In this document: positions 1-64,000 of the stretch, one piece after another
Position numbering within the stretch: position 1 is the first letter of the stretch
Layout of the letters: each line of letters starts with the position of its first letter
NCBI RefSeq assembly: GCF_000737325.1
Contig: NZ_CP011125.1
Coordinates: forward strand, 9,995,945 to 10,059,944
DNA from: Sandaracinus amylolyticus
GTDB lineage: Bacteria > Myxococcota_A > Polyangia > Polyangiales > Sandaracinaceae
DNA length: 64,000 bases
Reading direction: 5' to 3'
Notes under the pieces: generated by a model
Seen by the model: only the letters and a program-made list of their open reading frames with translations
What the model was told of the DNA's origin: nothing
Database searches by the model: none
Program-made: the position numbers and the translations under genes

Positions 1-1
1 G

Positions 2-613
2 CTGCGCAACGAGGTCGCGCGACACCTCGCGGGGCTCGAGGTCGTGCAGCAGCGCATCGCGCGCGAGGTCTCGGAGCTCGCGGTCGGCTACCAGTCGAGC
101 CCGATCGTGCGCGAGGACAAGATCTCCATGCTCCAGGCACGCATCGGCAGCGCGGCGGGCGGCGAGACGCCGACGCTCGCGACGATGCGCGAGTTCGAGC
201 ACGGACCGCGCGCGGGATCCCGCGCGCCCGACGGGCGGGTCACCGTCGCGGGCAGCAGCGGGACCAAGCGGCTCGCGGAGATCCTCGACGGGCGCGCGTG
301 GACGCTGCTGCTCTTCGACGGTCGTCACGAGAGCGACGCGGGCTACGAGCGCTACGCGAAGCTGTGCGAGCGCATCGCGTCGCGGTGGGGCGCGTCCGTG
401 CGCGCATTCGTCGTCACGCCGCGCGCATCGCGCCCCGCGAAGCTCCCGGAGAGCGTGCCGGTGCTCCTCGATCCCGACGGCGACCTCGAGAAGCGCTACG
501 GCGCGACGAGCGAGTGCGCGTACCTGATCCGCCCCGATCTCTACGTCGGCTATCGCGGCCAGCCGATCGACGAGACGAAGCTCGACGCCTACCTCCGATC
601 GATCCTGCGCTGA
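2..613 (+). CDS. C-terminal part of FAD-dependent aromatic monooxygenase (partial)
   Basis: Only the last 203 codons are in the window; the frame is open from the left edge, so the gene starts upstream. The visible part matches the C-terminal region of PheA/TfdB-type flavoprotein hydroxylases (polyketide and aromatic-ring hydroxylases). A YQSSPIV segment is the usual end of the FAD/substrate domain. It is followed by the thioredoxin-like tail, with PGSRAPDGRV-type wording (here AGSRAPDGRV) and a closing LIRPDLYVGYRGQP motif. The catalytic FAD-binding part is not visible, so the substrate cannot be inferred. Its TGA overlaps the ATG of the next gene by one base, so the two are probably co-translated. 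Confidence 0.8.
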   Translation: MRNEVARHLAGLEVVQQRIAREVSELAVGYQSSPIVREDKISMLQARIGSAAGGETPTLATMREFEHGPRAGSRAPDGRVTVAGSSGTKRLAEILDGRAWTLLLFDGRHESDAGYERYAKLCERIASRWGASVRAFVVTPRASRPAKLPESVPVLLDPDGDLEKRYGATSECAYLIRPDLYVGYRGQPIDETKLDAYLRSILR

Positions 614-1419
614 TGACACGCAAGACTCTGCGCACGACGGCCGAGCTGATCGCCTGGATGGAGGGCGAGTACCTCTCCGAGGCCCTGCTTCGTCGCGCGA
701 CGCCGAAGCCGACCGCGAAACGCGCGCCGAGGTCGGTGCGGCTCGTGCTCGGGCTCGTCGTGCCCGAAGACCCGCCGCAGCTCCAGCAGTACACGCTCGA
801 GGCGCACGGCGTGACGCGCTGGACGCTCGATGGCGAGTGGGACGTCGACACGCCCCTCTCGTTCCCCGACGTCGAGCTGCCCGACGCGCCGGTCGCGATC
901 GTGATCGACGCGCCAGGTCGCATCGTGCTCACCGCGAGCCACGTCGAGGTCGAGCGCGGCGCGACCACCAAGTATCGCCCGCCGCCGCGTCCGCGCTCGG
1001 ACGAGCTCCTCGTGTGGGGCCCGCGCGAGATCTCGTGGCGCGACGTGCTCGCGGCGGTCGGCGCGCCCGCATCGACGCGCATCGTGTGCGTGCGGCACCG
1101 CGGCGGCGTGCTCCACGAGCAGGAGGTCGAAGGCGACGCGCTCGATGCGCGGTTCGTCGCGCCGCTCTTCGATCGGTTCGAGCTACGCACCGCGAGCGGC
1201 GAGCCCTGGGCCTCGATCCACCACATGCTCGCGATCGGCCGGACCGGGTTCTACTTGTCGATCACGCGCGCCCCGGGCGCCGACGACGATCGATGGGCGC
1301 GCGCGCGGCGCGCCCCGATCGAGCTCGGCGAGTGCGAGGTGATGAGCGGCTCGGTGCGCACCACGTCGAGCGAGTGGGCGCGCTGGCTTCAGAGATCCGC
1401 GGGGTCGAGCCCGACGTAG
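613..1419 (+). CDS. Hypothetical protein coupled to the monooxygenase
   Basis: This 268-residue protein starts at the ATG overlapping the upstream stop (TGATG). I do not recognise a family. It has no signal peptide or membrane segment and is rich in Arg, Pro and charged residues. A central stretch reads as short beta strands (for example [21 protein letters not shown]), consistent with a small soluble beta-rich fold. The one-base overlap implies co-expression with the monooxygenase. Its last 31 bases overlap the convergent acyl-CoA dehydrogenase gene, which is unusual enough that the exact C-terminus deserves caution. Confidence 0.6.
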
Positions 1420-3170
1420 CTCGGCTCCGCGCTCTCGCACAGCCGCGCGAGCACCTCGATGCGCGGCACCTCGGTCGCGATCCAGTACATCGCCGCGCGT
1501 TCGATCCCGCGCGCGAACGCCTCGTCGCGGCCCGCGATCGCCGCGCTCATGCGCGTCCACATCCACGCGATCGCGAGGATCGACGCGAGCTGCAGGTAGT
1601 CGGCGCTGTGCGCGAGCATCCCGTTCACGTCGCCCTTCATCCCGCGCGCGCCGAGCGCGCCGGTGAGCGCGACCACGCGCTCGAGCGCATCCCGCACCGA
1701 CTGGGTGCGCGCGCGATCGACGCCCGCTTCGTCGGCGCGCGCGCAGTCCGCGAGGATCTCCTCGCGCCACGTCATGATCGCCGCGCCTCCGCCCGCGACG
1801 ACCTTGCGACCCAGCAGATCGAGGCTCTGGATCCCGGTCGTCCCCTCGTGGATTGAGTTGAGCTTCTGATCGCGCAGCCACGACTCCGGCAGGTACTCCG
1901 ACGAGTAGCCGTAGCCGCCGTGGATCTGCACCGCGAGCGCGTTCGACTCGAAGCCGTACTCGGCGGGGAAGCTCTTCGCCATCGGCGTCAGCAGATCGAG
2001 CAGCAAGCGGCTCCGCTCGCGCAGGCTCGGATCGGTCGCGTGCTCCGCGAGATCGGCGTACTTCGCGCTCGTCGCGAGCAGGCAGAGCGCGCCTTCGACG
2101 ATCGCCTTCTGGCGCAGGAGCATGCGCCGCACGTCGGCGTGCTCGACCAGCGGCACCGGGGGCGTGGTCGCATCGACGACGCCGAGCGGACGTCCCTGCG
2201 TGCGCTCGCGCGCGTAGGCGAGCGACTCGTGGTACGCGACCGACGCCGTCGCGGTTGCGTTCACGCCGACCATCAGACGCGCCTCGTTCATCATCTGGAA
2301 CATGCAGCGCAGGCCCGAGTTCTCGGTGCCGATCAGCCAGCCGTGGCAGTCGTTGCGATCTCCGAGCGCGAGCGCGACCGAGGGCAGGCCCTTCCACCCG
2401 ATCTTGTGGATCACGCCGCTGATCGACACGTCGTTGTCGACCCACGCGTCGCCCTCGCGACGACGCTTCGGCACCGCGAACAGCGAGATGCCCTTGGTGC
2501 CCGGAGGTGCGCCGTCGATGCGCGCGAGCACGAGGTGCACGACGTTCTCGGTCACGTCGTGATCGCCGCCCGAGATGAAGATCTTCGCGCCGCGCAGGAG
2601 AAAATGACCCTGGTCAGTTCGCGTGGCGCGCGTCTGCACGTCGGCGAGCGACGAGCCCGCCTGGGGCTCGGTGAGCGTCATCGTGCCGGTCCAGCGCCCC
2701 TCGTAGAGGGGCGCCATGAACGTCTGCTTGGTCCACGCGTCGCCGAACGCCTCGATCAGGTGCGCCGCGCCGGTCGTGAGCCCCGCGTAGCCGTACGCCG
2801 AGAGATTGCCGGCCATCAGGTACGCGCTCGCGAGCGTCGACACCGTGAGCGGCAGCTGCTGACCGCCGACCGACGCGGGGCGCGTCGACGCGATCACGCC
2901 GAGCTCCGCGAGCTCCTTCCAGATCGCGCGCATCGCCGGATGCACGCGCACCTGCCCGCCCTCGAGGCGCGGCGGCGCTTCGTCCATCGCGCGATAGGTC
3001 GGGAAGAGCACCTCGCGCGCGAGGCGACGACACGCGCCGAGCCAGAGGTCGAACGTCTCGCGCTCGTGATCGGCGAACGCGGGCAGCGCAGCGAGCGACG
3101 GCGCGTCGAGCACGTCGTAGAGCAGGAAGTCGACGAAGCGATCGGAGATCAGCGGGTTCGCGCTCGGCAT
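1389..3170 (-). CDS. Acyl-CoA dehydrogenase (DmdC/FadE-like, long form)
   Basis: A 593-residue flavoprotein predicted to make the trans-2,3 double bond in an acyl-CoA, passing electrons to ETF. The middle-domain signature [10 protein letters not shown] is at residues 166-174. The IHEGTTGIQ segment (440-448) carries the presumed catalytic base, Glu442, followed by SLDLLGRK. The roughly 130-residue extension after residue 460 is the extra C-terminal domain of long acyl-CoA dehydrogenases, the class that includes 3-methylthiopropionyl-CoA dehydrogenase. The chain-length specificity is not evident. It is transcribed alone and divergently from the prenyltransferase gene, with a 68-bp gap that must hold both promoters. 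Confidence 0.9.
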
Positions 3171-3238
3171 GCGCGCACGCTAGCACCGCGATTCGCGCAC
3201 CGCGCGCCCGACCGCGGCGGTACCATCGCGGCCCGCTC

Positions 3239-4177
3239 GTGATCCGCGCTCTCTGGACCCTCGCCCGCCCCAAGGGGATGGTGCTCATCGCGTTCCTGCC
3301 GATGATCGGCTTCGGGTTCGCGTACTGGGATCACGGCTGCCGCATCCCGGGCTTCGGCGCGCTCGCGCCGCTCGGGCTCCTCGCGACGGTGTGGGCCGTG
3401 CCGCACATGGGCACGATGTGGCTGAACGCCGCGCTCGATCGCGACGAAGGACAAGTGCTCTTCGGCAAGAGCGTCCCGGTCCCGCCCGGCGTCGAGAAGT
3501 ACGCGTACCTGACGCTCGCGTTCTCGCTCGTCGCCGCGTTCGTGACCGACGTGGGCCTCGGCCTGTGCGTGCTCGGCTGCGCGATGCTCTCGGTGCTCTA
3601 CTCGCACCCGCGCACCGCGTGGAAGGGACACGCGATCCTCGGCCCGCTCGCGAACGCGATCGGCTACGGCGTGCTCTCGCCGCTCGGCGGGTTCCTGCTC
3701 TCGGATCTGCCGCCGACCCCGCGCGGCGCGGCCACGCTCGCGCTGAGCGTCACGTACATCGTCGCGGCGTACCTCGCGGCCCAGGCGTTCCAGGAGGACG
3801 AGGATCGCGCGCGCGGCTATCGCACCCTCGTCGCGCTGCGCGGCGCGCGGTTCACGCTCGACGTCACGCGCGCATTCCTCGCGCTCTCGGTGATCCTCAC
3901 GCTCGTGCTCGCGGCGATCGGCTGGTACCCGCGGCTCGTGCTCCTCGCCGCGCCGGCGTTCCTCGCGGCCGAGCGCTATCTCGCGCGATGGCGCGACGTG
4001 CCGGGCGGCGGCGATGGATCGTGGGCCGCCGGGTTCTTCGTGCGGATGATGATCGCGGGGCTCGTCTGCATCGTCGCGGTCTCCGCCGACTACGGCTGGA
4101 GCCAGCTGCGCGGCGAGCCCGCGGGGGGCGTCGCGACCGCGTCGGGGCGGCCTGCCACACCGGCGTGCGGCGGCTGA
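3239..4177 (+). CDS. UbiA-family prenyltransferase
   Basis: A 312-residue integral membrane protein with about eight hydrophobic segments. It has the two Asp-rich motifs that bind Mg-diphosphate in this family: NAALDRDEG (N63, D67, D69) and a second, QEDEDRARG, at about residues 185-193. Between them lies the YSHPRTAWKG loop. Relatives transfer polyprenyl groups to aromatic or other acceptors (quinones, haem O, chlorophyll, archaeal lipids); the acceptor cannot be told here. It starts at a GTG 68 bp from the divergent acyl-CoA dehydrogenase. No Shine-Dalgarno sequence is obvious. Confidence 0.85.
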   Translation: MIRALWTLARPKGMVLIAFLPMIGFGFAYWDHGCRIPGFGALAPLGLLATVWAVPHMGTMWLNAALDRDEGQVLFGKSVPVPPGVEKYAYLTLAFSLVAAFVTDVGLGLCVLGCAMLSVLYSHPRTAWKGHAILGPLANAIGYGVLSPLGGFLLSDLPPTPRGAATLALSVTYIVAAYLAAQAFQEDEDRARGYRTLVALRGARFTLDVTRAFLALSVILTLVLAAIGWYPRLVLLAAPAFLAAERYLARWRDVPGGGDGSWAAGFFVRMMIAGLVCIVAVSADYGWSQLRGEPAGGVATASGRPATPACGG

Positions 4178-4665
4178 TCCGCGGTCGCGATCGATGCTCT
4201 CTTTCTCGCGCGCGTGCGCGGGAGATCGCATCTCGAAAAACGCGCGCCACCCGATTGACACTCGAGATCGACCTCGTCAGTCTCCGGGCTCATGGACGAG
4301 CGCGCACGGCGGAGCGCTACTGCTTCCGACCCCGCCCAAACGGAGCCGCCAGGACCCGTCCCAAGACCTTCGCGATCGACGGCGATCTGCGTCACACACG
4401 ACGCCGCGCCGGCGATCGCGATCCTCGACGGTCCTGACTGGTCCCACGTTCCCCTCGCACTCGTCCCCGACGCCTCGTCGGAGCGGCGCGCCATCGCATC
4501 CATCGTGGACGCGACTCGCGCTCGCTCCGTGAGGTCTCCGTTCCGTTCGCTCGCTCCGGCCCGCCTCGCCCGGGTCGGACGGCCGCGGCGCGCACTTCTC
4601 GCGTGCCCTGCCGTTGACGGCGATCTCTGCCCCGCGCTCGGACGAGCGCGCTCCTACGAGCACTG
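4178..4665. other. Gene-free interval
   Basis: About 490 bp between the prenyltransferase and the first ATP-grasp gene. Open frames exist on both strands but look like GC-driven shadows: Arg/Ser-rich, no family resemblance, no ribosome binding site. A short direct repeat, GACGGCGATCT, occurs near 4379 and 4618. I see no convincing promoter, terminator or RNA gene. Confidence 0.5.
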
Positions 4666-5958
4666 ATGGACACGCATCGCAATTCTCCTTCGCGTCGCGG
4701 CGCGACTCGCGCGCCCAGCATCGTCTCGCTCGGTGGTCCTTCCTATCCGCACTCCCACCGCTACGGCCTCGCGCCGCGCATCGTGCGCGCGCTCGGCACC
4801 GCGGTCCCCGGCCGCTTCGACGCCGAGGTCGGCCCTTCGATGCGCGGCGGCGCGCCCGGCGCGCCGATGCGCCTTCCGTCGTCGTTCGGCGGCGCGCTGC
4901 GCACGCACATGAAGAGCCTCGGTGAAGGCCCGCGCACGACCGACGTGCGCACGATCGGCATCGCGTACGACCTCAAGGCCGACTTCGAGCGCGTCGCGCG
5001 TCGCACCCTCGGCGACGTCGAGATGCCCGACGACGCCTTCGAGGAGTACGACTCGGACGCGACCGTCGCGGCGATCGAAGAGGCGCTCGGCGCGAACGGC
5101 TATCGCACCCGGCGTCTCGGCAGCGGTCGCTCGTTCCTCGCGCGCGCGATGCAGGAGCCGGGCGATCTCGTCTTCAACATCGCCGAGGGCTACGGCACGC
5201 GATCGCGCGAGGCGCACGTGCCGAGCGCGCTCGAGATGCTCGGCGTGCCCTACACGCACTCGGATCCGCTGACGCTCGCGCTGACGCTCGACAAGGCGAT
5301 GGCCAAGCGCGTCGTCGCGTCGGCGGGCGTGCCCACGCCGCGCTTCGTCGTCGTCGAGAACGTCGAGCAGCTCCACGACGTGCCGCTCGCGTTCCCGCTG
5401 ATCGCGAAGCCGCTCTTCGAGGGCTCGAGCATGGGCGTGCGCAAGCACAGCCGCGTGGTCGATCTCTACGATCTGCGCGAGCTCTGCGGGCAGCTCCTCG
5501 CGGACTACCGCGAGCCGGTGCTCGTCGAGGAGTTCTGCTCGGGCCCCGAGTTCACGGTGGGCATCCTCGGCACCGGCGCGAGCGCGCAGGTGATCGGCGC
5601 GATGGAGATCGTGCCCCGCAACTGTGCGGTCGAGGAGTTCGTGTACTCGTTGGAGGTCAAACGAAATTACCTCGAAGAGGTCGAGTACCACGTCCCGCCG
5701 CGTCGCCCCGACGAGCTGGTGCGCGCGGTCGAGGACGTCGCGCTCGCGGCGTATCGTGCGCTCGCGTGCCGCGACGTCGGTCGCGTCGACGTGCGCCTCG
5801 GCGACGACGGTGAGCCGAAGTTCCTCGAGGTGAATCCGCTGCCGGGGCTGAACCCGGTGACGGGCGACCTGGTGATCCTCGCGCGCGCGAACGGGCTCGG
5901 GTATGCGGACCTGATCGGGCGGATCGTCGAAGGAGCGCGCGAGAGACAAGGGCTGTGA
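4666..5958 (+). CDS. ATP-grasp ligase, D-alanine-D-alanine ligase-like (first of two)
   Basis: A 430-residue protein whose residues from about 150 on follow the Ddl-type ATP-grasp fold. FNIAEGYGTRSREAHVPSAL lies in the substrate-binding part. LALDKAMAK-type wording (here LTLDKAMAK) precedes ASAGVPTPRFVV. IAKPLFEGSSMGV is the ATP-binding strand-loop. DVRLGDDGEPKFLEVNPLPG carries the metal-binding Glu/Asn. The first 90 or so residues are Arg/Pro/Gly-rich and unlike Ddl, so the real start may be a later ATG such as 4909. It probably ligates an amino acid or small peptide; a peptidoglycan role is not proven. A second ATP-grasp gene follows 517 bp downstream. Confidence 0.8.
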   Translation: MDTHRNSPSRRGATRAPSIVSLGGPSYPHSHRYGLAPRIVRALGTAVPGRFDAEVGPSMRGGAPGAPMRLPSSFGGALRTHMKSLGEGPRTTDVRTIGIAYDLKADFERVARRTLGDVEMPDDAFEEYDSDATVAAIEEALGANGYRTRRLGSGRSFLARAMQEPGDLVFNIAEGYGTRSREAHVPSALEMLGVPYTHSDPLTLALTLDKAMAKRVVASAGVPTPRFVVVENVEQLHDVPLAFPLIAKPLFEGSSMGVRKHSRVVDLYDLRELCGQLLADYREPVLVEEFCSGPEFTVGILGTGASAQVIGAMEIVPRNCAVEEFVYSLEVKRNYLEEVEYHVPPRRPDELVRAVEDVALAAYRALACRDVGRVDVRLGDDGEPKFLEVNPLPGLNPVTGDLVILARANGLGYADLIGRIVEGARERQGL

Positions 5959-5973
5959 ACGTCTCGGTGTGAG

Positions 5974-6157
5974 GCGCGGGGTGGAGGGTCCGCCGCCCGG
6001 GTGCTCGCGGGCTGCTGAACGGAAGGCCGCGAGCGTCGGGAGTCGGTGGTCGCATCGCGGCGCGCGCTTCGCGCGTCTGCCGCGATGCTTCGATCAGTGT
6101 CTGATCGGCGTCTGCGAGCCCCCGTCGCACGAGGGCGTCGGACCCTCCACCCCGCGC
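5974..6157. repeat. Long inverted repeat with centred hairpin
   Basis: A perfect 18-bp inverted repeat, GCGCGGGGTGGAGGGTCC at 5974-5991 and its complement at 6140-6157, encloses 148 bp. Near the centre lies a second perfect inverted repeat (GCATCGCGGC 6052-6061, complement 6079-6088) that can fold further through CGCGC-TTC-GCGCG. A third small hairpin, CGATCAG-TGT-CTGATCG, is at 6091-6107. No open frame of interest covers it. It resembles in size and layout the element at 50285-50458. It could be a miniature element, a structured RNA or paired transcription-stop structures. Confidence 0.6.
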
Positions 6158-6364
6158 CCGGTACGGCGGTTCTGCCGTCTCGCTGGGGTAGGGTGCGATG
6201 GCTCGCGACCGGTCCGCGCTTCGCCGCGGCCCGGACGCTCGCGTGTCGCACCGCGCTTCGCGCGTGTGCGCGCTGCGCGCGAGAATGAAGTGACCTCGAT
6301 GCGCCTCGATTCGTGATGCGGAGTACGAACGATCGCGATCGATCGAACCACGTCGTGACTCGTA

Positions 6365-6383
6365 CACGTGCACGTGCCACGTG
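6365..6383. promoter_or_regulatory. Cluster of three CACGTG motifs
   Basis: Three CACGTG hexamers lie at 6365-6370, 6371-6376 and 6378-6383, about 95 bp upstream of the second ATP-grasp gene. A pair of the same hexamers occurs at 37524 and 37536, before the WbuC-type gene. Such palindromes can be regulator sites, but this hexamer is not rare in DNA of this composition. Only weak support. Confidence 0.2.
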
Positions 6384-6475
6384 CTCGTGCACGGCTGTTC
6401 CAGCGCTTGCAGATCGAGATCCGATCTCCCACGCGCACGATCTGAGATGATCCCCGCGCGCGCTCGGCTGTACCC

Positions 6476-7513
6476 ATGACGTCTCTCCGCTCCATCGCGA
6501 TCCTCTGGGACTCCCTCTCGACCACCTCCGCCACCTCCGCCGAGACCGGCGCTGCCGAGGCCGCCGCCGTCGCGTCGATCGGCGGCGTCATCGACGAGGT
6601 CGCGCACGTCGCGGCGTCGCTCGGGCTGCGCGTCGAGCGCGTCCCGCTCGCGAGCGACGCGCGCACGATGCTCGCGCAGGTCGCCGCGATCGATGCCGAC
6701 GTCGTGGTGAACCTCGCCGAGAGCTGGGCCGGCCGCGTGCGCAACGAGGCCGGTGTCGCGTGGACGCTCGAGCTCCGCGGCTGCGCGTACACCGGCGCGA
6801 CCCCGCGCGCGCTCGCGCTCTGCCTCGAGAAGCCGCTCACCCGCGCGCTGCTCGCCAGCGCCGGCGTCCCCGTGCCCGAGGGCGCGACGATGAGCGATGC
6901 GCGCGCGCCCTGGCCGCTCGATGTGCGCGGACCGTGGATCGTGAAGCCTGCCGCGCAGGACGCGAGCCACGGCGTCGACGCGACCAGCGTGGTGCACGAC
7001 GAGCGCGCCGCGCGCGCGCGTGTCGATCACCTGATCACCCGCGGCCTCGGCCCCGCGCTGATCGAGCGCTACGTCGACGGCCGCGAGCTCAACGTCTCGA
7101 TCGTCGAGCTCGACGGTGCGCCTCCGCGAGCGCTGCCGATCGCCGAGATCGACTACTCGCAGTTTCCCGCAGAATTGCCGCGAATCCTGACGTTCGCGGC
7201 GAAGTGGGACGAGACGAGCGACGAGTACCGCGGCAGCGCGAGCGTCGAAGCGCGCGACCTCGATCCGACCCGACGCGCCCGCGTCGAGCAGGTCGCGCTC
7301 GCGGCATGGCGCGCGCTCGGTCTGCGCGACTACGGGCGCGTCGATCTGCGTCTCGATCGCGACGGCGCGCCGTTCGTGATCGACGTGAACCCCAACCCCG
7401 ACCTCTCGCGCGGTGCCGGCCTCTGCCTCGCCGCGGAGCGCGCCGGGATCGGCTACGAGGGCCTGATCGCGGGCCTCCTGCGAGGAGCAGCACGTCGTGC
7501 GCATCCGGACTGA
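6476..7513 (+). CDS. ATP-grasp ligase, D-alanine-D-alanine ligase-like (second of two)
   Basis: A 345-residue protein with the length and order of a Ddl-type ATP-grasp enzyme. VVVNLAESWAGRVRNEAGV is in the N-lobe, followed by ALCLEKPLTRALLASAGVPV. WIVKPAAQDASHGVD is the ATP-binding loop. DLRLDRDGAPFVIDVNPNPD carries the metal-binding Asp and Asn. It differs from the upstream paralogue and lacks that protein's long N-terminal extension. It overlaps the downstream GNAT gene by 17 bp, so the two are translated together. A role in making a small peptide or modified amino acid is inferred from this pairing, not demonstrated. Confidence 0.82.
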   Translation: MTSLRSIAILWDSLSTTSATSAETGAAEAAAVASIGGVIDEVAHVAASLGLRVERVPLASDARTMLAQVAAIDADVVVNLAESWAGRVRNEAGVAWTLELRGCAYTGATPRALALCLEKPLTRALLASAGVPVPEGATMSDARAPWPLDVRGPWIVKPAAQDASHGVDATSVVHDERAARARVDHLITRGLGPALIERYVDGRELNVSIVELDGAPPRALPIAEIDYSQFPAELPRILTFAAKWDETSDEYRGSASVEARDLDPTRRARVEQVALAAWRALGLRDYGRVDLRLDRDGAPFVIDVNPNPDLSRGAGLCLAAERAGIGYEGLIAGLLRGAARRAHPD

Positions 7514-7973
7514 GCTCCGCCCCACCGATCGCGAGGCGATCGCGCGCATCGTGCGCGCCGTCGGTGTGTTCCGCCCCGACGAGGTCGACGTCGCGATGGA
7601 GCTCGTCGACGAGGGGCTCTCCACCAACGCCGACCAATACTTCTTCGCGGTCGCCGAGGACGATCACGGCGCCGTGCTCGGCTACGCGTGCTGGGGCCAC
7701 GCGCCGATGACCGACGCGACCTACGACCTCTACTGGATCGCGGTCGACCCGACCCGCCACGGCGGCGGCATCGGACAGAAGCTCCTCGCCGCGTGCGAGG
7801 ACGACGTGCGCGCGCGCGGCGGACGCCTCCTCCTGATCGAGACCGAGGGCACGCCCGACTACGAGCCGACGCGTCGCTTCTATCTGCGCGCCGGCTATCC
7901 CGAGATCGCGCGAGTGCGCGACTATTACCGCGTGGGCGCGGACAAGATCGTCTACGGGCGGAGCCTCGCGTGA
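7497..7973 (+). CDS. GNAT-family N-acetyltransferase
   Basis: A 158-residue single-domain GNAT protein. The acetyl-CoA pyrophosphate-binding motif A is clear: LYWIAVDPTRHGGGIGQKLL, with the R-x-x-G-x-G type loop. The closing motif PTRRFYLRAGYPE is typical of the fold. The GTG start at 7497 is preceded by GAGGAG inside the end of the upstream ligase gene. Its stop overlaps the next start (GTGA at 7970). Given the neighbours, it may acetylate the product or substrate of the ATP-grasp enzymes. Confidence 0.88.
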   Translation: MRIRTELRPTDREAIARIVRAVGVFRPDEVDVAMELVDEGLSTNADQYFFAVAEDDHGAVLGYACWGHAPMTDATYDLYWIAVDPTRHGGGIGQKLLAACEDDVRARGGRLLLIETEGTPDYEPTRRFYLRAGYPEIARVRDYYRVGADKIVYGRSLA

Positions 7974-8509
7974 AGAAGGCACTGCCGGTCGTCAACGGGG
8001 ACGCCGCGCGCTTCGAGTGCGTGTGGCCGGGATGCGGCGGCGCGTGCTGCAAGGACTCGCGCCCGCCCGTGAGCGAGGGTGAGGCAGCGCGCATCGCCGA
8101 GGCGATCCCGCGCGTGGTCGCGAGGCTGCGCCCCGCCGCGCGGCGCGTGGTCGAGCGCGGTGCGTGGGTCACGAAGCGGATGAAGCACGGCCGCCCCATG
8201 CTCGCGATCGCCGACGCGTACTGCGTGTTCTACGCCGAGGGCTGCGCGCTCCACGTGCTGGGCGCGAGCGAGGGCGACAAGAACAAGTACAAGCCCGCGA
8301 CGTGCATCACGTTTCCGCTCGATCGCGACGATCACGATCGCTGGTACGTGCGCCAACACGGGGTCGAGAACGAGCAGTGGACCGAGCTCGCGTGCCTCGA
8401 CCCGGGCGCGTCCTCGAACCGCGCGGTCGACTCGCTGCGCGAGGAGATCGCGTTCGCCGAGCGCGTCGAAGCGGGGCTCGAGACGTGGCGACGCCCGAAC
8501 GGTCGTTGA
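7970..8509 (+). CDS. Cys-rich putative metal/iron-sulfur-binding protein (YkgJ/DUF3109-like)
   Basis: A 179-residue protein with a cysteine cluster near the N-terminus (C-x5-C-x3-CC, from ECVWPGCGGACCKD) and further cysteines in YCVFYAEGCALH, ATCITF and ELACLD. This spacing resembles the YkgJ/DUF3109 families, thought to bind a metal or Fe-S cluster; their reactions are unknown. It starts at a GTG whose last two bases form the start of the upstream TGA, so it is the last gene of the ATP-grasp/GNAT/Cys-rich operon. The family link is by pattern only. Confidence 0.65.
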   Translation: MKKALPVVNGDAARFECVWPGCGGACCKDSRPPVSEGEAARIAEAIPRVVARLRPAARRVVERGAWVTKRMKHGRPMLAIADAYCVFYAEGCALHVLGASEGDKNKYKPATCITFPLDRDDHDRWYVRQHGVENEQWTELACLDPGASSNRAVDSLREEIAFAERVEAGLETWRRPNGR

Positions 8510-8521
8510 TGCACGGACGCG

Positions 8522-8866
8522 TCAGCCGTCCCACGACGACAGCGCGATCCCGAGCGTCGCGCTGAACGATCCGCGGGACATCGGGCGCGCGGGATCGGGG
8601 CTCGAAGGGATGCCCTCGGTCCGCACGTCGACGAGGATCGCGAGATCTTCGGTCAGCGAGATCCCGACCCAGCCGTTGCGCACGTAGAGCAGCTCGCTCA
8701 CCGGGAACGTCTCCCGAAGCACCTCCTCGAGCGTCGGCACCTCGAGCTCGAGCTCGATCGCGAACGATGGACGGGGCGTTCGATCTCGCTCGCGATCCGC
8801 CTCGAGCGCGGCCGGTGGGCCTTGCACGAGCATCGTGGCGAGGAGCAGTGCGGCGAGGCCCTGCAT
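8522..8866 (-). CDS. Small secreted hypothetical protein
   Basis: A 114-residue protein beginning MQGLAALLLATMLVQG, a short signal peptide. It is followed by a mature region of alternating hydrophobic and acidic residues that reads as beta strands. No family is recognised. It is convergent with the Cys-rich gene, with 12 bp between the stops. A longer in-frame extension upstream exists but is low-complexity, so the start at 8866 is preferred because it puts the signal peptide first. Confidence 0.5.
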   Translation of the reverse strand: MQGLAALLLATMLVQGPPAALEADRERDRTPRPSFAIELELEVPTLEEVLRETFPVSELLYVRNGWVGISLTEDLAILVDVRTEGIPSSPDPARPMSRGSFSATLGIALSSWDG

Positions 8867-8966
8867 GTCGCGGATCCACAGCAATCGAGGGGCCACCGAG
8901 ATCGCTTGCGGCGAGTCGTCGCGAGGTGTGTCGTGCGCGCCTCGCGCGTAGCATCGAGCGACCCTC

Positions 8967-9893
8967 GTGACGTCGTTCTGGAGCCGAGTGTTCGGGACGG
9001 GTGCCGCGCCGGCCGCGGAGCCCTCGATGGCGTGCTCGTTCTGTGGGCTCGACCGCAGCCAGGTCACGAAGCTGATCGCGGGCCCGAAGACCTTCATCTG
9101 CGACGGCTGCGTGCGCCTCGCGAAGGAGATCATCGATCGCGAGGGCAGCATCGAGGGCCGCGTCGACGGCGTGCGCGGGGTCGTGCTGAACGAGCTCGCG
9201 TCGCTGCCGCCGAACATGCCGCGCGCGACGGTGCGCAAGCTCGTGCTCGCGGCGATCGCGCTCTGCGAAGGCGATGCGGGCACGCTGCGACAGGTCGCGT
9301 CGGCCGCGTGGTCCGCGGGCGATCCCGAGGGCGGCGTGCTCGCGCTGCGCAGGATCCCGGAGGGCGATCGCACACCCGAGGACGTGATCGCGGAGGCGGT
9401 GCACCACGACACGATGGGCGCCCACGCGGCGGGGCTCGCGCTGCTCGACGCGCTCGATCCCGCGGCGCTCTCTCCCAGCGCGCGCGAGATCGTGCCGCTG
9501 CATCGTGCGGCGATGCGGCTCGCCGGGGACATCGCGAGGCCCGAGGAAGCGCGCGAGCTCGAGCAAGCGGCGATCGAATTCGCGCGTCGCGTCCTGCCCG
9601 AGCTCGCGATCGACGACGGCTATCGGGTCGCGCTCGAGCGCGAGGCGTTCCTCGTGCGAGCGCGCGCCGTGCGCCTGGCGGGCGAGCTCGCCCGCGCAGA
9701 GGCGCTGCTGCGCGAGCACCTGCTCGCGCACGAGATGGACGCCGAGGCGTGGGCCCTGCTCTTCGACGTCCATCACGCGCGCGGTGAGCACGAGCTCGCG
9801 CGCACCGTGCGCACGAAGGCGCTCGAGCACGCGCATCCGGAAGGGCCGATCGCCGCGCGCCTGCGCGATGCGAGCATCGGCCCGTTCCGGTGA
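8967..9893 (+). CDS. Stand-alone ClpX-type C4 zinc-finger protein with helical repeat tail
   Basis: A 308-residue protein. Residues 21-58 match the ClpX N-terminal zinc-binding domain: C23-x2-C26 and C45-x2-C48, with the usual [14 protein letters not shown] wording. No AAA+ ATPase follows. The rest is Ala/Glu/Leu/Arg-rich helical sequence suggesting TPR-like repeats (for example [22 protein letters not shown]). In ClpX this domain dimerises and binds adaptors and substrates, so this protein could be an adaptor or decoy; that is inference. It starts at a GTG about 100 bp from the divergent small secreted protein. Confidence 0.75.
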
Positions 9894-9930
9894 GCGCTAC
9901 GGAATCCGTAGCGCTACGGGATCCGTAGCG
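9894..9930. terminator. Tandem palindromes between convergent genes
   Basis: Two perfect hairpins abut each other. GCGCTACGG-AAT-CCGTAGCGC is at 9894-9914. CGCTACGG-GAT-CCGTAGCG is at 9912-9930. They lie directly after the zinc-finger gene and before the end of the aminotransferase gene, so a bidirectional terminator is likely, although there is no T-run. A related core, CTACGAATTCCGTAG, occurs in the hairpin at 32201-32231. Confidence 0.6.
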
Positions 9931-9939
9931 AGAAGGCGC

Positions 9940-11250
9940 TCAGAGCGCCTTGAGCGCTTCCGCGAGGCGCGGCATCGCGTCGCGGATCTCGCGCTCGCTG
10001 ACCGCGCCGACGCTGAGGCGGAACCAGCCGTCGTCACCCGGCACGCCGAACGCCTGGAACGGCACGATGCCGACGCCCGCGGCCTCGAGCACGTACCGGC
10101 GCACGTCCTCGTTCGTCTTCAGCTCGGCGCCGCTCGGCGTCTTCTTGCCGAACGGCGCGATGCGCACCGTCAGGTAGATCGCGCCCTCGGGCGAGAGCGA
10201 GTCCACCGGCAGGCCCGACGACTTCATCGACTGGAACGCCTCGTGGAGCGCGTTCAGGCGCGACCCGAGGCCCGCGTGCATCGCGTCGACGTAGGTCTTG
10301 ATCGCGCTCGTGTCGTCGAGCAGGCGCGCGGTCGCGATCTGCTCGGCGCGCGGCGCCCACGCGCCGACGTGCCCGATGATCGCGCTCATCCGATCGATCA
10401 CGTCCGTCGGACCGACGGCCCAGCCCACGCGCACGCCGGTCGCGGCGAACGCCTTGCTGATGCCGTCGACGAAGATCGTGTACTTCGCCATCTCGGGGAC
10501 GAGCTGCGGCGGCGTGTAGTGCTCGGTGCCCTTCGCCGTGAGCATCCAGTAGATGTGGTCGTACATCAGATAGACCGGCTTCTCGCCGCGCGACGCGCGC
10601 TTCGCGTTCTCCGCGCAGATCGCCTCGCACACGCCGAGGAGCTGATCGCGCGCCATCGCGGTGCCGGTCGGGTTGAGCGGCGAGTTGAGGCACACGAGCC
10701 GCGCGGTGGGCAGCGTCGCGAGGAGCTCGCTCTTGCTCGGGAGGAAGCGCGACTCGGGACCGCAGGGCACGGTCACGCCCTTCGCGCCGAGCATGTGCAC
10801 GTAGTGGTTGTTGTTCCACGACGGCACCGGGTAGACGACGGTGTCGCCGGGATCGACGACCGCGCGATAGATGCCGTAGATGACGGGGCGCGCGCCGCTC
10901 GCGACGAGGAACGACTCGAGCGGATAGCGCAGGCCGAGCTCGCGCTCGTAGAAGCGCGGCAGCGCGTCGCGCAGCTCGGGCATGCCGTTGCTCGGCGGGT
11001 AGTTCGTCTCGTTCGCGTCGTACGCGTCGACGATCGCCTTCTTGAGCGCGTCGGGGATCGGGAACTGCTTCGGATCGAAGTCGCCGACCGTCAGGTTGCA
11101 GACGGTGCGACCGCCCTTGATCAGCGCGCGGATCTCGGCGGCGATCTTGAGGATCTCCGAGCCGACGAGGCCCTCGGCCATCGTGGAGACGCGCGGCGCG
11201 CTCGAAGTGGGAGCCGTGCGTGCGATCGAGGTCAGGTCGGTCGTGGCCAT
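9940..11250 (-). CDS. PLP-dependent aminotransferase, class I/II
   Basis: A 436-residue fold-type I aminotransferase. The PLP lysine lies in DGISKAFAATGVRVGW (K266 from this start). The cofactor-contacting SPLNPTG (N193) and the YDHIY aspartate (D231) are present. The N-terminus NLTVGDFDPKQFPIPDAL is like aspartate/alanine-type family members. The substrate cannot be read from sequence. The start at 11250 is chosen because GGGAAGAC sits just upstream; an in-frame GTG or ATG 36 bp earlier would add 12 residues. It ends near the palindromic terminator that serves the convergent zinc-finger gene. Confidence 0.9.
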   Translation of the reverse strand: MATTDLTSIARTAPTSSAPRVSTMAEGLVGSEILKIAAEIRALIKGGRTVCNLTVGDFDPKQFPIPDALKKAIVDAYDANETNYPPSNGMPELRDALPRFYERELGLRYPLESFLVASGARPVIYGIYRAVVDPGDTVVYPVPSWNNNHYVHMLGAKGVTVPCGPESRFLPSKSELLATLPTARLVCLNSPLNPTGTAMARDQLLGVCEAICAENAKRASRGEKPVYLMYDHIYWMLTAKGTEHYTPPQLVPEMAKYTIFVDGISKAFAATGVRVGWAVGPTDVIDRMSAIIGHVGAWAPRAEQIATARLLDDTSAIKTYVDAMHAGLGSRLNALHEAFQSMKSSGLPVDSLSPEGAIYLTVRIAPFGKKTPSGAELKTNEDVRRYVLEAAGVGIVPFQAFGVPGDDGWFRLSVGAVSEREIRDAMPRLAEALKAL

Positions 11251-11287
11251 GTCTTCCCAGGTGATGAGGCGCGGCCACGATGACACG

Positions 11288-11322
11288 AAAGCCCCCGGAG
11301 GCGCAGGGCCAACGGGGGCTTT
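11288..11322 (-). terminator. Terminator of the TRAP transporter gene
   Basis: A perfect 10-bp inverted repeat, AAAGCCCCCG 11288-11297 with CGGGGGCTTT 11313-11322, lies 91 bp beyond the stop of the TRAP gene and just upstream of the aminotransferase start. The stem ends in T residues on both strands, so it can work either way. Confidence 0.75.
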
Positions 11323-11412
11323 CTCACGAGGCCGAAGGCCTCACTTCACGAGGCCACGAGCGCGGGACACCGACATCGTCGCATCGGTCGTGCGACGAGG
11401 ACGGGAGCGCGA

Positions 11413-14124
11413 TCAGGGCGTCTCCTCGGCTTCTTCCTGCTCTCCGAGGGTCTCGCTGTAGCGCGTCATTTCTTCCATCGTGACGTTGCCGTCGCAGTTC
11501 AGGTCCTCGGGCGGCTCGCATCGCGGCGTGGGCGCCTCCTCGGCCGCTTCCTGCTCCGCGAGGATCTCCCCGTAGCGCGTCATCTCGTCGATCGTGACGT
11601 TGCCGTCGCAGTTCAGATCCTCGGGCGGCTGGCACTGCGGGACGAAGCCCATAGGAGCTGCTTCTTCCTCGTCTTCCTCTTCGCCGACCTCGCCGGTCTC
11701 GACCGGCGCCGGTGCCTGCGGCGCGGGCGGCGCGCCCGCGATCCAGCGCCCGAGGTCCGCGCTGATCGGCGGGTAGTACGTGATGATCAACAGGCCCACG
11801 CACATCATCGCGATGAACGGCAGCACCGCGCGGATCAGGTACGTCAGCGGCTTGTTGAACAGCGTGCTCGCGACGAAGAGGTTCAGCCCGACCGGCGGCG
11901 TGAGATAGCCGATCTCCAGGTTGACGATGAAGACGATCCCGAGGTGCAGCGGGTCGATCCCGAGCGCCGCGGCCATCGGTGCGATCAGCGGCACGCACAC
12001 GAAGATCGCGCTCATGATGTCCATCAGACATCCGACCACGAGCAGCGCGAGGTTCAGCACGAGCAGGAACGTCACGCGATCGAGGTCCATCGAGCGGATC
12101 CACTCGCCCGCGGTCGCCGGGATCGACTGATCCTCGAGGAACTCCACGAAGCTCATCGCGACCACGAGGATCACGAGGAAGCTCCCGAGCATGATCGCGG
12201 TCTCGCCGAAGATCTTCGGCAGCTCCTCGAGCTTCAGCGCGCGGTGGATGTAGACCTCGACGATCACCGCGTACACGACGCTGATGCACGCGGACTCGAT
12301 CGCGTTGAAGATGCCCGCGTAGATCCCGCCGAGGATCAGCCCGGGGAACATCAGCGACCAGATGCCGTCGCGCGTCGCGCTCACCAGCTGCGCGACCGAG
12401 AACGTGTCGCGCGGCGTCTTGTCGACGACGCCGCGGAACAGCGAGTAGCCCATCAGGATCCCGCCGATCACGATGCCGGGGCCGAAGCCCGCGGCGAACA
12501 GCTCCTCGACGCGGATCGACGCCTGCGTGTTGACGATCGCGTAGACGATCATCGGGATCGACGGCGGGATCAGGATGCCGAGCGAGCCCGCGCTCGTGAC
12601 GAGGCCGTGCGCGAACGAGGGCTTGTAGCCCTGCTTGATCAGCGCGGGCGCCATCATGCCGCCGATCGCGACGACGGTCGCAGGGCTCGAGCCGCTGATC
12701 GCCGCGAAGATCATGCACGCGATGACCGCGCTGATCGCCATGCCCCCGGGCAGCCATCCGACGAGCGCGCGCGCGAACCCGATGAGCCGCGCGCTGATCT
12801 GACCGCGCGCCATGATCGCGCCCGAGAGGATGAAGAACGGGATCGCGAGCAGCGCCTCGTTGTCGGCGATCGAGACGATGCGCTCGATCAGGATCGAGAA
12901 CTGCGACGCCTCGGTGCGCCCGCCCCACAGCAGGAACGCGACGACCGTCATCGCGCCGAGCACGACGAAGAGCGGCTCCGCGAGCAGCACGCCCGCGAGG
13001 ATCACCGCCGCGAGCACGCCGCCCTTGCCGAGCAGCGGGAGCAGCACGACGAGCCCGAGCACCACGAAGAACGCGATCGGCTTCTTCGCCGGCTTCGCTT
13101 CGGTGCTCGCGCTCTCGGGCGCCTGATCCGCGGTGAGCGCGTCCGCCTCGGCGGCGAGCTTCTCCGCGTCGTCCATGCCCTCGGCCTTCGCGGGCGCGCC
13201 GTAATTGCCGCCGAGCACCGCGCTGACCGCCGCGCCGAGGAACCGCAGTCCGCTGACCACGAAGAGGATCGGGATCGCCGCGGTGCGGATCCACATCGGC
13301 ATCCCCGAGAGGTCGAGGTTGCCGCCGATGAAGAACGCGCCGGTGCCCGGCGCGAACACGTAGAGATACCCGAGGTACGCGAGGAACAGGCTGAAGAGCG
13401 CCGCGATCAGGTTGGACACGCCCGCGACGAGGTGCTTCGCCTTCTCGGGGTGCGACTTCTCGAGCGCCTCGAGCCGGATGTGCTTGCCTTCGTGCACGCA
13501 CAGAGACGCGCCGAAGAACCCGACCCAGAGGGTCACGGTCATCGCGATCTCCTTCGACCACGTGTACGCGGTCGGGAACGCCGACGACGCGACCAGCGCG
13601 ATCAGCGGCGTCGCGATCGCCGCCGCGATGCCGAGGCGCACCTGCCATCCGGGCGCGCGCGCGCGCAGCTGTCCGCTCGCGAAGAGCGAGAGCCCGAGCA
13701 CGACGAGCACGAGGTAGACGAGCTGCGAGCTCGTCGTGACCATCAGCACGCCGATGCCCGCGACGACCGCGGCGATCAGCAGCGCGACGATCAGCGCGCT
13801 GCCCTTCACCGCGAGGATCGGCGCGCCGCGGCTCTTCTCCGACGCCGCCACGCCCGCGTAGAGGATCGCGACGCCGAGCACGCCGCCGAGCCACGGCGCG
13901 ATCGCCGCGCGCGTGCTCGCGTCCGCGACGATCTCCGAGAGCCACTGCGAGATCTCGCTCTCGGGCGCGATCAGCTGCCGGTAGATGACGTCGAGGAAGA
14001 CGATCACCGTCATCACGACGAGCATCAGCGCGACGAGCCCTTGCTCGATCGTGAACACCGCGTCGTCCGCGCGACGGATGACGGACCTGTGCGTGGCGTC
14101 GGGAGCCCCTGCGTTCGACGACAT
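11413..14124 (-). CDS. Fused DctQ-DctM TRAP transporter permease with duplicated EF-hand-like tail
   Basis: A 903-residue polytopic membrane protein. Residues about 20-310 are the small DctQ-type subunit, with SKEIAMTVTLWVGFFGAS and CVHEGKHIRLEAL. A hydrophilic Ala/Glu/Lys linker (310-348) joins it to the large DctM-type subunit (about 350-790). TRAP permeases use an ion gradient to take up organic acids caught by a periplasmic DctP, but no dctP is in the window. Unusually, an acidic linker leads to two near-identical 35-38-residue repeats (831-868, 869-903). Each holds DLNCDGNVTxxE, a canonical EF-hand loop (D1, N3, D5, G6, E12). The DNA of 11416-11634 is correspondingly duplicated. Confidence 0.88.
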   Translation of the reverse strand: MSSNAGAPDATHRSVIRRADDAVFTIEQGLVALMLVVMTVIVFLDVIYRQLIAPESEISQWLSEIVADASTRAAIAPWLGGVLGVAILYAGVAASEKSRGAPILAVKGSALIVALLIAAVVAGIGVLMVTTSSQLVYLVLVVLGLSLFASGQLRARAPGWQVRLGIAAAIATPLIALVASSAFPTAYTWSKEIAMTVTLWVGFFGASLCVHEGKHIRLEALEKSHPEKAKHLVAGVSNLIAALFSLFLAYLGYLYVFAPGTGAFFIGGNLDLSGMPMWIRTAAIPILFVVSGLRFLGAAVSAVLGGNYGAPAKAEGMDDAEKLAAEADALTADQAPESASTEAKPAKKPIAFFVVLGLVVLLPLLGKGGVLAAVILAGVLLAEPLFVVLGAMTVVAFLLWGGRTEASQFSILIERIVSIADNEALLAIPFFILSGAIMARGQISARLIGFARALVGWLPGGMAISAVIACMIFAAISGSSPATVVAIGGMMAPALIKQGYKPSFAHGLVTSAGSLGILIPPSIPMIVYAIVNTQASIRVEELFAAGFGPGIVIGGILMGYSLFRGVVDKTPRDTFSVAQLVSATRDGIWSLMFPGLILGGIYAGIFNAIESACISVVYAVIVEVYIHRALKLEELPKIFGETAIMLGSFLVILVVAMSFVEFLEDQSIPATAGEWIRSMDLDRVTFLLVLNLALLVVGCLMDIMSAIFVCVPLIAPMAAALGIDPLHLGIVFIVNLEIGYLTPPVGLNLFVASTLFNKPLTYLIRAVLPFIAMMCVGLLIITYYPPISADLGRWIAGAPPAPQAPAPVETGEVGEEEDEEEAAPMGFVPQCQPPEDLNCDGNVTIDEMTRYGEILAEQEAAEEAPTPRCEPPEDLNCDGNVTMEEMTRYSETLGEQEEAEETP

Positions 14125-14238
14125 ACGCCGCGATTCTCGCCCGTTCTGCGAAGAACGAGCAAGGAAGCCTGCTGACCCACGGCGCCGTGACGTGCGGCCC
14201 TTTCTCGCTGCCGGGCCCGACGCTACGCTGCGCGCATC

Positions 14239-15342
14239 ATGGCTCGCGTCGTCAATTTCAACGCCGGACCCGCTGCACTGCCGCTCGCCGCTCTCGAGCA
14301 GGCGCGCGACGAGCTGATCGACTTCGAGGGCACGGGCATGTCGCTCCTCGAGCACTCGCACCGCGAGGCGCCCTACGAGAAGGTGCACCGCGAGGCCATC
14401 GCGCTGCTGCGCCGCATGCTGAGCGTGCCCGAGACCCACGACATCCTGCTCATGCAGGGCGGGGCGCGCGGGCAGTTCGCGATCGTGCCGATGAACCTGC
14501 TGCACGCGGGCAAGAGCGCCGACTACGTCGTGACCGGCACGTGGGCGAAGCAGGCGCACGAAGAGGCGGTGCTCTTCGGGAACATGGCGGGCGCGAAGGC
14601 GCGCGTCGTGGTGAGCACCGAGAAGGACAAGAAGTTCGCGCGCATCCCGACGAAGGACGAGCTCGCGTTCGATCCGAGCGCGGCGTACGTGCACATCACG
14701 TCGAACAACACGCTCTTCGGGACGCAGTGGCAGAGCTATCCGGAGACCGGTGACGTGCCGCTCGTCGCCGACATGACCAGCGATCTGCTCTCGCGCCCGA
14801 TCGACGTGTCGAAATTCGGGCTCATCTACGCGGGCGCGCAGAAGAACGTCGGGCCCTCGGGCGTGACCGTCGTGATCGCGCGCAAGGATCTGATCGCGGG
14901 TGGTCGCACCGACATCCCGCAGATCTTCCGGTACAAGTCGTTCGCCGACAGCGAGTCGCTGTTCAACACGCCGCCGACGTTCGCGATCTACGTGATGCGC
15001 AACACGCTGCGCGTGCTCGAGGAGCAGGGCGGCATCGAGGCGCTCACGAGGGAGAACGCGGCGAAGGCGAAGCTGCTCTACGACACGATCGACGCATCGC
15101 CGGACTTCTGGCGCGCGCCGGTCGAGAAGGCGTCGCGCTCGATCATGAACGTGGTGTGGCGCCTGCCGACCGAGGAGCTCGAGAAGAAGTTCCTCGGCGA
15201 GGCGAAGGCCGCGTCGCTGGTGGGCCTCAAGGGCCACCGCTCGGTCGGTGGCGTGCGCGCGTCGATCTACAACGCGGTGCGCCTCGCCGACGTCGAGAAG
15301 CTCGTCGCGTTCATGCGCGAGTTCGAGAAGAAGAACGGATGA
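14239..15342 (+). CDS. serC: Phosphoserine aminotransferase
   Basis: A 367-residue protein matching SerC along its whole length, the PLP enzyme converting 3-phosphohydroxypyruvate and glutamate to phosphoserine; it also acts in pyridoxine synthesis. It opens with the family's VNFNAGPAALP. The cofactor-binding LLMQGGARGQF is at 70-80. The PLP lysine is K202 in YAGAQKNVGPSG. The length is normal. It is divergent from the TRAP gene (114-bp gap) and is followed by its own strong hairpin terminator. Confidence 0.96.
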   Translation: MARVVNFNAGPAALPLAALEQARDELIDFEGTGMSLLEHSHREAPYEKVHREAIALLRRMLSVPETHDILLMQGGARGQFAIVPMNLLHAGKSADYVVTGTWAKQAHEEAVLFGNMAGAKARVVVSTEKDKKFARIPTKDELAFDPSAAYVHITSNNTLFGTQWQSYPETGDVPLVADMTSDLLSRPIDVSKFGLIYAGAQKNVGPSGVTVVIARKDLIAGGRTDIPQIFRYKSFADSESLFNTPPTFAIYVMRNTLRVLEEQGGIEALTRENAAKAKLLYDTIDASPDFWRAPVEKASRSIMNVVWRLPTEELEKKFLGEAKAASLVGLKGHRSVGGVRASIYNAVRLADVEKLVAFMREFEKKNG

Positions 15343-15348
15343 GCACGA

Positions 15349-15373
15349 GGCCGTGCGCCGGCACGGCCGTTTT
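15349..15373 (+). terminator. Rho-independent terminator of serC
   Basis: GGCCGTGC (15349-15356), loop GCCG, GCACGGCC (15361-15368), then GTTTT, 7 bp after the serC stop. It also argues against starting the following transporter at the ATG that overlaps the serC stop. Confidence 0.85.
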
Positions 15374-15416
15374 CTCCCTGTCATTCCGAGCGCCGTGCCC
15401 CATAACGGCTCCCGCC

Positions 15417-16871
15417 GTGAAAGCTTCGAATCGTCCGCTCACCGTCGCCGCGCTCCTGCTCTCGATGTTCATGGCAGCGATGGAGGCGACGGTCGTCGCC
15501 ACCGCGATGCCGACGGTGATCAGCGAGCTCGGCGGCATCCGGCTCTACGGCTGGGTCGGCGCCGCGTACCTCCTCGCGTCGACGGTCACCGTCCCGCTCT
15601 ACGGAAAGCTCGCGGATCGCCGCGGCCGCAAGCCGGTGCTCCTGCTCGGCATCGCGCTGTTCCTCGCGGGCTCGCTCGCCAGCGGCCTCGCGACGTCGAT
15701 CGAGCAGCTCATCGTGTTCCGTGGCCTCCAAGGGCTCGGCGCCGGCGCGGTGCAGCCGATCGTGCTCACCGTGATCGGCGACCTCTACACGCCCGCCGAG
15801 CGCGGCAAGGTGCAGGGCTTCTTCGGCGCGGTGTGGGGCATCGCGGGCATCAGCGGTCCGCTGATCGGCGGCGCGATCGTCGCGACCACGACGTGGCGCT
15901 GGATCTTCCTGATCAACATCCCGTTCGGCATCGCGGCCGCGCTGGTGCTCGCCTTCGCCTATCGCGAAGCGCCGCGCGAGCGCGCGGGCGCGCCGCTCGA
16001 TCTCGCGGGCGCGTCGACGATCCTCTTCGCGTCGCTCGCGCTCCTGCTCGCGGCGTCGGGCGTCGCCCCGGTCTTGATGACGATCGCGGGCGTCGCGCTG
16101 ATCGCGCTCTTCGTCGTGATCGAGCGCCGCGCGAGCGATCCCGTGCTCCCGATCCCGCTCATGACGCGCCGGCTGATCGCGGTGACGACGATCGCGTCGT
16201 TCCTGCTCGGCGTCGCGATGATGGGCGTGCTCACGTACCTGCCGCTGCACGTGCAGGGCGTGCTGCTCGGCGTGCCCACCGAGGCGGGCCTCGTGATCGC
16301 GCCGATGCTGGTGGGCTGGCCGATCGCGTCGGCGATGACGAGCCGCATGCTCGTGCGCACCGGCTATCGCAAGCCGGTGTGGCTCGGCGCGTTGCTCTCC
16401 GCAGTCGGCCTGGTCGCGCTCGCGCCGCTGGTCACGATGCGGGCCCACCCGCTCGCGCTCGCGGGCTCGATGTTCGTGTTCGGCTTCGGCATGGGCCTCG
16501 CGAACACCGCGATCCTGATCGGCGTGCAGGCGAGCGTGGGCTGGGAGCAGCGCGGCGTCGTCACCGCCGCGACGATGTTCGCGCGCACGATGGGCGGCGC
16601 GCTCGGCGTCGGCGCGCTCGGCGCGGTGCTCGCGGCGCGGCTCGGCCGCGCGCTCTCGCCCGAGGTCGTCAGCCGCCTGCTCGATCCCGAGGGCCGCGAC
16701 ATCGTGCTCGCGCAGCCGGGCGTGATCGACGCGCTCGGGGACGCGCTCGATCCGCTGTTCTGGGGCGGCGCGATCGCGGCCGGGCTCTCGCTCATCACCG
16801 TGCTCGCGCATCCGCGCGACGAGCAGCCTCCGCCCGCGACCGCCGTCGAGGCCCCGGCGCTCGCGGAGTGA
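15417..16871 (+). CDS. MFS transporter, DHA2 (EmrB/QacA) drug-exporter family
   Basis: A 484-residue membrane protein with the 14-helix DHA2 layout. TM1 is followed by EATVVATAMPTVISEL (motif D1). The cytoplasmic GKLADRRGRKPVLL is motif A, then the FRGLQGLGAGAVQP and GPLIGGAI (motif C) segments. These proteins export drugs or metabolites against protons; the substrate is unknown. The GTG at 15417 is preferred because an earlier in-frame ATG at 15339 would place the serC terminator inside the gene. Its stop overlaps the methyltransferase start (TGATG), so the two form an operon. Confidence 0.9.
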   Translation: MKASNRPLTVAALLLSMFMAAMEATVVATAMPTVISELGGIRLYGWVGAAYLLASTVTVPLYGKLADRRGRKPVLLLGIALFLAGSLASGLATSIEQLIVFRGLQGLGAGAVQPIVLTVIGDLYTPAERGKVQGFFGAVWGIAGISGPLIGGAIVATTTWRWIFLINIPFGIAAALVLAFAYREAPRERAGAPLDLAGASTILFASLALLLAASGVAPVLMTIAGVALIALFVVIERRASDPVLPIPLMTRRLIAVTTIASFLLGVAMMGVLTYLPLHVQGVLLGVPTEAGLVIAPMLVGWPIASAMTSRMLVRTGYRKPVWLGALLSAVGLVALAPLVTMRAHPLALAGSMFVFGFGMGLANTAILIGVQASVGWEQRGVVTAATMFARTMGGALGVGALGAVLAARLGRALSPEVVSRLLDPEGRDIVLAQPGVIDALGDALDPLFWGGAIAAGLSLITVLAHPRDEQPPPATAVEAPALAE

Positions 16872-17746
16872 TGCGCGAGGCGCCACAATCGCGGCGCATG
16901 CGAGAAGGCGAAGCGAGCCGAACCGCCCTGGGCGTCGCCCTGCTGCGCGCGATCGCGACCAGCGCGGATGCGCTGCACGACGTGCGCGATCCGATCGCGG
17001 AGTCGCTGCTCCCACCTTCGCTCGCGCTCGCGCCGCACGTGCTCGCGCGCGCGCCCACCGTCGCGCGCGTGCTCTCGGGCGGCCTGCTCGATCACGTCGC
17101 GCTGCGCACCGCCGCGATCGATCGCGCGCTCCGCGACCTCTTCACCGAAGAGCCCGCGCGGACGCAGCTCGTGATCCTCGGCGCCGGGCTCGACGCGCGC
17201 GCATGGCGCCTGGCCGAGCTGTCGCGCGCGGTGGTCTTCGAGGTCGACGTCGTCGCGAGCCAGCGCATCAAGACGCGCAAGCTCCAGCACGTGAAGGCCC
17301 TCGCGCGCGAGGTGCGCTTCGTCGAGGTCGACTTCGCGCGCGGCGAGCTCGCGGGAGAGCTCGAAGATCATCGCCACGATGCGCGCGCGCCCACGGTGTG
17401 GCTCTGGGAGGGCGTCACGCCGTACCTCGATCGCGCCGCGATCGACGAGACGCTGCGCACGATCGAGGCGCGCTCGGCGCCCGGCTCGGTGCTCCTCGTC
17501 ACGTATCTCACGCCCGAGCACGTGCGCGTCCCCGCGCTGCTCCTGCCCGCGGTGAAGCGCGCGTTCGCGATGCTCGGCGAGCCGCTCGTCGGCGCGATGC
17601 GAACCCCCGAGATGCACTCGCTGCTGCGCGCGCACGGCTTCGCGATCGACGACGACTCCGGCTCGTACGACTGGGCGCGCGACACGCGCTCGAAGAAGCC
17701 GGTGCTCGAGATCACCGAGCGACTGATCCGCGCCACGCGCGAGTGA
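16871..17746 (+). CDS. SAM-dependent methyltransferase, leucine carboxyl methyltransferase (LCM) family
   Basis: A 291-residue class I methyltransferase of the LCM/PPM type that occurs widely in mycobacteria and myxobacteria. The SAM-binding glycine loop is QLVILGAGLDARAWRL. The acidic residue ending strand 2 is in VVFEVDV. The WLWEGVTPYLD segment matches the family's motif after strand 4. The substrate is unknown; many members act on natural products. The start overlaps the MFS stop; an alternative ATG at 16898 would remove nine residues. Its last 35 bp overlap the convergent hydrolase gene. Confidence 0.85.
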   Translation: MREAPQSRRMREGEASRTALGVALLRAIATSADALHDVRDPIAESLLPPSLALAPHVLARAPTVARVLSGGLLDHVALRTAAIDRALRDLFTEEPARTQLVILGAGLDARAWRLAELSRAVVFEVDVVASQRIKTRKLQHVKALAREVRFVEVDFARGELAGELEDHRHDARAPTVWLWEGVTPYLDRAAIDETLRTIEARSAPGSVLLVTYLTPEHVRVPALLLPAVKRAFAMLGEPLVGAMRTPEMHSLLRAHGFAIDDDSGSYDWARDTRSKKPVLEITERLIRATRE

Positions 17747-18680
17747 GCTGCTCGAGGAAGCGCTCGGGGAACGCGAACGCCGCGAGGTGTCCCGCGCCCT
17801 CGATCGTCGCGAACGCCTTGTACGGCGCGTCGACGTCGTCGACGAAGCGCGCGGCGAGCGCGTGCGGGGTCACGATGTCGTGCTCGCCCTGGAGCACGAT
17901 CACCGGCACCTCGAAGCACACCCCGCCCGCGCGCGCGTCGAACGTCGCGACCTCGGCGTGGAGTCGACCGAGCGAGAAGCGCAGGCCCCGCGCGATGTCG
18001 ACGAGATCGAGCCAGCCGTGCTGCGGCGACGAGAGCATCGCAGGCAGCGTCACGTCGCGGATCATGTCGGGCGCACCGGTGCGCGCGCCCGCGATGATGC
18101 GGTTGCGCCGATCGAAGTCGTCGCGCGTCCATCGCGCAGGGTCGGCGCCGATGCGCTCGAGCTCGCGCACCCCACGCCGATCCCCGCTCGCGCGCAGCGC
18201 GTCGATCGCGAGCCGGTGACCGAGCCCATCGGGGTCGCCGACGTTCTGATCGACACCGACGTACGCGTGGAAGAGCTCGGGCCGCCGCCGCACCATCTGC
18301 AGCGCGATCGCGCTCCCCACCGAGCTGCCGAGCACGATCACCTTCTCGTGCCCGAGCCGCGCTCGCAGGTGCATCGCGAGCTCGATGCCGTCCTCGGCGA
18401 GCCGCGCGAGCGAGAGCTCGCCGCGCGCGCCGTGACGCCCGAACGTCCTGCCGGCGCCGCGCTGATCCCAGTGCACCACGGTGAAGCAGCGCTCCCACGC
18501 GCGCAGGCGCGACGTGAAGATCGACGTCACCGCGCCCGGCCCGCCGTGCACGATCACGAGCACCGGGTTGCGCACGTCGTCGCCGCGCACCGAGATCCAC
18601 TGATCGATGCCGCCGAGCGACACGAAGCCCGCGAGATCGATCACGAACCGATCACGGAGCGCCCGGTACGCTGTACGCAT
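17712..18680 (-). CDS. Alpha/beta hydrolase, proline-iminopeptidase-like
   Basis: A 322-residue alpha/beta hydrolase. HGGPG (residues 45-49) forms the oxyanion hole, as in prolyl aminopeptidases. WDQRGAG follows. The nucleophile elbow is GSSVGS with Ser120. The acid is in VLQGEHD and the base in EGAGHLAAF. Lipid or ester hydrolysis is possible; the substrate is unknown. The start at 18680 is preferred, with an in-frame ATG 39 bp upstream as the alternative. The start codon sits inside an inverted repeat (GCATGT-N5-ACATGC), which suggests repression by a DNA-binding protein. Confidence 0.87.
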   Translation of the reverse strand: MRTAYRALRDRFVIDLAGFVSLGGIDQWISVRGDDVRNPVLVIVHGGPGAVTSIFTSRLRAWERCFTVVHWDQRGAGRTFGRHGARGELSLARLAEDGIELAMHLRARLGHEKVIVLGSSVGSAIALQMVRRRPELFHAYVGVDQNVGDPDGLGHRLAIDALRASGDRRGVRELERIGADPARWTRDDFDRRNRIIAGARTGAPDMIRDVTLPAMLSSPQHGWLDLVDIARGLRFSLGRLHAEVATFDARAGGVCFEVPVIVLQGEHDIVTPHALAARFVDDVDAPYKAFATIEGAGHLAAFAFPERFLEQLTRAWRGSVAR

Positions 18681-18693
18681 GTCGCGAACATGC
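18677..18693. promoter_or_regulatory. Candidate operator over the hydrolase start
   Basis: GCATGT-CGCGA-ACATGC is a perfect 6-bp inverted repeat overlapping the preferred start codon of the alpha/beta hydrolase gene. It lies in the short divergent region shared with the GntR-TetR fusion gene. The assignment to that regulator is an inference. Confidence 0.35.
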
Positions 18694-18735
18694 GCGAGAA
18701 TCGCAGACCAGCAACGCAACCGGCGATCACTGTGA

Positions 18736-18759
18736 TAGAACAGCGCACGCTCTGTACTA
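18736..18759. promoter_or_regulatory. Candidate operator of the GntR-TetR fusion regulator
   Basis: TAGAACAG-N8-CTGTACTA is an inverted repeat with 7 of 8 matching positions, ending 7 bp before the ATG of the regulator gene. Its position near the start and in the divergent region fits autoregulation. Confidence 0.4.
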
Positions 18760-18766
18760 GGTCGTG

Positions 18767-20056
18767 ATGGCCTCCGCTCGCATCGCCGCGCACTTCCGAG
18801 AGCAGATCCGATCGGGCGCGCTGCGACCCGGCGAGCGCCTCCCTCCGGTGCGCGAGCTCGCGCGCCGATGGCGCGTCGCGCTCGCGACGGCGAGCCGTGC
18901 GATCGCCGTTCTCAAGCAGGAGGGGCTCGTGCGCGCCGAGCCGCGCGTCGGCACGATCGTCGCCGCGCGATCCCGCGCGCGCACCGACCCCGAGCTCACG
19001 CCGGAGAGCATCGTGCGCGCCGCGATCACGATCGCCGACGTCGAGGGCCTCGACGCGGTCTCGATGCGCAGCGTCGCGGGTGCGCTCGGCGCGCCCGCGA
19101 TGTCGCTCTATCGCCACGTGCCGAGCAAGGACGAGCTCCTGCTCGCGATGATCGACGCGTGCTTCGCCGAGCTGCCCGAGCACGCGCCGAGCGGCGCGTG
19201 GCGCGCCGATCTCGGCGCAGCGATGCGCGCACAGTGGAAGCTCCATCGCGCGCATCCGTGGCTCGTGCGCGCGCTCTCGATCACCCGCCCCCAGATGCTC
19301 CCGAACGGCATGCGCTTCGCGGAGTCGGTGCTGCGCCCGCTCGACGGGCTCGGCCTCGATCCCGGCGAGATGATGCGCACCTACCTCGTGCTCATGAGCT
19401 TCGTGCGCGGCGTCGCGATCGGAGTGGACGCCGAGCTCGAGGCCGAGGCGACGAGCGGCATGACGAACGACGAGTGGATCGCCCAGCGCGAGCCCTCGTT
19501 CGCCGCAGCGCTCGAGGGAAGCTCGTACCCGACGCTCGCGCGCATGATCGCGGCGCCGCGCCTCGACGTCGAGCTCGACGCTGTCTTCGAGCTCGGCCTC
19601 GCGCGCCTGCTCGACGGTATCGACGCGATGCTCCGCGCGCCGTCGCGCGTCATGCTCGCGCCCGTCATGGGCAGTCGCGGCAGGCCGTATCGAACGTTCG
19701 TGATCGACGGCATCGAGGTGCTCGTCGGGCGCGCCGACGAGGACAACGATCACCTCACGTTCCACGTCGCGAAGAAGCGCGACCTCTGGCTCCACGTCGG
19801 CGGCGGGACGCCGGGCAGTCACGTCGTGGTGCGCAGCCCCGAGCGCGGCGATCCGCCCGACGCCGTCGTCGAGCGCGCTGCGCAGCTCGCCGCGTGGTAC
19901 TCGAAGGCGCGCGGCGCGCCGCGCGTCGAGGTGCACGTGTGCCGCGTGTCCGACGTCTCGAAGCCGAAGGGCGCGCCCGCGGGCAAGGTCGAGATCAAGC
20001 GCTTCTCGAAGCGCAAGGTGACGCCGACGCGCGGCGACGCAGAGGGCGACGATTGA
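18767..20056 (+). CDS. Three-domain fusion: GntR-type HTH, TetR-like domain, NFACT-R domain
   Basis: A 429-residue protein in one uninterrupted frame (numbering here counts the GTG at 18764 as 1). Residues 2-70 are a GntR winged helix, with RSGALRPGERLPPVRELA and the second-helix pattern TASRAIAVLKQEGLV. Residues 78-290 are a TetR-type HTH (AITIADVEGLDAVSMRSVAG, then SLYRHVPSKDELL) plus ligand-binding helices. Residues 308-421 are an NFACT-R/DUF814 domain: VGRADEDNDHLTFHVAKKRD, LWLHVGGGTPGSHVV, AAWYSKARGAP, and KPKGAPAGKVEI. The first two together are known; joining them to the RNA/ribosome-quality-control-type NFACT-R is odd. In-frame ATGs at 19652 and 19667 could give a separate NFACT-R protein. 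Confidence 0.85.
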   Translation: MASARIAAHFREQIRSGALRPGERLPPVRELARRWRVALATASRAIAVLKQEGLVRAEPRVGTIVAARSRARTDPELTPESIVRAAITIADVEGLDAVSMRSVAGALGAPAMSLYRHVPSKDELLLAMIDACFAELPEHAPSGAWRADLGAAMRAQWKLHRAHPWLVRALSITRPQMLPNGMRFAESVLRPLDGLGLDPGEMMRTYLVLMSFVRGVAIGVDAELEAEATSGMTNDEWIAQREPSFAAALEGSSYPTLARMIAAPRLDVELDAVFELGLARLLDGIDAMLRAPSRVMLAPVMGSRGRPYRTFVIDGIEVLVGRADEDNDHLTFHVAKKRDLWLHVGGGTPGSHVVVRSPERGDPPDAVVERAAQLAAWYSKARGAPRVEVHVCRVSDVSKPKGAPAGKVEIKRFSKRKVTPTRGDAEGDD

Positions 20057-20071
20057 TCTCGGACACGCCGA

Positions 20072-20794
20072 TCAGCGCACGAGCCGCTGCAGATCGACTC
20101 CGTCCGCGATCCGATCGCGCCACCCCGGGTCCTCGGCGATCGCCACCATCGCCTGCGCGAGCTGCTCGCCGGTGATCGATCGATACCGATCCCGCACCTT
20201 CGCGCCGCCGAGCGCGCCCACGAGGCTCAGGCCCGCGTCCGCGATCGCGCCGAAGACGTTCTCGCCCGCGCGCGGCGCGTCGCGATCCCCGAGGATGAAC
20301 GAGGGCCGCACGATCGTGTACGGAAGGCCGCTCTCCCGCAGCGTCGTCTCCACCTTCGTGCGCGCCGCGAGGTACGCGTTCTGCGCGCCGTCGCCCGCGC
20401 CGATCGACGACAGGTACACGAAGCGCTGCACGCCCGCGTCCTTCGCCGCGCGGATCGTCATCTCGGTGAGCGCGACGTCGACGGCGTCGTAGCTCTCCTT
20501 GCTCGCGTCGCGCCCGGCGCGCGCGGCCTCACGCGCCCTCGCGCGTGTCGTGCCGAGGCACCCGAACACCCACGTCGGACGGTGCGCGATCAGCGTCGCG
20601 CGCATCGCGCCCTCGTCCCAGGGCGTGGCGTCGAGGCGCGCGCCCATCTCCGAGAAGCGCGCGCGCCACGACTCGAGCGATGGAGAGTCGGGCCGCACGT
20701 GCGCGATCGCTCCGTGCCCTCGCGCCACCAATCGCGTGACTACGTGGCGTCCCGTCAGCCCGGTCGCGCCCACCACGAACCCCGCCCCCGTCAT
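20072..20794 (-). CDS. NAD(P)-binding protein, NmrA/SDR-like
   Basis: A 240-residue atypical short-chain dehydrogenase. The Rossmann glycine motif GATGLTGRHV is at the N-terminus. RFVYLSSIGAGDG corresponds to the strand with the active-site serine, and PYTIVRPSFILGDR follows, as in NmrA/YwnB-type proteins. The canonical YxxxK is only loosely present (YLAARTK). Such proteins act as isomerases, reductases or redox sensors. It is convergent with the fusion regulator and has no obvious operon partner. Confidence 0.82.
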   Translation of the reverse strand: MTGAGFVVGATGLTGRHVVTRLVARGHGAIAHVRPDSPSLESWRARFSEMGARLDATPWDEGAMRATLIAHRPTWVFGCLGTTRARAREAARAGRDASKESYDAVDVALTEMTIRAAKDAGVQRFVYLSSIGAGDGAQNAYLAARTKVETTLRESGLPYTIVRPSFILGDRDAPRAGENVFGAIADAGLSLVGALGGAKVRDRYRSITGEQLAQAMVAIAEDPGWRDRIADGVDLQRLVR

Positions 20795-20866
20795 GCGGCC
20801 GAACCTGCCGCGCGCCGTCTCGCATCACAAGGCCCGTCGCCACGCATCACCGCGATCAACAAGTTA

Positions 20867-21022
20867 TTTACAACTTCACCGCTTGTGGGACGCGACGCGG
20901 GGCGCAGGTCGATGCAGTGGGTCGTGCGTTTTCCGGGCTGGACACGTCGACAAGCTCAGAAAATTCGCAGCGAAAACCCTAGCGCAACGCGTCATTTACA
21001 GAGTTGACGCAGTTTACAACTT
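20867..21022 (+). promoter_or_regulatory. AT-rich control region of aceB-aceA with repeated TTTACA(ACTT) motifs
   Basis: A locally AT-richer stretch before the glyoxylate genes. TTTACAACTT occurs at 20867-20876 and 21013-21022. A related TTTACA-GAGTTGAC is at 20995. The first copy is part of AAGTT-N6-AACTT (20861-20876). The last two copies are 18 bp apart. This looks like a regulator array controlling acetate or fatty-acid metabolism; the regulator is not known from the sequence. Confidence 0.5.
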
Positions 21023-21079
21023 GACTGAGGTCAACGTGTGAAGCAGAACGCCGCACCGGCTCGCGAGCAGGAGAGGTCG

Positions 21080-22714
<1,635 letters not shown>

Positions 22715-22727
22715 GAGGAGAACCGAC

Positions 22728-23996
22728 GTGGCCAATCCGATCCAGAAGGACACCGATTCGTTCAGCGATCCTCGTTGGAAGGGCGTCGTCCGCCCGTACT
22801 CCGAGGAGCAGGTCCTCAAGCTCCGCGGCTCCGTTCGCGTCGAGTACACCCTCGCCGACAAGGGCGCGCGTCGCCTCTGGAAGTCGATGAAGGAGAAGCC
22901 GTTCGTCCGCACGCTCGGCGCCCTCACGGGCGGCCAGGCGGTGCAGATGGCGCGCGCGGGCCTCGACGGCATCTACTGCTCGGGCTGGCAGGTCGCCGCG
23001 GACGCGAACACGTCGGGCCACACGTATCCCGACCAGTCGCTCTATCCCGCCGACTCGGTGCCGAAGCTCGTCGAGCGCATCAACAACGCGCTGGCGCGCG
23101 CCGACCAGATCGACTGGTCGGAGGGCAAGACCGGTCGCGACTACTTCCTTCCGATCGTCGCGGACGCGGAGGCCGGCTTCGGCGGCCCGCTCAACGCGTA
23201 CGAGCTGATGAAGAACATGATCAAGGCGGGCGCCGCGGGCGTCCACTTCGAGGATCAGCTCGCCAGCGAGAAGAAGTGCGGCCACCTCGGCGGCAAGGTG
23301 CTCGTGCCGACCGCGCAGTTCGAGCGCTCGCTGCTCGCGGCGCGTCTCGCGGCGGACGTCTGCGGCGTCCCGACGGTGCTCATCGCGCGCACCGACGCGG
23401 AGAGCGCGAAGCTCCTCACGAGCGACATCGACGATCGCGACAAGCCCTTCTGCACGGGTGAGCGCTCGGCCGAGGGCTACTACTACGTCAAGCAGGGCAT
23501 CGAGCCCTGCATCGCGCGCGCGAAGGCGTACGCGAAGATCGCGGACCTGATCTGGATGGAGACCTCGACTCCGGATCTGAAGCTCGCGAAGCAGTTCTCG
23601 GAGGCGGTCCTCAAGGACAACCCCGACAAGATGCTCGCGTACAACTGCTCGCCGTCCTTCAACTGGAAGAAGAACCTCGACGAGGCGACCATCGCGAAGT
23701 TCCAGAAGGAGCTCGGCGCGATGGGCTACAAGTTCCAGTTCGTCACGCTCGCGGGCTTCCACGTCCAGAACTACTCGACGTTCATGCTCAGCGCCGACTA
23801 CAACGAGCGCGGCATGGCGGCGTACTCGGAGCTCCAGCAGAAGGAGTTCGCGGCCGAGTCGGTGGGCTACACCTCGACGAAGCACCAGCACGAGGTCGGC
23901 ACCGGCTACTTCGACGTGATCAGCGAGATCGTGTCGCAGGGCCAGAGCTCGACGAAGGCGCTCAAGGGCTCGACCGAGGAAGATCAGTTCCATTGA
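22728..23996 (+). CDS. aceA: Isocitrate lyase
   Basis: A 422-residue enzyme that splits isocitrate into glyoxylate and succinate, the companion of malate synthase. The signature [13 protein letters not shown] holds the catalytic cysteine. [17 protein letters not shown] and [14 protein letters not shown] carry substrate- and Mg-binding residues, and [12 protein letters not shown] is also conserved. The GTG at 22728 is preceded by a strong GAGAGGAGAA site overlapping the end of aceB. The pair allows growth on acetate and fatty acids, fitting the acyl-CoA dehydrogenase elsewhere in the window. Confidence 0.97.
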
Positions 23997-24047
23997 GCGA
24001 CGATTGGCACCCTGACGAAGGGTGTCAGTCGCTCGTGAGTGTGAGAG

Positions 24048-24089
24048 AAGCCCCCGTCTCGATCGTGATCGCGATCGACGGGGGCTTTT
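24048..24089 (+). terminator. Terminator of the aceB-aceA operon
   Basis: AAGCCCCCGTC (24048-24058) pairs perfectly with GACGGGGGCTT (24077-24087), followed by TT. A smaller hairpin, CACCCT-GACGA-AGGGTG, lies just after the aceA stop. Together they end the operon. Confidence 0.85.
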
Positions 24090-24241
24090 CTCGAAGGCCG
24101 GAAAACACGCGGAATTCGTGTGCTCGAATCGCCTACCCGTTTGAGTAGGCGCACGCGCTCCGCGATTGGGAAGACTGAAACCTCCACGCGGGTTCCCAAG
24201 TCGCCTCCCACGTACCAGCGCGGAGCTCCCCGGCTTCGCGC

Positions 24242-24301
24242 GCCCCTGGCCCGCCGCTCCCTCCCCCCTCCTGTCGCGGCGGGCCGGGGGCCCCCTTTTT
24301 T
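24242..24301 (+). terminator. Very strong hairpin with T-run, 40 bp before the next gene
   Basis: Bases 24242-24257 pair with 24276-24291 (16 bp including one wobble; perfect core GGCCCGCCGC/GCGGCGGGCC). The loop is 18 nt, and CCCC and six T residues follow. This is a second terminator after the aceA one. It sits just upstream of the GTG at 24342, so it might instead be an attenuator of that gene. A further hairpin, CGCCTAC-N8-GTAGGCG, is at 24130-24151. Confidence 0.6.
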
Positions 24302-24341
24302 CCGCTTCGCGCGCAGAGAGAACCTGCGGTAGACGGCGCGA

Positions 24342-24890
24342 GTGAGCGAGCGGCGCAACAGGCAGGGGTGGATCTGGGGCGGGCTGCTCGTCGCCTCGCT
24401 GGCGACCGCGGTCGTCGGGCTCGTGGACTGGCTCTCGAGCGGCGATGCCGATCCCGCGCCCGCGCCGCTCGCGCTCGATCAGCCGGGGATGCCGTTCGAT
24501 CCGTCGGGCGAGACCCCCGAGGCCGAGCCGCTGCCCGAAGGGTTCGTGCCGAACCTCCCCGCGGTGCCGACGCTCCCGCCGGGCGCGCGACCCGAGCGCG
24601 CGACCGACGAGGGTGAAGAGGGCCGGATGAGCGATCTCGCCGCCGAGATGCGCTTGGTCCAGGAGGCGCGCGCGATGGTCGCGACCGAGCCCGCAGTGGC
24701 GCTCTCGCTGCTCGAACAGCACCGCGCGCGCTTCCCCGACGGAGCGCTGCGCGAGGAGCGCGAGGTCTACGCGATCGAAGCGCTCGCCGCGCTCGGACGC
24801 ACCGACGAGGTCGAGCGGCGCTACCTCGAGTTCCGCGAGGACTTCCCGGAGTCGCCTCTGACCGAGCGCGTGCAGCGCGTCGTCGAGTGA
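24342..24890 (+). CDS. Membrane-anchored hypothetical with TPR-like C-terminus
   Basis: A 182-residue protein. One membrane anchor lies at about residues 11-32 (WGGLLVASLATAVVGLVDWL). A Pro/Glu-rich linker follows to about residue 95, then a helical region whose last 40 residues look like a TPR (YAIEALAALGRTDEVERRYLEFRE). This layout is common in myxobacterial cell-envelope proteins of unknown function. It starts at a GTG without a clear ribosome-binding site. It converges on the two-TM protein, with 4 bp between the stops. Confidence 0.6.
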   Translation: MSERRNRQGWIWGGLLVASLATAVVGLVDWLSSGDADPAPAPLALDQPGMPFDPSGETPEAEPLPEGFVPNLPAVPTLPPGARPERATDEGEEGRMSDLAAEMRLVQEARAMVATEPAVALSLLEQHRARFPDGALREEREVYAIEALAALGRTDEVERRYLEFREDFPESPLTERVQRVVE

Positions 24891-24894
24891 CGCA

Positions 24895-25257
24895 TCACGC
24901 CGCGCGTCGCACGTCGGAGGGTGCGGCCGGGGCCTTGCGGCGCCGCTCGATGCGCTGGACGAGCGACACCGCGAGGAGCCCGGCGAGCGCGCTCGCGCCC
25001 AGCGTGCCCAGCGCGAGCACGACGTGCACCCGCCGCGCTTCGTGACGCTCGCGGTACTGCCCCCAAGCGTACGAGTACGAGTGCAGCTGCTCGCCGGTGC
25101 ACAGGTCTTCGCGCTGACCGCCGTAGCCGCCGTAGGGGCTGCTCTCGGTGACGTAGCAGGGGACGATCGGCGCGAGCCAATAGAGCCCGACCGACAGCGA
25201 CGCGGCGATACCGAACATCAGGCCACCGGCGAGGACGAACGCGACCAGTTGTTTCAT
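24895..25257 (-). CDS. Small two-helix membrane protein
   Basis: A 120-residue protein with a hydrophobic segment at the N-terminus (LVAFVLAGGLMFGIAASLSVGLYW). An extracytoplasmic loop with two cysteines and a YGGYGGQ stretch follows. A second helix near the C-terminus (VVLALGTLGASALAGLLAVSLV) ends in a basic tail. No family is recognised. An in-frame ATG at 25368 would add 37 Pro/Arg-rich residues; the later start is preferred because it begins at the membrane segment. Neither start has a good ribosome-binding site. Confidence 0.5.
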   Translation of the reverse strand: MKQLVAFVLAGGLMFGIAASLSVGLYWLAPIVPCYVTESSPYGGYGGQREDLCTGEQLHSYSYAWGQYRERHEARRVHVVLALGTLGASALAGLLAVSLVQRIERRRKAPAAPSDVRRAA

Positions 25258-25393
25258 GCGAGCGGAGTCTACGGAGCCGGTCGGCGCGCCCGTCGAAGGT
25301 GGCGCGATCGGATTCGCGAGTGGCGGCTTCGGTGGGGAGCGCCTGGGGATCTCACGACGCGCGCTCATCTAGTGATCGAGAAGCAAGCCTCGC

Positions 25394-25552
25394 ATGGACC
25401 GCGACCGCTCGATCTCGCAGGCGCGACGCCGCGTCATTCGATGCGCGGCGCTCCTCGCGTGCGCGATCACGCTCTGCGGGTGCCCACCTCCGGCGCCTCC
25501 GAACCCCGACGCGGAGCCGCCGCCCGACTCGACGATCATGAGCGCGCGCTGA
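25394..25552 (+). CDS. Very small putative lipoprotein
   Basis: A 52-residue frame. After a basic N-terminus it has a hydrophobic stretch ending in a lipobox-like LCGC, then a Pro-rich tail (PPPAPPNPDAEPPP). Short Pro-rich lipopeptides of this kind occur near secreted cytochromes in myxobacteria. It lies 57 bp before the frameshifted cytochrome gene. There is no independent support beyond the signal-like sequence. Confidence 0.35.
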   Translation: MDRDRSISQARRRVIRCAALLACAITLCGCPPPAPPNPDAEPPPDSTIMSAR

Positions 25553-25609
25553 TCACGAACACGCGCGTCGTCGTGCCCGCCGAGCACGATGCATTGCGAC
25601 CCGAGCGCC

Positions 25610-26514
25610 ATGACGCATCGAACGCTCCTCGCCGTCGCCCTGATCACCCTCGCCGGCTGTGCCGACGACTCGCGCCCCGCGGGCCCGCGGCTCGCCGGGC
25701 CTCCGCCCGACGCCGGCACCACGACGCAGCCGCCCACGCCCGACACCGACCTGCCGTGTGCGATCGCCGAGACGCTCGCCGCACACTGCGGCACGTGTCA
25801 CGGCGCGACCCCGAGCGGCGGCGCGCCGATGTCGCTGGTGACGCGCGCCGATCTGATGCGCGCGTCGGCGATCGATCCTTCGCAGACCCACGCCGCGCGA
25901 TCGGTCGTGCGCATGCGCGCGACGTCGATGCGATGCCGCCCGTCGGTGCGCGCGTCGCCGAAGCGCAGATCGCCGCGTTCGAGGCGTGGATCGCCGACGG
26001 GATGCCCGCTGGGACGTGCGCCGTCGACGACCCGTGGAGCACGCCGGTCCAGTGCACGAGCATGCGCACGTGGACCGACGGCGACGACAAGTCGCCCGAG
26101 ATGAAGCCCGGCGGCACGTGCGTCTCGTGCCACGCGCGCGAGGCGGACGAGCCGCTCTTCTGGGCTGCGGGCACCGTCTATCCGACCGCGCACGAGCCCG
26201 ACGACTGTAACGGCGCGGACACGCGCGGCGCCGCGATCGTCGAGATCACCGACGCCGAGGGACGCGTCTCGCGCTTGGCCCCGAACCGCGCGGGCAACTT
26301 CTTCCTCGTGCGACCGAGCGACGAGGACGACGACGAGGACGAGGTCGAGCCGGGCGGCGCGCTCGCGACGCAGTTCGCGTATCCGTACACCGTGCGCGTG
26401 CTCTACGAAGGGCGCGAGCGCGCGATGCTGACGCCGCAGACGAGCGGCGACTGCAACGCGTGCCACACCACCGCGGGCACGAACGGCGCGCCGGGGCGCA
26501 TCCTGCTTCCGTGA
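25610..26514 (+). pseudogene. Frameshifted multihaem c-type cytochrome lipoprotein
   Basis: The gene is split across two frames. The N-terminal frame starts at ATG 25610 with a lipoprotein signal (LLAVALITLAGCADD) and the first haem site CGTCH. It then reads into nonsense Arg/Ser-rich sequence. From about 25915 the correct continuation is in the next frame: DVDAMPPVGARVAEAQIAAFEAWIADGMP, then haem sites CVSCH and CNACH, ending at 26514. Joining the frames near RSVVRMR/DVDAMPPVG restores an approximately 300-residue, three-haem secreted protein. The change is a net loss of 1 or gain of 2 bases near the GCGCGCG run at 25915-25922. It may be a true mutation or a sequencing error. Confidence 0.7.
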
Positions 26515-26515
26515 G

Positions 26516-27574
26516 TCACGCGGCGCGCTCGACGAGGCACGCGTCGCCGAACTCGTGCGCGAGATAGCCGCGCTCCTCGGCCTCGCGCGCCGCGTCGAGC
26601 AGGCGCGCGCGAGGCGCGAAGCCCTCGAGCAGCGCGTGGTGGCTGGTGCCGGGCTCGTGCATGCCGGACACGATCGCGTCGACGACGCGCGGCGGGCGCT
26701 CGGGGCCGAGCCGCAGCGTCGCGATCCCCGGGCCCGCATGCACCTCGCCGTCGTACGCGGCCGCGCTCTCGAGCGCGCGTACCACCGTCGTGCCGAGCGC
26801 GACGACGCGCCTTCCTTCGCGCCGCGCACGGCGGATCGCGCGCGCCGTCGCGTCGGGGATCGTGTACGGCTCGGGCAGCGGGAAGCGCGCGTCGAGCTTC
26901 GCGTCGCCGCTGCTCGAGAGCCCTGCCGCGTGCGTGAGCATCGCGATCTCGACGCCGCGCGCGACGAGCCGATCGAGCATCGCGTGATCGAGCACGAACC
27001 CCGCCGACGGCGGCTCGACCGACACCGGTGGACCGGCGATCGCGGTCTGCGCATCCCACAGCGCGAGCGGCGCGCGGAGGTGGCTGTACTGCACCGGCGC
27101 GCCTTCGCGCGCGATCCCTTCCCACACGTCGCGCGCCGTGCCCTCGAACGTCAGCAGCACGAGGCGCGGGTGCCCGTCGAGATCGGCGATCTCCGCGCGC
27201 AGCGTGGTCCCGAGCGCGAGCCGATCGCCGGGCCGCAGCGCAGGCGGAGCAGGGCGATCCTCGGTGCGCGCGCGCCAGTCGCCTTCCCCGAGCACGATCG
27301 CGCGCCACGCACGGATCTCGCGCGCGTCGAGCGTCAGGCGCGCCGCGAGGCGCACCTCGATCGACGCGCCGGTGCGGAGGTGCGTGCCGCGCAACGACGC
27401 GGGCAGCGTCCCCGAGTCGTTCACGACCAGGAGGTCTCCACCGCGGTCCCCACGAGCACCGCGCAGCACTTCCGGCAGCGCGCCGCGCGGGTGGTGCGCG
27501 ATGCGCCCCGACGCGTCGACGACCAGCAGCCGTCCGTCGCGCCGCGCGCGCGCCGCTTCGGTCGCGGGCTTCAC
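26516..27574 (-). CDS. queA: S-adenosylmethionine:tRNA ribosyltransferase-isomerase
   Basis: A 352-residue protein of QueA length and order. QueA transfers the ribosyl part of SAM to 7-aminomethyl-deazaguanine in tRNA to make epoxyqueuosine. Recognisable parts are LLVVNDSGTLPASLRG, GAPVQYSHLRAPLALWDAQTAIAG (matching the family's PPYI-type segment), GFVLDHAMLD and VVALGTTVVRALESAA, and the SGMHEPGTSHHALLEGF block. It differs from typical QueA at several usually invariant positions, so it may be a divergent paralogue. The GTG start overlaps the SDR stop by 4 bp (GTGA). Confidence 0.8.
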   Translation of the reverse strand: MKPATEAARARRDGRLLVVDASGRIAHHPRGALPEVLRGARGDRGGDLLVVNDSGTLPASLRGTHLRTGASIEVRLAARLTLDAREIRAWRAIVLGEGDWRARTEDRPAPPALRPGDRLALGTTLRAEIADLDGHPRLVLLTFEGTARDVWEGIAREGAPVQYSHLRAPLALWDAQTAIAGPPVSVEPPSAGFVLDHAMLDRLVARGVEIAMLTHAAGLSSSGDAKLDARFPLPEPYTIPDATARAIRRARREGRRVVALGTTVVRALESAAAYDGEVHAGPGIATLRLGPERPPRVVDAIVSGMHEPGTSHHALLEGFAPRARLLDAAREAEERGYLAHEFGDACLVERAA

Positions 27575-28275
27575 GACGCACCTCGGCGCATCGTCGTCTC
27601 GATCACCGCGAGCAGCTCCTCCGCGCTCTGCTCGGGGCGCTTCAGCGTGCGCGGATCGGCGTCGGGCAGCGCAGCCGCGTGCATCGGCGTGTCCATGTCG
27701 CCCGGATCGAACGACACGAAGCGCACACCGCGCGACGCCATCTCCGCATCCCAGATGCGCGTGGCGTGCAGCAGCGCGGCCTTGCTCGCCGAGTACGCGC
27801 CCCAACCCGCATACGCACTCACCGCGGCGTCGCTCGTCACGTTCACGACCACCGCGTTCGCTCCGCGCGAGGGCGCCTCGAGCAGCGCGCCGAGCACCGC
27901 GCGCGTCAGGCGATGCGGCCCGATCACGTTTGCGGCGAGCGCAGCCTCGAGATCCTCGCACTCGGTGTCGGCCCACGATCGCAGCGGCACCGGGCCGAGG
28001 CTCGACGCGTTGTTCACCAGCACGTCGAGCCCGCCGAGCCGACCGAGCAGCTGCACCGCGATCGGATGCACGTCCTCCTTGCGCGCGACGTCGCCGACCA
28101 CACCCACGATGCGATCGCTCTCGCGCTCGACCGCGAGCACTCGCTCGCGCGTGCGCGCCACGATGCCCACCCGCGCGCCGCGCTCGACCAACGCGCGCGC
28201 AGTCGCGAGCCCCAGCCCCGAGGTCCCACCGGTCACGATCACGCGCCGGTCCTTCCACACGTTCGTCTCGCTCAT
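27571..28275 (-). CDS. Short-chain dehydrogenase/reductase
   Basis: A 234-residue classical SDR. The NAD(P) motif is TGGTSGLGLA (TGxxxGxG). The structural NNAS and the catalytic Ser and Tyr-x3-Lys (YSASK) are present, as is the late FDPGDMDTPM. The start at 28275 is chosen for its GGAGG site; an upstream in-frame ATG would add 20 residues. It is translationally coupled to queA, an unusual partner, so a substrate cannot be inferred. Confidence 0.88.
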   Translation of the reverse strand: MSETNVWKDRRVIVTGGTSGLGLATARALVERGARVGIVARTRERVLAVERESDRIVGVVGDVARKEDVHPIAVQLLGRLGGLDVLVNNASSLGPVPLRSWADTECEDLEAALAANVIGPHRLTRAVLGALLEAPSRGANAVVVNVTSDAAVSAYAGWGAYSASKAALLHATRIWDAEMASRGVRFVSFDPGDMDTPMHAAALPDADPRTLKRPEQSAEELLAVIETTMRRGAS

Positions 28276-28390
28276 GGCTGCCTCCACGCGATGCAGCCTG
28301 CGCATCGCGCTCCAAGGCGTCGTCCGTCGTGCCAATCCGTTGGAGGAGCGCTCTCGCGTCGTCGCGCGCGAACTCGGGCATCATCGTGCG

Positions 28391-29845
28391 ATGCACCAAC
28401 GCACACGGATCGGCGCGCTCCTCGCGCTCGGGATCGCGAGCCTCGTCTCGTCGCGCGTGCACGCGCAGGATCTCGCGACCGCGCTCGCCGCGCGCTACCC
28501 GACGCGCGAGCTCGTGCCGCAGTCGTGCGCGATGCGCGAGGGCGAGACGATCGCGCTCGCGGCCGGGCGCATCTGCTTGCGTGATCGCGCGACCGGTCTG
28601 GTGCGCGCGGTGCGGCGCATCGCGCTCTCGGGCGACTGGTACGACACGTCCGCGGTCGCGCGCGACGGCGAGGTGCTCTTCGCGGTGACCGATCAGGGCG
28701 GCGCCGCGACGCGCTTCGCGGGGCGCGTGTGGCGCTGGGACCTGACGCGCGACGCGTACCTCGGGCTCGCGCAGACCGACACCGCGCGCGTCGTCGACAC
28801 CGCGTTCGGCGTGCTCTATCGGACCCAGGCGGGATGGCGCCGCGTGGACGACGCGAGCGCGACGCGCGTGGACGCGCCCGAGGACCTGCTCGACTACGGC
28901 GTCGCGACGTTCACCCACGAGGGCACGACCTACGTCGTGATGGGCCTGCAGCGCGTCGAGGTGGACACCCTCGCGCTCGCGGGACGCAGCGTGCAGCTGC
29001 GCGATCACGCGTCGCTCCCTGGCACGCTGCTCTACGCGGATCGCGGCGTCGTCGTGAGCGCCGTGCAGGCGCGCGGCGGCGTGATCCAGGTGCACGTGCT
29101 GCGGCTGCCCGCGACCGAGCCGACGATCGTCGCGTACCCGCAGGGCATGCGGCGTCCCGCGCGCGCGAGCCTCGAGGGGGCAGGGACGCTGCTGCTGAGC
29201 GGACCGCGCGGTGAGCGCGCGAGCCTGGACCTCGCGCAGGGAACGATCACGCGCGTCGACGCGAGCGCGCCCGCGACCCCGCCCGAGCTGCTGCGCGCGA
29301 GCTCGCTCTACACCGCGACGCCGACCGAGCGCGGCGTGTACCTGAGCGCGTCGAGCGGCGGCTATCTGCTCGATGCGAGCGGCGTGACCACGCCTCGAAG
29401 CGCACCGCGCGCGGCGCGCTCGCGCTGTCGCTGCGTCGAGGCCGACCTGGTGTGCCCCGGCGCAGAGAGCGCGCCGATCGCGGGCGCGTGCGCCGAGGTC
29501 GCGGAGCTCGATCGCATCCGTGCCGACTACGCCGACAGCGCCGATCGATCGACCCAGACGACCGGTGACGGCGCGTTCCGCATCGATCGCCTCGAGGCGG
29601 ATCTGGTGAGGATCACGAGGCTGCGCGATGGCGCGCGGCTCTGGGCGCGCATCGTCGACGGCGCGCTCTTCGCGCAGCTCGACGACGGCTCGTACTTCTT
29701 GTCGAACCGCGATCTCGCGGCGCGCTTCGCGCTGCGCGAGGGACCGCTCACGACCGGCGCAGTGACGCCGCTCGGGCCGCGCGCGACGCAGCTCTTCCGC
29801 GAGACGTTGATCGCGGAGTTCTTCGCCCCTGCAGCCTCACAGTGA
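28391..29845 (+). CDS. Secreted protein, probable beta-propeller
   Basis: A 484-residue protein with a signal peptide (LLALGIASLVSSRVHAQ). A long series of short repeats suggests propeller blades, each a run of beta strands around a DG or GG turn (for example GRVWRWDLTRDAYLGL, VVSAVQARGGVIQVHVL). A Cys-containing insert (SRCRCVEADLVCPG) precedes the C-terminal part. No catalytic motif or named family is recognised. It ends 9 bp inside the convergent ung gene and is divergent from the SDR. Confidence 0.6.
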   Translation: MHQRTRIGALLALGIASLVSSRVHAQDLATALAARYPTRELVPQSCAMREGETIALAAGRICLRDRATGLVRAVRRIALSGDWYDTSAVARDGEVLFAVTDQGGAATRFAGRVWRWDLTRDAYLGLAQTDTARVVDTAFGVLYRTQAGWRRVDDASATRVDAPEDLLDYGVATFTHEGTTYVVMGLQRVEVDTLALAGRSVQLRDHASLPGTLLYADRGVVVSAVQARGGVIQVHVLRLPATEPTIVAYPQGMRRPARASLEGAGTLLLSGPRGERASLDLAQGTITRVDASAPATPPELLRASSLYTATPTERGVYLSASSGGYLLDASGVTTPRSAPRAARSRCRCVEADLVCPGAESAPIAGACAEVAELDRIRADYADSADRSTQTTGDGAFRIDRLEADLVRITRLRDGARLWARIVDGALFAQLDDGSYFLSNRDLAARFALREGPLTTGAVTPLGPRATQLFRETLIAEFFAPAASQ

Positions 29846-30496
29846 CCAATCGAACGGCGCTTCGCCGAGGTCGCGCAGCGCCGCGTCGATCTTCGAGAAC
29901 GGCTTCGATCCCTTGAAGTGCTTGATCGACAGCGGCGAAGGGTGCGCGCCCGACACCACCCGATGCCGCGTCGCGTCGATCCGCTTCTCCTTCTTCTTCG
30001 CCGCGGTGCCCCACAGCACGAACACCATCGGTCGCTCGCGCGCCGAGAGCGCCGAGAGGATCGCGTCGGTGAACGTCTCCCAGCCGCGCTTCTGATGCGA
30101 GTTGGGCTCGCGCGCGCGCACCGTGAGCACGGTGTTGAGCAAGAGCATCCCGCGCTCCGCCCACTTGGTGAGCGAGCCCGTCGTCGCGATCGGCACGCCG
30201 AGATCGCTCTCGAGCTCGCGGTACATGTTGGCGAGCGACGCGGGCGGCTTCACGCCCTCGCGCACCGAGAAACACAGACCGTGCGCGTGCCCCGGCGTCG
30301 GATACGGGTCTTGTCCGAGCAGCACGACGCGCACGTCGTCGAACGCGGTGTGCTCGAGCGCAGCGAAAACCTCGTCGTCGGCGGGGAACACCTCGTGGAG
30401 CGCGCGCTCGGCCGCGACGAATTCCGAGAGCTCGCGCCAGTACGGCTTCTCGAGCTCACCGCGCAGGATGGGCATCCAGCCGTCGGGGATCTTCAC
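29837..30496 (-). CDS. ung: Uracil-DNA glycosylase, family 1
   Basis: A 219-residue protein that excises uracil from DNA. The active-site loop is LLGQDPYPTPGHAHGLCFSV, with the water-activating Asp63; the usual H of GQDPYH is P here, as in some other high-GC lineages. The LLLNTVLTVR strand contacts uracil, and GAHPSPLS holds the catalytic His185 and the Leu that flips the base. The length is normal. It is transcribed alone. Confidence 0.95.
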   Translation of the reverse strand: MKIPDGWMPILRGELEKPYWRELSEFVAAERALHEVFPADDEVFAALEHTAFDDVRVVLLGQDPYPTPGHAHGLCFSVREGVKPPASLANMYRELESDLGVPIATTGSLTKWAERGMLLLNTVLTVRAREPNSHQKRGWETFTDAILSALSARERPMVFVLWGTAAKKKEKRIDATRHRVVSGAHPSPLSIKHFKGSKPFSKIDAALRDLGEAPFDWSL

Positions 30497-30591
30497 GCGA
30501 CGAGCCTGGCTCGCGTGCTCTCCTCGAGCACGTTTCCGTCGGTCGTCGCGGCCGAGCCCGGCGTGAACCGAGGTACGCTGCGCGCGAACAC

Positions 30592-31104
30592 ATGACGCCC
30601 GACCTCGCCCGCGTGATGGCTCGCTACAACCGCTGGATGAACGACAAGCTCTACGCCGTCGCGGAGACGCTCACGGACGAGGAGCGCAAGGCCGATCGCG
30701 GCGCGTTCTTCCGGTCCGTGCACGGAACGCTCAACCATCTCCTCCTCGCCGATCGCGTGTGGATGGGGCGCTTCACCGGCGCGCAGCTGCAGGCGGGCGA
30801 GATGGGACCCGGGGGGATCCGATCGCTCGATCAGGAGCTCTATGCGAGCTTCGACGAGCTCCGTCGCGAGCGGGCGAAGACCGATGACGAGATCGTCGCC
30901 TTCATCGCCACGCTGACCGACGAGACGCTCGCCGGACCGCTGCGGTACTCGCGCCGCGGCGCCGCGAACGAGCTTCCGCTCTGGCACGCGGTCGCCCACA
31001 TGTTCAATCACCAGACGCATCACCGCGGTCAGGTGACGACCCTGCTCATGCAGGCGGGTCACGATCCGGGCGTGACGGATCTCGTGGCGATGCTCCGGGC
31101 GTGA
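30592..31104 (+). CDS. DinB/YfiT-family putative metalloprotein
   Basis: A 170-residue four-helix-bundle protein. The conserved histidines lie in FRSVHGTLNHLLLAD and HMFNHQTHHRGQV, giving the three-His metal site of the DinB superfamily. The N-terminal YNRWMND is typical. Members include thiol S-transferases (bacillithiol, mycothiol type) and many proteins of unknown function. It is divergent from ung (95 bp apart). Confidence 0.9.
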   Translation: MTPDLARVMARYNRWMNDKLYAVAETLTDEERKADRGAFFRSVHGTLNHLLLADRVWMGRFTGAQLQAGEMGPGGIRSLDQELYASFDELRRERAKTDDEIVAFIATLTDETLAGPLRYSRRGAANELPLWHAVAHMFNHQTHHRGQVTTLLMQAGHDPGVTDLVAMLRA

Positions 31105-31185
31105 TCCGCCCGCACGCCGAAGCGCTCGCGTCTGCGTCGTGGAGCGCTATCTTCGGCCCCCCTGTTTTTTCGAGGAGACCAGACG

Positions 31186-32193
31186 ATGAGCACCGTGCGC
31201 GCGTTCATGGACCGCCACTTCCTGCACTTCAACAGCCGCGAGGTCGTGGACGCCGCGAAGGCGTACGAGGCGCACATCCAGAGCGGCGGCAAGATGATGG
31301 TCACCCTCGCGGGCGCGATGAGCACCGCGCGCATCGGGCGCATCCTCGGTCGCCTCATCCGCAAGGGCTACGTGCACGCGATCTCGTGCACGGGCGCGAA
31401 CCTCGAGGAGGACGTGTTCAACCTCCTCGCCGCGAACGACTACAAGATCATCCAGGACTGGCGAGCGCTGCGCGCCGAGGACGAGAAGGCGCTCTACGAC
31501 CAGGGCTACAACCGCGTCACCGACACCTGCATCCCCGAGACGATCATGCGCCACCTCGAGGAGCGCCTGATCGACGTGTGGAGCAAGGCCGCGAAGAGCG
31601 GTGAGCGCAAGTTCGAGAGCGAGTTCCTCTTCGACGTGCTCAGCGATGCCTCGCTCGAGCAGCACTACCAGATCCCGAAGGACGACTCGTGGATGCTCGC
31701 CGCGAAGGAGATGGGCATCCCCGTCTACTCGCCCGGCTGGGAGGACTCGACGACCGGCAACATGTTCGCGGCGGCGTGCTGGCGCGGCGACGTGTCGACC
31801 CACACCGTCGTGAAGACCGGCACCGAGCAGATGGAGCACCTGATGCGCTGGTACCTCGACGCGTCGGGGTACAACGCGATGAAGAAGAACGGCGCGTCGA
31901 AGCTCGAGAAGCCGAGCGTCGGTTTCTTCCAGATCGGCGGCGGCATCGCGGGCGACTTCGCGATCTGCGCGGTGCCCGCGATGATCCAGGATCTCGAGAT
32001 GGAAGACTGCCCGTTCTGGGGCTACTTCGCGCAGATCAGCGACGCGGTCACGAGCTACGGCGGCTACAGCGGCGCGGTGCCCAACGAGAAGATCACGTGG
32101 GGCAAGCTCGAGGTCGACACGCCGAAGTTCATGATCCAGAGCGACGCGACCATCGTCGCGCCGCTGATCTTCGCGTACCTGCTCGGCGAGTGA
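31186..32193 (+). CDS. Deoxyhypusine-synthase-family protein
   Basis: A 335-residue protein clearly related to deoxyhypusine synthase. The NAD-binding part includes SGGKMMVTLAGAMSTARIG and SCTGANLEEDVFNL. GFFQIGGGIAGDFAI and SYGGYSGA follow. The presumed catalytic lysine is K307 in ITWGKLEVD. In eukaryotes and archaea the enzyme modifies eIF5A. Bacteria lack that substrate, so bacterial relatives are suspected to act in polyamine metabolism (homospermidine-synthase-like). It has a GAGGAG site before the ATG and ends at a strong palindromic terminator. Confidence 0.9.
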   Translation: MSTVRAFMDRHFLHFNSREVVDAAKAYEAHIQSGGKMMVTLAGAMSTARIGRILGRLIRKGYVHAISCTGANLEEDVFNLLAANDYKIIQDWRALRAEDEKALYDQGYNRVTDTCIPETIMRHLEERLIDVWSKAAKSGERKFESEFLFDVLSDASLEQHYQIPKDDSWMLAAKEMGIPVYSPGWEDSTTGNMFAAACWRGDVSTHTVVKTGTEQMEHLMRWYLDASGYNAMKKNGASKLEKPSVGFFQIGGGIAGDFAICAVPAMIQDLEMEDCPFWGYFAQISDAVTSYGGYSGAVPNEKITWGKLEVDTPKFMIQSDATIVAPLIFAYLLGE

Positions 32194-32200
32194 TCGAGGC

Positions 32201-32231
32201 GCGAGGCGCTACGAATTCCGTAGCGCCTCGC
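32201..32231. terminator. Bidirectional hairpin terminator
   Basis: A perfect 13-bp stem, GCGAGGCGCTACG (32201-32213) with its complement at 32219-32231 and loop AATTC, lies exactly between two convergent genes. Its core, CTACG-AATTC-CGTAG, resembles the tandem palindromes at 9894-9930. Confidence 0.75.
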
Positions 32232-33143
32232 TCAGACGCGACGACGACGCCGCGCAGCGAGCCCGATCGCCGCCACTGCGAGCACCGCGCCCACGCCGCC
32301 GCTCGCCCCGGCACCGGGCGACGCGATGCTGCACACCGACACCATGGGCGACGGCGGCGGGTCGCTCGGCGGCGGATCGCAGCGCAGCTCGATCTCGATC
32401 TCGTCGGTCGCGAGCACCTCGTCGGAGCCGGGCAACGACGCGCGTCGCTGCACGCTGTGGAGCCCCTCCTCGAGGTCCGGCGGGTGCTGGCCGCTCGTGG
32501 GCGGCTCGCACGCGACGAACACGATCGCGCTGTTCGGGGCGGGCTGCCCGAGGAGCCCTCCGCCCGTGAACGGCTCACCGTCGACGAGCGTCTCCCACTG
32601 CAACAGATCGCGCCACGGCGCCACGCTCGCGTCGAGCACGACGTCGAGCTCGATCGTGGCGGAGTCGATCGGGCTCGAGCACGGCCCCGAGCTGTCCGGC
32701 ACCACGATCTCGCGACGCGCCCACCGGCCCGCGTGCAGCGTCCCGAGCGCGACCGGCGCCGTCGCGGGCGCTCCGACGCGGACCGTCGTCGTCGCCTCGT
32801 CCGACATCGGGCCCGTCTCGCACGCGTGCGATTCGGTGAGCGTCCAGACGTCGCCCTCGAGCGCGCCGTCGAGTCGCACCACGCCGTCCTCGACGGCGAG
32901 CTCGATCGTCGTCGACTCACCATCGCGCTCACGCACCGCCACGAGCGTGCGCGACGCGACCGCGCCGCCGCCCGTGATCGACAGGATCGCCCCGTTCTCG
33001 GGCACGACCGGCACTTCGTCGGCGTTCGCCGCGGACGTCGGGTGGAAGCGCACCGGCGGGCACGCGTGCGCCGAGCACGCCGACGCGCGCGACGCAGGTG
33101 ACGAGACCGCCGCGACGGAGAGCAATGCGGCGACGACGAGCAT
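32232..33143 (-). CDS. Secreted protein with MYXO-CTERM-type sorting tail
   Basis: A 303-residue protein. It has a signal peptide (MLVVAALLSVAAVSSPASRA) and a mature region with several cysteines and beta-rich sequence. The C-terminus is typical of the MYXO-CTERM signal: a Cys, a Pro/Gly/Ser stretch (CSIASPGAGASGG), a hydrophobic helix and a final run of arginines. Such tails anchor proteins in the outer membrane region of myxobacteria after processing. The ATG at 33143 has AGGAAG before it; a GTG 33 bp upstream is an alternative. Confidence 0.75.
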   Translation of the reverse strand: MLVVAALLSVAAVSSPASRASACSAHACPPVRFHPTSAANADEVPVVPENGAILSITGGGAVASRTLVAVRERDGESTTIELAVEDGVVRLDGALEGDVWTLTESHACETGPMSDEATTTVRVGAPATAPVALGTLHAGRWARREIVVPDSSGPCSSPIDSATIELDVVLDASVAPWRDLLQWETLVDGEPFTGGGLLGQPAPNSAIVFVACEPPTSGQHPPDLEEGLHSVQRRASLPGSDEVLATDEIEIELRCDPPPSDPPPSPMVSVCSIASPGAGASGGVGAVLAVAAIGLAARRRRRV

Positions 33144-33225
33144 CTTCCTGAGCAAAGCGACCCCCTCTCGAGGCACGTGCGTGTGCCTCGATGTGTCGCG
33201 TTCGCTCAGAGCACTTCGCGCGCCA

Positions 33226-34182
33226 TCACGCGCTCTTCGGCTTCGGCTGGAGGCGCCCGTTCGCCGTCAGCTTCGCGACCCAGCGCATCGGCGGCTCGGG
33301 CGCTTCGCGCCGTCCTTCGAGCACGTCGTCGATCAGCGTCGCGCAGCTCTTCGCGATCTCCGCGGCGAACACCGCGCCGCTCTCGGGACGCGCGAGGTGC
33401 GGCGCGCCGGTGTAGCCGGGGAACGGCGAGAGCGCGTGCCAGCCGAGCGCCATCGCGATGAGCTCGAGCTCGCCCGCGAGCTCGTCCTTGCCCATCCCGC
33501 GCGCGACGCGCGATGCGTGGATCATCGCGCGATCCGGCACGATCGTCGGGCAGGGCGGCACGTCCTGCCATCCGCGCACCGAGTGCGGCGCGTAGTGGAG
33601 CGCCATCGACGTCTCGAAGAAGCCGGCGTGGAAGTCGTGCCGGAGCGTCTCGATCATGCGCGTGCGCTCGCGCCCGTCCTTCACGTGATCGAACGCGCGC
33701 ACGAAGCGCCGCCCGTCGAGCTGACACAGCTCGCGCAGCGCCTGGTTGAACGGGTTGAGCGCCGCGACGCCGCGCTCGCGCAGCCACGCGAGGCCGGGCT
33801 CGATCGCGAGCGAGTGCAGCGGCGCGCCGTGCCACGTCATCGCGATCACGCGGTGCGCGCCGAGCGAGCGCAGCGCGCGGCACGCCTCCATCACGGTGTC
33901 GCGCACGATCGCGAAGGGCACGGTGCGCGTGCCCGGGCCGGGCGTGGGATCGCAGCCGACCTCGAGATCCGCCGCGACCACGAACGGCTCGTGCTCGCCG
34001 CACAGCAGCGCGTGCACCTCGCGCGCGAGGCCGGTCGAGATGAGACGGTCGTTGTGCAGTGAGAGGTGTGGCCCGTGGTACTCGACCGGGTTCACCGGGA
34101 GCCAGACGCGCACGCCGCGCGCGCACAGCGCGCGCGCTTCGCGATGGGAGAGCTCGAACAGCGGGATCGTCTCGTTCGCCAT
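33226..34182 (-). CDS. Creatininase-family amidohydrolase
   Basis: A 318-residue protein. Its LPVNPVEYHGPHLSLHND segment matches the first metal-binding motif of creatininase-type enzymes (E, H and D all present). FHAGFFETSMAL corresponds to the HAGxxETS motif, with Phe where some members have Glu. The usual NGHGGN is replaced by MTWHGAPLHS. The family includes creatininase and enzymes that cleave cyclic amides such as those in flavin or peptide biosynthesis. These substitutions suggest another substrate or altered metal binding. Confidence 0.8.
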   Translation of the reverse strand: MANETIPLFELSHREARALCARGVRVWLPVNPVEYHGPHLSLHNDRLISTGLAREVHALLCGEHEPFVVAADLEVGCDPTPGPGTRTVPFAIVRDTVMEACRALRSLGAHRVIAMTWHGAPLHSLAIEPGLAWLRERGVAALNPFNQALRELCQLDGRRFVRAFDHVKDGRERTRMIETLRHDFHAGFFETSMALHYAPHSVRGWQDVPPCPTIVPDRAMIHASRVARGMGKDELAGELELIAMALGWHALSPFPGYTGAPHLARPESGAVFAAEIAKSCATLIDDVLEGRREAPEPPMRWVAKLTANGRLQPKPKSA

Positions 34183-34240
34183 CGCGCGACCAACCTCTCT
34201 CGGGTTGGGCGCAGCGTAGCGCCGACGCGCGGTCGCGCCC

Positions 34241-34282
34241 TTGACCTATCGATCGATAGGCACCAGCCTATCGAGTGATAGG
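34241..34282 (+). promoter_or_regulatory. Promoter with two copies of a TetR-type operator
   Basis: CCTATCGATCGATAGG (34245-34260) is a perfect 16-bp palindrome. CCTATCGAGTGATAGG (34267-34282) is a second copy with the same half-sites. The centres are 22 bp apart, two helical turns, so dimers could bind the same face. A TTGACC -35-like hexamer at 34241 overlaps the first copy. The ribosome-binding site GGGAGGG of the next gene begins inside the second. The TetR gene at 34670 is the obvious candidate regulator. Confidence 0.7.
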
Positions 34283-34295
34283 GAGGGCAGCGGAC

Positions 34296-34640
34296 ATGCA
34301 CCCGCACCACCACGGGACCCACTTCTGTCGACACTGCGATCACGCCGTCACTCCGGTCCGTCCGGGGCGGCCCTGGATGTTTCGCGTCGCGCTCGCGATC
34401 ACCGCGCTCGGCGGTGTGCTCGCGGTGCTCGGAGCGAGCCTGATCGGTCCGTTCATCATGTTCGCGGTGCCGCTGATGGCGCTCTACGGCTTCGCGCTCG
34501 GCCCGCTTCACTGGCTCGCGACGATGCCCGCGGTGTGCCCGAGCTGTCGTCGCGAGACGCCGTACCGCAGCCGCGAAGAAGCGCGCGCGAGCGTGCCCAC
34601 GCGCCGTCCGGCGCGCCCGTCGATGCGCGCTGCCGCGTGA
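34296..34640 (+). CDS. Small two-helix membrane protein with Cys pairs
   Basis: A 114-residue protein. The N-terminus is His-rich and holds a CxxC (FCRHCDH). Two hydrophobic segments follow (about 33-75), then a second CxxC (CPSCRRETPY) and a basic tail. The paired CxxC motifs suggest a zinc ribbon split by the membrane segments. No family is recognised. It is the first gene behind the double operator and 29 bp ahead of the TetR gene, so it is probably the controlled partner of that regulator. Confidence 0.6.
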   Translation: MHPHHHGTHFCRHCDHAVTPVRPGRPWMFRVALAITALGGVLAVLGASLIGPFIMFAVPLMALYGFALGPLHWLATMPAVCPSCRRETPYRSREEARASVPTRRPARPSMRAAA

Positions 34641-34669
34641 TCGCGCCGCGCGCGTGATAGAACGCGCGC

Positions 34670-35410
34670 ATGCCGCGGACCGCGGACGAGCACACGTGGG
34701 GCGGCCAGGAGCTGGGCGAGCGACACCGCGAGGTGCTGCGCGCGGCGCTGCATCTCTTCGCCGAGCGCGGCTATGCGGGCGCGAGCCTGCGCGAGCTCGC
34801 GCGGCGGCTCGGGATGCAGCAGCCGAGCCTCTACCACTACTTCCGCAGCAAGGAAGAGCTGGTCGATCAGATCCTCACGACGTTCGGGTTCGGCGGCGTG
34901 CAGAGCGTGCCGGAGGGCACGTCGATCCCCGATCGCGTCGAAGATCTGCCGCGCGCGCTCGGCGACATCGTGCAGGCGATGTACGAGCGGACCGACTGGC
35001 CGATCTTCGTGCGCTTCCTGTTCAACCTCTCGCTCGAGCAGCCGCTCTACGCGGAGCGGCTGCGCGTGATGTTCGTCGAGACGGTCGGCGGGCTCTTCAC
35101 GACGATGCTCTCGCACTACGTCGAGTCGGGGCAGGTCGATCAGGAGGAGATCGAGCTGCTCTCGCGCATGGTCGTGAACGCGATCGGGCTGCTCTACATC
35201 GAGCAGTACGTCGTGTTCCCGAAGGGCGCGGGGCGCGGGCACGAGATGCGCCCGTACATCGACTTCGTGGTGCGGGTCGCCGAGCTCGCGCTCGCATCGC
35301 GTGGGCCCGACGGGCGCATCTTCCCGCCGACGAGCGAGAAGCCGGTCGCTACTCCGCCTGCGCGCGGAGGTCGAAGAACTCGCGGGCGTGGCCGCCCGGC
35401 GGAACGGTGA
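34670..35410 (+). CDS. TetR-family transcriptional regulator
   Basis: A 246-residue regulator. The N-terminal HTH reads EVLRAALHLFAERGYAGASL, then RELARRLGMQQPSLYHYFRS and KEELVDQIL, the standard TetR pattern. The rest is a helical ligand-binding domain; the ligand is unknown. It follows the small membrane protein by 29 bp and probably controls the operon through the two palindromes at 34245-34282. Its 3' end overlaps the convergent kinase gene by 62 bp, so the Arg-rich C-terminus is encoded opposite the kinase's end. Confidence 0.92.
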   Translation: MPRTADEHTWGGQELGERHREVLRAALHLFAERGYAGASLRELARRLGMQQPSLYHYFRSKEELVDQILTTFGFGGVQSVPEGTSIPDRVEDLPRALGDIVQAMYERTDWPIFVRFLFNLSLEQPLYAERLRVMFVETVGGLFTTMLSHYVESGQVDQEEIELLSRMVVNAIGLLYIEQYVVFPKGAGRGHEMRPYIDFVVRVAELALASRGPDGRIFPPTSEKPVATPPARGGRRTRGRGRPAER

Positions 35411-37430
35411 TCGAGCGGACGTGCTCCTCGCCGTCGCGATCGACGAAGCGAAGGCGCACCGAGCCCGACTGCACCTCGACGTCGCCGATCGGCGTGGTGC
35501 CGAGCAAGCGGCCGCCGACGTAGACCTTCGACCAGGGGCGCGAGTTGATCGAGACGCGGCCCGGGGGCGCAGCGGGCTCGCGCTCGCGGCGCGACGGGCG
35601 GACCGCACGCGCGACCGGCTCCGGCTCCGCGGCTTCTTCTTCTTCTTCTTCGAGGTCGGGCGCGTTCGCCGAGAGCACCGCGACGAGCTGTGCGCGATCG
35701 CCGGCGCGGAGATCGATCGCGCGCTCCCAGTCGTCGTGCCCGTCGGCGCGAAGCCGCACGAGATAGCGGCCCGGTGAGAGCAGCCCGATCTCCATCGGCG
35801 TGGTGCCGACGTCGCCCCGATCCTCGAGCTCGATGTGCGCGCCGCTCGGCGTGCTGTCGACGTAGATCGCGCCGGTCGTGGGCGCGGCGGGCGCGCTCGG
35901 CCCTGCGCCGACGCTCGGGATCACGACCTCGCTGTGCGCGCCCTGCGCGCCCATCGTGTACGCGACCCACGCGCCCACGCCGCCGGTCACCGCGAAGAGC
36001 GCCAAGCCCGCCGCGATCATCAGCGCGCCGAGCATGCGCCGCCGCGGCGGCACGATCGACGACGGACGCTCGTCGTCGTGCGGCGTCGCGACCTCGATGC
36101 GCTGCGTCGCGTTCGGGCCGGGGGGCAGCGAGGACATCGCCTCGTTCTCGCCGCTCGGCACCGTCGCGCGCGGCGGGGGCATGCTGAGCCGGCGATCGAG
36201 CTGCGGGCCTGCCTTGATCTCGTTCGCGAAGAGGTCGTGCATGAGCTCGCCGACCTTCGCCGCGAGCACCACGGTGCCGCTGCGCGCGAGCACCTGCTCG
36301 ATCGCCATCTGCATCTCGCCCGCGGACTGGAAGCGCTCCTCGGGCTTCTTCGCGATCGCCCGCGCGATCAGCGCCTCGAGCTCGCGCTGGATCTCGATGC
36401 GCGGCTCGCGCGAGGTGATCGCGTCGGCGAGCGGCGGCGCGTCCTCGTAGACGATCGCGCGCATCGTGTCGAACTCGGTCTGCCGCTTGAACGGGTTGCG
36501 ACCGGTGAGGATCTCGTAGAGGCAGAGGCCCAGCGCGAACACGTCGGCGCGCGCGTCGATCGGCTCGCCGAGGCACTGCTGCGGCGACATGTACGCGAAC
36601 TTGCCCTTCACGACGCCGGCCTCGGTGCGCGTCGAGTGGCTCGCGGCCTTCGCGATGCCGAAGTCGAGCAGCTTCACCGGCCCGTCGTAGCTGACCATGA
36701 CGTTCTGCGGGCTGACGTCGCGGTGCACGATGCCGAGCGGCTCGCCCTGCGAGTCGCTCGCGCGATGGGCGTAGTCGAGCGCCTCCGCGACCATCGCGAC
36801 GATGCGCAGCGCGATCGGGATCGGCACGCCTCCGCGCTCGCGCGCGCGGCGGACGAGCTTCGACAGCGGCATGCCGTCGACCCACTCCATCGCGATGTAG
36901 AAGCTCCCCGACTCCTCGCCGAACGCGTAGACGTGGCAGATGTTCGGGTGGTTGAGGTGCATCGCGAGGCGCGCCTCGTCGACGAACATCTCGACGAAGT
37001 GCTCGTCCTCCGCGACGTGCGGGAGCACGCGCTTGAGCACGACGTGGCGCCCCGCGCGGCCGGTCTCGCTGACCTCGCGCGCGAGGAAGATCTCCGCCAT
37101 GCCGCCGAACGCGATGCGACCCAGCAGGTCGTAGCGACCGAAGCGCGCGAGCGAGGGTGCGCGCGAGAGCGACGCGCGACCGGAGTGCGTGACCGGCTCG
37201 ATGTCGTCGAGCGAGACCTGCTGCGAGGGCAGCGCCTGCGCGTTCGCGAGCGAGATCTCCTGGGTCATCCAGTCGCGCGCGGTGCCGTCGGGTGGCGTCG
37301 GGATCGCGAGCCCGGGCGTCGGCGTCGGCGCAGGACCGGCCGCTTGGACGCGCGCTCGGGGGACGGGTCGCGCTCGCGGGAGCTCCGGGAGCGGAGGCGC
37401 AGGAGGAGCGTCCTTGTTTGACCGGTCCAT
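35349..37430 (-). CDS. Ser/Thr protein kinase with two PEGA domains
   Basis: A 693-residue Hanks-type kinase. A Pro-rich N-terminus (1-95) precedes the kinase domain (about 100-380). The glycine loop is IAFGGMAE. The ATP lysine is Lys133 (VVLKRV), with HRDVSPQN at 236-243 and DFG at 256-258. A low-complexity linker leads to one membrane helix (466-490). Outside lie two PEGA-type beta domains (about 520-585 and 624-690) with an acidic EEEEEE hinge between them. Such kinases sense envelope signals in myxobacteria. On the minus strand TATACT at 37451-37446 could be its -10, giving a very short leader. Confidence 0.95.
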   Translation of the reverse strand: MDRSNKDAPPAPPLPELPRARPVPRARVQAAGPAPTPTPGLAIPTPPDGTARDWMTQEISLANAQALPSQQVSLDDIEPVTHSGRASLSRAPSLARFGRYDLLGRIAFGGMAEIFLAREVSETGRAGRHVVLKRVLPHVAEDEHFVEMFVDEARLAMHLNHPNICHVYAFGEESGSFYIAMEWVDGMPLSKLVRRARERGGVPIPIALRIVAMVAEALDYAHRASDSQGEPLGIVHRDVSPQNVMVSYDGPVKLLDFGIAKAASHSTRTEAGVVKGKFAYMSPQQCLGEPIDARADVFALGLCLYEILTGRNPFKRQTEFDTMRAIVYEDAPPLADAITSREPRIEIQRELEALIARAIAKKPEERFQSAGEMQMAIEQVLARSGTVVLAAKVGELMHDLFANEIKAGPQLDRRLSMPPPRATVPSGENEAMSSLPPGPNATQRIEVATPHDDERPSSIVPPRRRMLGALMIAAGLALFAVTGGVGAWVAYTMGAQGAHSEVVIPSVGAGPSAPAAPTTGAIYVDSTPSGAHIELEDRGDVGTTPMEIGLLSPGRYLVRLRADGHDDWERAIDLRAGDRAQLVAVLSANAPDLEEEEEEAAEPEPVARAVRPSRREREPAAPPGRVSINSRPWSKVYVGGRLLGTTPIGDVEVQSGSVRLRFVDRDGEEHVRSITVPPGGHAREFFDLRAQAE

Positions 37431-37557
37431 GACGGCGAACGAGCCAGTATACCGCGCACGCAGGAATCGGCGCGTAAACGTGCGGTGTCGCGCGCGTTAC
37501 CGATGATCGCGAACGATCTCGTGCACGTGCGCGACCACGTGTGCTCATGTTGGGCTC

Positions 37558-38061
37558 GTGGCCGACCGAGTGCAGCTGATCGACGAGGCGCTCTTCGAGA
37601 CGACGCTGGCGCGTGCCGCGAGCGCGCCGCGAGGGCGCACGAACCACAACTTCCATCCGTCGCTCGACGACAACCCGCACCGCTTCCTGAACGTGATGAC
37701 GCGCGGCACGTACATCACGCCGCATCGCCATCTCGACCCCGCGAAGAGCGAGACGTTCGTCATCCTGCGCGGCGAGGTCGCGTTCTTCGTGTTCGACGAT
37801 CGCGGGGAGATCGAGCGCTGCCAGACGCTCGGCGACCCGATGCAGCGCGCGCACGCGTGCGGCATCGATCTCGCGCCCGGCGTGTGGCACTCGCTCGTGG
37901 TCACGAGCGAGAGCGCGATCTGCTTCGAGGTGAAGCCGGGCCCCTATCAGGCCGCGAACGACAAGGACTTCGCGCCGTGGGCGCCGCGCGAGGGAGAGCC
38001 CGGCTGCGCGGCGTACCTCGAGCGGCTCACGCGCTACGCCGCGCGCTCCGATCGGCGGTGA
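37558..38061 (+). CDS. WbuC-family cupin metalloprotein
   Basis: A 167-residue protein. The central cupin motif ITPHRHLDPAKSETFVILRGEV holds the first metal ligands, and the APGVWHSL histidine is in the second motif. The N-terminal TNHNFHPSLDDNPHRFLN matches WbuC-type proteins, which occur in some O-antigen clusters with unknown catalytic role. It starts at a GTG. Two CACGTG hexamers (37524, 37536) lie upstream in the region shared with the kinase. Confidence 0.85.
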   Translation: MADRVQLIDEALFETTLARAASAPRGRTNHNFHPSLDDNPHRFLNVMTRGTYITPHRHLDPAKSETFVILRGEVAFFVFDDRGEIERCQTLGDPMQRAHACGIDLAPGVWHSLVVTSESAICFEVKPGPYQAANDKDFAPWAPREGEPGCAAYLERLTRYAARSDRR

Positions 38062-38281
38062 CCGCGGCGCCGAGGCCGAGCAGGAAGACGATCAGCGCGG
38101 GGCCGCGCGGCGCTTCGCTGCCGGTCGCGAGCACGGCCGCCGCGCCCACCGCGGCCATCGGGCCGAGCAGGAGCGCGATGCCCGCCCACGTCGCGCGGGC
38201 GCTGCGCTGCGCGCGCGCGGCGCTCGTCGTCTCCGTCGCTGCTTCGTCTCGTTCGACCGTCGCCGTCGCGCTGCGATCCAT
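38027..38281 (-). CDS. Small two-helix membrane protein
   Basis: An 84-residue protein with a hydrophilic Ala/Thr/Glu-rich N-terminus and two hydrophobic segments (WAGIALLLGPMAAVGAAAVL and ALIVFLLGLGAAV). The ATG has a good GGAGG site 8 bp upstream. It follows the SulP gene by 20 bp, so they form an operon, and it may be an accessory subunit. Its end overlaps the convergent WbuC-type gene by 35 bp. Confidence 0.6.
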   Translation of the reverse strand: MDRSATATVERDEAATETTSAARAQRSARATWAGIALLLGPMAAVGAAAVLATGSEAPRGPALIVFLLGLGAAVTADRSARRSA

Positions 38282-38301
38282 CGCGTCCACCTCCACGAGC
38301 C

Positions 38302-39915
38302 TCACTCGGCTCCATCGAGCGCCAGCGACTCGAGGCCGGAGCCGGCGTCGCGCGGGCGCGGTTGCATGCTCTCGCGGCGCGATCGGACGCGCGCGACACC
38401 GGCGAGATCGCGCTCGAGCGCGTCGACCGGGATGCCCTCTCCGGGCACGACCTCGACGCTCGCGCCGCGCTTCGCGTACGGGGCGAGCGCGGTGCGGAGC
38501 GCGGCCAGGCCGCTCGCGTCCCAGTGCGTCACGCCCTCGAGCTCGACGATCAGCGTGCGCGCGTCGTCCGAGATGCCCGCGACGAGCTGCTGCGCGCGAT
38601 GCTGCGACGCGAAGACGAGCGGCCCCTCGAGCCGCGCGACGTGGGTCTGTCCGATGCGGTGCGTGTCGAGCCGGAGCGCCGCGCCCTGCGCGGTCACGTG
38701 CTCGATCACGGCGAGCGCGAAGCCGATCAAGAGGCCCTCGACGAAGCCGGTCGTGACGATCGCGATCGCGGTCGCGACGAACACCACCGCCTCGAAGCGG
38801 CGCACCTTCGCGAGCTTCGCGAGCTCGCTCAGGTCGACGAGCTTCGCGCCGACGACGAGGAGCACGCCCGAGAGCGCCGCGAGCGGCACGAGATCGAGGT
38901 GCGGGCCGAGCACGAGCACCACCGCGAGCAGCACGACCGACTGCACGACGCCGCAGAGGCGCGTGCTGCCGCGCGCTTCGATCGCGGCGACGCTGCGCAC
39001 GACCGCGGCCGCGACCGGCATGCCACCGAACGCCGCGCACGCGAGGTTCGCGACGCCCTGCGCGACGAGCTCCTGATCGGGGCGATGCGAGGGGCCGCCG
39101 GTGCGCGCGTCGATGCTCACCGCGCAGAGCAGCGAGTCGACCGACGCGAGCGCGGCGAGCGCGAGCGCGTTCGGGAGCAGCGCCGCGAGATCGACGCGAT
39201 CGAAGCTCGGCACGTGCAGCGCGAGCGCGTTCCCGTGCAGCGGCGCGACGCGCTCGACGTCGAGCCCGAGCCACGCGACGACGCCGACCGCGAGCGAGAG
39301 CGCGACGAGCGGCGCGGGCACGCGGGGCACGACGCGCGGGAGCACGATCAGCACGAGCATCACGAGCGCGCCGATCGCGATCGCGAGCACGTCGAACGAG
39401 ACTTCGGGCAGCGTCGTCGCGAGCGCGGCGACGCGACGGCCGTCGTGCACGCCGACGAGGTGCGGCAGCTGCGAGTCGAACACCATCACGCCGACCGCCG
39501 CGAGGAACCCGCCGACGACCGGGCGCGGCAGGAGGCGCACCAGCCCGCCGACCCGCAGCGCGCCGAGCGCGATCTGCACCGCGCCGGCGATCGCCGTCGC
39601 GATCAGCATCCCGTCGATGCCGTGCGCCGCGACGATCGCTGCGGTCAGCGGCGCGAGCGCGACCTCGGGGCCGGTCACGTTGAGGCGCGAGCCGCCGAAG
39701 AGCGCCGCGATCAGCCCGCCGATCGCGCCGCTCACGAGGCCCGCGGCAGGCGGCAGATCGCACGCGACGGCGAGCGCCAGGTTCAGCGGGATCGCGACCA
39801 TCGCGACGACCAGACCGGCGCCGACGTTCGCGCCGGCGGTGCGGCGATCGAACATCTCGCGCCACGACGCGAGGGTGTCGGCGAGGGCGCTCGGGGATCG
39901 TTCGCGATGAGCCAC
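38302..39915 (-). CDS. SulP-family anion transporter with STAS domain
   Basis: A 537-residue transporter. The SulP membrane core runs from about residue 20, with IPLNLALAVACDLPPAAGLVSG and GGSRLNVTGPEVAL in the conserved N-half. A C-terminal STAS domain (about 440-520) includes IVELEGVTHWDASGLAALR. Relatives carry sulfate, bicarbonate or dicarboxylates; the ion is not evident. A GTG at 39915 is taken as the start, since upstream in-frame residues are Arg/Gly-rich and unlike the family. It is divergent from the two-component pair, which may regulate it. Confidence 0.88.
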   Translation of the reverse strand: MAHRERSPSALADTLASWREMFDRRTAGANVGAGLVVAMVAIPLNLALAVACDLPPAAGLVSGAIGGLIAALFGGSRLNVTGPEVALAPLTAAIVAAHGIDGMLIATAIAGAVQIALGALRVGGLVRLLPRPVVGGFLAAVGVMVFDSQLPHLVGVHDGRRVAALATTLPEVSFDVLAIAIGALVMLVLIVLPRVVPRVPAPLVALSLAVGVVAWLGLDVERVAPLHGNALALHVPSFDRVDLAALLPNALALAALASVDSLLCAVSIDARTGGPSHRPDQELVAQGVANLACAAFGGMPVAAAVVRSVAAIEARGSTRLCGVVQSVVLLAVVLVLGPHLDLVPLAALSGVLLVVGAKLVDLSELAKLAKVRRFEAVVFVATAIAIVTTGFVEGLLIGFALAVIEHVTAQGAALRLDTHRIGQTHVARLEGPLVFASQHRAQQLVAGISDDARTLIVELEGVTHWDASGLAALRTALAPYAKRGASVEVVPGEGIPVDALERDLAGVARVRSRRESMQPRPRDAGSGLESLALDGAE

Positions 39916-40084
39916 GGCGCGCCCTGGTCCACGTCGCGTGCCACCGCGCGATCCCTGCGATCCGCGCGGCTCCGCGCACCACCGTCGTGAATCGCCGACA
40001 GGTGTTCCCGACACCGTCGGCGAAGACCGACGGTGCGCCAGCGCTTCTCGCGATATCTTCGGAGGAGACCCGACGGAACGCCGA

Positions 40085-41646
40085 ATGCTGAGGATCAAGG
40101 CGCGCGCCCCGCGACCCCGTCGCGCTCGCTGGCTGCAGCGATGGAATCGAATGCGTCTCTTCTCGCGCCTCGTCGTCTCTCACGCCGCGCCCGTCCTCGT
40201 GATCACCGTGGCGCTCGCGATCGTCCTCGGCGCGCTCGGGCGCATGACGCAGCTCGTGGTGGAGCTCGGTGAGGACGAGCTCGGCACGCTCGCCCGCGAG
40301 GGCGCGCTCCACGAAGCGGACTGGAACCTCGATCTCTCGATGCGCCACGCGCTCGCGCGCTGTGCCCGCGGCGAGGACGAAGCGGCGACCGAGCCGATCG
40401 AGCGCAACGCGTCGATCCTGCGCGATCGGCTGCGAGGCACCGCGCCGGTGTCGCAGCCGCTCTACCGCGCGTCGGTCGGCTACCTCGATCTCGCGGATCG
40501 CCTGCTCGCGTCGGGCGTGTGCTCGCCGTACAGCGCGATCGCGGAGCTCGAGCGCAGCGAGCTCGACGCGCGCATCACGACGATCTGGGTCGAGCGGCTC
40601 GCGGAGCTCCACGCCGCGGCGCGCGCCCAGGAGGGCGACGTCGGGCGGCTCGGCACGAGCGCACTGGTCGTCGGCGTGCTGATCGCGGCGATCGCGCTCG
40701 CGCTCGCGATGTGGACCGCGCGCCGCATGGCCGCGGAGATCAGCGAGCCGCTCGCGAAGATCTCGCGCGTCGCGCAGCGGCTGTCGCGCGGAGACTTCGG
40801 CGAGTCGCTGGTGGCCGAGGGTCCGGCGGAGATCGTGGAGCTCGCGGAGGAGCTCGAGCGCATGCGCGTGCGGCTCGCCGAGCTCGAGAGCTTGAAGCAG
40901 GGATTCCTCGCGTCCATCTCCCACGAGCTGCGAACTCCGCTGTCGAAGATCCGCGAGGCGCTCGCGCTGCTGATGGACGGCGCGTGCGGACCGCTCCAGG
41001 AACGTCAGGCACGCGTCGTCGGCATCGCGCGGACCGCGTGCGAGCGCGAGATCCGCATCGTGACCACGCTCCTCGATCTCTCGCGGCTGCGCGCGGGCGC
41101 GCCGCTCCGGCGCCGCGGCGGTGTCTCGGTCGACGACGTGCTCGCCAACGCCGTCGCGGAAGAAGGCTCCGATGCGCGCGCACGGCGCGTCACGATCGAC
41201 GTCGAGCGCGAAGGGGACTCGGTGCGCACCGCGCTCGACGAGGCGCTGCTCGAGCGCGCGTTCGCGAACCTGATGCGCAACGCGGTCTCGGTCTCGAAGC
41301 CGGGCCAGGTGGTGCGCGTGACGCGCACGATCGAGCGCGTCGACGGGCGCAGCGTCGCCGTGGTGCGCGTGCGCGACGAGGGCCCCGGTGTGCCCGACGA
41401 GGTGCGCGACACGCTGTTCGAGCCGTTCGTCACGGTCGCCGTCGACGGCTCGCCCAAGGCGCTCGGCATCGGCCTCGGGCTCGCGCTCGCGCGCGAGGTG
41501 GCGCGCGCCCACGGCGGCGAGCTCGAGCTCGACGCGACCGTCGATCGCGGTGCGTGCTTCGTGATGCGGCTGCCGCTCGACGGACGCGAGAGCGCACCGC
41601 CCCGCGCGCTCGGCGGCGCGCCGCTCGGGGTGCTGGGGGTGCCCTC

Positions 41647-41650
<4 letters not shown>
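40085..41650 (+). CDS. Sensor histidine kinase
   Basis: A 521-residue membrane histidine kinase. TM1 starts at about residue 25 and TM2 at about residue 195. Between them is a 140-residue extracytoplasmic helical sensor with two cysteines. HAMP (SEPLAKISRVAQRLSRGDFG) leads to the phosphoacceptor ISHELRTPLSK with His280. The N, D/F and G2 boxes follow: FANLMRNAVSVSK, VRDEGPGVPDE, GIGLGLALAREV. The ATG at 40085 lies 18 bp after a GGAGGAG stretch; an internal ATG at 40151 is an alternative. GTGA coupling joins it to the regulator. Confidence 0.92.
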
Positions 41651-43086
<1,436 letters not shown>

Positions 43087-43153
43087 CCAATTCCGTGACG
43101 CGAGCGCTGATTTTTGGACCTGCGCCCCCGGCCCATCGAGCATCGCGGGTCGG

Positions 43154-43447
43154 ATGTCGCGGACCTCGACGTTCCTCGCGTGGCTCTTGCCGCTCTCGCT
43201 CCTGCTCGGATCGATCATCGCGGTGCCGCTGCTCGTGATGGGCGAGCAGGGCCTGCCCCGCTATCGCGCGCTGCGCGACGAGCTCGCCGAGGTGCAGCGC
43301 ACCAACGAGCGCATGCGCGAAGAGGTCCGCCAGCTCCAGCACGACGTGCGCTCGCTGCGCGCCGACGAGCGCGCGATCGAGCGCATCGCGCGCGACGAGC
43401 TCGGCATGGTCCGCGAGGGCGAGATCGTCTTCCAGTTCCCCGAGTGA
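43154..43447 (+). CDS. ftsB: Septum formation initiator, FtsB/DivIC type
   Basis: A 97-residue protein with one N-terminal membrane helix (FLAWLLPLSLLLGSIIAVPLLV). A periplasmic coiled coil follows (ELAEVQRTNERMREEVRQLQ). It ends with the family's closing IERIARDELGMVREGEIVFQ. FtsB-like proteins link early and late division proteins. It lies 67 bp after the response regulator and may be its own transcription unit. Confidence 0.85.
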   Translation: MSRTSTFLAWLLPLSLLLGSIIAVPLLVMGEQGLPRYRALRDELAEVQRTNERMREEVRQLQHDVRSLRADERAIERIARDELGMVREGEIVFQFPE

Positions 43448-43450
43448 CGC

Positions 43451-44023
43451 TCAGAGCGACGCGCTCGCGTACGGCGCGATCCCCTCGCGTCCGATCGCGA
43501 CCAGCGCGAACGCGCGCTCTCCGATCACCCGATGCGCCCCGGCGCGGACGCGCGTCACGCAGCACTCCCAGTCGCCGACACGCGCGACGCGCGCCAGGCC
43601 CGACACGCGCCCGTCGATGCACGTCCACGTCTCGCGCGGTCGCACGATCACCAGCGCGTGCTCGTCGAGCGCGCCGTACGGCAGGTCGATCGCGTGCTCG
43701 CTGCGGTGACGATCCACCGGCGCGACCACCCACGAGATCGACGTCCCGCCGAGCGTCTGCACCACGAGGATCGGCTCGCTCGCGACGAGCCGGAACGCAC
43801 CCTCCACCTCGAGCTCGACCGACTCGCCCGCATCGAGCACCACGCCTGCGATCCCGCGCTGCGCCGGCTCGAGGTCCACGTCGGTCCCGTCGAACGCCGC
43901 GACGATGCGCACCGAGCCTGCCGCGGCCGCTCCCTCGAGACCGACCGCGTATCCGACGTGCTCGCGCCCCCAGCCCTCGATCCCGACGCTTGCTCCGTCC
44001 TGCCGTACTGCTGCGAGCTCCAT
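43451..44023 (-). CDS. Hypothetical protein resembling part of IgGFc-binding domains
   Basis: A 190-residue protein with no signal peptide. Its central part (VRIVAAFDGTDVDLEP to EGAFRLVASEPILVVQTLGG) follows the pattern of IgGFc-binding-type beta domains: a data-strand, a linker with VVLDAGESVELEVEG, then a FRLVASEPI strand. Full-length relatives are far larger and secreted, so this may be a truncated remnant or a short relative. It converges on ftsB with 3 bp between the stops. Confidence 0.45.
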   Translation of the reverse strand: MELAAVRQDGASVGIEGWGREHVGYAVGLEGAAAAGSVRIVAAFDGTDVDLEPAQRGIAGVVLDAGESVELEVEGAFRLVASEPILVVQTLGGTSISWVVAPVDRHRSEHAIDLPYGALDEHALVIVRPRETWTCIDGRVSGLARVARVGDWECCVTRVRAGAHRVIGERAFALVAIGREGIAPYASASL

Positions 44024-44059
44024 CCCTCGCAGAAGGGGCCGCGAGCGCCCGAATCCGTC

Positions 44060-44263
44060 TCACCGAATCGTCGCGGCGCGCGTCGCCGACCACCCGAGCG
44101 CGATCGCGATCACCGCGAAGCTCCCGATCACCGTCGGCACCATCGGCGCCATCACGCCGTGACCCGTCATCTCCGACGCGACCGCCGCGCCTCCGAGCAC
44201 CATCGCGATGCCCGCCGAGCACGACGCCGCGAGCCCCTCGAGCGTGTCCGTCATCGCCTTCAT
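44060..44263 (-). CDS. Small two-helix membrane protein
   Basis: A 67-residue protein with two hydrophobic stretches (AGIAMVLGGAAVASEM and VPTVIGSFAVIAIALGW). It may start at ATG 44263 or at the GTG 44269 overlapping the upstream stop (GTGA), which would couple it to the zinc-ribbon membrane protein. No family is recognised. Confidence 0.5.
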   Translation of the reverse strand: MKAMTDTLEGLAASCSAGIAMVLGGAAVASEMTGHGVMAPMVPTVIGSFAVIAIALGWSATRAATIR

Positions 44264-44265
44264 GG

Positions 44266-45681
44266 TCACACCGCCGCCAGGCGCGTGGGGTTCGCGGGGT
44301 CGACCTTCACCTGCAGGAGCGCGCCCGGCACCATCATCCCGAGCTGATGGAACGGCACGAGCTGCCGCAGGCTCGCCTCGTAGGGCGCGCGTCCTTCCAT
44401 CTCGACGCGCAGCGACAGATCGAAGATCGGCTGATCGTTGATGCGGATCCCGGTCTGCTTCACCGCGAGCAAGCGCGCCTGCGCGGGCACGCCGTGCTGC
44501 TCGAGCCACGCCGCGTCGCGCCCCGACTTGTACGAGCTCCACGCGATGCCGAACCAGATGCTCGAGCTCGCCGCGAACGCGAACCCGAAGATCAGCGACC
44601 CGAACGACGCGTGGCTCGTGAACGACGTCACCGCGGGCGCGAGCGGCCCGAACATCGCGGTCGGGAACATCGAGAGCACGAGCCCGAACAGCGCGGGCAC
44701 GAACGACGCGAGCCCGATCAGCAGGAACACGATCCCGCCGAACGCCATCGGCGCCCAGAACGCGATCGCGCTCTTGCTCCGCGCGCTCGCGCGCGCCGCG
44801 TTCACCTGCGGCCAGCTCTGCGCGATCAGCGCGAAGCGCGGGAAGCGCGAGCGGATCTGCTCGACCAGCACCGCATCGAGCCGTCCCTCCGCCATGTCGG
44901 CGCGCAGCGACGCGACCGCGTCCTCGACGCGCCCCGTGCGCTCGAGCGCATGCGCGCGCAGCACCGCGCACGTCGCCTGCGTCGCGAGGTGCAGCGGGAT
45001 CTCCCCGCTCTTCGATCCCAGCGCCGCGAGCACGCCCGTGAAGTCGTCCTGCGACGTCGCGATCAGCGCGAGGGCGAACCGGCGCCCGCTGTCGGTCTCG
45101 AGATCGTCGGTGTGCGGATCGACGAGCGCGAGCCACTCCTTCGCCGCGTCGATCTCCTCCTCGCGCGCCGCGATGCGCGCGAGCGAGCACGCGAGCCCGC
45201 CGCGATGGCGCGGCATCGACAGGATCTCGCGCGCGGTCTCGAGCCGCGCCCGCGCGCGCGCCGGCTCCTCGTCGGGCAGCCCGACGAGCCCGAGCGTGAG
45301 CACGTACAGCGCGTCCGCGCTCGAGAGATCGTGGGGCGCCGCGATCACCGCGCGACGCAGCGCCTGCCAGCTCGCCTCGGCCTCGCTGCGGCGGATCGCG
45401 CTGAGCCCGCCGCTCGCGAAGAGCGGCGCGATCGCGGGCGGCGGCATCATCGGCGTGTGCTGCTGCGCGGCGAGGCGCGCGAGGCGATCGGCTTCCGTGA
45501 CCGGCACCGGCACACGCGCGAGCTCCTCGGGGCGCGGCCCGACCGGGATCGCGGCCGCGCAGCGCACGCAGCACGCGGTGCCTCCCTCGAGCGGCACCGG
45601 TGTCGCGCCTCCGCACGTCGGGCAGAGGTGGGCGCGCTCGGTGCGCGAGAAGATGCGGGCACGCGACGAGATGGGCTGCAC
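44266..45681 (-). CDS. Membrane protein with N-terminal zinc ribbon
   Basis: A 471-residue protein. Residues 20-45 hold two CxxC pairs of a zinc ribbon (LCPTCGG and CCVRCAA). A helical TPR-like region (about 85-285) follows, then three or so membrane segments (about 300-400). A C-terminal beta domain reads VPAQARLLAVKQTGIRIND and MMVPGALLQVKVDP, as in DUF3592-like tails. The GTG start has a strong AGGAGGA site. The function is unknown; it is coupled to the small downstream membrane protein. Confidence 0.6.
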   Translation of the reverse strand: MQPISSRARIFSRTERAHLCPTCGGATPVPLEGGTACCVRCAAAIPVGPRPEELARVPVPVTEADRLARLAAQQHTPMMPPPAIAPLFASGGLSAIRRSEAEASWQALRRAVIAAPHDLSSADALYVLTLGLVGLPDEEPARARARLETAREILSMPRHRGGLACSLARIAAREEEIDAAKEWLALVDPHTDDLETDSGRRFALALIATSQDDFTGVLAALGSKSGEIPLHLATQATCAVLRAHALERTGRVEDAVASLRADMAEGRLDAVLVEQIRSRFPRFALIAQSWPQVNAARASARSKSAIAFWAPMAFGGIVFLLIGLASFVPALFGLVLSMFPTAMFGPLAPAVTSFTSHASFGSLIFGFAFAASSSIWFGIAWSSYKSGRDAAWLEQHGVPAQARLLAVKQTGIRINDQPIFDLSLRVEMEGRAPYEASLRQLVPFHQLGMMVPGALLQVKVDPANPTRLAAV

Positions 45682-45864
45682 GGCGAGGTCCTCCTGCGAG
45701 GCGGCGCGCCTCGGCGCCGCGTTCGTCGGGGGCCCTCTTCAGCAAGCGCACGGCCATCGACAACTGCGCGAAACCACACGTATTTCCTGCCGCTGCGATC
45801 CGTGCGCGCACGTGCGCACGCCGTTCGGCGCACGCACTGCAACGGGCGAGCACGGAGGAGACCG

Positions 45865-46095
45865 ATGAAGACCTCGATCCCGATGCTCGTGCTCGCAGGC
45901 GCGCTCTCGCTCGTAGGCTGCGAGCGCGACATGGACACCGCGGAGCCCACCGGCGCCCAGCCCGGCGAGACGCGCGGTCGCGCCGCCGGCGAGCCCGCGA
46001 AGACCGGCGACACGACGCTCTCGCCCGAGCAGACGGCGCCGGACACCGTCGCGCCCGGCTCGACCGGCGCCCTCGGCGAGGACGACGAGCCCTGA
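45865..46095 (+). CDS. Small lipoprotein
   Basis: A 76-residue protein with a clear lipoprotein signal (MLVLAGALSLVGC, lipobox LVGC) and a Gly/Thr/Pro/Glu-rich, probably disordered tail. The ATG has a GGAGGAG site 5 bp upstream. Such short acidic lipoproteins are common in myxobacteria; no function can be given. It is followed by a terminator hairpin. Confidence 0.65.
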   Translation: MKTSIPMLVLAGALSLVGCERDMDTAEPTGAQPGETRGRAAGEPAKTGDTTLSPEQTAPDTVAPGSTGALGEDDEP

Positions 46096-46101
46096 AACGA
46101 C

Positions 46102-46136
46102 ACGAGCCGCGCTCCCTCGAGGAGAGCACGGCTCGT
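46102..46136. terminator. Hairpin between convergent genes
   Basis: ACGAGCCG (46102-46109) pairs with CGGCTCGT (46129-46136), with an extended but imperfect inner stem. It lies between the lipoprotein stop and the gcvPB stop, so it likely serves both. Confidence 0.6.
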
Positions 46137-46156
46137 TCGTCACGTCGCGTGGGCGA

Positions 46157-47650
46157 TCAGCCCTGCGGCTTCTTCGTGTAGCGCAGCACCGGCTTGCGCG
46201 CGGCGCGCGTCTCGTCGAGGCGGCGCAGGCGCGTGAGGTGCGGCGCCTTCTTCACGGTCTCGGGCTCCTCGTGCGCCTCGCGGCTGATCGCGCTCATCGC
46301 GTCGACGAACCGATCGAGCGCCTGGCGCGTCTCGGTCTCGGTCGGCTCGACCAGCATCGCGCCCTTCACGACGAGCGGGAAGTACACGGTCGGCGCGTGG
46401 AAGCCGTAGTCGAGCAGGCGCTTGGCGACGTCCATCGTCGTCACGCCCGTCTTGCCGAGGTGCTTGTCGTTGATCACGACCTCGTGCATGCACGTCGTGT
46501 CGTACGCGACGTGCCACGTCTCGCCGAGCTTCGCGCGCAGGTAGTTCGCGTTGAGCACCGCGAGATCGGTCGCGCCCTTGAGGCCCTCGGCGCCCATCTC
46601 GCGCAGGTACGCGTACGCGCGGACCATCATCCCGAAGTTGCCGTAGAAGCTGCGCAGGCGGCCCACGCTCTTCGGGCGGTTGAACTCGAGGTGGTACGTC
46701 CCGTCGTGCGACTTCTCGACCGTCGGCACCGGCGCGTAGGGATCGAGGATGCGCTTGTAGCCGACCGGCCCGCACCCGGGGCCTCCGCCGCCGTGCGGCG
46801 TCGTGAACGTCTTGTGCAGGTTGAACTGCATCACGTCCACGCCGAGATCACCGGGGCGCGCGCGGCCCATCAGCGCGTTGAGGTTCGCGCCGTCGCCGTA
46901 CACCAGCGCGCCCTTGTCGTGCACCATCCGTGCGATCGTCGGCAGGTGCTTCTCGAAGAGCCCGACGGTGTTCGGGTTCGTGATCATGATCGCCGCGACG
47001 TCGTCGTCGAGCACCGGCGCGATCGCCTCGGGGTGCACCACGCCGTCTTCGCCCGCGGGGAACGGCACGATCTGATAGCCGTTGAAGGCGCAGCTCGCGG
47101 CGTTCGTGCCGTGCGCCGTCACCGGCACCAGCACCTTCTTCGGCGAGCGTCCCTGCGCCTGGTGGAACGCGCGGATCATCATCAGGCCCGCGAGCTCGCC
47201 CTGCGCGCCCGCGGCGGGCTGCAGCGCGACGCGGTCCATGCCGCACACCTCGGCGAGGCCCTTCTCGAGCCGGTACATCAGCTCGAGCGCGCCCTGGATC
47301 AGGTGCTCCGGCGCGTACGGATGCAGCTTCGCGAAGCCCGGCAGGCGCGCCGCCCACTCGTTGACCTTCGGGTTGTACTTCATCGTGCACGAGCCGAGCG
47401 GGTACATCGCGTTGTCGATCGCGAAGTTCATCTCGCTCAGCCGCACGTAGTGGCGGAACGCCTCCGGCTCGCTCACCTCGGGCAGGCCCGCCTGCTCGCT
47501 CGGGTCGCGCGCCTGATCACCGAAGAGCGCCTTCGGGTCGACGTCCGGCACGTCGAGCGCGGGGAGCGACGCGGCCGTACGGCCCGCGGCGCCACGCTCG
47601 AAGATCAGCGGCTCGGCCCACTGGATTCCCGACCTCGCAAGACCCGGCAT
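46157..47650 (-). CDS. gcvPB: Glycine dehydrogenase (decarboxylating), subunit 2
   Basis: A 497-residue PLP enzyme, the second half of the two-subunit glycine cleavage P-protein. The PLP lysine is in FNLHKTFTTPHGGGGPG. Other P-protein features are YPLGSCTMKYNPKVNEW, QPAAGAQGELAGL, and HGTNAASCAFNGY. It decarboxylates glycine and passes the aminomethyl group to lipoyl-GcvH. It normally needs GcvPA, but gcvPA, gcvT and gcvH are not in this window. The ATG at 47650 has a GGAGGAAAG site. An 11-bp hairpin with a UUCG-type loop lies in its leader (47669-47695). Confidence 0.95.
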   Translation of the reverse strand: MPGLARSGIQWAEPLIFERGAAGRTAASLPALDVPDVDPKALFGDQARDPSEQAGLPEVSEPEAFRHYVRLSEMNFAIDNAMYPLGSCTMKYNPKVNEWAARLPGFAKLHPYAPEHLIQGALELMYRLEKGLAEVCGMDRVALQPAAGAQGELAGLMMIRAFHQAQGRSPKKVLVPVTAHGTNAASCAFNGYQIVPFPAGEDGVVHPEAIAPVLDDDVAAIMITNPNTVGLFEKHLPTIARMVHDKGALVYGDGANLNALMGRARPGDLGVDVMQFNLHKTFTTPHGGGGPGCGPVGYKRILDPYAPVPTVEKSHDGTYHLEFNRPKSVGRLRSFYGNFGMMVRAYAYLREMGAEGLKGATDLAVLNANYLRAKLGETWHVAYDTTCMHEVVINDKHLGKTGVTTMDVAKRLLDYGFHAPTVYFPLVVKGAMLVEPTETETRQALDRFVDAMSAISREAHEEPETVKKAPHLTRLRRLDETRAARKPVLRYTKKPQG

Positions 47651-47668
47651 GACGTGCTGCTTTCCTCC

Positions 47669-47695
47669 GCCCCGGCCGTGCGAACACGGCGGGGC
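47669..47695 (-). promoter_or_regulatory. Leader hairpin of gcvPB
   Basis: In the mRNA sense GCCCC-GCCGTG-TTCG-CACGGC-C-GGGGC forms an 11-bp stem with one bulged base and a stable UUCG tetraloop. It lies just before the ribosome-binding site. It has no T-run, so it is not a simple terminator. It may stabilise the message or affect translation. I see no glycine-riboswitch signature. Confidence 0.35.
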
Positions 47696-47799
47696 CCGTA
47701 AGCGCGCGGAGATCCTTCGGGGGCCTCCGCAGGCGCGGGATACTGGGGCGCGCGGGGGGCCTGCGCAAGACGTGTTCGGTGCGGCATCATGCGCGCGCG

Positions 47800-48345
47800 A
47801 TGACGCTCTTCCGCACACTCTGCGCCCTCTCGATCCTGGCCTCGATCGCCGGCTGTGGTGGGGGCGGCGCCTACGGCTTCTCGCGCAGCTACGAGCCGCT
47901 CGGGGACGAGCGCGCGTACATGGAGCGCGCGACCGAGCTCTCGTACGAAGAGGTGCGCCGCACCCGCCCCGAGGAGCAGCCCCTCGTCGGCTGGTTCGGC
48001 GTCGTGCTCGAGCCGCCGGTCGCGCAGGACGACGGACGCGCGCGCGTCCTGCTCTCGCTGCGCGCGCATCAGGATCGCCACCTCTGCGGCGACGAGAGCG
48101 GCGACTCGTGCCGCGTGACCGTGAGCGATCGCGAGATCGGCCGCTTCGTCGCGCTCATCCCGATGCGCGAGGAGGATCGCGCGGGCGCGCGTCGCCTCTG
48201 GACCGGCTCGCTCGTGAAGGTCTACGGCGTCGCGACCGGCGAAGAGGACACCGAGAACGGTCCGGTCCTCGGCGCGGAGTGGTACCGACACTGGCCTCCC
48301 CACTACTACGTCACCACCGCGGCGGCGGGTCGGATGCGCCGGTGA
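47800..48345 (+). CDS. Lipoprotein of unknown function
   Basis: A 181-residue protein with a lipoprotein signal (LCALSILASIAGC, lipobox SIAGC) and a Gly-rich start of the mature chain. The rest is a beta-rich domain with two cysteines (HLCGDESGDSC) that could form a disulfide, and no recognised family. ATG 47800 is preferred over a GTG at 47779 because it begins directly at the signal. It is divergent from gcvPB and 46 bp ahead of the GGDEF-EAL gene. Confidence 0.6.
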   Translation: MTLFRTLCALSILASIAGCGGGGAYGFSRSYEPLGDERAYMERATELSYEEVRRTRPEEQPLVGWFGVVLEPPVAQDDGRARVLLSLRAHQDRHLCGDESGDSCRVTVSDREIGRFVALIPMREEDRAGARRLWTGSLVKVYGVATGEEDTENGPVLGAEWYRHWPPHYYVTTAAAGRMRR

Positions 48346-48391
48346 TCCGCTGTTCGCGCGCGTCGTGGTCCGCCTATACTCGGTCCGGCTC

Positions 48392-50257
48392 ATGAGCCCG
48401 AGCGAGACGCGAGACCCAGCCGCGACGGCGACATCGGACGCGAGGGGACGAACGGTCGAGCGTCTCTTGCGAACGGTCGCGGGGCTCGTCGATCTGCCGA
48501 TCGCCGTCTGCTTCACCCTCGAGGGCGACCACGCGCGCAAGCTCGCCAGCGCGAGCGAGCTCGCGCGCGACGGAGGGCTCGAGGAGGTCGTGCCCGCGCG
48601 TCGCCTCCGGCTCGAGCGCGCGCGCATCGTGACCCACGTCGGCCGCGGCCCCGCGGCGCCCGAGGTCGCGCTCTTCGCCGCGGGCACCACGCCCCTCGCC
48701 GTCGCGACGCTCCCGATCATGGCGGGCGAGACCCAGCTCGCGACGGTGCTGCTCGCCGACGTGAGGACGCGCCCCGATCTCGCCGAGGCGCGCCGCAGCG
48801 CCGCGCTCGACGATCTGCGCGCGCTCGTCGAGGGCGTGCTCCAGCCGCCCGCGGGCGAGCCGATCACCGCGTCGCACCCGATCGCGCCGACGCCCCGCCC
48901 GCCGATCGATCTGCGGCATCACTCCGGGAGCCAGCGACGCCGCGTCGGGTCCTCGCAGCGCGCGCCGCGCCCCGATCCCGTCACCGGCCTGCCCGACCGC
49001 GCGTTCGTGCACCTCGAGACCGAGCGCCGCATCGAGCGCGCCGCGGTGATGGGCCAGGGGCTCGCGCTCGCGATCGTGTCGCTCGATCGGTTCCGCCGGG
49101 TGAACGACTCGCTCGGGCACGCGCTCGGCGACGTGCTGCTGCGTCAGGTCGCGCAGCGCCTCCTCTCGAGCATCGACGACGGCGATCTCGCGGGGCGTCG
49201 AAGCGGCGACGAGTTCATCGTGCTGCTCGACGACGTGCGCGCCGGCGTCTCGGCGCTGCAGCGCTCGGATCGCATCCAGCAGGCGATCCGCGAGCCCTTC
49301 CACCTCGACGCGCACGAGATCGTGCTGACCGCGGGCATCGGCGTCGCGCGTTATCCCGACGACGCGCCCGACGCCGCGACGCTGCTGCGCTACGCGGACA
49401 TCGCGCTGCACCAGGCGAAGAACGAGGGCCCGGGCCGGCTCAAGCTCTTCGACGCGTCGATGCAGCAGACCGCGCGCGAGCGGCTCGACCTCGAGCACCA
49501 GCTGCGCGAGGCGATGCGCTCGGGGCAGCTCTCGCTGCACTACCAGCCCAAGTACTCGATCGCGACGCGCCAGCTCGTCGGCGCCGAGGCGCTGCTGCGC
49601 TGGAAGCACCCGCAGCGCGGCATGATCAGCCCCGGGCGCTTCATCCCGGTCGCCGAGGACAGCGGGCTGATCGTGCCGATCGGCACCTGGGCGCTCAACG
49701 AGGTGGCGCGTCAGTGCAAGCGCTGGAGCGACGCGGGGCTCGAGTACGGGCGGGTGTCGGTGAACGTGTCGGGGCTGCAGTTCGTGCGGCACGACTTCGT
49801 GGGCACGGTGAAGCGCGCGGTGCGCGCGGCGAGCATCCCGCCGGAGCGCCTCGAGCTCGAGCTGACCGAGACGATCGTCATGGGCGAGGTCGAGCAGGCG
49901 ATCGTCCGCCTGAGCGCGCTGCGCTCGCTGGGCGTGCGGGTGTCGGTCGACGACTTCGGCACCGGCTACTCGTCGCTCGCGTACCTGCAGAAGCTGCCGG
50001 TCGACGTGCTGAAGATCGATCGCTCGTTCGTGCAGGAGCTCGATCGCGAAGGGCTCCCGGCGGAGCAGGCGCGATCGCTCGCGCAGGCGATCACGTTCCT
50101 CGGGCACCAGCTCGGGCTCGACGTGCTCGCGGAGGGCGTGGAGACGCCGACCCAGCTCGAGCAGCTCGCGAACGTCGGGTGCGACGAGGTGCAGGGCTAC
50201 CTGTTCGGCAAGCCGATGCCCCCGGATGCCTTCGAGCGGCACGTGCGGGAGAGCTAG
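48392..50257 (+). CDS. GGDEF-EAL c-di-GMP signalling protein
   Basis: A 621-residue protein. The N-terminal 190 residues are a poorly conserved sensor-like part followed by a Pro/Arg linker. The GGDEF domain has DPVTGLPDRAF, then the active-site loop as RSGDEF: SGDEF instead of GGDEF, so cyclase activity is uncertain. The EAL domain has AEALLRWKHP, ETIVMGE, VDDFGTGYSSLAYL, KIDRSFV and LAEGVET, all the catalytic metal and loop residues, so it is probably an active phosphodiesterase. The TATACT at 48375-48380 could be the -10 of a promoter with an 11-base leader. A GTG 27 bp upstream is an alternative start. Confidence 0.93.
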   Translation: MSPSETRDPAATATSDARGRTVERLLRTVAGLVDLPIAVCFTLEGDHARKLASASELARDGGLEEVVPARRLRLERARIVTHVGRGPAAPEVALFAAGTTPLAVATLPIMAGETQLATVLLADVRTRPDLAEARRSAALDDLRALVEGVLQPPAGEPITASHPIAPTPRPPIDLRHHSGSQRRRVGSSQRAPRPDPVTGLPDRAFVHLETERRIERAAVMGQGLALAIVSLDRFRRVNDSLGHALGDVLLRQVAQRLLSSIDDGDLAGRRSGDEFIVLLDDVRAGVSALQRSDRIQQAIREPFHLDAHEIVLTAGIGVARYPDDAPDAATLLRYADIALHQAKNEGPGRLKLFDASMQQTARERLDLEHQLREAMRSGQLSLHYQPKYSIATRQLVGAEALLRWKHPQRGMISPGRFIPVAEDSGLIVPIGTWALNEVARQCKRWSDAGLEYGRVSVNVSGLQFVRHDFVGTVKRAVRAASIPPERLELELTETIVMGEVEQAIVRLSALRSLGVRVSVDDFGTGYSSLAYLQKLPVDVLKIDRSFVQELDREGLPAEQARSLAQAITFLGHQLGLDVLAEGVETPTQLEQLANVGCDEVQGYLFGKPMPPDAFERHVRES

Positions 50258-50284
50258 AGGCCGCGCGGGGTGAGGCTTCGGCGG

Positions 50285-50458
50285 GGGCGCGTGGCAGGGG
50301 GCCCTCGCTAAGCCTCGCGACCGGCGTGCGATGGCGGTGGGGTGTCGGGAGGCGGGGTCGTTCTCGTCATCGCGGATGCGATGACGAGAACCGGGCGGGT
50401 GCGTCGGTGACGTCGGGTGGGTCGCTGCGGAAGCGCTCGGGCCCCCTGCCACGCGCCC
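50285..50458. repeat. Long inverted repeat with centred hairpin
   Basis: GGGCGCGTGGCAGGGGGCCC (50285-50304) and its exact complement (50439-50458) flank 134 bp. In the middle is a hairpin with a perfect 14-bp stem: bases 50360-50373 pair with 50378-50391 around a GGAT loop. The total length is 174 bp. Layout and terminal sequence (GCGCG then a purine-rich TGG..GGG..CC) resemble the 184-bp element at 5974-6157. No target-site duplication is evident. Confidence 0.65.
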
Positions 50459-50648
50459 TGCTGGTGAGGTCTCGGCCGCGCGCGAGGCGTGCACGCGCCG
50501 TTCTTCGGTGTGATGCGAGAGCGCGTGATGACGCGAGCGCGCGAAGCGCTCTCGCGGCATCTCGCGCGGACCGACTCGCCCTTCGGGCATCGTGAGCCGA
50601 CTCGGGTGGGGTGGACGCTCGGGGGTCGTGCGCGTGAGGCGCTGTCGC

Positions 50649-50817
50649 GCGGGGTCGTGAGGCGGATCGCTGGCGGTGCGTTCTCGTGGCGCGGGGTCGC
50701 GAGGCGGATCGCTGGCGGTGCGTCGCCCGCGTGCGGGGTCGCGAGGCGGTACGCGAGGGAGTGCGTCGCCGTCGTGCGGGGTCGCGAGGCCGGCGGATGG
50801 GGGTGCGGTCCCCGCCG
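50649..50817. repeat. Degenerate tandem repeat, about 42 bp, four copies
   Basis: Copies begin with GCGGGGTCG at 50649, 50691, 50733 and 50776 (period 42, 42, 43). The first two share most of GAGGCGGATCGCTGGCGGTGCG; the last two are more diverged. Confidence 0.65.
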
Positions 50818-50930
50818 GCTGGGGGTGGCGAGGCCAGCGAGGGGGGGTTCGATCCCCAACTTCTGGGGGCTCCGAAAACCGCGCGAATTTGCCGGGAATT
50901 CGACGAATTCTCGCGCGGCGCGTGATGAAA

Positions 50931-51040
50931 ATGATCGCGAGTTGCGACAGATCGCGGTCGAAATGATCGCGAGTTGCGACGGATCGCGATCGAAATCATC
51001 GCGAGTTGCGACGGATCGCGATCGAAATGATCGCGACGCG
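50931..51040. repeat. Tandem repeat of exactly 32 bp, three and a part copies
   Basis: Units starting at 50931, 50963, 50995 and 51027 share ATGATCGCGAGTTGCGAC followed by a GATCGCGATCGAA-type end, with only a few substitutions. The last copy is truncated. The period is not a multiple of three, which argues against a coding repeat. It ends about 100 bp before the Lys-rich protein gene. Confidence 0.8.
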
Positions 51041-51138
51041 CGTCGAGCGCCGCGAGAGATGCTTGCGTCTCGCGCGGATCGCGATCGGATCCTCGCGCTC
51101 CCTGGCGGGGCTCGACGCGTCGCGTACGATCTCGTGTC

Positions 51139-51657
51139 ATGGCGACCAAGAAGACATCCAAGAAGAGCGCGACCAAGAAGACCCGCGCGAAGAAGAGCGC
51201 CGGGAACAAGAAGACCGCGAAGAAGTCATCGTCGCGCGCGCGCGTTGTGAGCGCTCCGCGGCTGACCGACGAGCAGCGCGCGTCGCTGCTGCGCCCGCCC
51301 GCCGACTACGACGACGCGCTCGGCACGAGCGCCAGCGCGTGGGAGGCGAACCGCGCGCACCTGCGGGTGCCCGGGCTCAGCCCGGCGAAGCTGCGCGCGC
51401 TGGCGGGGCGCGCGCAGCGCGCGTGGGAGCGCGAGAACGAGCTGCGCCAGAAGTACGAAGCGAAGCTCGGCGCGCTGGTCGACGCGCGCATGCTCGCGGA
51501 GGACGAGGCGTGGCGCGCCGCGCTCGACGTCTACGATCTCTCGAAGAGCGTGGGCCGACGGCTGCCCGAGGTCGCGCAGGCGTTCGAGTTCATGACCGGC
51601 TACACGAGCAAGGGCCGCCGCCGCGACGCGCAGGACGACGACCCGCCGAGCGAGTGA
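51139..51657 (+). CDS. Protein with Lys-rich histone-H1-like N-terminal tail
   Basis: A 172-residue protein. The first 32 residues are almost only Lys, Ser, Thr and Ala (KKTSKKSATKKTRAKKS, and so on), like the tails of bacterial H1-type nucleoid proteins. The rest is a soluble, mostly helical region (LTDEQRASLLRPPADYDDAL; RAQRAWERENELRQKYEAKL) without a recognised family. DNA or RNA binding is likely from the tail alone. It lies next to the 32-bp repeats, which could be coincidence. Confidence 0.65.
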   Translation: MATKKTSKKSATKKTRAKKSAGNKKTAKKSSSRARVVSAPRLTDEQRASLLRPPADYDDALGTSASAWEANRAHLRVPGLSPAKLRALAGRAQRAWERENELRQKYEAKLGALVDARMLAEDEAWRAALDVYDLSKSVGRRLPEVAQAFEFMTGYTSKGRRRDAQDDDPPSE

Positions 51658-51660
51658 GCG

Positions 51661-52533
51661 TCAGGGCGCGAGGTCGGTCTCCAGCGCCGCGAGATCGACC
51701 GCGCGCAGGCGCGCGGGCTCGGCGATCACGTCGAGCTCGGTGATGCGGCCTCCTTCGATCGCGAGGCGCAGCACGATCGCGACGCGGCCGCGCGGCGCGA
51801 CGACTGCGCCGAGCTCGCCGTCGACCCACATCACGCGCGCGTGGCGCGCGCGGGCTGCGTTGCCGCGCGTCTCGTCGGCGACCCGACGTGCGCCTCGCAG
51901 CTCGCGCTCCCCGTCGCTCGGCAGCGCGACGCGATCGGCGCGGCGCACCACGTCGGGCGCGAGCACCGCGAGCAGCGCGTCGAGGTCGCCCGCGCGTGAC
52001 GCCGCGAGGAACGCCTCGATCACGCGCTTCTTCTCCTCGACGTCGGGCGCGTGGACCCGGCGCGCACCGACGACGCGATGGCGCGCGCGGCTCGCGACCT
52101 TCTTCGCGGCGACCGGGGAGCGCTCGAGGATCACCGCGATCTCCTCGAACGGCACGCCGAACAGATCGTGGAGCACGAACGCGACGCGTTCGTCGGGGCC
52201 GAGCCGCTCGAGGACGGCCAGCAGCGCGAGCCCGACCGACTCGGCCTGCGCGAGCTCGTCGTCGGGGCTCGTCGGCACGTCGAGCTCGTCGAGGCCCACC
52301 TCGCCGCGCCGGCGTCGCGCTCGCAGCATGTCGAGGCACACCCGGCCGAGGATCGTGCGCAGCCACCCGCTCAGGCTCTCGACATCGCGCGCACCGGCGC
52401 GGCTCGCGCGGAGCCACGTCTCCTGCACCGCGTCGTCGGCCTCGTCGCGCGAGCCGAGCATGCGGAGCGCGACCGCGCGCAGGCGGGCACGCGATCGCTC
52501 GAATTCGTCCGCGAGCTCGTCGGGGGCGGTCAC
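51661..52533 (-). CDS. ECF sigma factor with SnoaL-like C-terminal domain (SigJ/ECF41 type)
   Basis: A 290-residue RNA polymerase sigma factor. Region 2 spans roughly 10-75 (LRAVALRMLGSRDEADDAVQ, ETWLRASR). Region 4 spans about 105-155 (LLAVLERLGPDERVAFVLHD, LFGVPFEEIAVIL). A C-terminal NTF2/SnoaL-like domain (about 165-285) starts FLAASRAGDLDALLAVLAPD. In ECF41/SigJ proteins this tail replaces an anti-sigma factor and modulates activity. A GTG at 52533 is taken as start; another GTG at 52602 would run into the divergent gene. The divergent small protein is the likely target. Confidence 0.88.
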   Translation of the reverse strand: MTAPDELADEFERSRARLRAVALRMLGSRDEADDAVQETWLRASRAGARDVESLSGWLRTILGRVCLDMLRARRRRGEVGLDELDVPTSPDDELAQAESVGLALLAVLERLGPDERVAFVLHDLFGVPFEEIAVILERSPVAAKKVASRARHRVVGARRVHAPDVEEKKRVIEAFLAASRAGDLDALLAVLAPDVVRRADRVALPSDGERELRGARRVADETRGNAARARHARVMWVDGELGAVVAPRGRVAIVLRLAIEGGRITELDVIAEPARLRAVDLAALETDLAP

Positions 52534-52581
52534 CTCTCCGCCGCTCCGGTCGTCCTGAGGGTGGAAGCAGGAGGAACGTTC

Positions 52582-52872
52582 ATGCGTGTGCTGATGATCC
52601 ACTACCGGGTGGACGATCGAGACGTCGCGGAGGTGACCGCGGCGGTGGAGGCGGCGCTCGCCGCGCTGGCCGCGGCGCCGCCCGCGGGCGTGCGCTTCGA
52701 GTACTACCGCGTGGCGGGGCAGGGCGAATTCGTCGGGCTGCTCCGGCTCGACGAGGGCGTCGAGAACCCGCTGCCGAACATCGCGGCGATGCGCGCGCTA
52801 CAGAGCACGGTCGCGGAGCGCGCGATCGGTGGTCCGCCGATGCCCCGGCCGCTCGAGCGCATCGGCGCGTGA
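52582..52872 (+). CDS. Small protein divergent from the ECF sigma factor
   Basis: A 96-residue protein with an AGGAGGA ribosome-binding site. It begins MRVLMIHYRVDDRDVAEVTA and continues as alternating strands and an Ala-rich helix, like a ferredoxin-like alpha/beta dimer fold of the antibiotic-biosynthesis-monooxygenase type. This resemblance is weak. ECF41-type sigma factors often control a small neighbouring enzyme gene, so a shared promoter is plausible. It converges on the lipoprotein of the rtcA operon. Confidence 0.6.
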   Translation: MRVLMIHYRVDDRDVAEVTAAVEAALAALAAAPPAGVRFEYYRVAGQGEFVGLLRLDEGVENPLPNIAAMRALQSTVAERAIGGPPMPRPLERIGA

Positions 52873-52875
52873 TCG

Positions 52876-53466
52876 TCAGTCCCAGTCGTCGTCGTCGTCG
52901 CTCGAGCTCGACTCGTGCGGGCCCTCGACCTCGAATTCGAAGTCGCCGTGGAGGACCTCGAGCGCCTCGCAGTCGCGGGTCGCGAGCTGGGCGTTCGCCT
53001 CGGTGATGCAGTCGAGCGCGCCGGGGACGTCGAAGCTGGTGCGGCGGATCTCGAGGCGGAAGCGCTGCGCGACCGGGAACGTGAGGCGCGCCGCTTCGAG
53101 CACGCCCGCGCAGGTGCCGCTGTCGTCGAGCACGAGTCGCGAGTCGACGAAGACCGACTCCGACTCCTGCTCCATGTGGAACGAGAGCTCCGCGATCGAC
53201 GAGACGTCGTTGCCCTCGTCCTCGCAGTCGTTCGTGGTGCCCGACGCGCGGATGCAGGTGGTGACGATCGCTTCCCGATCGTCGGTGCGTCCCAGCGGGT
53301 TCACGAGCAGGTGCGTGCTCACGCGCATCGCGCGGACGTCGTCGCCCTCGTCCTCGCAGCTCGTGGTGCTCAGCGTCCAGTCGGTGATCGCGTACGCGGC
53401 GCGGCGATCCGCGGGCAGGTCGCACGACGCGACCAGGAGCGCGAGGACGAGCGCGACGCGCGTCAT
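52876..53466 (-). CDS. Lipoprotein, last gene of the rtcA operon
   Basis: A 196-residue lipoprotein (signal LALLVASC, lipobox VASC). The mature part has seven or so cysteines and two similar stretches (SCEDEGDDVRAM and DCEDEGNDVSSI), then a very acidic C-terminus (SSSSDDDDDWD). No family is recognised. Its ATG overlaps the stop of the upstream NAD(P)-binding gene (ATGA), so it is the third coupled gene. Why a lipoprotein should follow an RNA cyclase is not clear. Confidence 0.65.
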   Translation of the reverse strand: MTRVALVLALLVASCDLPADRRAAYAITDWTLSTTSCEDEGDDVRAMRVSTHLLVNPLGRTDDREAIVTTCIRASGTTNDCEDEGNDVSSIAELSFHMEQESESVFVDSRLVLDDSGTCAGVLEAARLTFPVAQRFRLEIRRTSFDVPGALDCITEANAQLATRDCEALEVLHGDFEFEVEGPHESSSSDDDDDWD

Positions 53467-54233
53467 CGAGTCTCGGCCGCGAGCGCGCGGATCGCGGGGA
53501 TGTCGACGCCGAGCTGCTCGGCGCGCGCGAGGGTGCGCGCGAGGCGCTCGGGCGCGCTGCGTCCGGTGCTCGCGTGCTCGGGGTCCTTCGCGAAGTCGAG
53601 GAACGCGCACTCGATCAGCGCCTCGCGCGGCAGCGACGCGCCGAGGCGCGCTTCGTCGAGCGCGAGCACGTCCTCGAGGATCGCGGTGACGAGCGCGCGA
53701 TGGGTCGTGCACAGATCCGCGGTGGTGCCGCCGACCTTCAGGCCCGCGAGGTTCGAGCCGAGGATGTAGAGGTCCTTGCGCACCAGCTCGAACGTGAGGT
53801 CGCGCGCGTCGACGCGGCGCGCCGGGAGATCGACGCTCTCGAGCGCGCGCACCAGCAGATCCGCGCACGGGCCGCCGATGCGCGTGGTGCGCACGACCTT
53901 CGCGCCGCGGCCGCGCTTCTTCTCGAACCACACCACCGCGACGGTGGGATCGACGATGTCGTGCGCCTGCCAGTCGGGCGGGAGCAGCTCGTTCTGCACC
54001 AGCGCGACGCGCTTGCGGAGCGCGGCGGGGATCGCGGCGAACGTCGCGTCCTGATCCTTCTCCGCGACCGCGACGATCACGAGCTCGGGATCGTGCGCGA
54101 CGAGCGCTTCGATCGCGTCCCCGCGCAGCACCGGGAGCACTGGGCGCCCGAGCCGCAAGAGGCCCATGCCGAACGTCGCGCCGAGCTGCCCGAGCCCGAC
54201 GATGGCGACGGGCCGTCGCGTCGAGGTCGGCAT
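53463..54233 (-). CDS. NAD(P)-binding, ketopantoate-reductase-like protein
   Basis: A 256-residue protein with an N-terminal Rossmann motif (VAIVGLGQLGATFGMGLLRLG). The arrangement resembles ketopantoate reductase and related oxidoreductases: a nucleotide domain, then a helical C-terminal part (ALESVDLPARRVDARDL to LGSNLAGLKVGG). The substrate is unknown. It overlaps rtcA upstream and the lipoprotein downstream by TGATG/ATGA, forming one transcription unit. Confidence 0.6.
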   Translation of the reverse strand: MPTSTRRPVAIVGLGQLGATFGMGLLRLGRPVLPVLRGDAIEALVAHDPELVIVAVAEKDQDATFAAIPAALRKRVALVQNELLPPDWQAHDIVDPTVAVVWFEKKRGRGAKVVRTTRIGGPCADLLVRALESVDLPARRVDARDLTFELVRKDLYILGSNLAGLKVGGTTADLCTTHRALVTAILEDVLALDEARLGASLPREALIECAFLDFAKDPEHASTGRSAPERLARTLARAEQLGVDIPAIRALAAETR

Positions 54234-55258
54234 CAGACGTCGGCTCCGCGCATCTCGATCGTGTACGTGCGCTCGTCGCGCGTGGTGATGTCGACGTCGA
54301 CGTCGAGGAAGCGGCGCAGCACCTCGGCCTGGGTGCGCGCGTGCGAGCTCGGCTCGGTGGTGGTGAAGAGGCCGCCCTTGCCGATCGCCATCGGGAGCAG
54401 GAGCTGATCGGCGAGGTGCTCCTCGATCGCCGCGTCGCTCTCGTGGAACGCGAGGGCACGACCGATCGCGATCTCCGCGACCTGCTCGGCGCGCAGGCCG
54501 CGCTCGCCGAACGAGACGAAGAGCGCGGTGCCGTGCTCGTACACGATCTCGACCTGGAAGACGTTGCCGGGCCCGAGCGCCTCGTCGAGCACGCGGCGCT
54601 CCATCTGATCTCGCGCGAGCCCGAGGCGCTCCTTCCCGACGCGCAGCTCGCGATCCGCGATCGGCTCGGAGAGCCCGGCGATGGTCGCGGTGGCGCGGCG
54701 CGACTTCTCGGCGCCGCGCTCCTCGCGCTCGAAGCGACCGAGCTCGCCCGGCGTGATGCGCGCGGTGAAGAGCCCGCCGCCCTTCGGGTAGAAGCCGGGG
54801 CGCTCGAGCGAGACCTGGACCTTCACGCCCATCGTCGCGAGCGCGGGGGCCCAGCACTTCTCGAGGAACTCGAACGGCGGCGCGGCCGGGTTGTGGGTGC
54901 CGCCCTCGAGCGTGACGACGCTCGGCTCGGGCGCGCGGAGGAGCGCGGGTGTGATCGTCTGGAGCACGAGCGTCGCGCTGCCCGCGGTGTCGATCGCGAC
55001 GCGATGCTCGCCTCCTTTGATCGCGCGCGGTCGGAACGAGAGCGCGGTCGATCCGATCGCGTCCCCCGAGACCTCGGCGTTGCACACCGACGCCGCGGCG
55101 CGGACCGCGACGAGGTGCTGCGTCGCGAGGCCGGGTTTGTCGCGGCCGGCGCGGATGCGCTCGATCTTGAATGGCCTGCGCGTGACCATCGAGAGCGAGA
55201 GGGCGCTCCGAAGGACCTGCCCGCCTCCCTCACCGATCGATCCGTCGATCACCAGCAT
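54233..55258 (-). CDS. rtcA: RNA 3'-terminal phosphate cyclase
   Basis: A 341-residue enzyme that converts RNA 3'-phosphates to 2',3'-cyclic phosphates via an AMP intermediate. Family parts: the N-terminal [32 protein letters not shown]-like (here [16 protein letters not shown]), FYPKGGG, and near the C-terminus [15 protein letters not shown], which contains the likely nucleotidylated histidine. The ATG at 55258 is preferred over one 36 bp upstream. No rtcB adjoins it. Its presumed activator gene rtcR lies 7 kb away, so regulation may be in trans. Confidence 0.95.
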
Positions 55259-55374
55259 CGCCCGGGCTCTCCTCGGCGCACATCGTACGAGCATCGCGCG
55301 CGCCTTGGAACGACTCCGTCACGAGTTCCGAAAGCTCCTCGCCACGGGACGGAGTGCGTGTAATTTCGGCGGCC

Positions 55375-58300
55375 ATGAAACCAGCCGCTTCGGTCTTCAC
55401 TCTCCTCGTGCTCGTCTTGGCTGTCGTCGCGAGCACACCCGGATGCGGCGGAGGTGACGACGACACGCCGACGCTGATGGACTCGGGGATGCCGCAGCGC
55501 GACGCGTCGGGCCCCGACGCGCAGGCGGACATCGACGCCACGCCGGTGCCGGGCTGCGGCGACGGGACGCGCAGCGCGAGCGAGGCGTGCGACGACGGCG
55601 ATCTCGTGGCCGGCGACGGCTGCTCGCCGACCTGCGAGGTCGAGCACGGCTTCGGCTGCCTCGGATCGCCGAGCGTGTGTCGCTCGAGCTGCGGGGACGG
55701 CGAGGTCGCGAGCGACGAGGAGTGCGACGACGACGACACCGCGCCGCTCGACGGCTGCAACGGGTCGTGCGGCATCGAGGCCGGCTGGTCGTGCACCGGC
55801 GAGCCGAGCGTCTGCATCGAGAGCTGCGGCGACGGAGCGATCGATCCGGGCGAGCAGTGCGACGACGGCGACGTCGACGAGGGCGACGGCTGCTCGAGCG
55901 CGTGCCGCGTCGAGGGCGGATGGACGTGCAGCGGAACGCCGAGCACGTGCGCGACGGTCTGCGGCGACGGAATGGTGGTCGCGGGCGAGGCCTGCGACGA
56001 CGGCGACACGAGCGCGAGCGACGGCTGCAGCGCGACCTGCGAGATCGAGGCGGGCTGGTCGTGCGAGGGCGCGCCGAGCGTGTGCGCCGCGGGCTGCGGC
56101 GACGGCATCGTGGCCGGCATGGAGCAGTGCGACGACGGCGACGGGACCGCGGGCGACGGATGCTCGCCGTCGTGCCGCATCGAGACCGGCTGGGCGTGCA
56201 GCGGGATGCCGAGCGCGTGCACGCCGGTGTGCGGCGACGGGGTCGTCGCGGGCGGCGAGGCGTGCGACGACGACGACGCCGATCCTGGTGACGGATGCAG
56301 CGCGACGTGCACCGTCGAGCGCGGCTTCTCGTGCGTGGGCGTGATGCCGAGCGTGTGCGCGTCGATCTGCGGCGACGGGATCGTCGCGAGCGTCGAGTCG
56401 TGCGACGACGGAGACCTCGAGTCGGGCGACGGCTGCGACGCGACGTGCGCGACCGAGTTCGCCTATGGATGCACCGGCGAGCCGAGCGCGTGCGTGCGCA
56501 TCGATCACGCGCTCGACGTCGCGCTCGGCGACCGCGGCGGGTGCACGCTGACGATGAACGGCGCGCTGCGCTGCTGGGGCGACAACACGCGCGGCGAGGT
56601 GGGCGACGGGACGACGGCGCCGCGCTTCCTGCCGGTCACGACGATGCCCGACCTGTTCACCCAGGTGGACTTCGGCGGTCAGTTCGCGTGCGCGCTCCAC
56701 GAGGACGCGACGGTGTGGTGCTGGGGCAGCAACGCGGCGCGCCAGCAGGGCCCCGGAGCGGTCGGCGCGGCGCGGCTCGCGCCCGGGCGCATCGGCGTGA
56801 TCGAGACGATGACGATGAGCGCGGTCGCGACGGGACAGGAGCACGCGTGCGCGCTCGACGAGGCGGGCGACGCGTGGTGCTGGGGCGACAACGACAACGG
56901 CCAGCTCGGTCGCGGCGGCCCCGACCGGAACGACAGCGCGGCGCCGATGGTGGTCGACCTCGTACCCGCCGCGGTCGCGCTGAGCGCGGGCACCGATCAC
57001 ACCTGTGTGGTGCACGACGACGGCCACGCGTCGTGCTGGGGCGACGACGATCAGGGGCAGCTCGGCGACGGCGGGACGAACACCGACCAGAGCCTGCCGG
57101 TGCGCGTGCTGGCGCTCGCGGACGTCGTGGAGATCGCGGCGGGCGGCGATCACACCTGCGCGCGCCTGCGCGACGGCGCCGTGCGCTGCTGGGGCGACAA
57201 CCAGCGCGGCCAGCTCGGCATCGGCATGATGCCGGATCAGCCGACGCCGGTCGCAGTGACGCTGCCCGGCCCGGCGACCGCGATCACCGCGGGGACGTGG
57301 CACACGTGCGCGCTGGTCGATGGCGGCGCGTACTGCTGGGGTGATGGAGCCGCCGGTCAGATCGGTGATGGCTCGCGTCTGTCGTGGCGCACGCCGCGCG
57401 CGGTGACCTCGACGGGCGCGACGCTGACCGCGATCGACGCGGGCGCGACCGGCACGTGTGCGATCACCAGCGCGGGCGCGCGCGTGTGCTGGGGCCAGGG
57501 CGACCTCGCGCAGCTCGGGCTGATCGCACCGGCGCAGCGCGAGCCGGCGGCGGTGTCGATCGATGCGTCGACGGTCGCGACGATCGCGGGAACGCGCCCG
57601 CGTCGTCACGCGGTGTGGTGCGCCGCGAGCAGCGCGGACGGTGCGCTCTCGTGCTGGGGCAACTCGGAGACGGGGCTGGTGCTCGACGCGCTCGCGTCGG
57701 ACGCGCTGGTGCCGCGCGCCGCGGTGGCGATCGAGGACGTGGTCGAGCTCGGGATGGGCGAGCGCTTCGCGTGCGCGCGCCTCGACGGCGGCGCGGTGCG
57801 GTGCTGGGGCGACAACAGCCAGCGCCAGCTCGGCCAGGGCACCTCGGTGGTGGACTCGGCGTCGCCGCTGAGCGTGATGGCGCTGCCCGCCGGGCAGGCG
57901 CAGATCGCGGTCGGTGGCGAGTTCGCGTGCGCGCGCGACGCGGGCGGCGTCGTGCGGTGCTGGGGCGACTCGGCACAGCGGCAGGTGGGCTTCGACGCGG
58001 TGACCGACTCGGGCGTCGCGACGCCGATCCCCGGCGCGGAGAGCGCGATCGCGATCGCGGCCGGCGAGCTCCACGCGTGCGCGATCGTGAGCGCGAGCGG
58101 TGGCGCGGGCACGGTGCGCTGCTGGGGCGCCGACGATCAGGGCCAGCACGGCGACGGCTCGCCGGGGGGCGCGCGTCACACCGCGCTCGACGTGCCCGAG
58201 CTGGGCCTCGCGACGCAGGTCGCGCTCGGTCGCGCCCACACGTGCGCGCTGCTGGTCTCGGGTCGCGTGTCGTGCTGGGGCGACAACGCGCTCGGTCAGG

Positions 58301-58653
58301 TGGGCGACGGCGGCACGGCGGATCGGTTCGCGCCGCGCGAGGTGGTCGGGCTCACCGACGTCGCGCAGATCGCGGCGGGCTGGGATCACACCTGCGCGCG
58401 CCGGACCGACGGCAGCGTGTGGTGCTGGGGCGCGGCGGTGGACGGTCAGCTCGGCGCGGGCGCGACCACGCCGTTCGTGACGATGCCGGTGCAGCTCGAG
58501 GGCGTGAGCGGCGCGACGGACGTGGCGGCGACCGGGACCTCGACGTGCGTCCGCGACGCGGGCGGCGTGCGGTGTGTGGGCTTCCACGGCTTCGCGCAGC
58601 TCGGCGCGGGGCTCACGCTGCGCCCGCTGGTGCCCACCGGGGCGCCGCTGTGA
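55375..58653 (+). CDS. Giant lipoprotein with DUF4215 Cys-rich repeats and RCC1 repeats
   Basis: A 1092-residue lipoprotein. The signal ends at STPGC, then a Gly/Asp/Thr-rich linker. Seven DUF4215-type repeats (CGDGxxxxxExCDDGD...GDGCSxxC) follow, then fourteen RCC1-type blades, most with a CWG-D-x-x-x-G-Q-x-G signature (the last reads [11 protein letters not shown]). This combination of Cys-rich and RCC1 repeats is characteristic of the myxobacterial envelope. Its role is unknown, possibly adhesion or binding at the surface. It is divergent from rtcA. Its end overlaps the next gene by 4 bp (GTGA). Confidence 0.93.
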
Positions 58654-59330
58654 GCACGATCTTCGACGCGCCTCCCGCCGACGACGGCGGGGGGCGCGCC
58701 GAGGTCCCCGAGGGCTTCCTCGACACCACGCCGCGAGCGCGCGTCGCGCAGGTCGCGCTCGGCATGAACGTGGCCTGGTTCGCGCTCTACCTGGTCGTGC
58801 TCGCCGCGCAGGATCTCGTGCTCCCGAGCGTCGACGATCTCGCGGTGTGGGATGCGCGAGACCGCTTCTGGGACGTGGCGGAGCCGATCGAGATCGTGCT
58901 GCGCCTGTGCACCGCCGTCGTGTTCCTCGTGTGGCTGCACCGGGCGAGCAAGAACGCGCACGTGCTGAGCGAGACGAAGCTGCAGTTCACGCCCGGCGCC
59001 GCGGTGGGCGTGTGGTTCGCGCCGTGCGTGAACGCGTGGGTGCCGTACCAGGTCGTGCGGGAGATCGATCGCGCGAGCGCGCCCGAGCCGAGCGCGGTCG
59101 ACACGGGCCTGGTCGCAGGCTGGTGGGCGTGCTGGATCGGCTCGCTGATCATCACGCGGTTCGTGCTCGCACAGGGCGAGTCGGTGGAGACGACGCTCGT
59201 CGCCGGGAGCTTCCTCGCGCACCTGACCGCGGCGGTGCTCGCGATCCTCGTGGTCGAGCGCATCCGCAAGAACCAGCTCGCGCGCGCGACGCGCGACGAC
59301 ATCCACGGCATCGCCGCGACGTTCGCCTGA
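58650..59330 (+). CDS. Membrane protein, DUF4328-type
   Basis: A 226-residue protein with about four membrane helices. The stretch from [19 protein letters not shown] to [15 protein letters not shown] matches the DUF4328 pattern (a helix, a Pro-x-x-Ala-x-x-x-W turn, then Pro-Tyr-Gln-x-x). It ends in a helix and a basic tail. The function is unknown. It is coupled to the RCC1 lipoprotein through GTGA and may act in its placement. Confidence 0.75.
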
Positions 59331-59334
59331 ACGA

Positions 59335-60144
59335 TCAGCTGTAGCCGGAGCCGCCCTCGGAGGGCACCGGCACGATCCCGCCGAAGCCGCCCGCGGCGCT
59401 GCGCCGCAGCCCGAGCACGGCGAGCGCGCGACGCACGAGCGAGCGGTATCCGGGCGGCGGCCGCACGTCGAGCGCGCGCTCGCTCGCGTCGCCCGGCGTC
59501 GAGCCGAGGATCTCGACGCCGCCGTCTTTCCAGCCGTGGAGCACGTGCGCGAGATCGTCGTCGAGCGCGGTCTGCGCGGCGCGCCGGATCGCGCGCTCGA
59601 TGCCGTGCGCGCGCAGCAGGCGCGCCGACGGGAAGTCCTGGGGGAACACGATCCACCGCCCGTCGTACGTGCCCGGCGTCGGGATGCCCGTGCCGCGCCA
59701 CGAGTCGAGCAAGAACGCGGGCGGCGCGTCGAGCGGCAGCGCAGCGCTCTCCAGCGTCCGCGTGCCCGCGGCGATCGCGCCGGCGACCAGGTGCGCGACG
59801 TCGCCGGGCGGTGCACCGGCCGCCGCGTTGAAGACCGGGATGGGGCGATAGCCGCGCGCGACGAGCGAGATGCCGGTGCGCACCGACTCCGTCGCGGGCA
59901 GATCGATCACCAGCGCCGCGCGACGCTTCGCGGGCGTGTGCACGCGCTCCGGCGCGGCCCGGTATCCATCGTCCTCGCCGATCGTCTCGATGATCGGCGC
60001 GGGCGCCCACGACACGTCGATCGGCTCGACCTGCGTGCTGCGGCCGCGCTCCATCACCGCGAAGACGACGGGCTTCACCCAGGGCGACCACGGCGCGCCA
60101 TCGGGCGCCCACGCGGCGTAGATCTGCTCACGCTCGAGCGACAT
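59335..60144 (-). CDS. Hypothetical protein of the glutathionylspermidine-synthase-like operon
   Basis: A 269-residue soluble protein; no family recognised. It begins MSLEREQIYAAWAPDGAPWSPW and has several alpha/beta-type strands (AALVIDLPATESVR). It then has RPIPVFNAAAGAPPGDVAHL and a SWRGTGIPTPGTYDGRWIVF segment. Its start overlaps the end of the upstream synthase-like gene by 17 bp, so the two are co-translated. It is most likely a partner or processing factor of that enzyme. Confidence 0.65.
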   Translation of the reverse strand: MSLEREQIYAAWAPDGAPWSPWVKPVVFAVMERGRSTQVEPIDVSWAPAPIIETIGEDDGYRAAPERVHTPAKRRAALVIDLPATESVRTGISLVARGYRPIPVFNAAAGAPPGDVAHLVAGAIAAGTRTLESAALPLDAPPAFLLDSWRGTGIPTPGTYDGRWIVFPQDFPSARLLRAHGIERAIRRAAQTALDDDLAHVLHGWKDGGVEILGSTPGDASERALDVRPPPGYRSLVRRALAVLGLRRSAAGGFGGIVPVPSEGGSGYS

Positions 60145-61381
60145 CGGGCTCCTCGATCACGCGGTCCTCGCTCACCAACACGCCCGCTTCGCGGGCGCGA
60201 TCGTCGATGCGCGGATGCGCCGACAGACGCGCGTACGCGCCCGCGATCGCTCCGTCGACGACGAACACGCCGAGGCACGGGTACATCGGGCCCTCGGGTG
60301 TGCTCACCGCGAGCGTCTCGAACGAGCGCTGCGCGATCCACGCGCGCGGATGACGGCGCACGTCGCGCAGCGCGCGCGCCCACTCGCGCGGCGCGGTCGC
60401 GCCGGGGATCGTGACTCCGTCGCCGACGCGCCCGAGCACGGGCTTGAGCACCCACTCGCCCGACGCGACGTCGACCTCGCGCACGTCGCGCGTCTCGGGA
60501 AGGAGCGCGCGCCACGCGGGCATCGCGAGCCCGAGCGCGTCCCACGTGAGCGGGAACCGCTTGCTCTGCGTGAGCAGCGCCGCGCCGGGGTTCGCGACCG
60601 GCGTGCGCGCGCCGCGGAAGAAGCGCCACCACGCGCTCTCGAGCAGCAGGTTCGGCAGCCACTCCGCGGGGAAGAAGCGGAAGAGTGTGTCGAGCGGTGC
60701 GCCTGCGACGTGCGCGCGCCCGCGACGCCACGCGAGATCGTGGGGCCCGCACGGGAGGCCCTCGAGCCCGATCGCGCGCAGCCGATCGGCGAGGAAGAAC
60801 GTCACCTGGCGATCGTCGTTGTACGCGGTCGCGTGCACCAGCCCGATGCGCGCGCCGACGCGCGTGGCGCGCGCGATCGACGCCGCGAGCGCGCCCCCGG
60901 GATCCCCCGCGGGGCGCGCGCCGGCGTGGTGCTGCGCGATCAGCGACGAGAGCGCGCCGCCCTCGATGAGCCCGCCGGGCACGTCGCTGTTCGCCTCGGA
61001 GATGCGCCACCCCTGCGGCGTCGGATGGAAGTCGAACCGCACGAACCGCGCGATCCCGGGCGAGGGCGCGCCGAGCAATCGCGCGCGCAGCACCGCGTGG
61101 ATCGGAAGCGGCAGCGCGAGGCGCGCGATCGCGCGCGGCGACGCGAGGATGGCGCGCTCCGCATCGAGCAGCTCGCGCGCGAGCTCGAGCGCGAGCGCCG
61201 CGACGTGCTCCCACGTGCGACGCGCGATGCACAGCGCGTACGGCGCGATCACCGAGACGTCGCCGACCTGCGGATCCCACTTGTGATGATCGAAGATCAG
61301 CCGCCGCCGCAGCGCGGCGTGCGCCTCGGGTGCCAGCGCCGGGGTGCACGCGAGCGGGATCGGGATCGCGGCGTCGATCAC
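60128..61381 (-). CDS. Glutathionylspermidine-synthase-like enzyme
   Basis: A 417-residue protein of the glutathionylspermidine synthase preATP-grasp/ATP-grasp class. The family's DFH..G..-E-N-D-P segment is seen in DFHPTPQGWRISEANSDVPG. Other parts are AWRALLPETRD, GEWVLKPVLGRVGDGV (ATP-binding) and a C-terminal AYARLSAHPRID. Family members ligate an amine to a peptide, but many relatives (YjfC, YgiC) have unknown substrates. A GTG start (61381) overlaps the upstream stop (GTGA). Together with the membrane protein and the hypothetical it forms a three-gene unit. Confidence 0.82.
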   Translation of the reverse strand: MIDAAIPIPLACTPALAPEAHAALRRRLIFDHHKWDPQVGDVSVIAPYALCIARRTWEHVAALALELARELLDAERAILASPRAIARLALPLPIHAVLRARLLGAPSPGIARFVRFDFHPTPQGWRISEANSDVPGGLIEGGALSSLIAQHHAGARPAGDPGGALAASIARATRVGARIGLVHATAYNDDRQVTFFLADRLRAIGLEGLPCGPHDLAWRRGRAHVAGAPLDTLFRFFPAEWLPNLLLESAWWRFFRGARTPVANPGAALLTQSKRFPLTWDALGLAMPAWRALLPETRDVREVDVASGEWVLKPVLGRVGDGVTIPGATAPREWARALRDVRRHPRAWIAQRSFETLAVSTPEGPMYPCLGVFVVDGAIAGAYARLSAHPRIDDRAREAGVLVSEDRVIEEPDVARA

Positions 61382-62169
61382 GCGGGCAGACCCTGCGCCG
61401 CAACGACGACGCCTGCGCTCGCGAGATAGACCGACGCGGCGAGGATCGCGACGGCGCTCGACCGCGACGGCACACCGCGCGCGAGCACGCGCTCGACCGC
61501 TCCCGCGAGCACGACGAGCACGAGCGCGGGCCACGCCGCGACGACGAACGTCTCGATCGTGTGCGACAGCGAGACCCAGTCGCCCGCCGCTGCGCGCCCG
61601 CCGATCGCGCCGACCGCGATCAACAGCGCGCCCACGCGCACGCCGCTGCCGACGTCGCGATCGATCGTGATCGCGTCCGCCGCGCCGCCGACGAGGTGCA
61701 CGCCGAGCCACGATCCCGCGAGCAGGATCGTCGCGAGCCCGCTCGCCGCGACGACGCACCACCACCCCGGCCCATCGCCCACGTTGCCGCCGGCGAACGC
61801 GAATCCCGCGCCGATGGTCGCACCCGCGAACGCGGCGAGCGCAGCTGGATTGCGACGCTCGAGCACGTCGTCGCGCAGCGAGAGCCCGAGCAGGTGGAAC
61901 AGCGCGACCGTCGTCCCGAGCCACGCGAGGCCCATCACGTCGTAGAAGAACGTGTACTCGACGCTCGTGCGCACGTCGGACGCGGAGATCGTCGCGAGCG
62001 TCCCGTGCACCACGACCAGCGCGAGCGCGAACGCGACCCACACCCAGCGTCGCGTCGCCGTCGGCGCATGGAGCGACGAGAGCGACATCGTCGGCACGAG
62101 CGCGCGCCACAGCGTGATCGCGGCGACGACGCCCGATGCGACCAGCACGAGGGTCTCGTCGTCGGACAC
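61378..62169 (-). CDS. Seven-helix membrane protein (possibly DUF350-like)
   Basis: A 263-residue protein with about seven hydrophobic segments. A late part (ITIDRDVGSGVRVGALLIAV, then GGRAAAGDWVS) is loosely similar to the repeat of DUF350 proteins. DUF350 proteins often sit beside glutathionylspermidine-synthase-like genes in other bacteria, so the similarity fits the context but is not firm. It is the first gene of the operon. It starts at a GTG (62169). Confidence 0.6.
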   Translation of the reverse strand: MSDDETLVLVASGVVAAITLWRALVPTMSLSSLHAPTATRRWVWVAFALALVVVHGTLATISASDVRTSVEYTFFYDVMGLAWLGTTVALFHLLGLSLRDDVLERRNPAALAAFAGATIGAGFAFAGGNVGDGPGWWCVVAASGLATILLAGSWLGVHLVGGAADAITIDRDVGSGVRVGALLIAVGAIGGRAAAGDWVSLSHTIETFVVAAWPALVLVVLAGAVERVLARGVPSRSSAVAILAASVYLASAGVVVAAQGLPA

Positions 62170-62207
62170 GCGAGCAGTCTACGCGGACGCGAGCGGATCT
62201 CGATACA

Positions 62208-62264
62208 GCGCGTCTCGCTCTCACGCTCGAGCGCGAGGTACTCGGCGTAGCTCATCCGCGCCAT
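62208..62264 (-). pseudogene. Remnant of an Uma2-family gene (N-terminus only)
   Basis: The minus-strand frame from ATG 62264 reads MARMSYAEYLALERESETR, which matches the start of Uma2/DUF820 endonuclease-fold proteins, where the next residues are usually HEYxxGE. Here the match stops after ETR and all frames diverge. It looks like a decayed copy left between two transcription units. Support rests on about 19 residues. Confidence 0.35.
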
Positions 62265-62316
62265 CACGATGGATCTAGCAGCCGCGCGCCTTGCGACGCT
62301 GGGATAAGCTCCGCGC

Positions 62317-63931
<1,615 letters not shown>

Positions 63932-63948
<17 letters not shown>

Positions 63949-64000
63949 TGGCCTTCGCGCGCAGCAGCTGGGTCGGCGTCATCCCGAACGTGCTGCGCAT
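63932..64000 (-). CDS. C-terminus of an AraC-type regulator (partial)
   Basis: The last 22 codons of a minus-strand gene that begins beyond the right edge. It reads MRSTFGMTPTQLLRAKAITPSA and resembles the end of an AraC/XylS HTH, where FGMTPTQ follows the second helix. It overlaps the end of rtcR by 17 bp. Only this fragment is visible. Confidence 0.45.

Follow-up and report, generated by a model that had tools for sequence, protein, structure and literature searches.

The permease gene and its domains

The window, i.e. the whole stretch of 64,000 nucleotides of Sandaracinus amylolyticus DNA that was analysed, carries on its reverse strand a gene coding a membrane protein with the following features:

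11413..14124, (-) strand: fused DctQ-DctM TRAP permease with a C-terminal tail, 903 aa (translation; Pfam DctQ and DctM and NCBIfam TIGR00786 over cut-off)
13216..13578, (-) strand: Pfam DctQ domain, residues 183-303 (E 3.3e-17)
11767..13005, (-) strand: Pfam DctM domain, residues 374-786 (E 1.6e-98; model compared with SiaM 7qha_B)
11413..11733, (-) strand: C-terminal tail from residue 798, an acidic Pro-rich linker and two repeats (sequence; low model confidence)

The fusion of DctQ and DctM followed by a C-terminal extension, reported in a preliminary description of this DNA, stands. DctQ scores 63 bits (curated Pfam cut-off 28.3), DctM 330.7 bits (cut-off 23.8), and NCBIfam assigns the product to the TRAP large permeases (TIGR00786). 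A model of the whole protein (39 sequences) has a mean pLDDT of 83, with low confidence for both tail helices, and matches SiaM (7qha_B) with a TM-score of 0.91 by target length. By its domain scores and its fold match to solved TRAP permeases the 903-aa product is a TRAP permease (DctQM). It has the DctM fold and sequence in common with the fused permeases SiaQM and IseQM (7qe5, 8thi, 8y4w, 9pym) and with SiaM 7qha, but the matched part stops at residue 787-797, with the tail lying beyond, and the model adds four helices in Q. These are placed between DctQ helices 1 and 2 (residues 69-99, 109-130, 133-155 and 160-182), in the region that spans window positions 13576-13956 (residues 57-183). 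Their even number would leave the topology predicted for the protein as it is. The Q genes of tailed relatives are likewise long, coding about 290-390 aa.

The C-terminal tail and its EF-hand-type loops

Behind the last membrane helix follow the acidic linker and the repeat units CQPPEDLNCDGNVTIDEMTRYGEILAEQEAAEEAPTPR and CEPPEDLNCDGNVTMEEMTRYSETLGEQEEAEETP, in which these features were located:

11584..11619, (-) strand: EF-hand-type loop 1, DLNCDGNVTIDE, residues 836-847 (sequence; weak Pfam EF-hand_1 match of the isolated tail)
11470..11505, (-) strand: EF-hand-type loop 2, DLNCDGNVTMEE, residues 874-885 (sequence; weak EF-hand_5/_7 matches)
11578..11595, (-) strand: conserved motif copy 1, TIDEMT, residues 844-849, putative helix start behind loop 1 (conservation in relatives)
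11464..11481, (-) strand: conserved motif copy 2, TMEEMT, residues 882-887, putative helix start behind loop 2 (conservation in relatives)
11416..11526 and 11530..11640, (-) strand: DNA repeat copies (86% identity over 111 nt)

The duplication at the DNA level had been noticed before, and the repeats had been called near-identical; the term suits the loops and is too strong for the whole unit, whose two copies are identical at 27 of 35 residues. An EF-hand loop has 12 residues, with ligands at positions 1, 3, 5, 9 and 12 and a Gly at position 6. Both loops fit this pattern, and each unit carries one Cys inside the loop and one ahead of it, as expected from the earlier reading of a complete EF-hand-type loop plus Cys in each repeat.

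The profile search that had been advised for the tail gave scores below the curated Pfam cut-offs, both for EF-hand_1 (E 0.013; 15.5 bits, cut-off 25.4) and for Dockerin_1 (E 0.36; 11.5 bits, cut-off 22.9). Its top PDB sequence match is the calcium-binding protein 2jnx (E 8e-4), followed by chain B of 5lxv (E 9e-3), listed as a carbohydrate-binding protein and presumably a dockerin, and then by obelins (E at least 0.02). The tail is thus like EF-hands and type I dockerins in its twelve-residue loop, usual ligand pattern, predicted helix behind the loop and presence in two copies, but differs from them by its Pfam scores, by a long linker between the copies and by the apparent lack of a helix ahead of the loop. 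The sequence PP before the loop would leave no E-helix, and a helix is seen behind the loop only, in the low-confidence models of the whole protein and of the tail folded alone (a poor model, pTM 0.24). In the window's own genome no second close match to the tail was found (next E 0.3). A pairing of dockerin and cohesin was considered and given up, with the weak Dockerin_1 score and no cohesin match (E ≤1) in that genome. Docking, one of the functions first suggested, was a good guess, but because of this missing cohesin, together with the profile score, an attachment of the dockerin type is unlikely.

A helix motif conserved in the tails of relatives

Tails were compared among DctM relatives from genomes of the same order and the same class, plus the best 80 of 554 named public contigs. 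This gave 111 distinct sequences, of which 47, scoring 350 bits or more against the DctM core of the window, were treated as close relatives; the Ignavibacteria-titled L138, with a 6-residue tail, passes 350 bits and was excluded before this count. Absence of the tail from orthologues, named in the preliminary description as a reason to abandon its reading, is not what is seen, since 45 of the 47 close relatives have a tail of at least 50 residues, the exceptions being L130 and L134.

The pattern [ST]-phi-x-[EDQ]-[LMI]-[MT] is present in 43 of the 45 long tails (it is missing from L126 and L135), with two or more copies in 24 and 79 copies overall. In shuffled tails (2000 rounds) a copy was found in 0.29 tails on average and in three of 45 at most, figures that tell how striking the motif is and are no independent test because the pattern was written after these tails had been seen and the rows are related to one another. 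The consensus reads G-x-x-[ST]-[LM]-E-E-M-M-R-E-A-E, examples from relatives being GVQTLEEMMREAE, MPTMEEMMREA, VKSLEEMMREAKEK, EKSLQELMQEAKQK and PKSISELMKSDAFKKA, next to GNVTMEEMTRYSE from the window itself. Among the other 63 of the 111 sequences, 13 have longer tails without the motif and 50 have tails of 12 residues or fewer. When 38 related genomes were searched with the motif, nine of the 13 hits (E ≤1) proved to be permease tails; the remaining four, outside such tails, had E values of 0.126 to 0.88, which is chance level.

The EF-type loop occurs in only six of the 45 long tails, all from genomes of the window's family. Its G6, S/T9 and E12 coincide with the G (position -3; 42 of 79 copies), S/T (position 0) and E (position +3; 68 of 79 copies) of the motif, and this overlap makes the loop an apparent elaboration of the motif's helix cap. 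Judged from these counts, the conserved unit of the tail is the putative helix start behind the loop and not the EF loop itself.

Membrane side of the tail

The side on which the tail lies had been left to topology prediction. In the portion of PMC11801797 that was available, the C-terminus of FnSiaQM is placed in the periplasm by the authors' inference, without direct observation, and basic residues precede the last helix of the window's permease, which fits a cytosolic start and a periplasmic end of that helix. By homology and by these residues the tail is probably periplasmic. According to the accessible text of PMC9352664, the last of the 15 membrane helices of HiSiaQM belongs to the inner bundle, taken here to be the elevator domain. 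With a periplasmic end and a last helix in the moving domain, the tail would hang from that domain and lie on the face used for docking by the binding protein.

Occurrence of the tail together with TatT

A set of 130 distinct complete DctM sequences was sorted by the presence of a tail and by the presence of TatT and DctP in the fetched locus. Assignment to the window's own group or to other phyla follows record titles, which are vague in some cases ("Deltaproteobacteria bacterium", "uncultured bacterium"), and the class assignment of genomes, and absence of TatT means absence from the fetched stretch. Sequences are called window-type at 350 bits, scored by blast for the motif count and by profile here; since the two scorings differ, L021 and L024 are window-type in the present sorting only.

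None of the 53 relatives titled as other phyla has a tail, including six with TatT and DctP adjoining. The idea that every TatT system needs a tail is ruled out by these six loci. For the 73 sequences from the window's class or its named close relatives, TatT is in the locus of 24, and 23 of these permeases are tailed; the lone tail-less case is L245, whose TatT lies on the opposite strand. Eight of the 73 are tail-less (L242-L248, L258), seven of them without TatT in the locus. Tailed permeases without TatT in the stretch comprise 25 window-type sequences (neither TatT nor DctP), 11 with short flanks and six others; of these six, L021, L022, L024 and L030 have TatT on the same contig, L026 and L259 do not. 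Among the 25, at least L219 (genome G120) has a DctP gene beyond its stretch, about 2.3 kb off. Lineage is uncertain for four rows: TatT comes without a tail in L130 and L134 and with a tail in L122, and L135 is tailed but shows no TatT in its stretch. Both kinds coexist in genome G007: the permease on contig C127, next to DctP alone, is tail-less, while those on C70 and C65 are tailed, with TatT and DctP adjoining the C65 copy. The link between tail and TatT may reflect subfamily ancestry alone.

Putative partner genes elsewhere in the genome

No TatT or DctP gene was found in the stretch of 18.7 kb around the window's permease (L093), which is thus not encoded with such partners in the manner of TPAT, the TatT-TatP-TatQM system of Treponema pallidum. 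The same holds for window-type permeases of the order: 17 surrounding stretches of 6.5-18.7 kb, several truncated by the end of a contig, showed neither DctP nor TatT. For relatives from other families, a single locus combines TatT, DctP and M (nine rows), or DctP lies on the same contig within a few kb (e.g., G077, G144, G110, G061).

By the searches made, the window's genome codes four DctP, three TatT and two permeases. A TatT-DctP-QM set is found near 8.21 Mb, and TatT-DctP pairs without a permease in the fetched stretch lie near 5.288 and 0.575 Mb. The pair near 5.288 Mb, composed of a PF16811 TatT and a DctP, is about 4.7 Mb from the window's permease. In a search of 289 genomes, its DctP type (E ≤1e-50) was found in 38 of the 41 genomes with the permease (E ≤1e-120) versus 27 of the 248 others (Fisher p 2e-26, a value inflated by shared ancestry). 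The three permease genomes without this DctP type are G006 (TatT only, at a contig end), G016 and G167 (no match); in at least two (G043, G053) of the 27 genomes that have this DctP type but lack a permease match at E ≤1e-120, the permease is present as split matches. In the DctP tree the 5.288-Mb protein belongs with operon DctPs to a 35-row group (96/97), and the other three DctPs of the genome to an 8-row group (100/100). Its nearer join to particular operons is weak (80/34) and does not fix its closest operon kin. Homology and co-occurrence make this TatT-DctP pair the likely partner of the window's permease. The second pair (G000:C1:575373-577311) and a lone DctP (G000:C1:835649-836488), whose fetched stretch likewise shows no permease, are candidates for sharing a permease.

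A rough lipobox scan gave a candidate in 21 of 27 TatT proteins from orphan pairs and tailed operons, and in 20 of these 21 a short motif such as AAWEE or AKWDE was read by eye behind the Cys. Stretches like AAWEE, AKWDE or SVFDE after the putative lipid-bearing Cys are present in the 5.288-Mb TatT (L192, about 2650-3590) and in TatT of L122-L139 and L195-L209; such stretches were not seen in TatT of the tail-less systems L130, L134 and L138. A conserved third neighbour gene was considered as tail receptor; clustering of neighbour genes, which used gene calls by GC content at codon position 3 that missed some TatT and DctP genes, gave none conserved beside both operon and orphan loci.

A possible docking function of the tail

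The 903-aa permease may form the transmembrane component of a TatT-associated TRAP importer (TPAT), with TatT and DctP as soluble components coded at other sites of the genome. Motif copies carried by an acidic, flexible chain on TatT-linked permeases are best read as a set of docking sites. In this reading the tail would act as a tether, acidic and flexible, in which the putative amphipathic helix motif G-x-x-[ST]-phi-E-E-[ML]-M-[RK]-x-A is present one to four times. These copies would bind reversibly to a soluble partner, with TatT or its complex with DctP as the most likely candidates, and thereby hold the binding protein close to the permease. The genus of the window and genera close to it would have gained a Cys pair and a DxNxDG stretch ahead of the motif, converting its helix cap into an EF-hand-type loop, and Ca2+ and a disulfide would pre-fold the motif helix in these Sandaracinus-like genera. 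Docking, the identity of the receptor and Ca2+ binding are what we infer here. Taken as a whole, a TatT-associated permease whose periplasmic tail of repeated docking motifs recruits TatT-DctP, with Ca2+-type loops as a lineage-specific cap, is a tentative reading that has a serious chance of being correct. A bolder version appears quite unlikely: the tail would be a multivalent periplasmic leash whose repeated motifs catch TatT-DctP, TatT being perhaps an outer-membrane lipoprotein, one orphan permease would serve soluble modules encoded anywhere, and in Sandaracinus-like genera Ca2+ and a disulfide would fold the motif and render docking responsive to the state of the periplasm.

According to the consulted part of PMC5812351, some of the TatT helices resemble TPR motifs, and the way in which TatT meets the permease is presented there as a suggested model only. 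In other systems, TPR proteins that bind short acidic M-E-E peptides are known, and TPR co-chaperones bind MEEVD tails. A TPR-type partner and a short acidic Met-Glu-Glu client peptide would by analogy work alike here, although the MEEVD systems are not periplasmic.

We consider it unlikely that the tail acts as a spacer or clustering element by docking on something other than TatT or DctP, such as peptidoglycan, a protein of the outer membrane or a second copy of the permease. Orphan loci without a conserved third gene beside them or beside the operons would allow a receptor encoded anywhere; the tail nevertheless accompanies TatT systems within the window's group.

The calcium-dependent role centred on the EF loop that was proposed at first is improbable. 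It would make the loops the working unit, periplasmic Ca2+ gating or regulating the importer, and the motif merely the second half of an EF-hand. Every ligand position is kept in all six loop-bearing tails, the best PDB matches of the tail are Ca2+-binding proteins, and DxDxDG-type stretches, some of them separate and ahead of the motif, occur in 13 of the 45 long tails (shuffled tails: mean 2.0, maximum 8). Against this role, the loop is absent from 39 of the 45 tails while the helix motif is kept in 43, the Pfam scores are below cut-off and PP before the loop would leave no room for an E-helix. Least probable is a partnerless, low-complexity acidic extension growing by repeat slippage: the repeat of 111 nt with 86% identity in the window and the 30% D+E content of the long tails fit it, but the motif is kept across families with differing linkers, from Archangium-titled to Sandaracinus-titled records, and in genome G007 a tail-less permease coexists with tailed ones.

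Relation to known systems

TRAP permeases, TatT systems and EF-type loops are already known kinds; a description of such a tail on a TRAP permease was not found in the open-licence literature. TPAT of T. pallidum (TatT is PF16811, structure 3U64) is the nearest parallel to the docking reading: PF16811 TatT and DctP are likewise the likely partners of the window's permease, and other-family relatives likewise have TatT, DctP and M in one locus. The window's system would differ by the repeat tail of its permease and by a distance of about 4.7 Mb between its genes. The sterol-binding BstC belongs with TatT to the T-component superfamily and, in the available text of PMC10942540, has high structural similarity to Tp0956; the likeness is limited to the superfamily of the permease's likely partner.

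A conserved and repeated permease motif that goes with TatT systems in one group is a concrete peptide to test for binding. With the permease separated from its soluble partners, it becomes possible to test if several binding proteins are served by a single TRAP permease, and the EF-type loop illustrates a way in which a helix cap already present may acquire a Ca2+-type site.

Tails of other permease families

The tails of a second permease family carry other repeats (TLDDLDM, SFEEFEARC, DEDLFREMM). One pattern tried for them did not work: the repeats differ and are perhaps not equivalent, and a function in common with the window-type tails is a guess. The second fused permease of the window's genome (L111:6734-9646, about 8.21 Mb on G000:C1), near its own TatT and DctP, ends with three repeats of the CDLPRENESFEEFEARC type that are bracketed by Cys. 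Within the order, permeases from two further families (L252, L253, L254, L257) have terminal repeats such as EDDLLKDMLK or DEDLFREMMGAG, one copy of which lies at the extreme C-terminus in L252-L254.

Follow-up and report, generated by a model that had tools for sequence, protein, structure and literature searches.

A gene fusion joining a GntR-TetR regulator to an NFACT-R protein in Sandaracinus amylolyticus

The locus and its domains

The window analyzed here is a stretch of 64,000 nucleotides of Sandaracinus amylolyticus (contig NZ_CP011125.1, positions 9,995,945 to 10,059,944), and feature coordinates are given as positions within it. On its forward strand, an unbroken frame from 18767 to 20056 (the end coordinate takes in the stop codon) encodes 429 amino acids in which a GntR winged helix, a TetR-type regulator, and an NFACT-R domain follow one another. 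The features considered below are as follows.

17712 to 18680, minus strand: divergent alpha/beta-hydrolase gene, a possible target (Abhydrolase_1, E = 4.8e-15; Hydrolase_4, E = 2.6e-16)
18730 to 18743, no strand assigned: putative operator copy 1, CTGTGATAGAACAG, a degenerate palindrome (11/14)
18752 to 18765, no strand assigned: putative operator copy 2, CTGTACTAGGTCGT, with one good half, adjoining the start codon
18767 to 20056, plus strand: fusion gene, 429 amino acids, GntR winged helix-turn-helix, TetR, NFACT-R (open reading frame, Pfam, kept in the second genome G008)
18773 to 18961, plus strand: GntR winged helix, residues 3 to 65 (PF00392, E = 2.3e-14)
19010 to 19150, plus strand: TetR_N helix-turn-helix, residues 82 to 128 (PF00440, E = 1.7e-7)
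19184 to 19630, plus strand: TetR_C_1 ligand-binding and dimerization domain, residues 140 to 288 (PF02909, E = 4.2e-22; predicted fold closest to SimR, 3zql)
19637 to 19687, plus strand: junction and linker, residues 291 to 307 (ends of relatives at about 290 to 310; low pLDDT)
19667 to 20053, plus strand: apparent one-time stand-alone NFACT-R protein, residues 301 to 429 (PF05670, alignment, tree, start codons)

The original prediction had read GntR, TetR, and NFACT-R domains in a single frame, and profile searches bore it out. All four Pfam domains exceed their curated cutoffs (GntR, 53.2 bits versus 27; TetR_N, 31.3 bits versus 24; TetR_C_1, 79 bits versus 21), and the NFACT-R_1 match on which the prediction hinged was found at residues 314 to 411 (PF05670, E = 3.8e-10). 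The Pfam search returned no GntR-type effector domain (FCD, UTRA, aminotransferase, and the like) in the protein, which carries TetR_N and TetR_C_1 instead; NFACT-N, HhH, and the coiled-coil/M domain were likewise not detected, leaving NFACT-R as the sole representative of the RqcH/NEMF set. The fused NFACT-R domain is basic (pI 9.6). Translation could start at the ATG at 18767 or at the GTG at 18764, where the mechanically called frame opens. An antisense open frame of 431 amino acids (18641 to 19936, minus strand) covers most of the fusion gene; it is typical of high-GC codon structure and has no gene-like signs.

The fusion gene is flanked by the alpha/beta-hydrolase gene, whose ATG lies at 18680 and which is separated from it by an intergenic region of 86 bp, and by a gene for an NAD(P)-binding protein. 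The divergent hydrolase also adjoins the fusion in G008. In another genome (G002, locus L016), a TetR-only regulator, truncated where the contig stops, has a 45%-identical alpha/beta-hydrolase as its divergent neighbor, so the pairing of hydrolase and regulator may predate the fusion.

Origin of the two halves

A class-level search with residues 1 to 292 recovered full-length GntR-TetR relatives without NFACT-R in nine other Myxococcota genomes (43 to 51% identity), and these relatives end at about residues 290 to 310. They are annotated as "TetR/AcrR family transcriptional regulator C-terminal domain-containing protein" or "GntR family." Thirty-five records of actinobacterial plasmids also hold such a regulator at a coverage of at least 80%, and in the annotated examples that we read, its neighbor is a gene for an MFS transporter or for an FAD monooxygenase. 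Judged by these sequences, the GntR-TetR protein of about 300 amino acids is a widespread regulator type of Myxococcota and Actinobacteria and no novel pairing.

The NFACT-R half has relatives of its own. Unfused members of its family, about 127 amino acids long, occur in 45 of the genomes searched, and at the 28 stand-alone loci that we inspected, a start codon coincides with Met301 or is offset from it by a few residues at most. In a tree of only 129 columns, in which the inner forks are weak, the fused domain is nested in a stand-alone Polyangiales clade with 100/100 support, as the sister of L063 and apart from RqcH. The stand-alone family is common in Polyangiales, often in genomes that also have RqcH; no conserved operon or neighborhood surrounds it in 11 loci, and our literature search found no described role for stand-alone bacterial NFACT-R proteins. 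The genome carrying the fusion (one contig, 10,327,335 bases) contains one further NFACT-R domain (L021, C1:3205072-3205383), in an RqcH-like frame of 582 amino acids with NFACT_N and NFACT-R; no second NFACT-R of the stand-alone type was found there. Ribosome quality control in the host is therefore probably served by this RqcH-like gene.

Since the regulator relatives end at about residues 290 to 310 and the stand-alone proteins begin at the position of Met301, these comparisons indicate that the event linked a regulator gene, at its end, with a stand-alone NFACT-R gene, at its start; the old start codon of the latter survives, on the evidence of the alignment, as internal Met301 (ATG at 19667). 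The suggestion of a natural fusion of two genes thus holds, both halves existing as unfused relatives. Of the claim of an unprecedented triple combination, the joining to NFACT-R stands and the novelty of the GntR-TetR part falls, which leaves one fusion event and a new domain combination made from two known kinds of protein. Separate genes, with a stop or frameshift between residues 290 and 305, had been named as what would speak against a fusion; the relatives are indeed separate, but in each of the two fusion-bearing genomes the frame runs through without a break. No intermediate with a regulator adjoining a stand-alone NFACT-R gene was seen, and two genomes (G160 and G084) carry both genes on different contigs. 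Three longer frames that might be other fusions (L067, 438 amino acids; L163, 503 amino acids; L171, 487 amino acids) look like GC-rich read-back; each has a start codon at the NFACT-R domain, and none is matched by the regulator half. Our literature search found no paper on a GntR-TetR-NFACT-R fusion.

Conservation and selection

In G008, a second large genome of the same genus, the fusion protein is full length and without a stop, at about 90% identity, and lies between the same neighbor genes as in the window; the identical frame rules out an assembly or frameshift artifact. G009, a further genome of the genus in 820 contigs, yielded no fusion and no match to NFACT-R, and the searches turned up fused relatives in no other genus. 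The fusion is thus real and narrowly distributed, being carried by two genomes, from two species, of a single soil-dwelling genus.

Pairwise Nei-Gojobori counts between the window and G008, made with our own script and from these two sequences only, gave a dN/dS of 0.23 for the whole gene, with 0.36 for GntR, 0.12 for TetR_N, 0.33 for TetR_C, and 0.32 for the junction (residues 288 to 312, few sites). The NFACT-R core (residues 313 to 412, 100 codons) has no nonsynonymous change against 14 synonymous ones. The preserved frame and this substitution pattern together exclude a chance frame. The two sequences point to purifying selection on both halves, strongest on NFACT-R; with only two genomes carrying the fusion, it may act on each part rather than on the joining itself.

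A palindrome upstream of GntR-TetR genes

A palindrome with the consensus [CG]TGYACTAGTRCAS lies directly 5' of the start codon in GntR-TetR genes of both Myxococcota and Actinobacteria. Its copies read CTGTACTAGTACAG (L133 and L134), CTGTGCTAGTACAG (L131 and L132), and GTGTACTAGAACAC (L127 to L129), and the actinobacterial ones read GTGCACTAGTACAG, GTGTACTAGTACGG, GTGCACTAGTGCGG, and GTGCACTAGTGCAT; palindrome-bearing regulator loci span L127 to L134 and L144 to L147, and the region upstream of L126 has none. Matches of at least 13/14 to [CG]TGYACTAGTRCAS, no more than 32 nt from the start codon, are present at 13 of 15 regulator genes. As the consensus was derived from the same genes that it scores, this score is descriptive, and the real evidence is the fixed position and the occurrence in two phyla. 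Control stretches of the same locus, some of which overlap the site itself, reach 13/14 in 1 to 6%. The CTAG-centered GT...AC palindrome resembles the operators of HutC/DasR-type GntR proteins, and we found no paper that describes it as an operator. It is a likely shared operator of GntR-TetR genes, presumably autoregulatory, and its retention from Myxococcota to Actinobacteria makes it a predicted operator for a large group of such regulators.

Upstream of the fusion, G008 has CTGTACTAGGACAG at the position of copy 2 and scores 13/14; the window reaches 11/14, with a half-site in addition. A relaxed form, CTGTRMTAGNACAG, has its single exact fit in the whole genome at 18730; this speaks for an autorepressor of local reach, with its own gene and possibly the divergent hydrolase gene as targets. 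A regulon search with CTGTACTAGTACAG, allowing up to two mismatches across the genome, returned no match.

Proposed working of the fusion protein

An AlphaFold2 model from a 21-row alignment (mean pLDDT, 88; pTM, 0.62) has folded modules whose mutual arrangement it does not fix, and its weak stretches are the linker (residues 291 to 307) and the C terminus. Foldseek placed SimR first for the TetR part (3zql, 35% identity, TM-score of 0.83 by target length), followed by ActR and PamR2; all three are repressors that bind antibiotics.

With confidence slightly better than even, we hypothesize that the gene encodes an autoregulated, ligand-sensing GntR-TetR repressor that carries NFACT-R on a flexible linker in one polypeptide. 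It would have arisen when the stop codon of the regulator was lost, allowing read-through into a stand-alone NFACT-R gene lying directly downstream. The CTAG-centered palindromes in the 86-bp region would be bound by the GntR winged helix, perhaps together with the TetR helix-turn-helix, and the protein would thereby repress its own gene; it might control the divergent alpha/beta-hydrolase by the same route. Autoregulation through the palindrome is predicted and is supported by the comparison among relatives, although the degenerate operator of the window (11/14 plus a half-site, versus 13/14 in G008) speaks against an autorepressor. Repression would be lifted once the TetR_C_1 pocket is occupied by a bulky small molecule, presumably antibiotic-like because SimR and ActR, which it resembles, are antibiotic-binding repressors. 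NFACT-R would be tethered to the TetR dimer at its C-terminal end; in the TetR fold the last helix (residues 270 to 290) contributes to the dimer interface, so each dimer would carry a pair of NFACT-R domains. There the domain would keep the job of the stand-alone family, namely, binding of nucleic acid, probably RNA, at a protein level now set by the autorepressor. NFACT-R is otherwise known mainly from ribosome quality control, and the fusion offers a hint of the "Rosetta stone" type, supplying a testable context (ligand and promoter) for the stand-alone proteins.

Alternative readings

The fusion might instead be a neutral read-through without functional meaning, in which only the NFACT-R half is needed and the regulator is decaying, or the reverse. 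Such a history would suit the far stronger constraint on NFACT-R than on the regulator half, the degenerate operator in the window, and the restriction to one genus. However, TetR_N, TetR_C, and GntR in the regulator half all still show purifying selection, and G008 retains a 13/14 operator, so we regard this history as unlikely.

Also unlikely is the production of free NFACT-R beside the full fusion, whether by initiation at Met301 (or Met296) or through cleavage of the linker. The in-frame ATGs that had been pointed out at 19652 (Met296) and 19667 (Met301) are both present inside the linker, which is predicted to be flexible, and Met301, which G008 also has, coincides exactly with the point where the stand-alone proteins begin. 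However, nothing like a Shine-Dalgarno sequence precedes either ATG in the window or in G008: the anti-Shine-Dalgarno duplex energy is +0.7 kcal/mol at both codons in both genomes, compared with −1.5 to −9.5 kcal/mol at stand-alone NFACT-R starts and a weak −3.6 at the first start of the fusion gene (+0.8 for the GTG). Starts independent of Shine-Dalgarno sequences exist; still, separate initiation at the internal ATGs is unlikely, and the earlier proposal of free NFACT-R from them is disfavored.

NFACT-R could instead serve as a third module in contact with DNA, making binding to the operator stronger or broader. Foldseek matched the NFACT-R part of the model to RqcH/FBPS (8s1u, 5h3w, 7aqc) and to the NFACT-R-type CCDC25 alone (7eoe) and with DNA (7eof); the fused domain is basic, as noted, and extra affinity could offset the degenerate operator. 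Yet CCDC25 is a distant animal protein known for its binding to DNA outside the cell, and the stand-alone relatives have no link to regulators and no conserved neighborhood, which leaves this role improbable.

Equally improbable is a switch between transcription and translation, in which binding of ligand or of RNA/50S would decide between the operator and the ribosome or tRNA and couple a toxic compound to ribosome stress. One protein would then sense a small molecule and touch RNA or the 50S subunit through NFACT-R, so that one ligand event altered both promoter and translation, a proposition to which we give equally little weight. The fused domain does align with the NFACT-R of RqcH solved on the 50S subunit (7aqc, 7as8), and NFACT-R, poorly resolved in complexes of RqcH, is placed close to the A-site finger there, while the tRNA contacts are made via NFACT-N and HhH (PMC8012679). 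However, an RqcH-like gene is already present elsewhere in the genome; the fused domain comes from a separate family without the NFACT-N, HhH, and coiled-coil domains that touch tRNA and the stalk base; and no translation genes flank the fusion. The originally suggested link between a small ligand and translation stress is speculative, the domain name being its only basis.

Comparison with known systems

The nearest counterparts of the regulator half of our proposed autorepressor are the GntR-TetR_C_1 dual helix-turn-helix regulators, which share its domain order, with the identity given above extending over residues 3 to 290, and have upstream a palindrome of the type that the window holds in degenerate form but stop at about 290 to 310 without NFACT-R. 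SimR (the simocyclinone repressor), ActR, and PamR2 have the TetR fold in common with it, whereas they lack both a GntR N terminus of this kind and NFACT-R. For the other half, the stand-alone Polyangiales proteins (e.g., that of Minicystis rosea, L064) are 60 to 73% identical across the entire NFACT-R part, and their start position matches Met301; unlike the fusion, they are separate genes unattached to a regulator. RqcH, Rqc2, and NEMF have a homologous NFACT-R with the D-x-W-x-H and PGSHV segments found in the fusion, but they also have NFACT-N, HhH, and coiled-coil middle domains that it lacks, and they fall in a separate clade. CCDC25 resembles the fusion in having an NFACT-R-type domain (DUF814) outside the RqcH architecture, with a DNA-bound structure, and differs in being eukaryotic, with a coiled coil and no regulator domains.
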